Shown: piece by piece, positions 1-64,000 of the stretch
How the letters are laid out: every line of letters begins with the position of its first letter
How positions within the stretch are numbered: position 1 is the stretch's first letter
Assembly (NCBI GenBank): GCA_950295325.1
Contig: OX485805.1
Coordinates: forward strand, 57,560,758-57,624,757
Direction: 5' to 3'
Source of the DNA: Polytrichum commune
Taxonomy: Eukaryota > Streptophyta > Polytrichopsida > Polytrichales > Polytrichaceae
Length of the DNA stretch: 64,000 bases
Program-made: the position numbers and the translations under genes
The notes under the pieces: model-generated
Told to the model about the DNA's origin: nothing
Seen by the model: the letters and a program-made list of their open reading frames with translations, nothing else
Database searches by the model: none

Positions 1-3000
1 ACAAAATATAGTGTGGATTGATCAATGGTGTGGACCATACCACACTAATCTATGTAAGTTCCTGCATGTGAAGTGGTTAAGTGGTTCCCCTGTCTGAAGC
101 CTTTGATTGTCATGTGAACATTGGATGTAATTTCTCATTAGTGTAGGTTTTCAGTATATTCTGGTCCACACTATACAGTATTCTGAGATCGGTGTAGTAG
201 ATTCAGGCATAATGGATCCATGCTTGGATACCACTTTTTTCTGTACTTTTCGTGCTGCGAGGACTCATCCATAGCAACTTCCACCACATGTGTACATATA
301 TGTGAGGAATTCGTAAAAATATTGTGATCATTTTTTAAGATGATTTCATTTTGTTTGGGTCATAAATTGAGGCAGCAATAGTAGATTGAGAGATGTAGAT
401 TGCAAACGGTCATGTTGAGCTGGATGTTATGGTAGAACAAACTTTTAAGAACTCGTCGATATTGGCAAGTTCATTTGAGTGGGAGTGAAGGCGCTCCAAA
501 CCCTACGTCACCACCTCATCATCAAAGTACACGTTGCTCAGCTCAAATTGCCCGACTTAGATCTGCTACCAGCAAGCACGGGATCAAGTCCACCGATTTG
601 ATAATGACATACACCGCAATTGCAGGGACGATAGAGTGTGTAAGGTAGTCGGAAGACGAGAGCGATAGTACTTGGCGATGGGAGTTGGTGCAGAGTCTTT
701 TCTACTAAAATAGGATAGTTCGACACTGCATTAAATAAGTTTAATATTACAACCGACAGTGTGGGCAAGTGTTCGTCCGGGTCACCAGGTAGTTTATTAT
801 TGCAGTACAGACAACTATTATTCGATCCTCGTTTCCTGGACAGTGCAACCATGCGTAGCATCTTCTATGCAGGCAACCCTGAACCGGTGTAACTCGCTGC
901 AAGTGAATACATTGCTGGTAGCACTTGTGGAATTGAAGAGGGTGTCCATCTCCGGCCTGGATCTTGCAAGGAGGTTTAAGTTTTTGCTGCGTGCACAAAT
1001 TACTAGTCTTCTGACGTAGGCAGATTCATGCGATTCCGGAACTAGTGCCGTCTTTCACTAATCACAGATTTGCTGCAGTGAGTTTGGTGTGATCTTTGCA
1101 ATGTGGGTTGTGACTGAAACGACATTTTGGTATCATCTTAGTGGCTTTGCTGAGTGAAATGATCGTCCGATCCAAATCGGACTCCTGGAAGGTAAGAATT
1201 CAAAAGCTGACACGTCTAAGTAAGTTTTGAACGATGTTGTTAGGTGTGAGGAGCAGTGTGAGATCTGACTTGTTACAACAGAAGTTCTGCCCAAAGAACA
1301 TTCAATCACTTAAGTTATGCTCGCTCCCTCTTCATAAAATTTCTAGAGATTAAGAGGTTCGTGTATTAATCATTAAACTTGACCTTGGATTGTGATAATT
1401 TTGCTGGACGGCCATGACAAACTTTTGTACTAATAGGTTTGTTCTGCCGTTTCTGTTCTCACCTTATTAGATGTCATTTGAGGCATACCTGTTCTTTAAT
1501 TAGTGATGACCCAGGCCATCTTTTTACATTTTGATATATCAAAAGCGGGATCTAGCGCCTGTCAAACATATGACATGAGTTAGCGATTTCTTGCGTGATT
1601 TCCGACAATATTTGAAGAAGGCCTTTGGCGATGTGGATTTAATCAAGCAAGCTGGAAGATCATCTTTGTGGACATTTCAAATCGAATTTCAATTATGGTG
1701 AATCAACATGGTGATTGAGTTGATCTCAAATACATGTTGAAGTTTAAGAGATTAAGAGTTCAAGTCTATTCTTCTCTTACGTCGTGTTGAAACTCGTCAA
1801 AAGGGAGTTTTAACAAGAGCATACATTATTATGAAATCAACGACTTATTCATTTTGAGTTGGATTGTTTTGCGGAAGCAAATTTACTCAGAGATAACAGA
1901 AATCCTATTCATCTTTAATGTGAGATTGGTATGATGATGTTTGACTAAGCATTGTGGAACTTATTATATTATTTATTATATCAATGTAATTTGTCATAAG
2001 CGTTGACAATAGACACACACATACAGACACATACACACATATTATACATGTATACTAAGTGGTGACACATGAACTTAAGGAAGAAAAACACAAAAACATG
2101 CAACTTCTACCACTTAAGAACATGACAATTCGATTCTCACTACCACTATAATTTATCAAAGAAGTGATTCAACATTACGTAAGTTAACATACTCTTATAA
2201 TAAAGGCTAATTTTGTGAATTGATTCGAGTGCCTTTATAATTGAATTTACATTGTAAATCTTACACTATTTTGGAAGCCATAAAGTGAACTAAGTGCTAG
2301 ACCTTCTTCGGGAATCTCCATTGGGAATCTTGAAGAGTTCTTTTGTCAACAATACTCAAGGATTATGATTGATGTGATTTAGTTCTATATGATGTTGATG
2401 AAACTTTAGATTGATTGAAACTTCTCCAAAGAGCTCGCTTTATCTTAGTTGTTCTCATAATCATTGAGCTTACATTGAGAATGAAAATATCAAGCTTAAG
2501 ATCTCTTAACTCCAAACGAATTATATTCAAATCGTAAGAAGGGAGGTTGACATTTTATTAAGTGCTTGACCAAGCACGTTCATGAGACACGGTAATTTCT
2601 ATAGCAATTATAAATTAACATAACGTTCCAGCATCAATTTTCCTAGCTCATTATGAAGGAACAACCCACGAAGTTCATCTAAAGTAGAAAATATCTTTAG
2701 AAGAATGATTCATGAAGGGAGTAAATACACAAGGCATGTATTGAGAGAAATTGGAGGTAGTAGCATATGAGTTTGTAGATGATAAAAGGATTTTTTTAGG
2801 ATCTTGATAAGTAGTAATAAGAAAGTGAGTCTTAATTCGAATATGTATGGTTGTTAATGATCTTGGTTGAATTCGGTATGGTGGGATAAAACATTAACCG
2901 AAAAAAAACATTGAAGTGGATTATGATTGTAAGGTCATACTAAGTATAGTGGCCACGAAGTTCGTGCTACCAGTAATAACACAAATCCCAACCAATTAGA

Positions 3001-3835
3001 GTTTGAGATCATAGTACCAATAGTTGGAGGTACTACTAGGAAAGTATTCGGTAGCTGGGACGTATCATAAGAAAGGTAAATATAATAATATTCCTTAAGA
3101 CTAGATCAGAATTTGAACTAGGAATAATTTCACTAAATACCATTAGCTACTGGCAATGTTAGGTAAGTGACATCACTCACCGGCAATAAGGGTAATATCC
3201 GGGATAACACACGGAATTGCGGTAGTAACAAGAATGAATGGAACCCCATGGATATTACTACTCAATCGACCAACCTAGTAGCAATAGTAATATCGGGTAA
3301 TGTGGTAAAATTGGTAGCACAATAAGGTAATAGGAGGGATAGAAGATAGGGCATAATAAGAGTGCCCAGTTATACTAGGGAAAAAACCAGACACTCTTTA
3401 ACATTGGGGGACCATGCAGTAGATACTTTGTAGGACCATAAATTGGATATTGGCATTTATTTTCTTAGTATTGAAAGCCAATAGGACTAAAGATGAGAAT
3501 GGACAAGCAAGAACACATACACAAAGGCATATGAACAATGCTTGAAATGAGATGGTCTCATCCACCCCTTGTTTTGTCTTTTATTGCTCATTTTCAAGTT
3601 GGTTCATACAAACAATATGGGATAACCCTTCTTCCACTATGGATCAACATTGTAAGGCTTATTACAACATTATTATTTCAATTATAACATTTCTATGACT
3701 ACGAAGAATCTAAAGCTTCACTTTCAACACTCTCACTTTGCGAGTAGTCAAAGACTTGTAATACTATTGAGTTTCTTAGTTTGTTAAACCTATATAGTGA
3801 AGTTCTAGCATTGCCCATAAGTTTCCACATATTAT
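1..3835. other. Intergenic, no gene recognised
   Basis: All frames are short and stop-rich, and none gives a domain I recognise. The stretch around 480-1,020 is somewhat richer in GC and carries overlapping 80-107-codon frames on both strands, but they contradict each other and none shows splice-linked partners. The rest is AT-rich non-coding sequence with small homopolymers and CA-rich runs (about 2,015-2,045). Confidence 0.5.
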
Positions 3836-4560
3836 GTCTTGTTAGCGCCCCTTAACTTATCTTAACTGCTTCGTAACTCTAACAAGTGTCACGAACGTGA
3901 ATTTGCACATCCCACACACGTGCAGGGTTAGCTCCCCATACCGCGGACCTCCAAGCTCATAGTTTGGCAACCAATCCTCCTATACATACATTCGGGGCTC
4001 TCCCCTTAGTAGGTAGCCAATGGTTAGATGTGGATTTTCATTCATGGAAGTCTAATCTTGAGTTGATTATCGCGTTGCCGGAGCAACGCTATAACAACCC
4101 GAAGCATAGTTGCCAAATATGTTTTGGGTGTTGCCCACCTCTTCATGAGGAGTGTCTACAACACCATGGGCACAAGGACCCCGGAGTGACGCCCGGAGCT
4201 TGTGCCGCCATAGGTGAAAAGGCCCAAATGATCCTAGTGTGGGTGAAGGCCCCGGACATTGAGAACGCCTCCCACCCATGGAGACTAGGAGTCACAAGGG
4301 TAAGGCCATAAGCATCGAGTACCTTATGGCGTCCGGATTCTAAAATGCTCAAGAACTCCTTAATTAAAAATATGAACTAGGAGATATGGCAATTTGAGTG
4401 GGGTCTGAAGCTTCATTGTATGGTCTTTGCTTCTATCAAGCGATCACTCCATCGACATCTAATCATTGCGTAGATGCAATAGACTCCTCACTTGCCGCAT
4501 TCAGGCAAGTATTAAGGAAGTTATGGTTGTTTTTAAGCTAGGCAATCCCGGGTGTCACTT
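3836..4560. repeat. Rearranged copy (a) of the ~1-kb dispersed repeat
   Basis: Positions 3,836-4,117 are the reverse complement of the terminal part of copy (b) (42,640-42,930). Positions 4,118-4,395 run in direct orientation like 41,990-42,260, with the shared phrase around 'ACACCATGGGCACAAGG'. Positions 4,396-4,550 are again reversed relative to 42,340-42,480. The copy is therefore a mosaic of inverted and direct segments. The ORFs over it are shadows on both strands and encode nothing recognisable. Confidence 0.75.
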
Positions 4561-5639
4561 CAAATTTTACCAAACAAAGGCATTCATGTTTTATAATGTT
4601 TGAACAACCTATTAAACTTGCGTTAGTGAAAATCAAACTCTTGAATAAGACGTTATTGCACTATGTAACTCCAAATAGTAACACGCACTAATTGGGAGAA
4701 TCAATGTAGCATCGGGTATTTAACAATCCATAAACATGTCAATAGATGAAATGTTTCATCGAGCAAGCAATTAGAAGTTACAAAAATTATCATGTCAAGT
4801 TCACAATAGGAGTTGAGATGGAACATTTACATGAGGTGGTAGTAAGTGTTTAAATATACATACATATACATACACACAAACACAAATCTCTCTATCTCTC
4901 TCCCTCTCTCTATAAGCAATCATGTGAGTCTTCTCAACTAGTATGTTCATTATCAATTCTAGAATGGTCTCTATGTTTTGAGCATGTGCTTCATTCTCAT
5001 CGATTTGATGTCACCATTCCACTCCACTTTACATTCAAGCTTTGGGGCTCAAGGAAGTTTGAATGAATGGAACCTACATGGATACTACATGTACAAAGTG
5101 GATAGTGTTTCAAGGTTTAGTACTCTAAATATTGTATTTAGTGCCATATGGTATTTAATGTCATTGTTGTAACTTTTTTAATGACACTTCTTATGAATAA
5201 GTTCACAAAACTATCATCCTGATTTACTTTTAATTCATCCACTTTTGGTATATTATGCATCCTAACATTTCTATAATGAAATACTATCATTAATGATTGA
5301 ATTTTGATGAAAAACCACTTAGTAAGTGACAATAATTGCAATATTGTAAATCTCTACCTGTCAAATTTTTTTTGACAAGGATTGACAACTAATCTTAGGT
5401 TTACATTTAGTGTTGGTGACACTACACGGGTGGTTCACAATGTATTGAGCAAGACAAAATAGAATTGGTGATGTTGAATACAATATTTATTGTAGATTTT
5501 GTGACAAGCCCACCTAATAGAGATGGCTCTAAGAACCCTTTATTTATTATGCAACCCTTGATTTCGAGTGAGAGTAAGGTTGATGTGTCTTCTTAATTAG
5601 GTTGATCTTCATGAATCACTATGCAAATACTAAACATTA
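4561..5639. other. Intergenic, nothing recognised
   Basis: AT-rich sequence with a CT-rich microsatellite-like tract at about 4,885-4,912. No convincing coding frame or RNA gene is visible. Confidence 0.5.
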
Positions 5640-5647
5640 CATGACAT

Positions 5648-6153
5648 CCCGGGTACGCAACTCCCATATTATACGCAGGGGGCATCGTACTTAAAACGGC
5701 TTAGAGGACGGCTTTTGTAAAAATTATATCAAATTATATCAAATTAAAATGATCAAAAAGTTGGGTGAAGACAAAATTAAATAAAATGAGATGAAAAAAA
5801 AGTTGGGTTGCATATTTATTAAGCCTCCCATTAAAATTATAAGCCACGAATAGTTGCCTCCCATTAAAATTATAATTCATTCACAATGTTAAAATTTTAT
5901 TAAAAAGTCCAAAAAGTTGGGTAGTTTGACCTATGGTACATGTATTAAAAAAATCATATAATTAGGTTTTTAATGCAATTATATGCTTCAAAATATATTC
6001 ATTTCCTATATATAATTACATTTTTGGATTCCTTGTTAGAAGGGCTACAAAGGTTTCCTACATTAAAACAAATTGTATCACTCAATATTGGACTAAAACG
6101 CATTATAAGTGATTATAATCAGGACCATATAATACGGGAGTTGCGTACCCGGG
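5648..6153. mobile_element. MITE with 18-bp+ TIRs and 8-bp TSD
   Basis: The left end CCCGGGTACGCAACTCCC is repeated in inverted orientation at the right end, and the inverted match continues with a few mismatches into TATTATA. The 506-bp body is AT-rich and non-coding. Directly outside both ends stands CATGACAT (5,640-5,647 and 6,154-6,161), a perfect 8-bp target-site duplication; the next two bases, CC, also follow the right copy. An 8-bp TSD fits hAT-type elements, but the TIR is not a classic hAT end, so superfamily is open. Confidence 0.9.
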
Positions 6154-6892
6154 CATGACATCCTCTCTAAGCTCTCTTGGATCTACTTAGTTATTGCAAC
6201 ACTAACAATGTGGATGACAACGAATAATGCGGGCCAATGTAGATTGGTTGTTTAGGGCAATTGTATCAAATAATTATTAAACTCTTATTTCCTCTATCAA
6301 GTAAGCTTAGATGTGAAGTTGGCTAGGGTACTTCAAGTTGGCTCCAGGAAAACGGTGAAGAGTTTGATTTTTCACAAGGCTTGGATTGATATAGCACACA
6401 TTGAGCAATGGGTGCTATCCAATAAGGGATAATGCTAGTTAAAGTACTTGGCACTTTCATAATCAAGACATTTCAGTAGCTATTATTTTTTATGATACGA
6501 TTTATTCTTAAACAATGACCCGTTGATGAGGCTCGGTATAGGTTTAGGAGGTGGACATGACATCATGAGTCATGGGTTTCACACAACATGAACAAGTGAC
6601 CAGGATGACTTCACATCCCGACACTAAACTTGAAAACTCGAATCTCATTCTATATAGCTCAAACTAGCCCAAGCATAATCATAAAATAGTCATTTTGCAG
6701 TCATGTTGAGACCCCTTTTCTAGTAGTGGTTGTAGTGTGGCAGTTTTACATTAGTTAATTCACAATTCTCCGCTCCACTAATGATTTTCTCATTACGACA
6801 GTATAAACAGTCAGAGCTCGTGTGGACCAAGAAATGATACTGCAATTACTGCAAACATAAACAGGTCAAGGATTTCTAAGTTAGACAATTAC
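6154..6892. other. Intergenic, nothing recognised
   Basis: No coding frame with family similarity. The right part borders the kinase pseudogene and probably includes its former intron, because the splice donor of that exon lies at 6,892/6,893. Confidence 0.4.
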
Positions 6893-7830
6893 CTGAACAT
6901 GTTTGATCAACTGAGTTCGACTATCTGAGCAGTTCTTGAACATCATCTTGATGTAGTCGGTGCCTGTGCTCGAATGAATACTGAATTTTTCCAAAGTTCC
7001 TTGGTCGGTTGCAGATGGTATTTCCATCAAAAGATCGTATCTGACCTCTTCAAGCCTGTTGCAAATCTGTAAAAAGCTAGGCCTTGAACGAGGACGTCCA
7101 TGCCAAGAGTCTTTCACAAGTGCAACCACCTTCTCAGGATAAGCTCCTTGAGGGAGCGGTGGCCTCGTACCTGTCACGAATTCATCGTACAAACAAGTTT
7201 GGAGAATTCCATGAAACGCCTGAGTCCTCCAAAGGAAGAATCTCTGCACAAGTGATGCCAAAGCTATACACATCGACTTTGCTCCAAAGACCCTTCCCCT
7301 ATCTCCTTCTGCAAGGTGTGCATTTCTGAATACCTCTGGAGCTCTGTATCTTGTGGTGCCAGTATTAAGTACCCCGATATTGTGTTTGACTTGGAAACTT
7401 CCACTTTGGTCCTTGACATACCATAATCAATCAACTTCACATACAGTAAGTGTCGACAAGATGTGGAATATTACCGACCTTGTTGATGACCATGTTTGAT
7501 GGTTTGAGGTCTAGATGTGCAATCCCAAAGACATGCAGATAGCACATCCCCTGTGCTATTTCGCACAATGGTATCAAGTGCCACAATCGGTGAAAACAAC
7601 GGTCCTCTACCCTTTGCTCCCAATTTGATAAACTCAGAGGCTCATGTCCATAAGCTCCATGGCTATGAAATAGTGCCCCTTCCGTGGGTCATTTCCACAG
7701 CTTAGAAATTTTACAATATTTGGGTGATTGAGGCGAATCAAAATTTAGGTTTCTTTTACAAAAGTAGCCTCATTCACTCCAGCAATAAAATCCTTCCTTA
7801 CACAAGGGGCACCAAGCCATGTAGATTTAC
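6893..7830 (-). pseudogene. Broken protein kinase domain (exon remnant)
   Basis: Read on the minus strand this is one protein-kinase domain spread over several frames. From N to C: the beta-3/alpha-C part (CVRKDFIAGVNEATFVKE), then after an in-frame TAA the helix-C/beta-4 stretch LIRLNHPNIVKFLSCG, the catalytic loop as AHLDLKPSN (Leu in place of the usual Arg of HRD), LIDYGMS in place of DFG, an activation segment ending TTRYRAPEVF, VDVYSFGITCAEIL, and the C-lobe VKDSWHGRPRSRPSF. At least three frameshifts and stops separate these pieces, so no kinase can be made. The left end has an intact-looking donor (CAG|GTAATT). The motif set resembles moss-type receptor-like or PNL kinases, such as the one at 56-57.7 kb. 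The glycine-rich loop is missing because copia sequence takes over at about 7,830. Confidence 0.85.
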
Positions 7831-8157
7831 CACTCATCTTCTTGATGGTATGAACACTGACGTGTCCAAGGCGAGCATGCCATCGTTGCAGGGTTAGAGT
7901 TTGTTTAGACAAACCTCGATTGCTAGCAGAAGTGGTGGCCACAAGGTTGGCAATACTACTATGGTTGAGAGTGGTTGGATTAAGATGCCGTAGCCCTCCA
8001 CATTTCTGTCCAGTCATAATAATATTGCCCTCACCATAATTACTGATCATCTTGCACATATTGCGAACATGAATGATGACAACTCAACATTTGGTGAGAC
8101 ATGCTGTCAAGATGAGGATCCTACAAAACTTAGGCACATATAAAACATTCTTGAGTT
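7831..8157 (-). mobile_element. Ty1/copia relic, GAG-pre-integrase part
   Basis: The minus-strand frame contains LKNVLYVPKFC near 8,140 and RWHARLGHVSVHTIKKM near 7,840-7,880. These are the hallmark phrases before and inside the GAG-pre-integrase domain of Ty1/copia polyproteins. No integrase, reverse transcriptase or RNase H follows; kinase sequence begins instead in the same reading frame. The upstream part of the element continues beyond the Harbinger insertion at 12,244. Confidence 0.85.
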
Positions 8158-8782
8158 TAAGCCCCACTTTACACTAGGAGTCGAGGCCAAGGGCCGAGGG
8201 AAATCTCGCGATCCTATTGGTTGGTTGAGAGCTTAAGGCCAACCCGAAGAGCTTTAGACTAGGAGTCAAGGCCAATAATTAATTGAATATTTTAATCTAT
8301 AAAATGTTGGCCTTGAGATGGACCCCAAGGCATAAAAGGAACCTTGAGGGGCCAACGAGTCCACAAATAAAATTTTAAAAATTGCGCTTGATCTCCATCG
8401 TTGGATCAAACAAATGCCAACTCCAGACCTAAACCCTTCACACTTTTGGTCTCTACTTATTAATTTCTTCTTCACTTCTTGTTTCTTGCTATAATTGCTT
8501 TGTCTGTGTGTGATTGCTTGCTTGTAGAATGGATAGCTCGTTGCAATATGCCTCAAGGATCATTGATGGATCGCCTTATTTGCAAGAAAGAGGCGTGTCT
8601 TGTATAGGATCTCACGCATTTCAATCATTCCGCCTTATTGTAGCAAGAAGATCAAATTTATCTTTTTCAGTGTCAAATACTCTTGATAAGCTCAATGCAA
8701 TCACTGAACCTATAGAGGTTGTTGAAAAGTTGCAATGCAAAATAAAAATGTCATGTGTAGAGGCCATATATAGCCATAAAAA

Positions 8783-10240
8783 CCCTAGATAATGGTGTAG
8801 ATGTCCAGATTGTTTATGGACGACCTTCAGCTAAAAGAAAACAACCTCCACATACGAAGGTTGCAACAAAAACAATAAAATCCAAGAAAACAAGATCGAA
8901 AGAAGAGCATGAAGAAGATGGAGAATTTGGAGAATTTGGAGTTTCAAAGAATTGAAGAGATTTTGATGTAGAAGCATTAATTGCTTTGCAAGGTAAAAGG
9001 GAACCAGATTTTGTGAAGAATACGAAGAAACAAGGTAATTCTCTGCAATTTGTTTATGTTCTAATGCTTCATGTTTGCAATAGCCCATAGAATGAAACCC
9101 TAATCAATGAAAAAATAATCTCAAATTCAAATTGGGCCAATTGGGTCTTTTAAAGGCCTTGGCCTTAGGTGTTACCCATTTGCCCCCTTTCCCCCCATTG
9201 CAAGTGTGTGGTACAAGATTGTCTATTGTGTCGTGACGGAGGCTAATCTCGGCATAATGTCGTGCCGTCACCACATGTATCCGTCACGACATTATGCCGG
9301 ATGTTGTCTTTATCCTGACGGACTTGAATTTTACCGAATTCTGTGTGTAATTACATTACCACATTTCGGACACGTAGGATGTAAGATGTCCACGTGTGAT
9401 GACATGTCAGCAAAGTAGAGGTAAAGTGGGGAAAAATTTACTAGCGCCCGTTCGCCCCCCGTCCGCACCCGTTCCCGCCCCCGTTCCCCCCCGTCCGCCC
9501 CGTTCCCTCCCCCGTCCGCCCCACACCCTCCTTAGTCATATTTTACTACTTTGATTTTAACAGAATGATAAACAGAATGGCAAAATGGTTTACCTAGCGC
9601 TAGGCATATCCACGTCCACGTCGGCCTTTTCTGCCACATAGGACGCCACCTTGGCAAGAAGGTAAGTATTTTACCCACCCTATTAGCGTCCCCCTAGGTT
9701 GACCCTACGTGGACCCTATTGTGTCGTGACGGAGGGGTCCGTCACGACACGACACGTCATGACGGCACGACACCGTCATGACGTCGGGATAGACAACCCT
9801 GGTGTGGTATGACTTCAACACCGCCATGTGGTGGTGTTGTCAGGGCGGATTGAACTCAATTCTTTTAGGGGGGGAGAGGGTAGGTTAACCAACAAGTTAA
9901 CATTGTATCAAGTGAATAATTACTCCATTTTTTCATATTTTATTTTACAACAATGTTGATTTTTCTTCTAGAGTTAGGATTTAGGATCCGAAATCAATTT
10001 TTTTTCGATCATTTCTATCATGAATTTGCCTCTATATTGGTATAGGAGTTAGTACATGGTAAATCTATTTGCCAAGATGATTGCAGCAGTTACATGGCTC
10101 ACAAATTTATCAGAGGCTTGTAAGAAGAAGCTCAATACATTATTCAAGAAATACAAATGTAATAAAATGGATAATGAAGTTTATGAAGAGAGCAAACATG
10201 AATGCAAATTTTACGATTCAATTGATCAGTGGTGACATCA
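8783..10240 (+). pseudogene. Harbinger DNA-binding (trihelix-like) protein relic
   Basis: Two plus-strand pieces look like one trihelix/Myb-SANT-like domain. The first, about 8,950-9,090, reads DFDVEALIALQGKREPDF, the usual first-helix pattern. The second, about 10,050-10,235, reads CKKKLNTLFKKYK ... CKFYDSIDQW, the usual third-helix pattern, and then hits a TGA. Between them lies a hAT-type MITE (9,214-9,801) and probable intron. A preceding open stretch from ATG 8,529 (88 codons) has no recognisable similarity and may be the N-terminal exon of the same protein. The second protein of PIF/Harbinger elements assists the transposase in binding DNA; here it is broken. Confidence 0.65.
9214..9801. 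mobile_element. hAT-type MITE nested in the Harbinger element
   Basis: A perfect 8-bp duplication GTGTGGTA stands at 9,206-9,213 and 9,802-9,809. The right end read inwards is CAGGGTTGTCTATCCCG, the left end CAAGATTGTCTATTGTG; CAGGG termini with 8-bp TSDs are typical of hAT. The 588-bp body is non-coding. It has a strong internal hairpin near the left end (GGCATAATGTCGTG against CACGACATTATGCC), repeated GTCGTGACGG motifs near both ends, and a C-rich tract at 9,445-9,530. Confidence 0.9.
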
Positions 10241-10959
10241 AACTAGAACAGTTATGAAGCATGTTATGAACAGTATTTGCAAATGATTCTTTTGATCAAC
10301 CAACCACTCGAGCTAGACAAAAAGAAAACATTGATTCTTGAACACTGAGCCTACATCGAAACCATTTTTCACAATTTGTTTTGAAGAGTGTAACATTAAA
10401 AAGTCATTTCATGAACAAGTCATATGTATGTTTTCTAAGATAATAGAATATAGTAATAGTATGATTATAAATTTTTGAAAAACCAATATTTTTAATAGAG
10501 AAGGTTGATCGTCAAATGGACGAACTCATAAATGAACTATGACATTAATTTAATCAATCAAATTTTTAATATGATATAATAGGAATTACAACCTTACCTT
10601 ATTTCCTCAACTTTGCTACATAAAATAATTCTGCAAGTAACTCATGATTTCAAGTGGCTTTCTGTAGTAAATTGTTTTTTAATCTCATTGTTTTTTATAC
10701 TTTTTTCTCTATCTTCAAATTCTTTGTCACTCATGTTTTTTTTTTATTGAAATTTGTTTCTAATTATAGAATAATATCAAGATGTTGTAATTTTTGCATT
10801 TTTTTATTGCACTTTCAACAACATGAAATATATCAAATTTTCAAAGATGTTGTTTGTTTCATTTTGCATCATTTTTTTGTCTTATTTTGTCCAGTCCATA
10901 CCAAATGCATATTCATATATAATGTATAGGTTGTGTAGACACAACAAAACGGTAACCAA

Positions 10960-11450
10960 TTCCAGTAGATGCCTTAGTGGCATATTCCACTCTTTTTAAT
11001 AGAATTCTTCATCTTCTTTTTAGTATTCTAAATGTTTTTTCAACTGCCATTCTTGTACTAGATTGGATGAAATTCCAGTGAGCTTTGGGTCATGATAGAC
11101 CATTATTCTCACCTTTAAATGAATAACAAAACCAGGGTATCATGGAACAGAATGAATCTCCAATCAATTTGTAAGGTAAAATTGCACATCTCATTATTAT
11201 TTTTTCGATTTCAGTTTGTTGAAACAATCCTCAATCATGGCAACATCTTGTCCATCCAAAATCATAGTCTCAAAATTTGCATTTTGAATCTAATACTCTT
11301 TGGAGTAAAATTGAATAAAATTCTTAACGGTAGTAGTAAAATATTGGATCAAGTTTAGGAGCAATTATGGATATATAGTTGTCATCTATAGTTCCAATAA
11401 CATATGAAATTTCTTGCAATGCTTCAAATTCTATTGCCATTTTTTTATAC
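10960..11450 (-). pseudogene. DDE_Tnp_4 (HARBI1-like) transposase relic
   Basis: Read on the minus strand from about 11,450: EISYVIGTIDDNYI (first catalytic Asp region), then APKLDPIFYYYR followed by a stop, then FYSILLQRVLDSKCKF (second Asp region) followed by a stop, GDSFCSMIPWF, and finally FIQSSTRMAVEKTFRILKRR followed by TGA, with ILLKRVEY after it. The order and spacing match the DDE_Tnp_4 nuclease of PIF/Harbinger elements. At least four stops and frameshifts make it non-functional. It reads towards the plus-strand trihelix relic, so the two genes of the element were convergent. Confidence 0.8.
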
Positions 11451-12243
11451 TTTAACTTTTGTGCATACACAAAATCCTAACGTTCAAGAGGTGAAACAAA
11501 ACTTAAAACGTGAAGAGCCCAAAGAAAATGAGCGAGAGATGCAAGGAGGCATATGAAGTTTTGAAGCCTCAGCCTCTAACCCTCGGCCCCTAGGGCTTTA
11601 CATTAGTGATCCTTGGCTCCTAGGATGTTTATTTTTTATTGTTCACTTGAGGCCCCCAGGGTGTGCACTATTCATTAAAATCAAGCATCACGTGCGTGCA
11701 TGCCTCTTATTAAAATACCCCTGTATACATTTTATTTTTGCTAAAATCAAGCAATATACTTACAAATCTCATTGCTTCAAAATACATTTCCATACATACA
11801 CAAGGGTCCAAAAACAAATACAGAAATTGTATATAACATGTGTACAAATGTTTGGAAATGCAAAAATATGGCCCTATTATATGTATAATATCAAATCATG
11901 GATTTTTAGTTATAAAGTCGCTACTTAGTGGATGAAAAAACACATGATTCTTGGTCCAGGTCTAACTTGAACGCGTAAACGCGTAAATGCGTACTTTACA
12001 TATATTTTTCTATAGCCTCATGTATATCTACTTCTTGCTTAATAGCAATATGTCTCTTGTACGTACATTTTGTACATGCTTGTTTTAAATAATACCCCTT
12101 TTGTGCACCCACGTGTATAAATACAGTACTTGAACAGTGCACTCCCTGGGTTGAGGCCGGCTCGAGCTTCAAAAGAACTCATAAATTGGTTAAGTTGGCT
12201 CCAAGATTTTATGGCCTTGACTCCTAGTGTAAAGCGAACCTAA

Positions 12244-12860
12244 TGGTAGGACTACTTCATTTACAAGAGCATTAACATGTATATCATCAATGCCACGAAC
12301 ATATAGAAGATGGTTGTCTGCAATAGTGACACTCTAACATTAAATTGTCAATTGCTTGGAAATTAATAAACCAACGAAGTTTATCTGTCATATGCTATGT
12401 TGCCTTTGAGTCGACAAACCATACAACACCGTCTTCAACACTAAGGTCGGACTGTACACAGTAGGCCTCGCTTGAAGTTGAAGAGTAAGAATAAGAAGAG
12501 TCTTGGGTGGGTGCGCTAGCAGTGATGTGTGCATAGCTACGTTTGCCTTTGTGGTGATGATGTTTATGAGGCTTCGGCCCTTTTTGTGTAGAGATTATGC
12601 AATTTGGAGAAGTAAATGTCAAACTATCAGAGTTGTTAGGACAATCTTTCCCAAAGTGACTTCGGTGACCGCACTAAAAACATCGAGCATGTTTCTTGTG
12701 CCTCGCATGGCGATCTACTCTATCCTTCTTTTGATCAATTGAAGTTGGTTTCACATGAGCTAATGTGGTCTTTGTGAAATAAAGCTCTGTCATTAGGGCC
12801 ATCAGCTAGTGCATCATGCTCACATAGCTTCCCTTAAAATTTGATTAGCATGGTCTGAAA
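12244..12860 (-). mobile_element. Ty1/copia relic, gag zinc knuckle and protease part
   Basis: Minus-strand reading gives HARCF*CGHRSHFGKDCPNN, a CCHC zinc knuckle whose first Cys has become a stop, then a Ser/Thr-rich linker and VVWFVDSKAT. The latter corresponds to the aspartic-protease signature W-x-[VI]-DSGAT but has Lys where the essential Gly stands. VTIADNHLLYVRGIDDI follows and runs up to the Harbinger TSD, after which LKNVLYVP (8,140) continues the same polyprotein. LTRs are not recognisable. The gag start beyond 12,860 is too decayed to follow. Confidence 0.85.
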
Positions 12861-13019
12861 TTGAATGAGGGTTTGCTCTACTCCAATATATTACGTGTCC
12901 AAATAATATAAGTAAGGGATTCATGCCCACTTGCCTTACACTCAAAGTGTAATCAAACAAGGGATTGTTCTAAGGGATTTCAACCCCAGTTCATCCTCAT
13001 ACTTTACAGTTAAGTCTAA

Positions 13020-13130
13020 GGGTAGGTTTACAATAGGGTCCAAGATCAGAGAAACTCTAAAGTCAAGCAATCCCATTGGTTGAGAGCAAAGCCCAAGGAG
13101 TTCACACTAAGGTTTGGATCCAAGGTGTAA
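13020..13130. repeat. Harbinger-terminus-like sequence
   Basis: Starts TAA|GGGTAGGTTTACAATAGGGTCC and continues with CAATCCCATTGGTTGAGAGC and TTCACACTAAGG. This parallels the left end of the 4.08-kb Harbinger element (8,161-8,280), where CTTTACACTAGGAGTC, ATCCTATTGGTTGGTTGAGAGC and TTTAGACTAGG stand in the same order. It is probably one end of a related element; I could not find its partner end. Confidence 0.6.
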
Positions 13131-14842
13131 TAAAATGAAGTGGTGCTAACGTGGCTTGATTTTCCTACCAAATCTTGTTGGTTCCAATTGAAGAAATTAC
13201 TCCTCCTAATGTAATAAACCAATTCTAAAGCTTGGGTGCAATCTTGAGTCCAAAACAATGCTAGGGAGAACAAGCTGCTAGTTACATATGACCCAGTCAA
13301 TGAGTTTGAAAAATAACCGGTTGAAGTTCAAGACTCCAAGAAAATTACCGCTCAATTTTTAGAGGACTTTATGGAATGACCCCAATTGAATAAGGAAAAG
13401 CTGAAAGATGTCAACATGCAACCAATTGGACTTGGAAACACTAGGATCTTGACCGATTATGCCCAAAATTCTCCCCGGACACTGGTCCAAAAGCAAGGTT
13501 TAAGGGTTGTTTTGGGACCCACCCAAGTTTCTTTGGACCCATACCTTAATATAACTCCATCTAAAGAAAAGAAGAGAGAAAAAAGAAATTGGTTTATGAG
13601 ACATGAATTTGAGCCCATTGACCATTTTTTTATTTTAAAGATTCCCCTTGGTACAAGATACGGTATACTGCATACATTGCGGAAGGTGGGCTCTGGTTGA
13701 GTGTTATGTAATAAATTAGATTTTCCCTAAGCAACGGGTAACATTGAAACTTGTTTCCCGTCTAGTTTTCGATTGCTCGAGATTAGGTAAGTGATGTATT
13801 TGACAATTTGGTGTATTAATTTCAATAATAATTTGATGCCAAGCACCCACCAATGTTGGTCCGATGCATGGATGAATGCATGGTAACGATTATCAACATC
13901 GATAATGGTATCAAAGGACCTATTCATAGATATCAAAGTTGTAATGCCAATCAGATATTATTGGGCAATAGTGTTGGGTTTTCTATTAATCAAGACCCCC
14001 CCCCCCAACTTGAGCTCGGATGCCGGCAGTCCATCTAACGTTGGGTATTTCTTTTAATGAAGGCGATTATTATGGTCAAGCTAATGTGTTTTTTTATGTT
14101 TAATCTTTTCTTGTTTGTTGGTTGCCCAATACTATACACTTCATGAATATATATATATATAATTTGCACACACATACAAAAATATGAACATGTGCACTAA
14201 CATCCTTGCAAAGAGGCTCCCCCCACCACCTGGAAATGGTCTCCCCCTTGCTTGCAAAATTGGCACTTCCCAGGGGAGGTGGTCCCACCTCCAACGCACA
14301 GCCAATCATCGCACTCTAGTTCTTGGTTAGGTGGCCCAGCCTATGAAAGGCCACCTTATAAAATCATGTCATAGTCCCCCGGCCCCATCCAGCCAACCAC
14401 CCATTTTAGCCCGTAAAATTATCCATTAGTGGCAACGATCAATGCATGGGGAGCCACATTATTTATTGATATTTGGTGGGTATGTCAAGGTGAGAAAATC
14501 TTTGCATATCCGAGCTATTATTTAGTTGAATATCATTCCTTGACCATATTGTTAATAAGACAAGTTTACCTAGGTATCAAGGCTCTTGCATGGTATATAG
14601 ACCCAATGATATCAAAAACATATAAATATCTTCAAATACATATGCCCTAGTGGCATCGAAGAAGGTGAAACCCTCATTGTATTATAGATACCCAAATGGT
14701 ATAAAGAAAAGGCAAATACCAGTCCAAAACTCGTACCCACCGACCCTAATATATTGCTTCATGGGAAGTGTTGCTGTCTCCTATTCTCCAAAGCTCCGAT
14801 GCTGAAACGAGGAATTAGGATTTCGTCGCAGACGCAGAAGCT
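13131..14842. other. Intergenic; upstream region of DUF1308 gene
   Basis: No coding frame with similarity; a C10 homopolymer lies near 13,999 and a TA microsatellite near 14,148. The last ~140 bases lead into the DUF1308 start codon and include the CT-rich leader-like sequence TCTCCTATTCTCCAAAGCTC. I cannot point to a definite TATA box. Confidence 0.4.
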
Positions 14843-17800
14843 ATGGCGGAGGAGGAGGAGGAGAAGCAAGGGGCAGGAGTGGCGAGAGCACTGCAGGAGC
14901 TTCACGACAGAGGGCGAGCGTTGTGGACGCTAATTGTGAGGCTTCCGTCGCAGGTCATCACTCCCGATTGCCGTGCACGCTTGCTCAAGGCTGTGAACGC
15001 GGAGCGCAAATTCGTGGACCGTCTTCTCTCAAGCCGCGACTTGAGTGCTGTCGCGGACGCGCATCTCAGCAGGTTCGGCTCAATGGAACACTCTTCAACT
15101 GTTGCTCATGGATGTGTGCGTTACTCTAATTTCCTGGTTTTGAAGGCAATTGGAATGAGCTTCATGGTGGAAGATACAGTAGATGGTGCTAAAACCGTCA
15201 CTTGTAGGTATGTTATATTTCAGGAGTTTGAATGATTCTCGTTAGCAATTGACAGGGGATTCCAAGGCACCAAAGCGTGTCTTATTGCATTCCGTATGCA
15301 AAAGGTATAAGGTTTCAAAATTGTATTGGTAGATCAAAATTATCAACTCAACACTGCTCGATCCTGATGGTAAGGTGGTCGACATTCTTAGAATCGATAT
15401 TGTGCAAGATTTTAGGGTGTTGATTGTAGCATGCGCTACCTTGTGGGTGAAGCACTGAAGCTCCTACCGTCTTTAGCAGCATAAGGTATGTGGGTGTTAT
15501 TCAGTTGCTTTTCTTAATCAGAACCCTAAATTCGATTGATGTGTGGTTAGGTGAGATCAAAGAACAAACCCCATAAACCACGTGTTTAAACGCGTTTAAT
15601 TGGGATTGGACTATGTCTTGAAATTTTTATTAACTATTTCAATAGTGAACAAAATTGGGAGGACCTGTGTATTCAGCTCAGAAATGAACTTCCACTAACC
15701 ATAAGTAAAACAGGGGAGGTTCGAGTTTCCAACCTATTTTTGCTGATGCTTAATTGTACAATTGCTAATGCAACACAACTTTCGTTTCATTGTGTAAGTC
15801 TAATCGGTAGAAGTCGGAGAACTTGAAAAATGAACTGAATAACACCCACATACCTTATGGGGAAGTATGAACAAGTATGTAGCCTCCATTTCCAGGTCCA
15901 CCACATGAGCTGGAGTTAGCAATTAGAACAAAGGTCCTCATTGAGTTGAAATAAACTCGCAGGATATGTCTTCTTGCTTTCTCGCAGATGTACACTGAAA
16001 TTCTTGTCTCCACCGAGGGGAGTGCGAAAACGATATGAAATATAAGTTATATCAGTAGAACTTCTGGAGGTCGTTACAGGTTCAGGGCTGCAACTGTTAT
16101 CTTGACACTTGACACTTGCCACTTAGGATTGTGATTGGACCCATTGGAGGGTGATGGTGACAGTCGGTTTCAATTCCCCCATAAGATTGAATGTTTTTCA
16201 GGCCTGTGGTAACTTACAAAGACTAATTCTCTCCACCAAATGCATGGATAATCTGTTCTGTTTTCAGGATAGGCTGTGTATGTCAATCACAGATGATCAA
16301 CAGACATGATGCATCTAATTGAGTAGCAAACAAACAATCTTGTCAGGAAGCAGAGCATTAGGATGTATGTCAGGCATTACGGAACTAGAAAAGTCCATCA
16401 GCAGTAAGAAGTCAACGGTAATGTAAGAGGGTTTATTTCTTCATCTGCATAGAACACCATGGCTATTGACCTTATTAACTGCTACCCTTCTAGTTATTTA
16501 ATATCAATGCAGATTTCACCTTTGGCCATGGCCTCTGTCTTGCAAACCATCCAAATTTAAGCTTTTCAAAACTGTACATGGTTTAATGTGTTGTTCAAGA
16601 GAAGAATAAAGTAGGGGTACACACAAAACAGGTCTCTGCCAGTCACTTCAAATATGAAGTCTTGCAGCATAATTATCCAAATAAAACTCTTAGGTACTTC
16701 TTAGATATGTACATCCTTATTTTTCTGTTACAGAATTTTTCAGTAACATCCTTACATATACAATCATCAGTGAGGTGATGTGTGATTGATGTTATGGGAT
16801 AGGAAAATATATTGGTGGTTTATGACGCAGGCAAGCTAAGATCAAGTATAGTATCTGTTCTTATCAGTGCCATATCCTATATTGAGCTTCAAAATGCTTT
16901 TCGGTGTAGGTCCGTCTAGCAGCTTGCTGTCAGGGTCCTTGTGTGTTACCTTCGTATTGCATTACTTCCTTGTCAAGCGCAACCATTGTCATGGGGAAAC
17001 CGAATAACTACAAAATTGCATAAGAAAAAAGCAGAGTTTGGAATTTATCTTGATTGAGTGCACAACAGAGTACGCCCACCGAGCACACTCTACCAATTTA
17101 GGGTCTGGGAGCCACTTTTGGATCAACTTCAGGAGATTTGATAATACATGTGAAGGCCAACCACTATGGTTGAATCAAGTAACGATTTCCCAGAGTCATC
17201 ATGAGGTGTTACTGTGGTTATAGAAAGTAAAGCAGATGAGCTCGAAAAGAAATCCATGAGGTAAACTGTAGGCGACTGTCATTTTGAAGTCAAATTTTTT
17301 TATCATTCTTTTAATTAGACATCTATCTGAGCGGGATTTTCTATGCGCAGCTCCAATTTTGGCCATTTGGAAGGTATTGCGTTTGTACTTCAACAGCAGA
17401 GTTGGCGAGTTTCAGGAGCTAGTGCTTGCTTGAAAATCTTTCAGACATCTTTTTTGGACTCATTCCCCACAACCAGAAGTACAGATGAAGAGGAAAGGAA
17501 AGAATATTTGTCACCTCTTTGCACAGACAACAATAGGAGGGAAGCTGATGGTGCTGTGTGTGGAGGAGCACATGTTGACCTCATGTGCACCCTTTTTGGT
17601 GAAGCTGTCTGGGTCATGGTGGTAAATAGCAGTGTACACAGTAGATTATGGTTAGATAGGGGGAAAAGGAAGGGTCTTCAGACTCGCATTCGCACATTGT
17701 TGCATGTGGCATCCCTCGCCAAAGTTGCACAACCTTCAGCAATAGTGCTGGTGGTGCGTGATGGTCTAGACAGAAGTATGGAGCAACAAGCGAAGGATGA

Positions 17801-18939
17801 ATTTAGTGCAGTTCTGGTGTCCAGGGATGGCTCAATATCACAACTTGAAGATCATCTATCCCCCAACACAAGTTGGAACTTTCAGGAAGTTGAAGATGGG
17901 GATTGGGTCAAGATTGATGTCTCAAGCAATCTGAAGCAATGGACAAGTTACTGGATTCAAATGACATCTCTTGGACAAACATCTACACCCCTGCATAGTA
18001 GTAGTCACGACTCTACACGGGACTTAGCATCAAAACATGTTCTAGCAGTAAATAGTCGCCAAGAAGTTGCAAATGAGGGAACAAGTGGGTCTGTTGAACT
18101 CACTTCAAACATCTTTGTACATTCCTTTTGGTCGTCTCTCAAGTCACTTCAAGGTAGATACGAAGCTTACGAGGAACTCCAACGACAGGGGCGGATTGTG
18201 AATCTGGATACAACTGCTCTTGTGGCCCTTGTTTCTGAACTCACAAATGGTGGGGCCGAGCAGCTAGCACAAATGTCGTCGGATGAGATGGAGAGACGAT
18301 TTCCAAAGATGGCGAAATTTGTGTATGAGCAGGTGGGTTCTACTTGCAAATCATCACTGTTTGCAACCCTGCAAAGGTGTTTTTGTAGTATGTATCAGTG
18401 TTTGATTGTGGAAAAAACCTGACATGTCATAGTGGCTTTGGCAGGCACTCGTGGAGCTCGATGAACCTCTTTTACCACAACTTGAGACATTGTTAGTTGA
18501 CAAGGCTCCGGTTGTCTGTGAGTATGTGTATGACGAGTTCACCTCTATCTACTTAACAAATGGAGGACCTCGCGAGAAGCAGCGGGCACAAGAATTGCTG
18601 GGTCACTTGAAGTATGTTCTCTTTGTCACAACATCTGCATGGTTTGTAGGGTACATGTCTTGCTGACCCTTATCCTGATCATTGTCACTGCTTGCTTGAT
18701 ATTCACTGGACTCTTTTATGCACAATTGCAGGGTGGTGCCAAACATAGCATCTGTGCGAGTGACAGCACTTCCTGAGACTGGAAAAATAAAGTCCAGGCA
18801 CAAGCTTGTGTTTGGCAGCGGTGATTTCCTGCACGCACCCACAGTGACAGCCAATATGGCATTCGTCCGGGCTGTACAACAACAAGGAATGGCGTTAGCC
18901 ATCTTCCAGCACCAACCATGCGCCCTTACTGGTGATTAG
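14843..18939 (+). CDS. DUF1308 / UPF0415 (C7orf25-like) protein, 4 exons
   Basis: Exons: 14,843-15,072, 17,351-18,332, 18,445-18,611 and 18,732-18,939. All introns are GT-AG, phases join correctly, and the product is 528 residues. ATG context is GCTATGGCG. The N-terminal part has HLSSSNFGHLEGIAFVL across the first junction, aligning with HLQSTNLTHL of animal homologues. VWVMVVNSSVHSRLW, at about residues 160-175, is the next conserved block. The C-terminal DUF1308 domain runs from NLDTTALVALVSELTNGG (Asp at about 363) through EQ|ALVELDEPLLPQLE to FGSGDFLHAPTVTANMAFVRA near the end. The family is conserved from animals to plants but has no established biochemical role. I recall DUF1308 being placed in the PIN-like nuclease fold, which would make the Asp meaningful; this is unverified. 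A linker at residues ~220-330, poor in recognisable motifs, distinguishes it from the shorter animal proteins. Expression control cannot be read here. Confidence 0.92.
15185..15421 (+). repeat. Dispersed repeat R1, copy A (in DUF1308 intron 1)
   Basis: Begins GGTGCTAAAACCGTCACTTG and ends GTGCAAGATTTTAGGGTG. Copies B (27,213-27,470, same orientation) and C (22,080-22,312, inverted) share the order GGTGCTAAA, GATTCTC[AG]TTAGCAATTGACA, AAGGTGGT[GC]GACAT. Its reverse strand gives a decayed form of the peptide pattern seen openly in B and C (ending in GFST). Confidence 0.8.
15480..15859. mobile_element. MITE with perfect 27-bp inverted ends
   Basis: The left end starts CATAAGGTATGTGGGTGT and positions 15,480-15,506 are an exact inverted match to 15,833-15,859. 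If the second and third bases from each palindromic CATA/TATG end are a TA target duplication, the element proper is 15,484-15,855. The internal 280 bp resemble 35,330-35,640 (shared phrases CAATTGGGAGGA and AACTTCCACTAACCATAA against ACTTCCAATAACCATAA). It lies in intron 1 of the DUF1308 gene. Confidence 0.85.
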
Positions 18940-19463
18940 GGGGCAATTTAGCAACTTTTAACACCCAGAGCTTCTCCTACAGTCTCACTAACAGACACCG
19001 GGCCAGTGCTCAATCCGTCAGGAGCATAGAGGGCCAAGAAAGAACACCTATGTGGCTCCTGGATGGCCCCAGCAGCGGCGTATGACAAGGCAGTAAACCT
19101 CTCCCTGTCAGGAGCCTCCAGAGACCGTCCTTGAGGCCCTGTAACCCTAACAGTTCTGGTGGAGGCGCAAATTTCTGATGTACATTGAAGGTGTTTGCTG
19201 TAGATTCAATCCGTTCTACCAACAGCTTTGTTATTGAGTTGAGGGTTTAGGGTTGGCCTATCTGCCAGGTTTGCAGGCTCAACACTCCCTTGCTCTCAGC
19301 AATCGGCCTGGTGGGCCAGGAGCAGAGGTTGTAAGACATGCCCTTCCTTACATCTTTTGCAAGTTGGGATTGCCATGTATTCTAGCATTTCTTTGGACAT
19401 ATAAAAGCTCAAAGTAAATCGGTACACTACTACCATTCAATCAGATGGAATTTGGAACATACT
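18940..19463. other. Probable 3' UTR and downstream of DUF1308 gene
   Basis: No further coding similarity after the stop codon at 18,937-18,939. The first few hundred bases are relatively GC-rich, as in a transcribed 3' region. No definite polyadenylation signal could be chosen. Confidence 0.4.
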
Positions 19464-19607
19464 GAGAGGGCTCTCTACTCTGACATATAATGACTATTTT
19501 CCCCTCATGTTTGGCCACGTGTCATGTCCACATCCGCTAAGACAATTTGCGTCCTATGTGGAAACTACATTCCAACACAGATAAATATGAAATAGAGAGC
19601 CCTCTAC
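19464..19607. mobile_element. Small MITE, family S, copy 1
   Basis: Ends are inverted copies of GAGGGCTCTCTA (left near 19,465, right near 19,594-19,605). The interior reads CTGACATATAATGACTATTTTCCCCTCATGTTTGGCCACGTGTC in three pieces that match the second copy at 25.66 kb. It is about 144 bp and non-coding. The TSD is not clear. Confidence 0.75.
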
Positions 19608-22079
19608 GTTGCTCTTTGTTGGCCTCAAAAAGTACCAATACATCAGCTTCTAGTACAGCTAAATGTCCTGCTATAAAAGCAACAGTAACTGAAAGACTGC
19701 AGTAAGGTACTGGGCCGTTAAATCGACACTTTAAGAAGCTTTTTCTATTTCAGGAAGATTTAGTAGCTTGGAAAAATCTCCATTCAAATTCCATAGATTA
19801 GTGATCCTATACAGTGTCAACCGACAAAAAGTACACACTTTGAATTGGAGTTGTCGGTGCACACTTAGTTGGTAAGTGCGTACTTTACTCATATTGCTTT
19901 CTAGACCCTCCAATTCAATGAATCGCAATGGGAAACGGATGAAACCTGAGGCAATTCGCTTGACCAAAGCCTAATGATGTGAAATCGTTGCAAAGTTGAG
20001 CAAGCCAAACGTGTCGAACAAGCGGAGAATGAAGTCAATGAAGGTGCCATCCAGGGCTCCAACCTATCGAGACATTTGTTGAATTTGAAAGTGCTACAGA
20101 CTTCAAAGGCTTTGAAACTCTACACAACACTGTCCTCAACATTGACGACCAATTACTTTGCTCCGATGTTCAAACGTAAGTTGGACAGATGTATGATGAA
20201 ATGCAACGATTGTTTGAGACATTTCAGCAAAACGTTAACAAACTGACATTGAATGTCAAGCGCAAAAAAATTATGAATTCACGGCAAATGACTTTTCATG
20301 AAATTTTCAGTCAATAAAGTATGAACCTCGACTTTTGTCTAAAAAATTGCGTACTTAACCGGGATGTGTACTTAAACGTGTGCGTACTCAAGCTGGAGAC
20401 TACTGTAGTATGAATGGCTGAAGTGGGGCTTTTTCTATACTTAACATTGCATATGATGAATCGCTTTTAACAATGACTAACTCGATGGCACCGTTGCACT
20501 CACTTTGTTGACGGCTTAAGGATTAAAAATAGGTGTCAACAAAAAGAAGGTGCTACTTTAAGGCTTCAGTACCTTCCAGGCTTCCATCAGAGAGCCTCTT
20601 TTTCCGTCTTTGTTACTCAAAGATCCTCCCACTGAAACCGAGCTAAGCAATATGACACAGTTCAGGGTTCAGGAATATTAGGAGCAGTTACTTTTCCAGA
20701 GGTCTGACAAATATGATATTAGTGTATCAAAATCCAAAATTGGAAATTGCTATATACCTCTATGTATCGTACAATATTGATGGGCAGGCATTAAGAGATC
20801 CCGTAATAGCAGCTCAGGCTTTGTTGCACAAATCAGGCACAGGTCCCGTGGCCCACGACCCCCAGGCAGTCTGATTAAAAAAAAATTCCCAAAATTTATT
20901 ATAAAAAATATGATACTTTCATGAGATATTTTTTCTCTTCACTTTGTGATGGCCCGCTCTGCTCAGTAACCCTATGTTGAACAGTGTGTATGTTTGACAA
21001 TTCCAAACTGTCGCATGATATGTTCAAATACAAAATACTTTCAATTGACATCTACATTTCATTTTAAAATTTCATCTTCATTTTAAGTTGTCTAGTAGTA
21101 CGTGTCATTTCTAATTCTATCGTGTCAATTGACGAGTGTTTTTTTCTTCACAAGTCACACTATGTGTCAAATTGTGTATGTCAATTGACATGCATTTTTT
21201 GATGCCAGTTTTGAGTGTCAAATGTCAAAAACTTGCAAAAACTTTGTCAAAAATACACACAAATATTGAGTGCACCTCACCTTCCAGACCCGAAATCCAA
21301 TATATAGATTCACTTTTGCTCGTAAAATAAGTAATTGACAAGAATCGCATTGTGTGTTTATTTATTTTGCTAAATATGGTTCCTTAGGAAAAATCAGTGT
21401 GAATTGAGTTGTAATGAAGTAGAAAGTTCAAGAGACATGTGAATCATATGACTATGAACTTGAGAGTTAGATTTAGAAAAGAAAGATTTAAAGAGGCCAT
21501 AGTCTGATAGGAAAGGATGCACCCCTCCTTATTACAACACACAATAAGTAGGGGATTTTTCTTCTCACCGTGTTGACATCATCATACAAGTTGGACAATG
21601 CCTAGTTGGATATAATTATTGGTGTGTCATCCTAGTTGGTGATCTACCAATTAATCACAATGCACTAACATCACTAGTATTTGGAAAACTCTCATGAACC
21701 AGATTGAGGAGTCAAGAGCAAGACCATGATGTCAAGTCCATCATGAAATTACACATAATGTAGGAAAACTTCTAGTATGAAATGAAGCAGTCATGGACCA
21801 ATCTCAGTTCAATGCTACCAATTCATATGGGCATAATATAAGGTCCACAACCACGATGTGATCATTGATGCACATCTATTTTGTTCAAACAATGACAATT
21901 TTTGTACATTATCATAGCATGTTGGTAACTTTCAGATGCCACAAATGCAAGATTACTTACAACAAATAAAATTGACTTGAGGCTAAGAGTTTCAACGGAC
22001 ATGGGGATATTGACTTTGTGTGTGCGTGGTTATTATTGTCATTTTTATTTTTTTTGTCTTCACATCTAAATTGCATGTG
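19608..22079. other. Intergenic, possible unidentified decayed element
   Basis: No intact gene. At 19,960-20,290 the sequence has a coding-like codon texture in shifting frames (for example NYFAPMFKRKLDRCMMK), with CGTACTT-containing motifs near both sides (19,879-19,885 and 20,350-20,388). It may be the remains of a transposon ORF, but I cannot name the family. The remainder is AT-rich and featureless. Confidence 0.3.
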
Positions 22080-22312
22080 TGCATCTAAATCTACATGAGG
22101 ATGTCCACTACCTTAACATAAACTCATGTGTTGATTTTAGGTCTTTTACCAATAAAACTTTGAAAGCTTGTAACTTTTACATACAAACCTCAAATAATTC
22201 TCACTTTAGTACGTTGGGATCCCCCCTACCAATTGCTATTGAGAATCATTTGAACCCTTTTTCATCCAATAATGGCACCTATGCAAGAGCTTACAAGGAC
22301 GGTTTTAGCACC
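22080..22312 (-). repeat. Dispersed repeat R1, copy C
   Basis: The reverse complement of copies A and B: GGTTTTAGCACC at the right end corresponds to their GGTGCTAAAACC start, and GATGTCCACTACCTTAA near the left end to their TTAAGGTGGTGGACAT. The plus strand is open here for 90 codons and gives IAIENHLNPFSSNNGTY ... DGFST. Copy B gives IANENHLELIRSNNSSY ... GGFST on its own antisense strand. Confidence 0.8.
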
Positions 22313-23771
22313 ATGTCTCTTAGGTGCTTGTGGTTCTCCCTATCATAGACCAAGTGAAAGGTAGATTGGTTCACATTCACTCCTTCAATAATGACCACCA
22401 CACTAATTAGTCATGTTAGTGTGGGTGAAAACTAGCATGGAAATAATTAGCATGGGCCAAACTAATTTTCTAGTCAAGGTGGATCTAAGACCACTAGTTT
22501 TTCAAGTCCAGTTAACGCGGGTCTAAGGCCCCGGGTCTTCCCTTACGTCTTGATGAAGACTCCCAATTGCCAACACGCTGAATATCAGTTATAGGACATA
22601 AGTAGCATAAAATAGAATATCCACCCACACTAGATTTTTAGAAAAACAATCAATGTGGCCCATATAGATTCACATTATGAGAATTAATGTGGCCTCGGGA
22701 GAATTAGTGTGGCTCCCTAGTAATACGACTGTTTAGTGTACTGGTTGAGCTCAATTGGGGGGAAATCGATTGGCTCATCAACCAAATCATTCATTGACCT
22801 CTTCTGTGTTGGAAATTGATATGCTTATGTGGGCATGACTTTTTCAAATCACGGCTCCATCCCCAGTTCACTTGAATGGCCGATTTGTTTTTTAATACTT
22901 ATTGAACAATTTTCTTAATCCAGCCTGGGAATTGCAGCATAATACTCATTGCAAGGAGTGAATATAAATAGTGAACAAATGTTGATACGGGTGACATGGG
23001 AGACGCCAGAAGCGCTGACGTTGTGACAAGTGGACGCCTGATTCAATTATGCACTATTAAACCCCCCCCCCCCTGGATGTTGCATGGCTGCCATCACAAC
23101 ATTACTAAGCAGCTAGATGATGCTCTTTTTCCAAGGAAAGAGGTTGCAATTAAGAAAATTATGATACAAGTATAGTTGATTGTTGGAAACTCTATAGTAC
23201 ATAACTTGAGTGCTCCTCTTAAATGGGAATCCCGGAATCGAAGGAGAAATATGCTCGCTCGATACATGGTCCCATGAATGCAGCCAAGGAGCTCAGTACA
23301 CTGTAACTTCCTTAATATCTTGCACGTGGCAACCAAACTGTACATGTTATTAAGGAAATATATAGTGTTAACTTGAATGCGTGATAACAGAGAATTAGTG
23401 TAGTGTGTGACATAATGGAATAACACAAAGTCAACACTGCAATTATAACAACAATGACAACGTGATGCGTGTGAGCGCGTGGTCTTGATTCGTTGGTGGA
23501 TTACTTTAATGTCAACCCCATCATATGTGGGAGGTAAATGTGACAACAAGGAGGGAGATTTAAACTAAACACATCCATTCCCTAGGGTCTTGGGATATAA
23601 GAGAGGGAATAACATTACGGAGGGTGACATTATGGAGGTTAGACTGTATTGTTGTGATGTTGTGTGGAGGTAAGCTTATATTAGTGGGTAGGTGTGGCAA
23701 TGTACACGAGATGCTTGTTGAGTAGTCAACCATATACTCACTCCACATCCTCTCTTAGTATGAACTTGTAA
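22313..23771. other. Intergenic, no gene recognised
   Basis: Includes repeated AGTGTGG/AATGTGG phrases around 22,400-22,740 that suggest an unclassified small repeat, and a C13 homopolymer near 23,065. The 151-codon minus frame at 23,094-23,549 has no recognisable similarity. Confidence 0.35.
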
Positions 23772-24194
23772 GGGTGAGTTTCCATGTAGGCTGCTCGCCC
23801 ACTAGATTCTAGATAATAGTGGGTCAGAGGTGTTTGCATGTAATTAGGCACAAGACACCATCCAACCACAATCTGGTGGTCCGCTAGAATGTGGAGGGCC
23901 ATGGACACATGCCGCTAGACTTCCATGCGCCCACTGAAGAATCTTTAACCTACAAGTGTCAGTCAACGAAGAATTAAAACATGTTGAAGACTCAAGAGAA
24001 CCAATGTTGGTCTAGTACTCCATCCTTTGCAACCAGGAGGAGGAGGTTCTTAGGTGGGCTTGGATTTGAAAAGATGGGAGTAGCTAGTTGGTACATATGA
24101 ACCCTATCCCACTAAATTCCCTCTACATTTGGGCGGGTTCGTCCTTATTCACACTAGAATTTGGTGGGTGAGTGGCCTACATGGAAACTCACCC
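23772..24194. mobile_element. Tourist-like MITE with ~45-bp TIRs, TAA target duplication
   Basis: The left end GGGTGAGTTTCCATGTAGGC recurs inverted at the right end, and the inverted similarity extends to about 45 bp each side with few mismatches. TAA stands outside both ends (23,769-23,771 and 24,195-24,197). The GGG start and TAA duplication fit a non-autonomous PIF/Harbinger (Tourist) element. The 423-bp body is non-coding. Confidence 0.9.
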
Positions 24195-25656
24195 TAACTA
24201 CACCATGACGTGACCACTATGGCTACAATAATTTACTCTTTTATATATATATATGGTTACCCAAAATATTATAATGTATGATTACTACATGATCTCCATG
24301 ATCATGGACCCTTTTGGGTATCTTTCTAGGGTTGAGAGTTTGATACATAACTTGGTAAGTGATGGTAATGAGGACTCCAATATTCAAATAAGAATCCTAA
24401 AAGCTTAAAGATCAAAGCACTTTGTCCCATAGTTTGGCTTTGTAAACCTATTTCCACGTTCATATACAAGCTCGAGGCTATGATCAAGGTAAAGTGTCCC
24501 TCATTCACATCAACACAAGTGGTTAGCATTGTCTCTCTAAAGATCAAAGAATTTGGCAAAATCAAAATCTACAATATGGGGAAAAGATAATTATACATGT
24601 GGGTCATTAGCATGAGCATATAACTTACCATCAAGGCTCTCCCTATCGAATGTTGAATTAGTAGCGCTACTGGTACTCGTCTCCCATGCCAAAAGGATCT
24701 TGTGAAAGGGGGAAAGTTAGAAGGAATCCGTGCAAATAATTTTGCACTTCATAAGTTGCTTATCTTGCAGAATAAGCATCATGTTAACAATTAGTAGACG
24801 TGACACTACTAAATTTCTAGGCATCTAGTTAGACTTTGTGCAAATATTGTATGTGACACTAAATGTTATAAATGGTGTAGTGTAAAGGAGAAATCCTCCT
24901 CTTCAAAAAGGTTGCTTGCTTACATTTATGCACACAATTGCCTTCCATTTCTCAAGTGTCCAAGTGTTATAATGACTAACTTTCTTAGGAGTCATTTCCC
25001 TTACTCATTTTGAATACCTATTTACATGTTAGTTGAAGTTCATATGCAAGTGATGCTTTGTCCCCATCACTCACATAGTTGAATGATTAGACAACTGAGA
25101 GAACATTATTTCTCATTTGCTTCTTCTAACCCAAATTTACAAACTCTCATCTTGCATTAAGAAGTGGCCTACCTCGTAACAACATGTTTGTTCTAACAAC
25201 TTGTTTTTATTGAAAATATAGTACACCATAAACACTTTCTCATTTTAGCCAATCCTTACTAAAAAAAAAAAAAAACAAAGTATAGAAAACAAGTCCAACA
25301 AGGTATTCCATTTTTTTGAGAATTTGAGCCAAAATTTAAGGATAAGATACCCTATTATTATTAATAGAAGTAAAAAAGATGCACAAAATCTTTCAAATCT
25401 TGATGATCTTAGCATGAATTTCATATTTTAAAATTTTATTGAATTTCATTTAAAAATACCTTTAATTTGGAAAATGCTAGTACACTATTTATTGTATACA
25501 TAGACGGGGAGACTCATTTGAACACACACTTATTTCTCTTGTCAAAGTGAACAACCGAAGCAACGGGAATAACCAATTCCTCAATATCCGAACATTCTGA
25601 AACAATCAATGCATGTTAAATTTCAAGCAATCGAACAATCAATGCACAACTTACTA
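24195..25656. other. Intergenic, nothing recognised
   Basis: AT-rich, with a short TA microsatellite near 24,242 and an A14 run near 25,261. No coding similarity. Confidence 0.4.
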
Positions 25657-25760
25657 CCATAGAGGACTCTCAATTCTGACACAATTATTGTTTCCCCCTC
25701 AATTTTTGCCATGTGTCGTGCTCAAATTTGCTAAAGATTAGATAGAGGGTCCCCTACGGT
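25657..25760. mobile_element. Small MITE, family S, copy 2
   Basis: Ends TAGAGGACTCTC and, inverted, TAGGGGACCCTC. The interior phrases TTCTGACACAATTATTGTTT, CCCCCTCAATTTTTGCCATGTG and GCTAAAGATTAGA match copy 1 at 19.46 kb in order. It is about 40 bp shorter than copy 1, mainly through loss near the right end. Confidence 0.7.
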
Positions 25761-26289
25761 ATTCAAAGAATAATGAAATTTCATTTTTCACCATTCAAGA
25801 AGCCTAGTAACATATATAATCTACAACATATCAAGATTTGTGTTATTCAAATATTTTTCTCTTTCTCTTTTCAAATACTTCTTGTAGGATGTGAAACATG
25901 CAACTAGTGTGAGATGATTAGTGTATCCAAATCATGTCCATAGGCATTTGCCTCATAACTTTCGGAGCTCACATGAGTATCTTAATCATTATCAAAATGA
26001 ATATTCTCATGCTCATGAAATGATCATATAGGTTCCCCCCAATCATGTCGACTATTATACCTAAAAAGGTTATCATATTTTGAGCAGACAGTCCAATCCC
26101 TATTGAACACGTGTCTTTCGGTGTCCGTTCTTAGATCCACACCTAACCACATACCACGCAGACATAGGTGGCGTCCGTATTCTTGCTATGTTGGAATTAG
26201 TTAGTCCACCTACTAATTGAAGCCCAGTAAAGAGCGACGTGTGAAAACGCATACTGCATACTACAGGGAACGCGCATGCAGTGCTGGGA

Positions 26290-26551
26290 ACAAGAGAATA
26301 ACCGGGAACACGGAAATGGGAACGTCTTCTTCTTCGCACTGATGAGCCCGCCTCGGACGCCATAGCCAGGGAGCTTCTGAAGCTCGCTCGAGCTACCCTC
26401 GTCACCGCATGGCTCACATTTCCTTCGAATGCGCATTTTCTTCGTGAAGCTCTCTTCCACAATTCTTTTGGTCCACTCCGCGAATTTTCGGGTGCATTGT
26501 GGCGGGAATTAGCCGATTTGAAGCTGCTGCGGCCTGACCGCACTCGAGGTA
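26290..26551 (+). other. GC-rich open stretch, possible first exon
   Basis: One plus frame is open without stops from just after a TAA at about 26,297 to a good donor-like GAG|GTATAG at 26,551. It reads with protein-like composition, for example DAIARELLKLARATLVTAWL, and GPLREFSGALWRELADLKLL. No ATG lies in this frame before the donor, so as a first coding exon it would need an unseen upstream exon, or it is a 5' UTR or a decayed gene piece. T-rich, intron-like sequence follows. It could belong to the transporter transcript 1.3 kb downstream. I do not recognise the family. Confidence 0.35.
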
Positions 26552-27212
26552 TAGATTCCTGTTCCGCTTTTGGTTGTTGTTGCGTTGATCACTTTAATTT
26601 TTCCTTGTCTGATCCGAATTCGAAAATTTATGCGATGATCTTGTGTGATTTTCTAGACTACCGTGTCGGAACCTTTTCCGATTATTGCTCCCCACCCCCT
26701 CTCTTTTTTGTCCCTTTCAATTTTTGAGAGCTCGTTTTGATGCTTTTGATGAATTTTCCCTCTTCGCGCTGGACTGTGTTACGATATTTCTTAGATAGGT
26801 CCTTAGAAAAATCGCGGTAACAAACAGCCTTCTCCGCTTCTTGATCTCGTTCTTGCCTTTTTCTTCTCGTGATCTTACATCTAGTGGATGTAAAGATCGC
26901 AAGAATGAATGTTCGAGGATCGTGTGTTTTCGTTTGTGAGCCCTCTTATAACCCTTACGTTAGCATTCTGCACCATATCGTCGACCCTAGGTACAGTAGC
27001 ACTTTATTAGATAAATTAGCCTTTAATTTTTGTGAAATGCTGTTATTGCAACTTTCAATAGTGACGGACTGCACCTACAATGTGATGGAATTGTGATATA
27101 TCATGCCATTTTTTGAGCATTTTTAAGGAAAGATAATTTTAAACGGGAGGTTCAAAGTGGGGAGGAAGTTGTTGTTGTTGTCTCACAAACAGCAGCTGCT
27201 ACCTAAGGTAGC
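26552..27212. other. Possible intron / upstream region
   Basis: T-rich sequence after the donor-like site at 26,551, consistent with a plant 5' intron; no coding similarity. Confidence 0.3.
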
Positions 27213-27470
27213 TGGTGCTAAAGCCGCCACTTGAAGCACTGAGCATATAACTACTATTATTAGATCTAATTAGTTCTAAGTGATTCTCATTAGCAATTGA
27301 CAAGGAATTCCAACGCACCAAAGTATGTCTTATTCGTATGCAAAAATCATAAGGGTTCAAAGTCTTATCGGTAGATGACCCAAAACCATCAGCATGGGAA
27401 CCTGATGTTAAGGTGGTGGACATCCTCAAATTCAATATGTACTTAATGTGCAAGATTTTAGGGTGTTGGT
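27213..27470 (+). repeat. Dispersed repeat R1, copy B
   Basis: Same orientation and order as copy A: GGTGCTAAAGCCGCCACTTG, GATTCTCATTAGCAATTGAC, AAGGTGGTGGACATCCTC, GTGCAAGATTTTAGGGTG. The antisense strand is open for about 100 codons (27,199-27,498). The transporter start codon follows 380 bp later. Confidence 0.8.
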
Positions 27471-27852
27471 TTTGGGTGGAGTGTTTTATTAGCACCATCT
27501 ACCTTATTTCAGTAGAGTTTTGGATAGAAGGCGCTGAAATTACACTTATGTGGCAAGGCAAGTTAACAAAGGTGAAGGCATGCACATACATTTCTGCAGA
27601 TTCTGAAACAAGCAAAGCATGAAGGCCAGGGTTGTTTCGATATTCTGGAGCATCTGGATTTGAACTTTCATACCAGCGCCAAATGGAATTGACGAGCAAG
27701 TGGTTTTATTTTCGAAGTCATTCTAACCAATGGTTGATGACCTGTATATACGTGCATGAGTGACCAGCCGTGTATCAACATTGTGCCAGTGTATACAGAA
27801 TGGGATAGAAAATCCACCAAGATCAATTCTTCACGAAGAGAATCATAAAGAA

Positions 27853-30800
27853 ATGGTAGTTGCGATGATGATGTGGCCATCCAGGGTGAAAAGTGTCCTC
27901 AAGGACCGATGGCTAGGGTTGTGTCTTGGTATGTGGATGCAAGCATGCGGTGGAATCTCGTATGTGTTCTCATTATATTCTGGAGATTTAAAGCATACAC
28001 TGGGATACAATCAAGAGATGATTGATGGTCTGGGCACAGCAAAGGACATTGGTGGCAATGTTGGAATTATTTCAGGTCTTCTGATAGACCTTACATCTGC
28101 TTGGTTTGTGCTCCTTGTTGGTGGACTTATGCATAGCTGCTTCTACTTTTTGGTAAGTTTCAAGGCTGTTGTGGGTCCGCTGTATTTGGTTGCAATCAAG
28201 TGGATAAAATGTTTAGTAACTAAAGCTATCAAAGTCCATATGCGATATATGGGATCTAGGTTGTCATGCTTTATTCTAATTGGCATGCAAGTTGATGGTG
28301 TATTGCTTGTCAATTGCCTTTTGAAGTTCCAGTGTGACTCAATAAAGAATGTCTCAATAGCACAAGAATGTACTTTGTTTGCAGCTTTTCCTTGCAGCCA
28401 CCGGGAAAATTACACCTTCGTACTGGCAGGTACAGCTAATTCAGCCTAATCAGAGTCAAAAGCTTTCACATATCTTATGACAGTTTTATACAAGGACATA
28501 GGTCCCTACGTCCCCACCCAATTTGAACTCGAAAATCAATTCATCTATGGGGTGTTTTGTGTCTTTATATAATATTGCATGCTGTTATTAGTATCTGCAT
28601 GAATAATTGGTCAATCCACCTGTAGAGAGGAAAAAAAAAATCAAGTTGCAAACCAAAGTACAATCAAAATTTGAATTCGTCCATTAAATCATGAGCTCAG
28701 TACATCAATTGAAATACCCCTCACTCAGCTTTGAAAATCATGTCCATAGTATTTGCTTCTAGACATGATCTTTCTTGTTCCCATCATCACTGTTTCCTTT
28801 CACATGTGGTATTACTGGAGTTGTACACATGTGGTTTAATGTTCTTAAGGCATGTTATTCACTGCTGCCATAATTACTGGCTGTAGATGTGTGGCATTAT
28901 TATGCTAGGCACGAATGGTGCAACATGGTTCAATACTGCAGTTCTCGTCACATGGTATCTACTCACTCCAAAGCTCTCTTTTCTGGTTTCTCTGCTTTTC
29001 ATTGTAGTATCGCAACATTTTGATCCATGAACTGGGACCTACTGTGCTGCTTTAACTGCTATTAACCCTCATTTTGTCACAAGCTACCAAATTGGTCACC
29101 AATCTAGTGTGTTTTGGAACACCTTAAGGGCTGATGAGCTGGCTAAACATGAGGTGAAGTTGTTTAAAGTTTGGAGTTCTGGTTTGCTGCAGCATGCGAA
29201 ATTTTCCATCAGACAGAGGTGTGGTGGTTGGGCTTTTGAAAGGGTTCATTGGACTTAGTGGAGCCATCTTCACACAGGTAGTATCCAAGTATAAAATATG
29301 TCCCTTTCAGAAGAAACGTAATCCTCCAAAGAAATCTATCCAAATGCAATGTTGTGTTGTTCCTGAACATTCTATAATTAATGCCTACCTGGTAGATGCT
29401 TCTTGTATGTGTCAGAGATGACATAATGCAGAATGTTGCAATCAGATTGCACAAAAAAATTCATCCTTCTAAGTGTACATGGATGTGGATGTTAGTTCCT
29501 ACTGACCTAGATTGCATTCCTCACCACCACTTTTTATTGTCATCATCACCATTGTTTGTACTTATTCCATAATTTCCTATCCTCAGGTTTATACAGCTGT
29601 GTATGCACCACATACAGGCCCTTTCCTTCTGTTATGTGCAACAGTTCCTCCATTAGTAGCATTGGTGTCCATGGTGGTGATTCGTCCTGTTGAGGCTCCA
29701 AAGCGTAAAGACGAATCTGACAAGTCCAACTTTTCCTTCTTATATGTAAGTAATGGATACTTGGACTTTTGGATATATTGGGTAATCTTACTGAGTAACA
29801 CCTGCAGGTTCTGTCTAGGAATGTCATACTGATTGTCTCAAATAGTCTGGACAATAATAAGTTTGAAAAATTTGGCGTGGACAATACTGTTTCTTTTCAG
29901 TGCTTGAAATTAGTGCTGGCTACAGAGACTCGGGAAAGAGAAGTGTGTTAAGTGAAATAGTACCACATGGATGGGAAATGGATCTGAATGAAGTCTTGCA
30001 AGGAAAAAAATAGCTCGTCTCATGCAGTAGTAACACATGCATATCCACAATCAGCAGATTTTGGAACATTTCTCTCATGACTTCAATCTTTAATCTCATG
30101 AAGATTTCAAGTGGCTGATTGGTCAGTCTGCCAAGAATGTACTCTTTAAAATAATGTGACCTCCCAATTAGCGTGCTCTCCATAATTTTTTACCTATATT
30201 GTTGAGAATTTTCATATTGATGGACTACATCGATATAATGTTTTCTGTGGAATCCGTGTACTTCATTTAGATCTGAATTCTTCTGGGCATGAAGTCAATA
30301 GGTGAATCAATCCTGTAGACTTATTCTTGGTAGAGTGCATCTCTGTTGTTTGCACTGTGCAGATTGTGGGACTTGTATTGGCATTCTACCTCATGGCTGT
30401 GATTCTTATACAAGTAAGTCCTGAAACATGTTATATATTGATACCTATGCTTTGATAAATCAATTATTTCAGTCGGCTGATGTCATCATAGGAAAAACCT
30501 GTGATCTCCTGTTTCCAAAATATTTTCTAATCGATTTCCTCTTACGACCAAAAATTACAATTATTCTATATGGAGAGGGGACATATAAGTGTATATATAC
30601 ATATACATATTTGTGCATCAACATTTCTTTTAAAGTCTGATGCTTGTTGATTCTCGTGGGGTTTGACAGGACATTTTTATGATCAGCAAGACAATAAGTC
30701 GCTTGTTCATGATGGTTATGCTGATGATTTTATTTCTGCCTGGCCTTATACCAGTAAGTTCATGTAAACTTTCACGTCTTTTGTTCATGTCAAGGCTGAT

Positions 30801-33800
30801 ACAGCTACAGTTTCACAGCTACACATAGTATGGCCTTTCTCTTCCTTCCTCCCTTTGCTCCTGTTTACCTTTGTCATCCTATAGAATTCGTGGTTATGTG
30901 GTCATGGTGCTCTACTATAAATGATTGGAGTTTGTGAAGTTGACTATGGTCTAGATTTTACTGGTCTAAGAGCATGTGGCACACCTTTGTGAGAAACCAA
31001 TTAACATTTTCGACTTGGTGCAACTGGGCTGTGGCAGCTGAGTGGAGGGGCACAGCACAAGGGATATTCTCAACTTCCCACTGAGGCTACAGCTATAGTA
31101 TCTCCAATGCCAGACAGAACCTCATCCAGGCAACAACAAAATGAACGCAAGTCTCCTCTTCTGCCATTTAAGATGGCCACCAGTATCGATGTCCCTACTA
31201 AAACATTAGAGCGCTTTATGGAGGCAGCAAAGGCTCTTAATCCAGATACTCCTTCAAAGACCACTGTGAAGCTTGGGCATGACCATTCTTTGTGGGAAGC
31301 AGCAAGTACTGAAGACTATTGGTTGGTGCACTCATTGATTATTAGAAATTGGTGGATGGCATTAAAAATTCACTTGTGATGTTTCTATTCATGTGGCCAT
31401 TCTTGATGATATATTTATGTTGCAAAAGGTTGTAGTGTTTTTTGATCTATTCTTTCGTTTCATTTGTTTTGTTTTGTTTTGTTTCAAGTCCACTAGATTA
31501 AATAACATTTTATTTTTTTCCATATCATGAGGCTTCATGAAATGGTTGAGGTGGAGGGTCACCACGCAGGAAACTTGCAGGACCTACTACATGCGGGAAT
31601 GTATATAGATGTGCTACTTTGTGACTTTGTTATTGAATTTTCAACAGGTTGCTATTCTTTGCCATGGGTTGTGGTACTGGGAGTGGTTTAACAGCAATCA
31701 ACAACCTTGCACAGGTTAGATGTCACCAATTGTTGGGGTTTAATTTAACGTCTCCATGATGCTAAACAATGTAACACGTTATATTCCCAGCTATCTAGAG
31801 ACTGTCAGATGTCACATATGAACATCATGAGGCTTCTGTTTGCATTACATTTCTCGAAACAGCTTATTATCTGATAACTCATGTGGTCAGATTCCCTGAG
31901 TACTTCAATTGTAATGCCATTGTCTTTTTATGTACAGATGGCAGAATCCCTTGGGTCCAAGAGTATTGGAGCATTTGTTGCATTGGTCAGCATTTGGAAT
32001 TTTCTTGGCAGGATGGGTGCTGGGTATGTGTATATGAGACACAATATGTTGGATTTTATGATTGTTTTAAATCATGAGATGAACAGTTTACCCTGACTTA
32101 AGTTTCAGGATGGGAAAGCCTGGAGATTTCCACATTGCCATAGGCAGGACCAATGGACATTACACAAGTGAAGTTTAGTGACTGCAACTTAGTTGCTTGT
32201 AACAAATAATGTGAGTTAGTTTGATAATACTGCAGAGACATGGACATAACAATGTGGCTGCTCTAGTCCCCACTTTGAGATGACTCCCTCAATCTTTTTG
32301 AATTGCAGATATGTGTCAGAGTACTACATGAAGCAGTATGCCACTCCAAGGCCTGTCTTTCTTTTCTGTGCGCAAGCTGTGATGGCATGTGCACACCTTC
32401 TATTTGCATCTTCAGGTACTCATAAGAAACTTCGTTTGGCTCTAGTCCAAGTGGGCTCATATTGTTAGCAAGTTATTCATCATTACTGCAAAACACATTC
32501 AGTTGAAACCGGAGTGTGGTTATACTGTAGTTCAATGTTTCAGCTTGCTTACTCTTGTCCTCATATCAATTTATAGTCTGATCTCCTGCTGGAAACTGGC
32601 AGGGTTGGAGAGTCAAATGAAAAGGAACACCTGTCAGTCTCAAGATTGGTTGCTCAAGGTCATGCCCCAAGTCTTTTTGTTTGTACATATAGTGAAGTAA
32701 ACATATGTGTTATGCACATAATGTGGCACTAGACATGGATACATCCACGTTGGTCATGGAAAGGTGTCTAAGAGCACCTTGCTTTCCATGTATGTAATTC
32801 AATGAGGTGGTTTGTGCTGTGGACAGTGCCAGCACTGCTTTATGTGGCTTCCATATTGGTTGGTTTGGCTCATGGAGCTCACTGGACACTGATGGTGGCC
32901 ACATCATCCGAGTTATTTGGCCTGAAACATTTTGGGGCTCTATATAACACGCTCAGGTTGGACATTTCGTTCATCTTGCACATTTGAAGGCATGCAGATC
33001 TTTACTCCACTTTGGATCTAGCCATCATTGTGTACTTCATATTCACTGTTGTATTCTAAAAGGATGCAAGGGGCTTCATACTTTAGTCAATGATTACAGC
33101 ATTTCCTTTGCCTCTAGCCAAGGCAGAGCTTGCATTTGTGGAGTTCATTGTTGCTCTGAAAAGCGGTGAAGTGGAACATGGGATGTTGATTCCTCCTAGT
33201 GGCCAGACTGCCTCATCCTCTTTGGTTTTTTCTGTAGGCCCTTTCAGTCTTGTTAACATGCTGCCCTTGTGTTTGCAGCATCTCGTCTACTGTGGGCTCT
33301 TACCTCCTGTCTGTGAAGCTGGCGGGGTACATCTACGACCGGCAGGTGGCTTCCATTCAAGCTGCAGCCTTAGCAGCAGGGCAGGTGTTGACAGGGACTC
33401 AGAGATGCGTCGGTCCTCAATGCTTTAGGTGAGTGTTCCCTTGCCGGTTCCTGCTGTTGTGACAAAGAAAAGCTCTCCTGTTAGGGTTTACATAGTTCAG
33501 TGATACCAGCTTGACAAGAAAATGTATTTTGCTGTCCTTGTCTTTGCCACATCTCGTCTAATGTCTCATGATATCTGGTGTCTCTGGAACAAACCCCTTA
33601 TATTTGTCGCCTCCATATTCTCCCTACAGCTTGAGGGCCCAAAGGACCAAGGAAGCCTGAATGGTTGATGTACCTACATGGCATGAAAGGGATAACTTTT
33701 CATGGTCTACAAAGTGGTGGGTCACAAAACCAGGAGACCATGACACTTCGAAATCTCACAACCCTTGTTTGTATGGAAGGGCCCACATAAATAGGATGGT

Positions 33801-34320
33801 AATAGCATTTGGCTGAGCACCCAGCCGCTTATGAAATATCACTAGAAGGCCTGTGACCACACAAATTTCTATTTCAATTTTCCATTGTATGGCCTTCAGA
33901 TAAGTTTCAAGCGCCACAAATCTATGGTCACGGTCCTTCGCCATAGTGTAAATTGGCCCTAAATATTATTGAGGTAAGGAACCTTACGGTCCTCAAGTTT
34001 CCAAAATGATCACAGCTTCTAAAATTGAGTTGTCTCGGTTCTCGTGCAGGTCCACTTTCTTGGTGATGGCAGGGGTTTGTGGAGTAGGTTGCCTGGCACT
34101 CACTCGTCTGATCGCCCGGACACGGAAAGTCTACAGAGACATGTACAAAACACAGCAAGCCAAGGATATGTTAGCTGCAAAGGGGAACTTGGGCGAAGTG
34201 CACATGTCTCCCCTCACATCCTTTGAGGCACTGGAAGAGCCCAGTTTTGCAGAATCCCCAGTATTGAAGAGCAGCAACATGCCTGAAGCCCAACGCCATC
34301 GCCGTCTGAGCTCTAACTGA
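27853..34320 (+). CDS. Nodulin-like / NFD4 major facilitator transporter, 14 exons
   Basis: Exons: 27,853-28,152; 28,385-28,429; 28,887-28,954; 29,193-29,277; 29,587-29,745; 30,363-30,413; 30,670-30,753; 31,038-31,321; 31,648-31,714; 31,938-32,023; 32,309-32,415; 32,827-32,956; 33,279-33,428; 34,050-34,320. All introns are GT-AG with matching phases; the product is 628 residues. It is a multi-pass membrane protein. The Nodulin-like domain covers about residues 15-265: GMWMQACGGISYVFSLYSGDLKHTLGYNQ near the N-terminus (read in two pieces), AKDIGGNVGI, LGTNGATWFNTAVLVTC, and MRNFPSDRGVVVGLLKGFIG. A polar cytosolic-type loop (~270-350) precedes the second half: AMGCGTGSGLTAINNLAQ, WNFLGRMGAGYVSEYY, GAHWTLMVATSSELFGLKHF, and a soluble tail ending RRHRRLSSN-like. 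Substrates of the family are mostly unknown. An upstream in-frame ATG at 27,760 would add 31 residues; 27,853 was chosen because family similarity starts just after it. Confidence 0.93.
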
Positions 34321-35329
34321 AACTCAAATGAAATGGTGTGCTTGCACTCAAAGTTCTTAGGAATTTGAGTTCATAGAGTGAAGGTTTACTGTAGTTCATA
34401 TTACAAGCACAAGTGGATGAGCTGTGAGCATCGATTTATACAACATTTAGCACCACAGTAGGTCAGCCCCTTCACCTACTCATTTTTCTGTGTGTTTCCC
34501 ACAAGATCACGCAGCCTCATATTTTTCCCCAACTTGTTAACCGTGCACATAAAGTGCACCTGTTTAGTCACTTTTGAATTGCCAAATAGTTGGAATTTGA
34601 TTGCGTTTGGTTTACTATGCTTACGTGTTCAGCAGCCGTGAATATGACACGTGAATATGACACTCCAAGTATCCAACGAGACCAATGATACTTGGAGCAT
34701 ATAGGAGGCATCTTCCAAGACAATACGTGTGTCATAATTCTGCAGAGAGATTTTAGTTTGAAAAATTATGCAAAGCTTGATGTTGCAGTGTATGATCTAT
34801 CCAATCTTCAATGCATTGGCTTCAAGGCTGTATCACACAGATAATTTCCAAAGATACAGTTTGGTTTGCTTCCAGCAGAGACTGGCTGTGCAGGGTGTGA
34901 AAATACAAGCTGTGAGGGTATTCTGGATTGTTTTCGGTTAATACTCACAATGAGATTTCCAACATCTTGCTACATGTTTTTGGAAGTGAACACAATGTTG
35001 GGCAAATGTAACAGACCAGCTAATGGTAATTATATTCTAAGAAGAAATGGTGGAGACTTAAGGAGACCATAAATGAGAATTCTGATGCAATATGGCATTC
35101 ACTTTATAAGGATTCCGATCCTCAAGCCATCAACTACCAGATACGCTAGAGCGCATTGGTGAATCCTAAATTTGTCTGTCGAAGTAGAGACATGGGAGTT
35201 CTCGAAAAGGCATTGCAACCGGCTTCTGTGCATAATTACGACGAGCTCACCCATGTACCTCCAGATTTGAAGATAACATCACATGGTAAGTACCATTTGC
35301 TCATCAATATGTGCTTGCATATAGATCCC
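34321..35329. other. 3' UTR and intergenic
   Basis: Sequence after the transporter stop. The first few hundred bases probably belong to the transcript. No further gene recognised. Confidence 0.4.
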
Positions 35330-35640
35330 TCGATTTCAAATAGATTTCTATTAAGTGTCTCGCTTCCTTAATCGGACCCCTCCATTTGAATGGCATGTGG
35401 TTCGGTGAGGATCAAAGAGTAAACAGGATAGACTCATGTTCCAAACAATACGTCTTCAAATATTAATTACACACAGTAGTGAACACAATTGGGAGGATCT
35501 ATGTACATTATTAAAAAATCAAGAAACATGCACTTCCAATAACCATAACTAGAGCAGGAGGAGTACAAGACAATATGAATTTAGAGACCTTATTTGGAGT
35601 TGGCATGCTTAACATTGATCACTATCCATGACCACCATCA
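35330..35640 (+). repeat. Dispersed copy of the 15.5-kb MITE interior
   Basis: Shares with 15,490-15,760 the ordered phrases TGTGGTT[AC]GGTGAG-like start, CAATTGGGAGGA, ACTTCCA[AC]TAACCATAA and TTGCTGATGCTTAA/TTGGCATGCTTAA. The perfect 27-bp inverted ends of the 15.5-kb copy are not visible here. Confidence 0.6.
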
Positions 35641-37344
35641 ATGCATTTTCCTTCCAAGATAAAAGTTACAAAACCATTCCAAGATGGACCAGAAACACTT
35701 GGTCCTTGATATGACTGGTTAAAAATACATGTTTCATAACATGAAAAATTGACATTATTCCTGTACCAAATTGTCACATTTTTTAACTAAAAAAATTAGT
35801 ATTTAACCACTTGCTTTGATAATTTATAATATTAATGTAGAACTTTAATAGAAAGATATGCATAAAATGGAATGTGCGTAACCAAGAGTGAAAATATACC
35901 CATGTCCTCCATATTCCTTATATGTTCCGGCAGATGATTGGTGGGTAACACTTATGTATAGGAATGAAAACGAGTACTTCGCATTTTCAACTCACAGAGT
36001 AACATAGTGCATTTTAGATATTTTTGCTGTTAGGTGTGTGCTTACGAATTTCAAGCCATATTAAATTGTTATTCGTAACGCCTTGCACGCTACATCTTAT
36101 TTATTGATAAGGCGTTCTACTATAGGATTTGCCACATTACATTTAGATCACTAAATCAATGACAACTAGGTTCAGTTGAGGATATTTCAATGTATAATTC
36201 AATTCGTTCCTATCTCTAGCTGTTTGATAGAAAAATTTCACCTCAGCTTATCCTCCATGCTGTTTCCCAATGCAATAAATGCACAGCGATGCACTAATTC
36301 ACAACCCACTTCAAACCCTCTACTCTGTCACACAAACTACTTACACACAAGCTTTAAATTGGCACTGCTCAGCTTTACTGTTGTGTTGGAACGGATGTTT
36401 CTCTTCAACGCCTTCCAAAGAAGACTAAAAGCGAGCTGGGATTATCCAGTCATCATTGCAGCCTACAAAATACTTCCATCTTCATGAAAACTAATTACAC
36501 ATTTCTGAGCTGACCGCAACAGGAATATTGGTCTCACGTGCCTACCCCGTAGGCATAGCCTTTACCTTCCTTTTATCATCATAGCAAAGTATCACTCACA
36601 TATCATTACTACCAACCAAACAGATCACTCAGCACTTCTTAGAGATTGAAGCCCACACTTGACCAAAGCCTTTCGGAGGATTGACAGATATGCTATTCAT
36701 CCTCGTGATCTGTTTGCTACTAGAATACAACTGCAAAGCGAATACATTAACAAAGTGAGAGTGGAAGCTTCTTCCTGCCCAGGTAGATTCGTCAGGGCCA
36801 GGTTGAACAGCTGCCCACCCACTTCGCTCTTGGCAACTTTCAGCGCTCATATGTGCTACCAGGTCCAAGCATACGAGTGACTCTAGTCAGATTGACTCGC
36901 TCATAACAACCGCTCAGACCCTTAGATGTTCTGTATGTTTTGAGATAGTTTCAGTTAGCCAACTGATCATCTGTTCTCATCATCACGGCTCCGGCATAAA
37001 CTCAGTGATGCATTGGATTAACCACCGTACGGGATTACACAATGCACTGACAACGATTTTCAAAGGTTACATAATCGGTCACATCAACCTATAGATTCAA
37101 ACACTTTTGTAATATCACAACAAGTCTGACAAAAAGCTTTACCCTCAGTAATCGAAGCATTAGCGATCATAGCAGCAAAAATAGTACTCGCAGACATAAT
37201 GAAGCAGGCGCCCGATAGGAGCGAAAGACTATTTTTTGCAATTATTCATAGCCCATTGGGCTCATTTGAACTATGCAATACATTACCAGCCTGCTTCACA
37301 AAAAAACCCCCACAACTCCATCTTTAAAGGATGCAAAGACTCAG
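35641..37344. other. Intergenic, no gene recognised
   Basis: AT-rich to about 36,600. Around 36,640-36,880 composition rises and both strands are open for about 75 codons, but neither frame has a recognisable domain. No RNA gene found. Confidence 0.35.
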
Positions 37345-37960
37345 CTCGTCCTAGTCTAATGAATGTCCTCATGTGATTCGGATATATGCTTGTCATTATT
37401 TTGTCATCAACGGCATTGCATCCTTCATCCCTTACTAATCAGCCAACAAGTTAAAAAGTCTCAGAAGGAAGGCAGTTCGGTCCTAAAGAATCATAGAGAA
37501 TCTCAATGCAATCTTCTTGCAAGGAACCTTCTTCATCACAGAATACACACTCTGTCGACAACTGCATACATCCACTCACATGCGCGAAGGAATACACTGA
37601 ATCGTATACAGCTACCTGTACAGACTTTACTGATGCACGTGGAAGGTGTTCTAATGCAGGGAATGTGTAGACTGCCATTTAGGATTTGGATTCCCCATAT
37701 CCAGAAAGGAAAAGCATCATTCGCCTGCTCCACAACGGCACCAAACCTAAAACTAGGGCTGCAACATCTCAGATCTAATGAATGTCCTCATATGGATCGG
37801 TTATATGCTTGTCACTATTTCGTCCTCAGCGACATTGCAACACCCACTCACCACCTACGCAGACATGTCACATGAAACCTCAGAAGGAAGGCAGTTCGAT
37901 CCTAAACAATCACAGTGGCACTCAATGTAACCTTGTTGCAAGGAACCTTCTTCATAACAG
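37345..37960 (+). repeat. Direct duplication, two ~190-bp copies ~425 bp apart
   Basis: 37,357-37,545 and 37,780-37,965 share TCTAATGAATGTCCTCAT at the start, TATATGCTTGTCA, CTCAGAAGGAAGGCAGTTCG and TTGCAAGGAACCTTCTTCAT, in the same order and orientation. The copies differ at many positions, so the duplication is old. The frames over it on both strands differ between the copies, so no conserved coding frame is evident. Confidence 0.8.
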
Positions 37961-37965
37961 ATCGG

Positions 37966-40149
37966 CGTCCTAATGACTCACTGGCCTCGACAAATACAAA
38001 ACCTATAGAACCTCTTGGACGAGATCTGAACCCTAGCTTGGTTGAGGAAGAAAAACCCCATGAAACACCGACTACAGATTTCCTCGGAAGGAAGAGAAAG
38101 TGAATATTGAGAGATGCGTCTGGTTCTGCTATATACGCCATGGCCAGCACAACTTTGCCTTTCAAATAGTTCGTGTGTGCAAACATTACAGTGTAAATAC
38201 ATTAACCCTTCATTGCTTGAGGAGCCCTCTCCATGCTTTTTGTCACTCATTGTCACCAAAGACTCACTATCCTCTGCCTTAATTGATAATTGACAAAGTC
38301 TATTGAGCAACATTGACAAATCTACAAGCATGACATTCTAAGAAATAATCTCTAATGATGTATCAGCGGTACATGATGTCAATGTACCACTAGAAATCAT
38401 ACGAATGTGCTTCCAACATATATGAATGGTTATAGTAGTGACATTGACATCCCAAACTCTCTCTAGCATCTTCACTACTTTGGCACAAGTCAATGCTTGA
38501 GTCAACTTTTTCTACAAACAACCAAGAGTTGATCATGTGTTAATGCATGATTTACAATATTGAGCCTTAAAAGAGATAATGATACCTACATTTTCATGAA
38601 CAAGCCCTACAACCTCTTGAGATGATGATCCACATTTATAAAAAAGTAATGGGGAGTTTTTAGTTTCCAGTGCACCCAAACATTGGCACTCAACACTTCT
38701 TGATCTCACAACAAAATCAAGGCCTACATAAGATTCTAGTGGTAACTTGTAATTGCAATGTTTGACTAGATTTGACAACAAACCAAATGAATAGTAGTTG
38801 ATACATGTACAATCACAAGAATGCAAGTCATAAAAAGATAACCTAAAGTAAGAAACATACATTGATAGACATACCAATAACTCAACAAACATATTTTTAA
38901 GCTTCCAAAACAACTATGAGACTCAACAATAAAACTTCTTGCCACTTAATGTTAGGTGTACATGTGAGTGAGTTGGGATAATCAAAATGGTGAGGCTCAC
39001 TCTATACCACTCTCTACATTTACCTACTTTCCAAAATTATTTAGCATTGGCTCACTCTCTACCCTCCAACATTATCACTTACAATGATTGTGGTCATAAT
39101 TTCACAACATTCAAGTATATATTTCGTGAATTTTGGTGCAAATTATAATTATAGAATGTAAATTAACAAAGAGGGGATTTTTTTTTTAATAACATGGTGT
39201 TTTTCAGGGGAGTATGAAAATAATAACACTTAGGGAAGTGTGACTTAGTAGTCTTTGAGTATAAATATGACAATGAAAAATATATTAATCTTTCATGCAT
39301 TTTCCACATTCTTTACATATCGCTAATGATTACTCTAGAAGGTTTGAGTGTTGGAATCAAATGAGTACTTTGTTTTAAACTCCTATTATAAGGAATGCTT
39401 TTGCTTTCTAGTTAGTAGCACTATATGGCATAAAAGTATTATTAATGATAGTAAAGCAGAAGCTAACACATGATCATAGACAACGGGAGTGTGCAAAACA
39501 AACACAGATGTAAATTTGACCCAAATAAATGCTTGACTGCTATATAACATGAGATGCTTATTGGTGAACAAACCCACATCCTACAGAAACAATCCTCTCA
39601 ACCACAAGAACAATAATATTGGACGCCCACTTCTACACAATCTACATTAAACATTTCATTAGGTATCAACCAAAGTACTTATCATCAACCCACACTAATT
39701 ATTTTGAAGTCACTAGGTGGCAACTAGTGAGCTTTTCATATGACATTTGGTGCCACATGATATGTATTAAAGTCATTATAATTATTTCTTTATTACCTTC
39801 TAAAGCCCCACGTCATTTTTTCCAAAAGAAAGCCATCATAGGTTTGAATCATCCAACCCTTCTTAAATGTTTCAAAAATATATATCAGCAAGTTCATGTT
39901 TGATTCCATTTTTATTAGAAGAATGATGTTTCAAAGTTCCTCTTGAAGCTCATAGACTTGGAGGAAGCAAATTTTCATACAAGGATTGCGCATTGCAAAA
40001 ATTAGCCATCTTTAAGTTAGCAGTGTGGGCAATACCTCTACCCAAATGTGAGCCCAAAATGGTACCCACATGTGTTATTAACCCTTTGAAACCATTAGGA
40101 GTTACATTTTGATGTTTTATGATTATTCTCAAAAATATAAAAAAAGTAA
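37966..40149. other. Intergenic, unidentified open frames
   Basis: A 118-codon minus frame (37,978-38,331) contains a Cys pair (HCNVCTHEL, EEICSRCF) and overlaps a plus frame ending in TDFLGRKRK; neither matches a family I know. A 126-codon minus frame at 38,533-38,913 is Cys-rich and likewise unidentified. The rest is AT-rich. Confidence 0.3.
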
Positions 40150-40990
40150 GGTTTGGTGTGAAGTTATGTTTAGGCCTTAGGCTTATGTGGTGTAGTTAAT
40201 TAGAAGCTTAGCGGCATGAAAGAAGTTCTTTGGTTAGGTGAGTGTAGCATGTAGTGGACCAAGGGGAGCTCCTTGAATTTAAATATTTGAATTGGGATCC
40301 ATCTTGTTGGTTTAGGAGTTGAAGGCTTAACGGATAGGATAAGAGCATACGAGGTAGGTGAGGATCGAGGGGCTTACTTGGCGGATAGGATAAGAGCCTA
40401 CGAAGTAAGAGATGATCGAGGGGCTTATCTTGAGCTTTGAGGGGTGCTCACCCCTTCCCTCCCCTTATATATTCCTTTCTCTCAGCTTCTTCACTCACTT
40501 GTGTTCCTATTCACTCTCTCTTCCTTCGCGCTCTTTCATCTTGCACGTGTGGGTGCACACGTGTGTGTGGGCACATGAGCATGTTGTATTGAGAGGGGAG
40601 TGTGGGTAAAGGGGAGAGGTTCATACAAGGCCTCCTTACCCTCTTCCTTCCCCTCTCCTTCTCTCTCTCTCCCTCTTGTTGTTTCTCTCATAGAATTGAG
40701 TGTTAGAGTTAGAGTTGTGTGGGAATTAGTAGAAGGTTAGTGGAATTAGTAGAATTCATAGAGACTTGAAGGGACTTGAAGAGACTTGTAGAGACTTGAA
40801 GGCCAATGCTCTACCTATTCAAGAGACTAGCATTAATAAAGCATCATGATTTCAAGTGAGTTAGGAGCTTGTTGAGATGGAAGTACATTCCATGTTATCA
40901 CGAGCTTTGGTATGACACATGTGATTCTCAAAACCATCACCCGGACTAGGACGCTTAAAGGTGGTGGGTTTGGCCTCACACCAAACATGT
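40150..40990. repeat. Possible mobile element with short inverted ends
   Basis: TTTGGTGTGA near 40,152 is matched by TCACACCAAA near 40,979. Inside are two 51-bp tandem copies (40,331-40,381 and 40,382-40,432, starting CGGATAGGATAAGAGC), a TATA-like TTATATAT at 40,464, a CT-rich leader-like tract, and a short tandem array of GAGACTTGAAG units at 40,758-40,803. No target duplication could be found. A solo-LTR reading is possible because the sequence near 40,891 resembles a primer-binding site, with mismatches. Confidence 0.4.
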
Positions 40991-41389
40991 TGATAAATTG
41001 ACATTGCGAGAAACACTCATCATGATGTCAATGAACGTTGACTACTTCTAGAATAGGCACATGAACACCAAATTTGGATTTGTTAATTCCCACATTTGTG
41101 TTTTCCAAATACTCTCTATAAAATTTTTAACTTGGAACTTCCTCTTTTTTTCCCTCATCCAAATGGGGAAATTTTATTTTTATGTCAAACGAATTTAATC
41201 CTCCTTATATTATGTCACATGTCATTTTTTAAATGCACTAAGTGAACTACCTGTGGGGTATGATCGCTCTCAAAAAGGTTTAAAATTCCTCTCCATTGTC
41301 AATGTGATAGCTTGTAAGTGTAAGTTTAAGTTTTTTGCTTTCAATTGTAGGCCACCACCAAACGGGAGGATAAGACTTATAGAGACTTA

Positions 41390-41660
41390 TGGGGCATGAT
41401 CACATGGAATCATTCTTTGCAGACCCAATATCCTACTTTGCTTGTCCTTACTGATTTGGCTAGAGCACAAAGTGTATCAATAGCCATTTGTGAGAGGGCG
41501 TTTAAGTTCAAAAACATAATCAAAACACGAGTGAAAAATAGGCTTGGAAATAAGTAGTTGGAAGCTCTGCATAGAATTGCCTTGGAGGGGCCAAATGAGA
41601 ATTTTGATAATATCATTGGAAAGATAATTCTTTTGTGGAAAAATAAAACTAACTACCAGT
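41390..41660 (+). pseudogene. hAT transposase relic, C-terminal dimerisation domain
   Basis: The plus frame reads YPTLLVLTDLARAQSVSIAI directly followed by CERAFKFKNIIKTRVKNRLG, then a TAG, then LEALHRIALEGPNENFDNII. This is the hAT-family dimerisation pattern (CERAFS...IKT..RNRL...L..L..I.IEG). No catalytic part was found upstream in a readable state. Confidence 0.85.
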
Positions 41661-41861
41661 TCTTATGTGCTAATTCTTCATGTTATGTATATTCTGCAAG
41701 TGATGTATCTTATTCAGTAACTTCAATTATATTTCTCAATTATGAGAATATCGATAGTTAAAGGTTGCATGTATTGTTGTATTAACTAACCTCTAAAAAA
41801 TGTATGCACCCTCTTTGAATTCATATACTTTTCAAAGGCTACATCCTTGTATTGGAGGATT

Positions 41862-42930
41862 CTTGCAACCCTTACTAGCTCCCTTAAACTATTTTGGCCG
41901 TTTCTCAATTCTAGGAAGGGTTACGAGCGCTAACCCTTCGCATGCTACCCATGTGAATGGTTCATTCCCAATACCTTGATGGGGGTGATTGTTGCGTACC
42001 TCTCCATGAGTGCCCGAAACACCATGGACACAAGGGGGACCCCAAAGTGACACCCGAGACTTGTGACGCCATTGGTGAGAGGGCCTAAGTGATCCTAGTG
42101 AGGGTGAGGGCCCAGGCGTTGGGAACGTCTCCCACCCACATAGACTATGGGTAACAAGATAAGGCTATGAGCTATGAGTAGCTTATGGCGTCCGGATTTT
42201 AGAATGCTCAGGAACACGTTAATTAGAGGTGTGAGCTAGGAGATATAATGATTTGAGTGGGGCGTTGCCTAGGAACAACACCTTGGGACAACAGTGACCT
42301 AGGGAGTGGCGCCCGGGATTGCCAAGGTTTGAACAACCATAACTTCCTCAATACTTGCCTGAATGAGGCAAGTAAGGGGTCCATTGGCATCTACGTAAAT
42401 ATTTAATGTCAATAAAGTAGTTGCTTGATAGCATCAAAGATCATGGAAAGAACTTATGATGGTTGAAACTGCTGGGGGCTTCCAACCCCAACTACTAAAT
42501 GAAAATGTCTACTTGGCCCCAACCCTTATAGAGAGACAAAAACATACTTAACGGTGGGATAGGGGCCTTGTCCAAAGTCCTAGAGGATTATATGGATGAG
42601 GTGACTCAACCGACCGACCCCACCTGGAGCATAATTGGCAACTATGCTTCAGGATGTTGTAGTGTTGTTTTGGCAACATGATGATCAACTTAAGAGTGGA
42701 TTTCCATGAATGGAAATCCACATCTAATCATTGGCTATTTACTAAGTGAGAAGTCCCAAACGCATGTGTATGAGGGTTTGGTGACCAAACCATGAGCTTG
42801 AAGATCCGCATATGGGATGCATATCTAACCATGCACGCGTGTGGAATGTGCAGGTTAGCGTTCGTGGCATTTACTAGAGTTGAAAAGCAGTCAAGATAAG
42901 TTAAGGAAACCTAGCAAGGGTTGCGATACG
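41862..42930 (+). repeat. ~1-kb dispersed repeat, copy (b), with inverted arms
   Basis: Core 41,990-42,640 starts TGTTGCGTACCTCTCCATGAG in two pieces and includes ACACCATGGACACAAGG, TTATGGCGTCCGGATTTTAG and CTTGCCTGAATGAGGCAAG. The left flank 41,862-41,980 is the reverse complement of the terminal ~120 bp of copy (c), so the unit has long, partly deleted inverted arms. Immediately after the right end stands TGGTATCAAAGCAGGGTTCA (42,931 onward), close to the tRNA-Met primer-binding site of plant LTR retrotransposons, and then ATGGCTATC after a short leader. The unit could be an LTR or a foldback element. Confidence 0.75.
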
Positions 42931-43029
42931 TGGTATCAAAGCAGGGTTCAAGTCTTTGAGCTAGCAATTTGAAAAAAAGATGGCTATCATACATGCGAAT
43001 GATGATGGTGAGCCCATGACTTCTAAAAA

Positions 43030-43985
43030 GTCCACTTGTCCATGAGGACTGCCCAAAATTCCATGGGCACAAGGGGGACCTTGGAGTGACACACATTGGG
43101 ACGCCATTGGTGAGAGGGCCCAAGTGATCTATGTGTGGATAAGGGCCTCGAGCGTTGAGAATGCCTCCCACCCACGGGGATTACGAGTCACAAAGGTAAG
43201 GCCATGAGCTATGAGTGTCTTATAGCGTCCGGATTTGAAAATGCCAAAGACACCCCAATCGAAGGTGTGAGCTAGGAGATATGGCAATTTGAGTGGGGCG
43301 TTGCCTTGGGACAACAGTGACCTGGGAGTAGCGTCAAGGACTGCCGAGGTTAAAACAGCTATAACGTCCTCAATATTTTCCGGAATGGGGCAAGTGAGGA
43401 GTCTATTGGCATTTACGCAAAGAATAGATGGCGATGGAGTGATAAGATGATAGCATCATAGATCATGCGACAAAGTTATGGAGGTCTGATATTGCTGGGG
43501 GCTCCAACCCCAATAGCTAATGGAAAATGTCTACTTGGCCACATCTCTTAGGAGAGAGATAAAAGATTACTTGACGGTGGGGTAGGGGCCTTGCCCAAAG
43601 TCTGAGAGCTTATATGGGTGAGGTTGCGTGGCCGGCAGAACCCACCTGAGGCCGAAAGGCATAGCCTCCATGGGCATTGGCCCAACGTAGGGACATAGTT
43701 GCCAAGTATGCTTTGGGTTCTTATAATGTTGCTCTGGCAACGCGATGATCAACTAAAGATTGGACTTTCATAGATGGAATTCCACATGTAACCATTAACG
43801 TCCTATTAAGGAAAGAGTTCCGAATGCATGCGTAGGAGGGTTGGTCACCTACCTATGAGCTTGGAGGTCCAAGGTATTGGGAGCTAACCATCGCATGGTT
43901 GGAATGCGAAGAATTAGTGCTCATAATTCTTGCTAGAATGGGAAATGGCCAAGATAATTAAGGGGAGCTAGCAAAGGTTTTGACA
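43030..43985 (+). repeat. ~1-kb dispersed repeat, copy (c)
   Basis: Same order as copy (b) from CCATGGGCACAAGGGGGACC through TTATAGCGTCCGGATTTG and GGGCAAGTGAGG to the terminal GAGCTAGCAAAGGTTTTGACA. It starts about 100 bp after the end of copy (b), with the primer-binding-site-like sequence between them, so (b) and (c) could be two LTRs of one internally deleted element or two independent insertions. Confidence 0.75.
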
Positions 43986-44269
43986 ATCTTTCATACAAAC
44001 TCGACACCATCACATACATGGAGCCCAAGAATAAAAAAGGGGTGTTCCACCGAGTTGCTTGGAGATCTATACTCCATTTTTGCGACCACAAAAACAACTA
44101 GATATGGGATCATCTCAATTTCCGCCATAGTAAACTCTAGGGATATAACTTGATAACATTATCCTTGTATATAATAAAAAACATTTTTGACATACATTTG
44201 GACCTTTAGTATTTTTATACAAACAAATGCAAAGGCCTTTGGAAACCAAAACTCTTCAAAAAGGAGGAA
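43986..44269. other. Intergenic, nothing recognised
   Basis: No coding similarity. The homology to the 3' flank of the PNL locus starts at about 44,270. Confidence 0.4.
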
Positions 44270-45012
44270 AAAAAAACCTACTTGCCAAATAGTTCAAGCC
44301 CGCAACATGATGCGAAACATAAACTCTCATATAGGAATTCCCACATGCAAAACCATATAAAATTCTCTTCAACCATTGTCGTGTCTTGAACAACCCCATT
44401 CATCCTCCTCACAGTTGATGGAGGCATGTTTCCCAACGTCCTACCCTGCATCCTCAATTGGCACTATCTAAAGGAAAATAAAATCCTCGATGTGATCAAC
44501 TTTAACTTTGGTATCCGAACTCCCAGTTTGAACTTGAAAAAACAAACTATATGATACACAACAAATAACAGGGATGGGACAATGCCCAATAAGATCCAAT
44601 GGTCAACCCCCAACCCTTCCTGTATTTTCTTAACATTTGCATTCACGGATTGATAATTCCCTCAAAGCCTTCAGAGTGCTTATTCTTGAAGGAAGCTCTT
44701 TTGGGACCTTGCATTCCCACATGTGCAATTTCTTCAAACAAGTCAACCCCCCAACTCTTCCGGTATTTTCCTCAAAGATTTGCATTCACGAATTGATAAT
44801 TCCTTCAAAGCCTTGAGAGTGCATATTCTTGAAAGAAACTCCTCCAAGGCCTCACATTTCCACATGTGTAATTTCTTCAAACAAGTCACCCCCCCCCCCC
44901 TAAAACCTTCTAGTATTTTCCTCAAAGATTTGCATTCACGGAATGATAATTCCTCCAACGCCTTGAGAGTGCATATTCATGAAGGAATCTCTTCCAGGTC
45001 CTTGCAATTTCC
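44270..45012 (-). pseudogene. PNL paralogue relic: last LRRs and C-terminal tail
   Basis: Minus strand. Three ~144-bp LRR units (starting CLKKLHMWKCEALEEF) are recognisable at 44,650-45,012, spaced 150 and 143 bp, so one unit carries a 6-bp in-frame gain in the G tract and one a 1-bp loss. The last unit reads VKKIQEGLGVDHW and runs without a break into the tail ILLGIVPSLLFVVYHIVCFF, which is hydrophobic and followed by KFKLGVRIPKLKL and SFR-stop at 44,464. Downstream sequence to 44,270 matches 52,170-52,360 base by base with few changes. No kinase or NB-ARC sequence is present, so this is a 3' fragment of a duplicated gene, not a functional gene. Confidence 0.88.
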
Positions 45013-47025
45013 CATATGCAATTTCCTCGGGGAGGACACTTAGGAAAATTAGTAAACATGGTGTGTTAAAATATAGGGTGTATTTTATTCATGAGCAATA
45101 AAATTTAGAAAAATTAGATGTAATATAGGATGCTTAAAATTCATGAGCAAACATGTAACTAAAACCATGGAGGCCACGGAACTAAAGACTAACCAGTGCC
45201 ATACAAATGTGTTGCTTTCTCACCTCATCGAGAACGCCTTAAAAAAAATTAACTCGTGGTCGAATGACTTAGAATTGTTTGTTTTGTGCTCAAGGAAGTT
45301 AGCATCTCTAAAGCAAATCGTTGTCTAGAAGGTTTAGGCTCCGCAAGATCTTACCTCAAAGTGTTCGAACCCTCTCAAATTCTTTTTTCTAAATATATTT
45401 AACCTAGAAATTATGGCTAGCACTCTTCTCCATGTTGGAACCTTACATATAGGATATGAGAGAACTCTTTCACATTGGACCCCCATAAAATGTAATTTAA
45501 TTCATGTTTACTCTTTGGTTTGCCATAATTTGCATTAAAATGTAATTTCCACTTGAAATTGTACATTAACTTATCTATCAAAACATTTGTGATAGATATT
45601 TTTTGGATTTTTTGGCTGAATTGGAAATGTAGTGTTAAGAAAAAATTGAAGAGTTGATTATTAATTGCCATGTCTTGAATATAAACAATGGCCTAGGAGA
45701 TAGAGAAAATTAGAATTGAAAGGGTTAGGCCTAATATGGGAGGTTGCATCCCGAAGGGGCAGGGATATAGGAAGAGTGGGAGATGGTTATGATATAATGT
45801 GTGAGTGATTTTATGTGAAGAACAATAGACTTTTTGAGATTTCATGGATCAGTGATTGATCTCATATTGAAGTTGAAATTATCTTAGATCATAGTCTATT
45901 TCTATAATATGTTTGTTTGGGAGCAATTCCCTGGATCATTGTCTGCCCACAAATTTATTACCAAAACTTTTAGCTTCTTTGCAACCACAATTGAGTCAAT
46001 TGTTTGTGGTAATAGTGATGCTCAAGTAGGATGTGTAATGGCCATAGCCTTTCAAACCTATGAATGTCTTATTGTATGTGCTTGTTGTCTAATTATACAC
46101 ATACTCAACTTAATTGAAATAAGAATGAATGTCAAGCTATAGCCTTGTGGAGTGAACTATATCCTTCAGTGCACACATGCATGTGGAAGTACTCACAACA
46201 GGTTTGAATGGATAGCCATCCTTCGATGAGAGGGTAAGGCTAATGTATGAAGCCGAGAACCGAGAATAGACTAGTGTGTTGGAAAATAGCAAGATTCGAT
46301 AGTTTGGTAAATAAGAGAAAACCTGAAGCAAGGACAAGACAATAACCTCAAACAATTAAGCTTAGAAAATACCTGAGTTTATCACCGAGACTATTGACTG
46401 AGAAAAAATTGAGTATAATCCTACCATGATTGTGTAGGCATTGAGAGATAGAGGAAAATTACAAGGAGATCTTATGGGGATTGTAGTGATTAGATAATCA
46501 TCATCGTCGACTGAGTCAATTAGGAATGACTTTAGGTTAGGAACTCATGAGTCCATGTAGCCTATACTCTCCATCATAGACAATAGCACAATTGAAAGGT
46601 AATCAAGAGATAATAAAAATTATTTATTTGTGACTCTGACACTTCTTTGCTTTTAGTGCTATATCTTGTATAAAGAAGTGCATGCTATGGACTCATCCAT
46701 CATAAACGTTCTTCTCGATAGAAAAGAGAAGGCGAAAGGTCAATAGTCTAAGGAGGTTATTGAAGGGTCAAGCGACACCATAATATTTCAAGCATCTTTG
46801 AGAAGCTCAAGACTTATGAGAGGCTATGATCATGTAAGCCTCAACCTTAGCAAAGTTCCTTTACCTGAGATGACCGTAAACGAGTATATCAATTTTTTTT
46901 TTATCATTGTGATTAAGAAGTGACATGATCAACTTAAAATAAAGATTATTGCCAGACACTATAATTGAATTTACCTTTAACCAAGAAAGATGGAGAATCG
47001 TGTAAAGATGATTGAACTGTCCTTT
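45013..47025. other. Intergenic, nothing recognised
   Basis: AT-rich with short frames only and no similarity that I can name. Confidence 0.4.
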
Positions 47026-47737
47026 TGTTGCGCACCTCTCCAAGAGGAGTGCCGAAAACACCATGGGCACAAGGGGAACCCCGGAGTGACACCCGGGACT
47101 TGTGGCGCCGTTGGTGAGAGGGCCCAAGTGATCCTAATGTGGGTGAGGGCACTGCCTTTGGAAATGCCTCCCACCCACGGAGACTAGGAGGCACGAGGGT
47201 AAGGCCATGAGCTATGTGTAGCTTATGGCATGTAGATTCCATAATGCTCAAGAACACCTCAATCGGAGGTGTGAGCAATTTGAGTGGGGCGCTATCTTGG
47301 GACAACGCCCTGGTACAGCAGTGGCCTGGGAGTGACTCCCGGGACTGCCAAGGTTTGAACATGCATTACTTTCTCAATACTTGTCCAAATGGGAAAAACG
47401 GGGAATCTATCGGTATCTACGTGGAGCGTAGATGAATATGGAGTGGTTGCTTGTTTGCATCAGAGATCATATAAGGAAGTTATGATGGTCTGAAGCTGTT
47501 GGGGGCTTCTAGGCCCAGCGGCTAAGGGAAAATGTCTACTTGGCCCCAACTCTTGGTAGAGAGACAAAAGGTTTCTTGACGGTGGGGTAGGGGCCCTGCG
47601 TAGAGTCCTAGAGGCTTATATGGGTGAGGTGGTGTGGCCTCACCCACCCGAGGCCGAACGGCACGGCTTCCATGGGCTTTGGCCCAATGTGAGGCCATAG
47701 TTGCCTAGTATGGTTCGGGTTGTTGTAGTGTTGCTCC
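47026..47737 (+). repeat. ~1-kb dispersed repeat, copy (d), 3'-truncated
   Basis: Starts TGTTGCGCACCTCTCCAAGAG in two pieces, then ACACCATGGGCACAAGGGG and the same internal phrases as copies (b) and (c), up to GGGTTGTTGTAGTGTTGCTCC. The terminal ~280 bp (the inverted arm) are absent. The 138-codon minus frame over it is a by-product of the repeat. Confidence 0.8.
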
Positions 47738-50004
47738 GACATCCACATGGTTCTAATAAAGATCATTATCCTTGATCTCCGCCAAACCAGTTTGACTTTA
47801 TATCCCTCTATAACATGGTATTTTTTTTTCTGGATGAATTAAAATCACTGCATCTTTTTTGTGGTCTGATTGAAAGTGTGCATTTCATAACTTGGTGGAA
47901 AAAATAAAAATTATTCATGGTGTTGACCTTATTTATTTTGTAACAAAGAAACTTTTAGTTCCCATCATTATTAAAGTGCATATCTTACATTCATTTGTAT
48001 CAGTTTGCTAGTTCAAAGTGGGGAAAAACCAGACACAAAATTCAAGTTTTCCTTGAGAAAAATATTGTTGAAAAACGCTCACAGCCATTTTTGGCTTCTT
48101 AAGCATTTAGGGGCTAAGGTATGTGTACTTACCAAAATCCAACACTATCCACCAAATTGATATGTTTAGGAGATTCAACTGTACAATTGTGGCAACTAAT
48201 GATCATTTTAGGTTCAATGTTGATTTTAAGTGTGTCTACTCTTAATGACATTTGTAAGACTTGCTTATAATGTAAATGGTATGTGAATTAATGCATGGAA
48301 AGTTTCAAAATATTATTTAGGATCAAATGATGGATTCATATGAAGCAAAATTGATTTTAAAGTCGAGGACGCCAAAGAGGCTAATGGGACAGAAAGTACA
48401 TCATGATGGCTTCAAATGAGTTAATACCCTAAAGTGGCGGAGTGCAGTAGCCTCCGCAAGAGATAGGCTAATGTCACCTATATGACACCATAAAGAGGAG
48501 GTTGAGCCCTCAATATAGTTACCTCATTTGAGAACTTTCGTGTAGAGTGTCACAAGAAGGGTTGAAAGTACTTTGAAAATGAATGGGATCGCCCTAACGA
48601 GGCACTTCATGAGTGCATCCGATTCTTGTAAACTTTGCTTCCAGTGGTGACGAATTCGGTCGACTTGCATGCGGTTGATGTCCACCACAAACTTCACGTC
48701 TCCAACTCAAAAGACGGAGCACCGCACCACAACCAAACCAAACCAAACCACAACAAACGACCTTCCACCTAACAAATAACTCAAAGCTCGAAGCTCAAAA
48801 CGCTCCCACTTGTTGACAAGTGCGTTCCAACAACAACAACACGGACCGGCATTCACACCTCCAACGTTGTTCAAGTCTTGTGGGGATACTATGTTCCTTG
48901 AATTCCCGAGGGTGTTGAGGGCCCAGTTTAGAGGAATCTTTGCATGATCATAAGCACATACATATAAGCACTTATATATATACATGCTAATGTGGTGAGT
49001 CTGGAGGGCAGGGTCAACTTGCATCGTGTAGCTGCCTAGCTTATGTGCCCTGCTGCCCTATGCTCTAGCCTTTTCTTTTCCCTTTTGGACACTTGAAAAT
49101 GACGAGGTGCAAAGTAAAGCATATAAAACCACGGGTTTAGTTCCAAACCTTGAGTTTATGAGAATTTGTGTGAAATTTGTGGGATATTATGTTCCTTGAA
49201 GTTGGGTGAAACTTTTTGAAAATTTGTTCACCTCAAAAATTTGGCAAGCATTTTAGAATCTAAATAGGAGATTTGCATGGAACCTGCTATCCTAAAAATT
49301 GGATTACCCTATGTGAAGCTAGCTTGGTCCACCCATTCTAGTAGGACAAGCTAAAAGGCCGGTGTTTAATAGCCCGACACCACTCTTCATGTATAAAATT
49401 TTAAGCAATTAGAATTTGAGGTCCCAAAAGTTTCACCCAACTTTCAAAATAGTTTTTGATATAGAACAAGCCAATGAGCTCTTAATACAAAGTTTATCCA
49501 AAGAAGGATTAAACCCACTATTTAGCGTCTCGTTGAGTCAAAGGACTTTACGGATAAATCTAGCTTGAGTCTAATTTGTCAAACAGATTTCTCTTGTTGA
49601 CAGCTAAATCAAGGACAAATCTTAGGGTCCAAAATACCCCTTTATGGACCTTATTTTTTGACTCAAGGTTGGACCAAAGCTTGAAGTTTGGTTTCTTAAG
49701 TTGGGATTGCCAAGACTATGTTGATTGAAAAAACCTTTTCAATACATCAAGAAACTAGCAAAGATGTTGTTGTCACCACAGTAGTGCCTAGTATGCACTA
49801 AATCTCATTGACCATGATACACCATCCACATCCAAAATTAGCTAACATGATTGAATCTCCTAGTGGTCTCTGAAGGTCTTCAACCAAAATTATCTCATAT
49901 ATACTCACCACATCGAATGAATGTGTTTGCTAACATGTTGTCAAAACAAGGCCGCTTTCTCTAAAACCAAAATTTGGTCTTCCTAAATTACACCTCATGA
50001 AGAT

Positions 50005-50053
<49 letters not shown>

Positions 50054-52169
50054 TAGTTGTAATTTTATTAGTGTTTCTTGTGTTACTGTAGCGAGAACTT
50101 CAATACAACAAATATGATATTTAGTGTGATTAACCATTTGGATTTACACGGTGCTATATCTTTTTATCATTGAAATAATTTTTTACCAAGTAACGTTGTC
50201 AATGTTCTATAATGTCCAACTTACCAATTCAACATTTGTTGATAAAACATGAGATATATAGTAAATAGATATAGCATTGCGTAATTCCAAACAGTAAGTC
50301 ACCCTAAACATCATATTTAGTGTATTGATTTGTGCTCTCGTTTCTAGATGTGTTCTCTTGTCAGATTCGCTAGGAGACTCACGTTCATCTTCAGTCACAT
50401 TGACTAGATCCAAAGCATCTCAAAATTTGAACGCTCAAAAGATGATGCTCAAAGGATTTGTTTAGGATGAATTGAGGTTTCCTCCGCTTGTGACCCGTTT
50501 TCTGATTCTTTTGGAGACACGCGTGCAATGGAATTCTGAGGATGTTTGGAGCTCAATGAAACGTGATCGGCATCATCTCGGCCTCCTCTTGCGGCGGTGC
50601 TATTCTCCAGGAGCTCATCATGGTCACTACCATAGCACCATAGCTGGCTTGTGCACCTCGAAAAAAACATTTTTTTTTTAATAAGGTTCGACAACTAAAA
50701 ATATAATTTATGAAACCTCATCAGTCTTGTGATTTAAAAAAATTTAATTCATTTTTTGGGTAAGGTCCAGCAGTACTCAAAGTAGGTTGGTGTTTTTTTC
50801 ATTCATTTGTGGCGGCTTCTTGACCTTAAACCTAAGTATCCACCTTAAACTTACTTAGTATGGCTCTTGTTTGTCTTTGCAAAATGTATGAGTTAGGTCT
50901 TTTGTATGTATTTGCACTTTGGCATGTGTGAGAAAGTGTTGGAATTGGCACCAAAAGAATGAACATGTTGATTTTGATTTTCTCCCTATTAGCAAGGAGG
51001 AGAGGGAGATGGATATAGAAAGAGAGTTTGCCGCTTTGAGTGAGCCATGCGCCGAGTCATTAACGCGTTAGCATGCAACCTCTCATGTTGCGTTGACGTG
51101 GTTGGAGCTTAGAAGAGTCCAAAATTTCCATTGTTTAGTTTTTTCCCCTAATATAAATTTTCACTTATTCATTTGATTGGGTTCATGATTCTTGATTATT
51201 TTTTGATTTTTTGATTTGCAAGAACCAACTATGGTGCTACGATATCACTTTCCATAGAGGGAGCTAGCTTAATTGCACAATGCAAATACGCCAACTCTAA
51301 ACTATTCTTCACCTTTAATGGTGGATCGTGGTTGTCAATGCACCACGCTTCCTAATTCACAAGTAAGAAATTAACAACGGCATAAAGTTTATTATTGTAG
51401 GCATGATTAAGCTGAAATATGTGAAGCTATATTTCAAAAAAGACACACCCACAAACATCATTACTTACTCATTCACTAGATCGAGATTGAATTGATTTTA
51501 AAATTAAGAGATTTCTTATCTACTTCTACATATTATTCTCAATATTGAAGGTATGAATGAAAGGAATTGTGATGGGTTGATTTGATTCTTTCAACAAACA
51601 ATCTTTATATTATCATTATTTGAGTTATTAAGAGAGTGGTATTTTTAATTATGAGGTTTTAGTGATAGAAATTAGCTTAGGGTGAAGAGGACATAAATAA
51701 CAGATTTTAAATATTTATGTACAAGTTACTAAAGGGAGCTAAGTGAAATTATTTAATTAAGGATAAAGACTTAATTGTCTTAAGAATTTTGAGGTCGATG
51801 AGTATTCCTTGTAGGTCCAAAGGCCATCCCAAGAGGATCCGTGTAGAGGTAACTGCGTTGACTTTAATAGATATAGTCAGATTTGTATCTCGATTTAGTA
51901 TAGATTTTCTCGACGATAGAAGGTTCAATAAACAAGCATTTCTTGACGATGATAAATCAACTAAAAATGAAAACAAATCAGATGAAAGTCCAAGGGATCC
52001 TAAATTTCAAAACTAAAATGTTAAGCAAACGGATGGCGAGCAATTTTCTACAGAGTCAACCAAAGCCCACGTCAATAAAGAGGCGCACCTCCGCCCCATT
52101 GAAGCAACCTTTAAAATGTGGTTCAACCTTAATTTAAACGGGGATTTCAACATCACCAAAAAAAAAAAA
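47738..52169. other. Intergenic, no gene recognised
   Basis: AT-rich. The 105-codon minus frame at 48,707-49,024 has no known similarity. Around 48,360-48,700 the sequence is richer in GC and could be an old retroelement piece. Nothing can be assigned with confidence. Confidence 0.35.
50007..50051. repeat. Compound (TA)n(CA)n microsatellite
   Basis: An uninterrupted run of about seven TA units followed directly by about fifteen CA units. Confidence 0.97.
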
Positions 52170-52184
52170 AAAAAAAAAAAAAAC
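52158..52184. repeat. Poly-A run at the edge of the PNL homology block
   Basis: About 25 consecutive A. The duplicated block shared with 44.27-45.01 kb starts just to the right; the other copy has an A-rich stretch (GGAGGAAAAAAAAACC-like) at the same place. Confidence 0.8.
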
Positions 52185-52360
52185 ACTTATTTGCAAAATA
52201 GTTCAAGCCCACAATAGGATGTAAAACATAAACTCTCATATAGGAATGTCCACATGCAAAACCAAATAAAATTCACTTCAGCCATTGTCGTGTCTTGAAC
52301 AACCCCATTCATCCTCCTCACAGTTCATGGAGGCATGTTTTCCAACATCCTCAATTGGCA

Positions 52361-53603
52361 CTATCTAAAGGAAAATAAAATCCTTGCTTTGACCAACTTT
52401 AACTTTGACATCAAAACTCCCAATTTGAACTTGAAATAACAAACTGCATGATACACAACATACAACAGGAATGGCACCATGCCCAATAAGATCCATTGGT
52501 CAAAATTGTATGCCAAGTTGAAAAGTCACAAATTGTGCAACATATCTTACAAACAAATCATTGAACAAATAAAGTCAGTTTATATCAAGCCATGGACAAT
52601 TCCTTCAAACACCAAAAACCTTCAAATCCATCCCGTACATACCTCAAAGATATCCTACAGTACAATGATAACGCCTCCAAACTCCTTAAGTCCATAGCTC
52701 TATACGAAACTCATCCAACACCTCACTATCTCAATTTCTTCAAACAAGTCAAATCCCCCAACACTTCTGTTACTTTCCTCAAAGAGTTGCGTTCATTGAA
52801 TGATGATTCCTTTAAAGCCTTAGAGTGCATATTCCAGAAAGGAACTCTTCCAAGGCCTCGCAATCACCTATGTACAATTTCTTCAAACAAATCAACCCCC
52901 AATCCTTCCTGTATTTTCTTCAAACATATGCATTCACGGATTGATAGTTTGTCCAAAGCCTTCACAATGCATATTCTTGTAGGGAACTCTGTTGGAGCCT
53001 CGCATTCCCAAATGATCAATTTCTTCAAACCAATCAACCCCCCCAACCCTTCCAATATTTTCCACAAAGATTTGCATCCATCCAAATCTAATTCCTCCAA
53101 AGTCTCGAGAGTGTATATTCCGGAAGGGAACTCCTCCAAGGCCTCGCAATCCCGTATGCCTAATTCTTTCAAATAATTCAACCCCTCCAACCCTTCCGGT
53201 AATTCTCTCAAAGATTTGCACCCTTTGAAAACTTATACCTCCAAAGCCTTAAAAGTGCATACTCCAGAAGGCAACTCCTCCAAGACCTCACCATCCCTCA
53301 TGCCCAATTGCTTCAAACAACTTACCCCCCCCCCCAACCCTTCCCGTATTTCCCTCAAAGATTTGCATCCTTTGAATGATAATTCCTCCAAAGCCTTGAG
53401 AGTGCATATTCCGGAAGGGAACTCCTCCAAGCCCTTGCAATCCCACATCATCAATTTCTTCAAACAAGTCAACCCCCCCAACCCTTCCGGTATTTTCCTC
53501 AACGATTTGCATCCATTGAAATGTAATTCCTCCAAAGCCTTGAGAGTGCATATTCCGGAAGGGAACTCCTCCAAGGACTCGCAATCCCACATATATAATT
53601 TCT
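52361..53603 (-). pseudogene. Frame-broken 3' continuation of the PNL gene: LRRs and tail
   Basis: The 144-bp LRR array of the gene at 53,604-57,713 continues without a break in homology but out of frame. From 53,603 to 53,236 one frame reads YMWDCESLEEFPSGICTLK and so on. An in-frame TAA stands at 53,233-53,235 where other units have a Leu codon, and the same frame then continues (LRELPEGLEGLNYLKELGI) to a 2-bp loss near 52,900. More decayed units follow. At 52,501-52,361 the sequence QWILLGMVPFLLYVVYHAVC and KFKLGVLMSKLKL ends in SFR-stop, exactly parallel to the 44.46-kb relic. The tail is therefore the ancestral C-terminus. Ribosomes would not reach it in the present frame. Confidence 0.85.
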
Positions 53604-54160
53604 TCAACAAGTCCACCCCCCCAACCCTTCCGGTATTTTCCGTAAAGACTTGCATCCTTTGAATGATAATTCCTCCAAAGCCTTGAGAGTGCATATTCCG
53701 GAAGGGAACTCCTCCAAGGCCTCGCAATCCCACATGTACAATGTCTTCAAACAAGTCAACCCCCCCAACCCTTCCGGTATTTTCCGTAAAGATTTGCATC
53801 CTTTGAATGATAATTCCTCCAAAGCCTTGAGAGCGCATATTCCGGAAGGGAACTCCTCCAAGGCCTCGCAATCCCACATCATTAATTTCTTCAAACAAGT
53901 CAACCCCCCCAACCCTTCCGGTATTTTCCGTAAGGATTTGCATCCTTGGAATGATAATTCCTCCAAAGCCTTGAGAGTGCATATTCCGGAAGGGAACTCC
54001 TCCAAGGCCTCGCAATCCCACATCATCAATTTCTTCAAACAAGTCAACCCCCCCAACCCTTCCGGTATTTTCCTCAATGATTTGCATCCATTGAAATCTA
54101 ATTCCTCCAAAGCCTTGAGAGTGCATATTCCGGAAGGGAACTCCTCCAAGCTCGTACATC
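52829..54160 (-). repeat. 144-bp tandem array encoding paired LRRs
   Basis: The anchor ATTCCGGAAGGGAACTCC (plus strand; degenerate in the outer units) recurs at 52,831, 52,973, 53,117, 53,261, 53,408, 53,552, 53,695, 53,839, 53,983 and 54,127. Spacings are 142, 144, 144, 147, 144, 143, 144, 144 and 144. Each unit encodes 48 residues, two 24-residue leucine-rich repeats. Every unit carries a plus-strand C tract (usually C7) encoding the Gly-Gly of EGLGGL. The inner units are almost identical, which points to recent amplification by unequal crossing-over or slippage. Confidence 0.95.
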
Positions 54161-57100
54161 TTGAGATGCCCAATTTGAGTAGAGATGTCAATTGGATTAA
54201 ATCTTTGGGTAGTGCTTTCAGTTGTTCGCAGTCATTAATGTTGAGTTCTTCCAATTCTAACTTTCCAAGGCCAACTGGAAATTGCCCTTGTGGGAACGTG
54301 CACTTGCTGAAAGATACGTCTTTCAGGAATTTAGGTTGGAAATTTTGGAATATAGCAGGTGTACCAATTTTGATTTCAAATAGTTCAAGTACACCCAATT
54401 GTTGAAGATGGTCTTCACCAATGTTCATGAATTCGTTGATGAAATATGTATGTTGCTGTAAAATGTCGTCATATAGAGTTGAGAAATGGATCCTCAACCA
54501 TTTCAATGTCACAGTTTTGGTAATGATAGCTAAAAGCATGTCGATATGTTCACAATTCTTAATACTCAAAAATCGTAGGTTTTTCATAGTGTTCACACCT
54601 ACATTTGTTTGAATTGCCGAATTATTCCTTTCAAACATAGTAAATGAAAGGCCTTCCACAAGTTCTATGCCCTGCAAGTACAACACCACATGCAATTAAT
54701 TCTGTAGTATAATTATCACCATATTCTAACAAAGTAGCAAAGAGTCTACAATTTCATTTGCATTATGTATCATACCTTGTGATTCCAATATTCGAGGAAT
54801 GTTGTCAAAGATAAATTCCACACTCGAGTTTGCTGAAACTCTTTTTCAACAATCATGCGTCCCATATCCCGCAATTGATCATGTATATCCAAAATGTCTC
54901 TTTTGTCAAATTTCACCAATGATTTGTCTTGTAGATTTTCCAATGTGTGATGGGTACTCTTGATGTCATCATCAAACATTCTAAGTAGTGTTGCTTTTGT
55001 ATAAAACCAATCACTAGTCCACGAGTCCTTGGAAAAGAAACAAGTTATGTCTAGAAACATACTTTGTTCTTTCTCACCGAGTTCATTAAAGCTAATCCTC
55101 AATGTTTCCCATATTTTTCCATCTATGCTTCCATCATGTCTTGCCCTCAACAACCTTTGTAAAGTTCGCTCCCATATTCTCAACCTCCTTTCTCCATACA
55201 AATAACTACCCATCACCTCCAAACTCAAAGGAAGCCCATCACAAGCCTTTATAATCTTCTCAACTACATGTTCCAAATATGGCAAACATGGTTGGTTGGT
55301 CGCAAATGCATGGAGAGAAAATAATTCTTTAGATTGCTCTTTATCAAGGGTCTCCATATCTACTTTACCAACTATAGGTATGTGTTGTTTCAAAGACTCC
55401 CAACTCCGGGACGTAGCAATTAGTTTGCTACCATGAACATCAAGACATGTGCAATCACCCAATAGTTCTTCCAGTTGCCTTGCGTTGCCCACATTGTCCA
55501 AAACAATAAGGATTTTTTTGGTCTCTTGCAATTGTTTCAAAAATGTGTGCCCTACTTTCAATGTTTTGGTTTGAGGTGGCTCTTTCACATCATGTAGTTT
55601 GTATTTCACGTGAATGGTACAACTTTCACATGTAAAGTCACCCACGAAGCATGTTGCACCAAATTTGTGGGAAACATGGTCGGTTAGAGCATTTGCCAAA
55701 GTTGATTTGCCAATTCCTCCCATGCCAACAATCCCCAACCTACCAAGGTCGTGAAGTTGCTTCTCCAATTCCAATATCTTTCCTTCGAGTCCGATCAATT
55801 TGGATATTCGCTTTGTTTCCTTAGTGACCTACATAAAATGCCAAATGAAAACTTTCATTGCCATCTAACAAACCTCACTAGAAAAATACCACTAAATTCC
55901 AAATTTTACCAATAAAGTCACAATGCACAACCTTTAGACCCCTACTAAAAGTTGACAATGAAGGTAGACCTCATTCAATGCTTACCTCATGAGCTATTTT
56001 ATTTGATGTTGTGATGTTTGAATTCTCTTGAGCACTTGATGATGAAATGGAAATTGCCTTTAAGAAATTTGATATGTAACGTGGCAACCATTGAGCAAAG
56101 GTGATAAACATTTGCCACAATAGAAGATGTGGCCATATGTTGAGTCCATGGAGTTTTTGTTTGACCATTGTCCAACATCGCTTTGGATATTCCATAGAAC
56201 TACTAGGAGTTGTGGATTCGTGCAAAATTTTAGCCACTCTCACATCACTAGCAACCTTGAGCATTGCATCACTTTTGACTTTTCTCAACCTCTCAAAGAT
56301 ATCAAGGAATGTAGGCCTATTCAAAGGCTCCAAAGACCGACATTCATGTATCAATGATTTCAAATCTTTAGAGCAAGTTTTAGGTAACTCCAGTCTCTCA
56401 TTTACCAAAGACCTCGCACAGTCATGATACCTCTCTCCACTATAATGTCTCATGTTTGAAACAATCTCGTAGCACATCGTGCCAAAACTAAACACATCCA
56501 TTTTGAATGCATCCACCTCTAATCTTCGTTTTGTATGAGCTTCAGGTGCCATATATCCGCGAGTACCAAAACAACTTCCATTTGTAGGTACTTGTGGGGA
56601 GTTTTTCACTTCGATCTTTGAAATCCCAAAATCAAGGATCTTCACATGCACATGTTCCAATGTTGAGCCACCCGTTGAAGTCAATATCACATTATCGGGC
56701 TTCAAATCACGATGCGCCACTTTCATATCATGAAGATAACACATTCCACTTGCAATTTGTATCAAAATGTCAACTCCCATGGCTTCTGTGAGCATACCTC
56801 CTTCCAAAAACCTTGATAAGCTCAAAATTCCTTGTTCCATGACGATTTCAAATCTTTTACTTTCTCTTGCACGTGCGTCACATTCCGTTGATAAGCCACA
56901 ACCAAAAAACTTGATGATGTTGGGATGATCCAATCCACCCAAAATACTAGCCTCCTTGCGAACAATTGTTTCATGCTTAAGATTAAGGTCCTCAACTTTG
57001 AAAATCTTTGTAGCAGTTTCAAATCCAAACCATTGGGTTGAGTATACACTCCCATACCCCCCATTACCCAAAAGCGTAGGTGCCTTCCCATAGTCAGGGG

Positions 57101-57713
57101 ATTCAAAGTTATCTGGAAAGATGATGCTATCTAATTCACTACCCGTGGCCTTCTGCAACCCCCTTATTCGTTCCATCAAATATCGCAAAAGCATGCAATG
57201 ATCGTGGCAATTGTCAATTGTGCACAAATCAACTTCCTTGGAAAGTCGTTCAAATATTGCATTTTGGTCTTGCTCAACTTCATCAATGGTTGTCGGGTAG
57301 AATGTTGTAGACTTTTCCATATCTCGGATTTCAACTTCACAACTAGGAAAAGATTGGCAAAATATTTCGCACATTGTGTGGAAACAATACTCAAAGTCCA
57401 AAAGAAGTTCTCTGAAGGATTCTTTGTTATTCAATTGCATGACCACCACTCGACACCAATCACCGTCCTTGCAACATTCTTCAACCACATGCCTTGCTTT
57501 CTTCATAATACCAAGCATCTCTTGCTCTACTTGGTGGAACACATCCGCGCCATAGGAACCATCGATCATCCTTTGAATTGTTTTCAGACCATTTTGAATA
57601 TTCACCAACAAATTCTTGCATTGCCTACTATTCAAGACCTCTGGATTCTCCTCTATTTTAGGGAAGTTTGTAACTTCCTCTAGTAAGCCTTGTATGTTTG
57701 TCATAATTTGCAT
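53604..57713 (-). CDS. Kinase-NB-ARC-LRR (PNL) immune receptor, 3 exons
   Basis: Exons (minus strand): 57,713-55,986, 55,828-54,776 and 54,671-53,604; GT-AG introns of 157 and 104 bp, all phase 0; 1,282 residues. Residues 1-200 are helical and Cys-rich without a clear family. The kinase covers ~210-480: GNGGYGSVY (216-224), Lys236, HRDLKPDN (334-341), DFG (361-363) and APE (389-391) are all present, so it should be active. Residues ~525-555 are strikingly hydrophobic. NB-ARC: GMGGIGKST (611-619), ILIVLDNV, GSKLIATSRS, GLPLSLEVMG, and IHDQLRDMGR in the MHD position. The LRR part ends in four near-identical 48-residue units. Family knowledge: NB-ARC-LRR proteins are intracellular pathogen sensors switched by ADP/ATP exchange, and PK-NBS-LRR forms are known from mosses. 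The TGA at 53,604 results from a 1-bp loss inside an LRR unit, so the protein is probably shorter than its ancestor. ATGs at 57,713 and 57,704 are both possible starts. Confidence 0.9.
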
Positions 57714-57840
57714 ATGTTCCTAGAAAATCATACACAAAACATCACAATCAACATAATTATGTGATATACCAATATGCAAAACACAAAACCTTAGGGAAGT
57801 TTGTAACTTCTTCTAGTAAACCTTGTATATTTGTCATTTT
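57655..57840 (-). repeat. Tandem duplication of the PNL 5' coding end
   Basis: GGGAAGTTTGTAACTTC...TCTAGTAA[GA]CCTTGTAT[GA]TTTGTCAT (plus strand) occurs at 57,661-57,705, inside the first codons of the PNL gene, and again at 57,793-57,837, 132 bp upstream. The upstream copy encodes MTNIQGLLEEVTNFPK on the minus strand and then leaves the gene's frame with AAG|GTTTTG. The flanks also match (ATCATACACAAAACATCACAA occurs beside both copies). Confidence 0.85.
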
Positions 57841-58499
57841 CATAAAGGAATCGCTCTTTGTCCGTCTTCCATCAAAACATACTTTGCATATATTTCTACT
57901 AAATCATACACAAAACATCACAAATCAATAAAATATTTAATATTCCAATATGCAAGACAAAAAGGAATATTATTTTCATTCTTTGACAAGTGTCCTCAAG
58001 CTAAGCAAAACTAGAACCTCAAATGTTCATACTTACAAAAAGCTAGTGAATGATATTCAACGTACCAACCACAACCTCTTCAAATTGAAATCAATACAAT
58101 ATGCTCAAATGAAAACATACAATTATAGTTCATTCTACAATGACAATTCTCCTTTAAAGCTTTAGCCGCTTCCACATGACAACTCACATTGTTAACCTTG
58201 ACAAGACACAATGTACACAATTCAATGAGCAAAATTTCAAAACTGAGAGGTGAACTACACAATTCACCTTTCCTTCAAGAACTACAACAATGTAATCAAC
58301 CAACATAATCAAAGATTTACAACTATTAATGCATATTATTCCTTCCCTATCAACGTTTAATGATGAAACATAAGTTATTAATTTAGGCCATAGATAGACA
58401 TTTAAGCCAAGTCCGCTCATCAACATACCAAACCAAACATGTCAAACTAGAGACACTTAGCATGAATGGTTAAGACAAAACCATTGTCGTTGAATTAGC
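57841..58499. other. PNL upstream region
   Basis: AT-rich; no coding similarity. Promoter elements cannot be assigned by eye. Confidence 0.35.
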
Positions 58500-61400
58500 A
58501 ATTCAACTTCAACAAGCATAATGTGCACTCTATTTGATTCTATCAATAAATCCCTCTACTTGCAATATGTACATGCCTACCTCTAAACGTTCGCCCACTA
58601 TGTCACAATGTGTATATATCTATGTCTCAATGACACTATTATTGTAGATTATCAAGTTGGTCATCATTGGCTAGCTTTGCACAATGTCTACCTAGTGTTT
58701 TTTATTCTATAGTTTGTATTTGCTCGACAAATCTTGAATTCTTAGTTCAAGGAGAACATGTTGCAAGGTGGAACGATCATCATACCAAATGACTTCCTCT
58801 AACTTCCTAAGAACATTTCTAGCTTAGGATTTCAACTACACTAAATTGGCTCATCAATGTGACAATATTAATCCCCCAACATGTCATGAATATATTACAA
58901 ATATTGTAATATTGAATGTCATATTGGACTAAAATTGCTACAAGAAAATATTCTATTGGTAAATAAGTAACAAGATCATTGTTAGTAATATTAAAAAAAC
59001 ATCTTACATCCTAGTTTTCACAATAGCATGTACACTTACCTAGATCCACTTGTTGAAGTGAAATTTGACTTTACAATAGTAACTTGGTATCGCAAGTCAA
59101 CACCTCAACCCCCGTACACAAAAACATGTGTTTAAGCTACATACATGCATTTTTGGACGATTGTTTTAAAAATGATTCTATGTAATTCTCTCTTCAAATG
59201 CACTTTTGAAGTATGTTGTGATGAAATTGATTCAAATACACATTGTGGCAGCATATATGTAATACGTATGCTAATCATCAATGTTGCATATAAAAATTAT
59301 TCTTTTTCTTCTCTTACATTAGATAATTTCTATGTAAAGTTTCAAACCACTAAAGATAAAAATGTTATTATGTTTCATATTCCAAGAGAAACAAAAAAAC
59401 ATTATGCATATAGGTCGTACATCAATCCCCCTTCGTCCTTTAAGGGTTAAACACATTGGATATGATTCAAGCATTCAAGCTTTTTAAACATCTACACTTG
59501 CAAACTCCTACTTACAATTGGTTTGGGACTCGATCTTACAACCACTTTCGATGATACATAATATTTTTGCAAGCAATAATATAATTATAGGTAATTCCCC
59601 ATCTGGATGACAACTATTCGATTTTGCTTCTCCAACATCACAACATTGCATGAAGATAACAACGTTACAAGATCCTTATTTCTAGCTTGTTTGAGGGCAA
59701 AATGAGTTTACAACATGAGAGGAGCTTGACTGTAAGGAGATCAAAGATATTAAGATGACCAACCCTAGAGAACTTGTAACAAAACTATGCCCATAAACAA
59801 TTTAAAACCAATAGGTTTGCCTTTGGGCCAAAAAAACTGACTCGAGCAACATTCTAGCAGCTAAGAATGCAAATTTGCACTCACCAAGAACACATGTCAT
59901 CTCCACAAATGTCTAAACTACCTAGGACAAACAAAGGTGCACAACCCACATAGATCCCGAATATAATTTACACATAAGAAAATATCATACCAAAATGATT
60001 TAACTTCAACACAATTCAAACAAATTGTCAAAGACAAAGAAGTGAAGATAGAACATAAAGAGCTTCTAGTGTCCACCTTCTCAAGACATGAATGTCCAAA
60101 AACGATGAGCACACATTCTTGTTGATAAATGCCTAGTGACCATGTCTAGGAATGTTGGAATGCACAATTCCAATAACTTAATATATCATTTTCTACCACA
60201 CCTTCAAGGTACAAGTGACAACAACATGACCACATATTCATATCCTAGAATACCGGTATTACAAACTCCTATTAGCATGAGCACCACTCTAACTCTCAAC
60301 AAAATCATAGGAGACAACACAATGGTGTGCTCTCTGGAATTGTATGTGCCAAAACATCAAACTTCTACAATTGGGTTCACTCTTGCACGAGCTCAACATG
60401 TAATATATTATTGGTTATCAATGACCTTATTGCATGGTGGAATGATCTTCCTACCGTTTGACTTGTCCCATCTCCTTCCCTAGAAATTCAATTCATGCAC
60501 AATGCAAAATCTCCCCTCAACAAGGCTTGTGGATATTTCCACTGCAATAAATGGCTGATCAATTTGACCATCATCAACTTCCAAACTTTTCATAAATGTT
60601 CAAAACCAATACTATTATTGTAATAATAAATGTAATGGTAGATGAAACCATCCCATACAATGAATTACGAGGGATATAAGCAAGAACATTACTATTTAAA
60701 TTCATGCTTAGCATATTAAACCCTATTATCTACAATATAGGATATCCTCACATGGAGAATACACATAAAGTTGTTCAAATAGTTGAGCTTGATGCTTTCT
60801 CAATGACTTCAAACCCCAAATGAACAAAACAAATCACAGTACTCAAAAGGTTGCACTAGTGAGCCTATTTCATCGAGCATCTATGAGGAAGTTTTCCAAC
60901 CTATGACATTGATATATAATGGTTTCTACAAGCAATAGCATTATTATAGATTGTTGCGCAACTAGCCGACAAGCATTTGTTAAAGTTGTGCACCATGACA
61001 ACATTGCATGAAGTACCACCAACGATTTCCTTACTCCATAACTTGTTTATGAGCATCAACCAAAGCACGAGAGCATGTTGCCTATGGAATAATGGAAGTA
61101 CTACGATGAGTGGCCCCAAGGAATTGTAACAATACTATGATGAGGAACAAAAGCAAGTGGATAGGTTCAACTTTGGACCAAGAAAACGACCTTGGGCAAG
61201 ATTCTAGCGACTTAGTGCTCAATATGCGAATTCCCACAAGCCAAGCGCACACATGCGTAAACAACTACCAACACCAAACATACAACCCACATAAATTCCA
61301 ACTTTTTCATGACACCGACAAAGTACTCCAATGAAATCACATATCTCAAAATATCTAAAGATGGAGCTCCTAATATTGAAATATGCACAAAGAGAATATC

Positions 61401-62800
61401 AAACTTTTTTTTTAAACTTCAACATGATTCAAAACACTAACAAAGAGAGAGAATAGAGATACGAAAATCATTTACATTAATGGTTTATTCCACAACAACC
61501 TATCAAGGGCCCTTGCTCTTGAATTATTTCCTTTGTACTGTTATTTCCTACCTTCTGGTACAAAGACAAGTAAACACTGACAAACAATTCAACTTCCTCA
61601 TTTTTTTGCATGCAAATCTTCACAGACTAGGTATATCCATACCTTCCACAAAGGCAGCTCTTCACAAGAACAGAGGTAACACAAGAAAAAACTGCAAACC
61701 CTCATCTAGATGAACCAGACGAGTAAACGATTGAACCAGAATGGTTACATACGTTTCAAATGATTTGGAACTAACAAACTCGTCATAAGTTTCGAGGTCT
61801 AGAAATGCTCACCTTGTAGTCCGGCGCCATCTCCTTCAACACCACCTACAAGAGTATAATTGTTTGCGACAACTTTGCTCCCTTCCCAAAGAAGCGTATA
61901 ACCCTCGGGTTGTACAATGATGATCACAACCGTGATGACTTAAAATGTACCCCTGGAAGACATCATTAGATGCAAAAAAAAATTAGTTGCAGGATTTAGC
62001 TAGCATATAGTAGATGCCTCCATTATTGATACTCATACGAGGATTTTGGCACATCCACTTCCACTCAAAGAATCCTAAACTCCCTAGAGTTGATTGATTT
62101 GATGTCAGTACAACACACTATAAAAAAAAACCAAGTGAACAATATACAGTTCGAGGTTGAGAGGAACAAACTAAATTGTAGAGGTGTGAGCTCCACCTTG
62201 CTTCTAAACATGCTATGGATTGTACAATTTCTAAGATCCTTGTAACAAATCGGTGTCCTATCTTACACAATACGCAGAGCAGTGGATTCAAATACATTCA
62301 ATCAAATCGGGTATACTGAACAACAGGCTCCATACTCCACGTGTCACTGACTGGCCATGGCCACAACTCAATCAAGAACACAATTAAGTTACAAGTACTA
62401 GATGAAGTAACAAAATTAGGGAGACACAAAATTCACAAATGTCCATAAAACCACTCTCTTCTAGAGCCTGCAATCCGCTTTGAACTTCCTACATACACGC
62501 TTGCAATCACTTGCAAACATAGCTTTAAAACATATAGGTATTGACTAGGCGTTGCTACGATGAATGGCCCCAGGGAACTGTCACGTAATTGTAAGCAAGA
62601 ACAAAAAACAATTTGAAAGGTCTGCCTTTGGGCCAAGAAAATGGACTCAACGCATGATTCTAGCGAGTAGGCATTTAGAATGCAAATTTCTACCAACAAA
62701 GCATACATCCTCTGTACAAATGTCTAAACAATTAACAAGAAACCAAGTAGATCCCAACTTTTTTAAGACACTGACAAAACATTTTTCTTGGCATTGACCA
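58500..62800. repeat. Degenerate tandem copies of a ~1.4-kb sequence upstream of PNL
   Basis: Three clear anchor points: TTTGGGCCAAAAAAACTGAC near 59,824, TTTGGACCAAGAAAACGACC near 61,172 and TTTGGGCCAAGAAAATGGAC near 62,624, each followed by a matching segment (ATTCTAGC, then AATATGCGAATT/AATGCAAATTT, then CCCACATA or GTAGATCCC). The spacings are about 1,348 and 1,452 bp. A further pair, GCAAGGTGGAACGATCATC near 58,769 and GCATGGTGGAATGATCTTCC near 60,433, suggests another unit. No conserved ORF spans the units; they are diverged and probably non-coding. Confidence 0.7.
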
Positions 62801-63940
62801 AAACCCCCTTAGAGACGACCTTTCCTTCATTCATCCCTACAGAAGCTCCACCCCAACCCGACCACATAGCAAAACACACCAACCCCTTATTCATATTTGC
62901 TTACTCCACAACCCTCACCAAGCTACACTAAATCCACACAAGAAAAAAACCCACCTGAGCCCACGAGTTGTAGCCCAAATTGCATTTCCAAGGCCTCCCG
63001 CACCGATGACAAACAAACTGCTCCGATAGTAGATTTCCGATTAAATATCGTACAAGAACAGACTTTTCTCTATATTTTCCCAAGTTGCCAAACCATCATC
63101 ATCAACCTGAGAGGCAATCCAAACTAGTCACTTGAACCCATGGTCATGACCAGCGTTGCTCGACGGAAAAGGCCTCACAAGTAGTCTCTTACGTAATCAA
63201 AAGAAGTCCCTTCTCACTAAACGCAAGAAAGTATCAAATTGCTTCAAACTTGGACCATTCCAATTCATGCTACTTCATTGTTGGGTTCCTCCACAACCAA
63301 TGATCTCAGCAATTGAAAGTACACGTCAACGATCACAAATTCAATAAACCTGAGAAGGATTTGTGAAACCCACATCGGGAAGACATTAAAAACAAATTCA
63401 CGTAACCTCAATCAATGCAATCGATCATTCTAGAAGAAAAGCAATACAATCTTCCCATCGACACGCTACTCTATCTATAGCCTCTTGAACCATGTCCTCA
63501 TCACTAGTAATTTTTAAAGTGACTGCAGTGCAATGATTTCGAGATATGACATTTTCTATAGGAACTGTCCTCTGGGCTTGAAGTCCTCGCTTAGGTGTGT
63601 GGAAGCAGACTTAAAGTATACAATTCGAGTGTTCAAATCATGGAATAATTTAAAATCATCTACACGTGAGAGTAAAAAATAAGGGAGCCCGTTTCCTTGC
63701 TCCCCGTACAACTTTGGGAAGACTAGGTCTTTGTTCTCACATGAAATGATCTTAACCCCCTCAGACACTTTTGTGCTGCCATAATAGGGAGAAAGAAGAG
63801 TATCACATATTCGAAGGCAAGAGTACCAACCGTTTTAAGAAATAGAGATGAAACCCCCCTAAGTCATGTCATACAAGGATTTTGGCACATCCACTTCCAC
63901 TCAAAGAACCCTAAAACTCCCTCATATTGGTTCATAAACC
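62030..63940. repeat. Pair of direct repeats, 1.84 kb apart
   Basis: AGGATTTTGGCACATCCACT followed by TCCACTCAAAGAA[TC]CCTAAA occurs at about 62,040-62,090 and 63,878-63,928. The match is nearly perfect over some 50 bp. The sequence between and after the copies to the window end has no recognisable gene. Confidence 0.8.
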
Positions 63941-64000
63941 TTGACATGTCAACTCCATTAGAAATAGAAGCACATCATCAGCAAGCAACTTCTAAGGACC

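Follow-up and report, generated by a model that had tools for sequence, protein, structure and literature searches.

The window, a stretch of 64,000 nucleotides from Polytrichum commune (GCA_950295325.1, contig OX485805.1, positions 57,560,758-57,624,757 of the forward strand), carries on its minus strand, from 57704 to 53604, a predicted gene of three exons encoding 1279 amino acids. The chain begins with a helical N-terminus and continues through a protein kinase, an NB-ARC domain and LRRs. This domain order had been proposed in a first-pass annotation, and both the three-exon reading and Pfam analysis of the protein (Pkinase, 1e-40; NB-ARC, 1.8e-24; WHD_ROQ1, 6.8e-10; several LRR families) agree with it. 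All features described here lie on the same strand. Exon 1 (55986-57704, 573 codons) encodes a HeLo-type bundle, a brace, the kinase and a hydrophobic linker helix, exon 2 (54776-55828, 351 codons) the NB-ARC and winged-helix domains with the P-loop GMGGIGKST (55700-55726) and an MHD-like motif, IHD, and exon 3 (53604-54671, including the stop codon) the LRR region. Intron 1 (55829-55985, splice donor of exon 1 GAG/GTAAGC) and intron 2 (54672-54775) are both GT-AG introns of phase 0. Kinase, NB-ARC and LRR thus form one predicted gene in which a phase-0 intron separates kinase and NBS, described as a mark of PNL genes by Xue et al. 2012 (PMC3352924). The parts had been placed correctly within the initially proposed interval of 53604-57713; its start is better moved to 57704, where the Met aligns with that of the paralogs; the in-frame ATG at 57713 lies three codons further upstream. 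In this copy the LRR frame ends early at 53604, and LRR-coding sequence continues out of frame with exon 3 over 52864-53603, within a 144-base tandem repeat array spanning 52731-54150.

The N-terminal region (about residues 1-132; 57309-57704) belongs to a family with the signature LNxxQC, present in the window copy as LNSRQC (residues 24-29; 57618-57635). The N, Q and C of the signature are invariant across 40 aligned rows, and the counterpart in AtMLKL2 is INQRQC. Searching 177,635 PDB sequences with a profile of 40 N-terminal domains retrieved AtMLKL2 (6lba) at an E value of 7.3e-05, the sole sequence below 0.28; six residues of the invariant set (N, Q, C, L, C and W) line up in the match. 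Pfam is less telling: neither an MLKL nor an RPW8 model matched the N-terminus of the window protein, where the curated MLKL_N score was not reached, and among 40 family members the matches to MLKL_N (8 of 40, best E 0.0092) and to RPW8 (6 of 40, best E 0.0052, none for the window copy) are weak, with unrelated families equally frequent (SPOB_ab, 9; DUF7792, 8). A tblastn search of the P. commune genome with the AtMLKL2 bundle gave eight matches, none significant (best E 0.125). Seven of them fall in N-terminal regions of the LNxxQC kind: five are followed in the same frame by an AtMLKL2-like kinase match, and two lie within the family loci described below. These positions are no more than suggestive. 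A strongly amphipathic first helix was rejected as a general mark of the family, as just 12 of 38 rows exceeded the 95th percentile of shuffled sequences.

Structure comparison points in the same direction. The N-terminus is helical in the AlphaFold (AF2) model, and two of its cysteines are invariant in the 40 rows, in line with the helical, cysteine-containing region noted at the outset. VIA alignment of this model to 274 PDB chains put MLKL in each of the seven top rows (Z 14.0-9.7, against 7.8 for the next row), namely AtMLKL2 (Z 14.0, 2.9 Å, 168 residues), the human MLKL N-terminal domain (Z 12.2-11.2), AtMLKL3 (Z 11.1) and mouse MLKL (Z 9.7). The value of 14.0 alone proves little, because a best Z of 14 is typical of predominantly helical models that lack a clear match. 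Among the 50 VIA rows listed no RPW8 chain is named, which is not evidence of absence. The comparison with the MLKL N-terminal domain suggested by the first-pass annotation came out in favor of MLKL in VIA, but Foldseek alone returned nothing at E ≤ 0.001 (best MLKL row E 1.5, probability 0.80). Assignment of an MLKL-type four-helix bundle thus relies on the sequence profile, the AF2 model and VIA, not on Foldseek.

The resemblance to MLKL extends through the rest of exon 1. Brace-like helices (about residues 140-185; 57150-57287), seen in the AF2 model and covered by the exon-1 profile match, connect the bundle to the kinase (56268-57092), so that a brace is followed by a kinase domain as in MLKL. 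The exon-1 model aligns with AtMLKL3 over 430 residues (model residues 1-486, 3.2 Å, Z 27.7), taking in bundle, brace and kinase together, whereas the other 49 of the 50 rows listed, AtMLKL2 not being among them, align over 248-271 residues corresponding to the kinase part. Using Foldseek, mouse MLKL ranks second for the same model (E 4.5e-13), amid ordinary kinases. An exon-1 profile scores AtMLKL2 at 204 bits, with the match starting at profile position 143, AtMLKL3 at 170 and CTR1 at 155; with a kinase-only profile the values are 164, 155 and 151, respectively, and 150 for MLK1, so that of the PDB chains listed, AtMLKL2 and AtMLKL3 score highest for the kinase as a single domain. The motifs GNGGYG, ATK, KE, HRDLKPDN, DFG and APE are present and all eight catalytic sites examined are intact, as had been claimed, and the kinase may be active. 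A hydrophobic patch reported at about residues 525-555 corresponds to a predicted helix (about residues 524-554; 56043-56135) that links the kinase to the NB-ARC and is absent from some paralogs.

In a kinase tree, AtMLKL2 and AtMLKL3 form one clade with the moss kinase-NLRs and similar moss kinases, apart from CTR1 (support 100/99), in a sampling that includes few outgroups and is biased by moss rows partly picked for likeness to AtMLKL2. In AU tests carried out with L095 and the long-branched L094 left out, a grouping that unites AtMLKL, CTR1 and six moss kinases resembling CTR1 was rejected (p-AU 0.008), and a single origin of all kinase-NLRs was neither shown nor rejected (p-AU 0.147). By profiles, tree and AU test together, the kinase is closer to MLKL than to the other kinases of the TKL group. 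L070, a moss kinase in the AtMLKL clade, has an MLKL_N domain above the Pfam cut-off. L095, included as a control, was placed inside the clade and has a QC motif upstream; no QC motif was seen for L085, and for L077 an NB-ARC match lies at C5:2021430. Left out of the trees were L092 and L096, both too short, and the short first domain of L084. The tree label HeLoKin denotes that no NB-ARC was seen, with less than 1 kb of downstream DNA covered for L070, L086 and L055.

The N-terminal region has multiplied in the genome, where 113 loci share at least 43% identity, and in 104 of these an NB-ARC exon lies just downstream on the same strand at a distance of 954-2260 bases. It is therefore far from a chance feature. 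Profile, fold, kinase-tree and locus-pairing evidence together identify exon 1 as an MLKL-like unit ahead of an NLR. The HeLo/MLKL-type N-terminus put forward from sequence alone is thus upheld by the AtMLKL2 profile match, VIA, the joint match to AtMLKL3 and the kinase phylogeny, with Foldseek and Pfam weak, and that reading is refined in that the kinase, too, belongs to the MLKL arrangement. We consider it likely that the gene encodes an NLR with a whole MLKL-like unit, consisting of a HeLo-type bundle, a brace and a motif-keeping kinase, as its N-terminal executor. This unit may kill cells or disrupt membranes.

That the HeLo-kinase and NB-ARC-LRR parts are neighboring genes wrongly joined is highly improbable given the regular same-strand pairing and the phase-0 GT-AG splice sites. 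In addition, two relatives (L059 and L060) encode the bundle signature followed by Pfam-detected kinase, NB-ARC and LRR in a single uninterrupted frame, which removes much of the doubt about the joining of exons 1 and 2. The output of kinase-NLRs is generally supposed to be phosphorylation of other proteins, and the bundle could accordingly be a true MLKL-type fold that serves for docking or autoinhibition. Of 61 copies examined, 23, including that of the window, retain all six tallied kinase motifs, and the kinase domain of wheat Tsn1 alone was described to cause an HRD-dependent cell-death response, that of a P. patens kinase being modest and variable (PMC11218826). However, some motif is absent in 38 of the 61 copies (glycine loop alone in 23, other motifs in 15), so catalysis is not essential to all of them, whereas N, Q and C of the bundle never vary in the aligned rows; we regard a purely kinase-based output as unlikely. 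Such decayed motifs would also fit a decoy, in which a free MLKL-like moss kinase under pathogen attack was copied as bait and killing proceeds by another route or through helpers. The kinase clade does include members for which the downstream DNA seen shows no NB-ARC frame (L080, 2.6 kb; L082, 1.5 kb). The N-terminus is the usual place of the executor, and the unit occupies it in the 104 paired loci, with no other N-terminal domain seen in the window gene, which makes a decoy quite improbable.

For an NLR with an MLKL-like executor, the following sequence of events can be envisaged. A pathogen cue would be sensed by the LRR region, nucleotide exchange in the NB-ARC domain would cause the receptor to oligomerize, and the MLKL-like units would thereby be gathered. 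The kinase, acting in cis or on neighbors, might together with the brace release the bundles, which could then enter the membrane and lead to ion flux and cell death. In animals, sensor, RIPK3 and MLKL are split among proteins, and seed plants keep NLRs and free MLKLs separate; one moss receptor would combine these parts. Relatives without the glycine loop would act as switches in the manner of MLKL, driven either by the NLR part or by a relative that is active. More tentatively, and possible rather than probable, the receptor could be a one-chain necrosome that unites a sensor, a switch, an active RIPK3-like kinase and an MLKL-type executor, and in which the assembled NLR lets kinases phosphorylate neighboring brace or bundle regions and so frees the bundles. 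Receptors of this type would then make up a main kind of NLR in a moss, and the MLKLs of seed plants would be related to the unit that went into building these receptors. If the N-terminus is an MLKL unit, moss kinase-NLRs have an executor of known kind, and NLR and necroptosis-type executor are joined in one molecule. Plant MLKLs have been described as a family conserved across seed plants (PMC9950082); with this reading, MLKL-type units would occur in a moss as well.

Moss kinase-NLRs are already known. The PNL or Pkn-NLR proteins described by Xue et al. (PMC3352924) and Chia et al. 2024 (PMC11218826) share the kinase-NBS-LRR order, the phase-0 intron and abundance in mosses, but their N-terminus is presented there as a protein kinase, the accounts drawn on mentioning no preceding bundle; likewise, no mention of an MLKL-type N-terminus on moss kinase-NLRs was found in the parts of the open-access literature covered. 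RPW8-type RNLs and nonflowering Cbl-N-type CC-NLRs (PMC11218826) as well as fungal HeLo/MLKL-like NLRs (PMC9815663) also start with a four-helix bundle, yet are described without a kinase between bundle and nucleotide-binding domain. Human and mouse MLKL acting with RIPK3 share the executor bundle fold (VIA Z 12.2-9.7) and a kinase-like domain as switch, but divide active kinase and executor between two proteins and have no NLR part. Wheat Pm13, an MLKL with a role in immunity, combines MLKL_NTD, brace and a predicted active kinase with key residues kept, and its description includes no NB-ARC-LRR (PMC10951266). AtMLKL2 and AtMLKL3 (6lba, 6ka4) match the order and arrangement of bundle, brace and kinase and share the xNxRQC...C...W residues with the N-terminal family, but are pseudokinases (PMC10951266) without NB-ARC and LRR. 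Members of the MLKL family are free proteins lacking a receptor part, whereas in the window gene an NB-ARC-LRR follows.

The gene of interest occupies the minus strand of the window from 57704 to 53604 and encodes 1279 residues in three exons (57704-55986, 55828-54776 and 54671-53604) separated by GT-AG introns of phase 0. Pfam analysis returned a kinase (1e-40), an NB-ARC domain (1.8e-24), a winged helix and LRRs. The first-pass annotation of a three-exon gene joining a helical N-terminus, kinase, NB-ARC and LRRs is confirmed in coordinates and domain content. Exon 1 encodes the N-terminal helical domain (bundle), the helices connecting it to the kinase (brace), the kinase itself and a hydrophobic linker helix. 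A tandem array with a 144-base repeat unit (52731-54150, minus strand) makes up the LRR region, whose reading frame stops at 53604 while LRR-coding sequence continues in another frame to 52864, a break that may represent either an assembly error or a real truncation. An in-frame stop interrupts the LRR array of L078, a contig 6 paralog that is nearly identical to the window gene (98% over the N-terminal region).

All 61 frames analyzed, comprising the window gene and 60 loci retrieved for their similarity to it, carry an (L/F)NxxQC signature, and N, Q, C, L, C, W, Q, F and D are invariant across 40 aligned N-termini, window included, each less than 88% identical to the others. The only significant PDB sequence matched by the 40-row profile was Arabidopsis MLKL2 (AtMLKL2, 6lba; E 7.3e-05, runner-up 0.28), whose INQRQC and later C and W fall in register. 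AlphaFold modeled the N-terminus as a helical domain (pLDDT 84.6, pTM 0.80). Using the structure-alignment comparison VIA, 274 of the 276 chains ranked highest by Foldseek were aligned; AtMLKL2 came first (2.9 Å, 168 residues, Z 14.0, a best value also typical of mostly helical models without a clear match), followed by four rows of the human MLKL N-terminal domain (Z 12.2, 12.1, 12.1 and 11.2), AtMLKL3 (Z 11.1) and mouse MLKL (Z 9.7), with a designed protein in row 8 (Z 7.8). Foldseek itself, however, placed MLKL at E 1.5 (probability 0.80) and Pfam matches to the region were weak and mixed, both of which count against the assignment. The assignment rests on the block of seven MLKL rows above all others in the predicted model together with the independent sequence match. 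The N-terminus is very probably an MLKL-type bundle with brace; the earlier idea of a HeLo/MLKL-like domain is supported and sharpened. In L042, L043, L045-L051, L053, L056 and L057, a hydrophobic stretch directly precedes the bundle, e.g. IWGFISIWFIKF, suggestive of an anchored N-terminus.

Likeness to plant MLKL extends to the kinase. The exon-1 model (573 residues, pLDDT 79.7, pTM 0.79) aligned with AtMLKL3 (6ka4) over 430 residues at 3.2 Å (Z 27.7; model 1-486 on chain 2-519), and the other 49 chains listed matched 248-271 residues of the kinase part with Z up to 27.7. The exon-1 profile scored AtMLKL2 at 204 bits, AtMLKL3 at 170 and CTR1 at 155, and the kinase-alone profile gave a narrow lead to two pseudokinases (AtMLKL2 164, AtMLKL3 155, CTR1 151, MLK1 150); 9p9u and 7t6f rank high in these lists because two kinase domains per chain are summed. 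Judged by model and profile, exon 1 as a whole is MLKL-like. All six kinase motifs tallied are kept in 23 of the 61 copies, including the window's; another 23 lack the glycine loop alone and 15 deviate otherwise, 13 of them with HLD instead of HRD, so that predicted active and degenerate kinases coexist in the family. A hydrophobic helix follows the kinase in 20 of 38 rows (19-residue hydropathy of at least 0.8), with 16 below 0.8 and two unmeasured, some rows ending before the linker did.

The genome, by its gene content probably that of a moss, measures 408 Mb, and its seven largest contigs observed add up to about 406 Mb. A protein search of it with the N-terminal region, scoring the best 150 of 386 candidates, listed 150 matches, of which 114 show at least 43% identity over the matched stretch and 36 only 29-38%. 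The 114 correspond to 113 loci since C6:9327804 and C6:9328021 are adjoining pieces of one locus. In at least 104 of these, sequence matching the window's NB-ARC exon follows downstream on the same strand at a distance of 954-2260 bases, as it does in all 27 of the closest group, and nine have none among the matches listed; 104 is a lower bound because the best 115 of 461 NB-ARC candidates were scored. Inspection by eye of DNA beyond the kinase in eight more distant loci revealed an NB-ARC frame in seven, with a visible LRR frame in six of these, and Pfam confirmed NB-ARC in both loci scanned (L061 and L065); in the eighth, L068, neither frame was seen. L059 (G000:C6:6666900-6671000) and L060 (G000:C2:16398080-16403800) encode kinase, NB-ARC and LRR, all three recognized by Pfam, behind the LNxxQC region in intron-free frames of 1280 and 1827 residues, useful for expression work. 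Together, these sequence data indicate that the kinase/NB-ARC join is real in the family. The locus L068 is of a tandem kind, resembling, as does L044, L055 (G000:C1:11030800-11034750), where one 1137-residue frame holds two bundle-kinase units in tandem, seen as two Pkinase stretches (0.5 kb of downstream DNA covered). A minus-strand window frame at 6881-7426 resembles the C-terminal half of an L055-kind kinase and appears by eye to be a degraded copy.

Searching the genome with the AtMLKL2 kinase gave at least 154 matches (best 148 of 801 candidates scored; top E 1.1e-41). In six of eight chosen loci, a QC motif precedes the kinase, as judged by eye; it was not found in L085, and the L083 frame begins inside the domain. 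In a 52-row kinase tree, AtMLKL2/3 group with all 22 kinase-NLR rows, 15 similar moss rows and L095 (support 100/99), leaving outside CTR1, seven moss kinases retrieved with the CTR1 query, L069 and L072. A constraint uniting AtMLKL, CTR1 and six of these seven moss kinases was rejected (p-AU 0.008). L095, a control from the CTR1 query, has KLYKCQCEYL upstream, and L070, one of the 15 and found via the Pfam MLKL_N model, exceeds its curated cut-off (31.3 vs 27 bits). L069 and L072 combine an MLKL_N match with a pseudokinase (HRN, GFF) on a very long branch. L079 and L083 (contig 6, 36 and 24 Mb) form a second kinase-NLR family and are the top two AtMLKL2 matches among those listed; L079 has a weak RPW8 match before the kinase (E 0.0015, below cut-off). 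MLKL_N also matches the front of two U-box/ARM proteins, L074 (overlapping PUB10_N) and L075. DUF1221, named as the plant MLKL bundle (PMC10951266), matches above cut-off at G000:C1:75400340-75400606 and below it at C5:49.25-49.40 Mb, one match sharing a frame with an AtMLKL2-like kinase; these loci are candidate free moss MLKLs.

MLKL and HeLo/RPW8 bundles are described as promoting cell death at membranes, the MLKL bundle being released by RIPK3 phosphorylation of MLKL (PMC12881547, PMC9950082), and resistance by wheat Pm13, an MLKL whose kinase is predicted to be active, requires bundle, brace and kinase (PMC10951266). Beyond the order of parts, the resemblance of both bundle and kinase to plant MLKL, their arrangement in the model and the multiplication of the family, all established here, we hypothesize that NLR assembly would bring exon-1 units together, that kinase and brace would then free the bundles and that these could breach a membrane. 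A role of the bundle as executor is moderately likely. A 2023 review calls kinase-domain activity "conceptually straightforward" and requests evidence.

In the best-ranked open literature, no description of an MLKL-type bundle in moss kinase-NLRs was found. Chia et al. 2024 defined N-terminal domains as everything upstream of NB-ARC, with the kinase type as a single structure cluster (representative Tsn1) and MLKL as a separate NLR-associated class; the available passages name no bundle ahead of the kinase (PMC11218826). The moss PNL class, named in 2012, is marked by a phase-0 intron separating kinase from NBS (PMC3352924), which the window gene shares.
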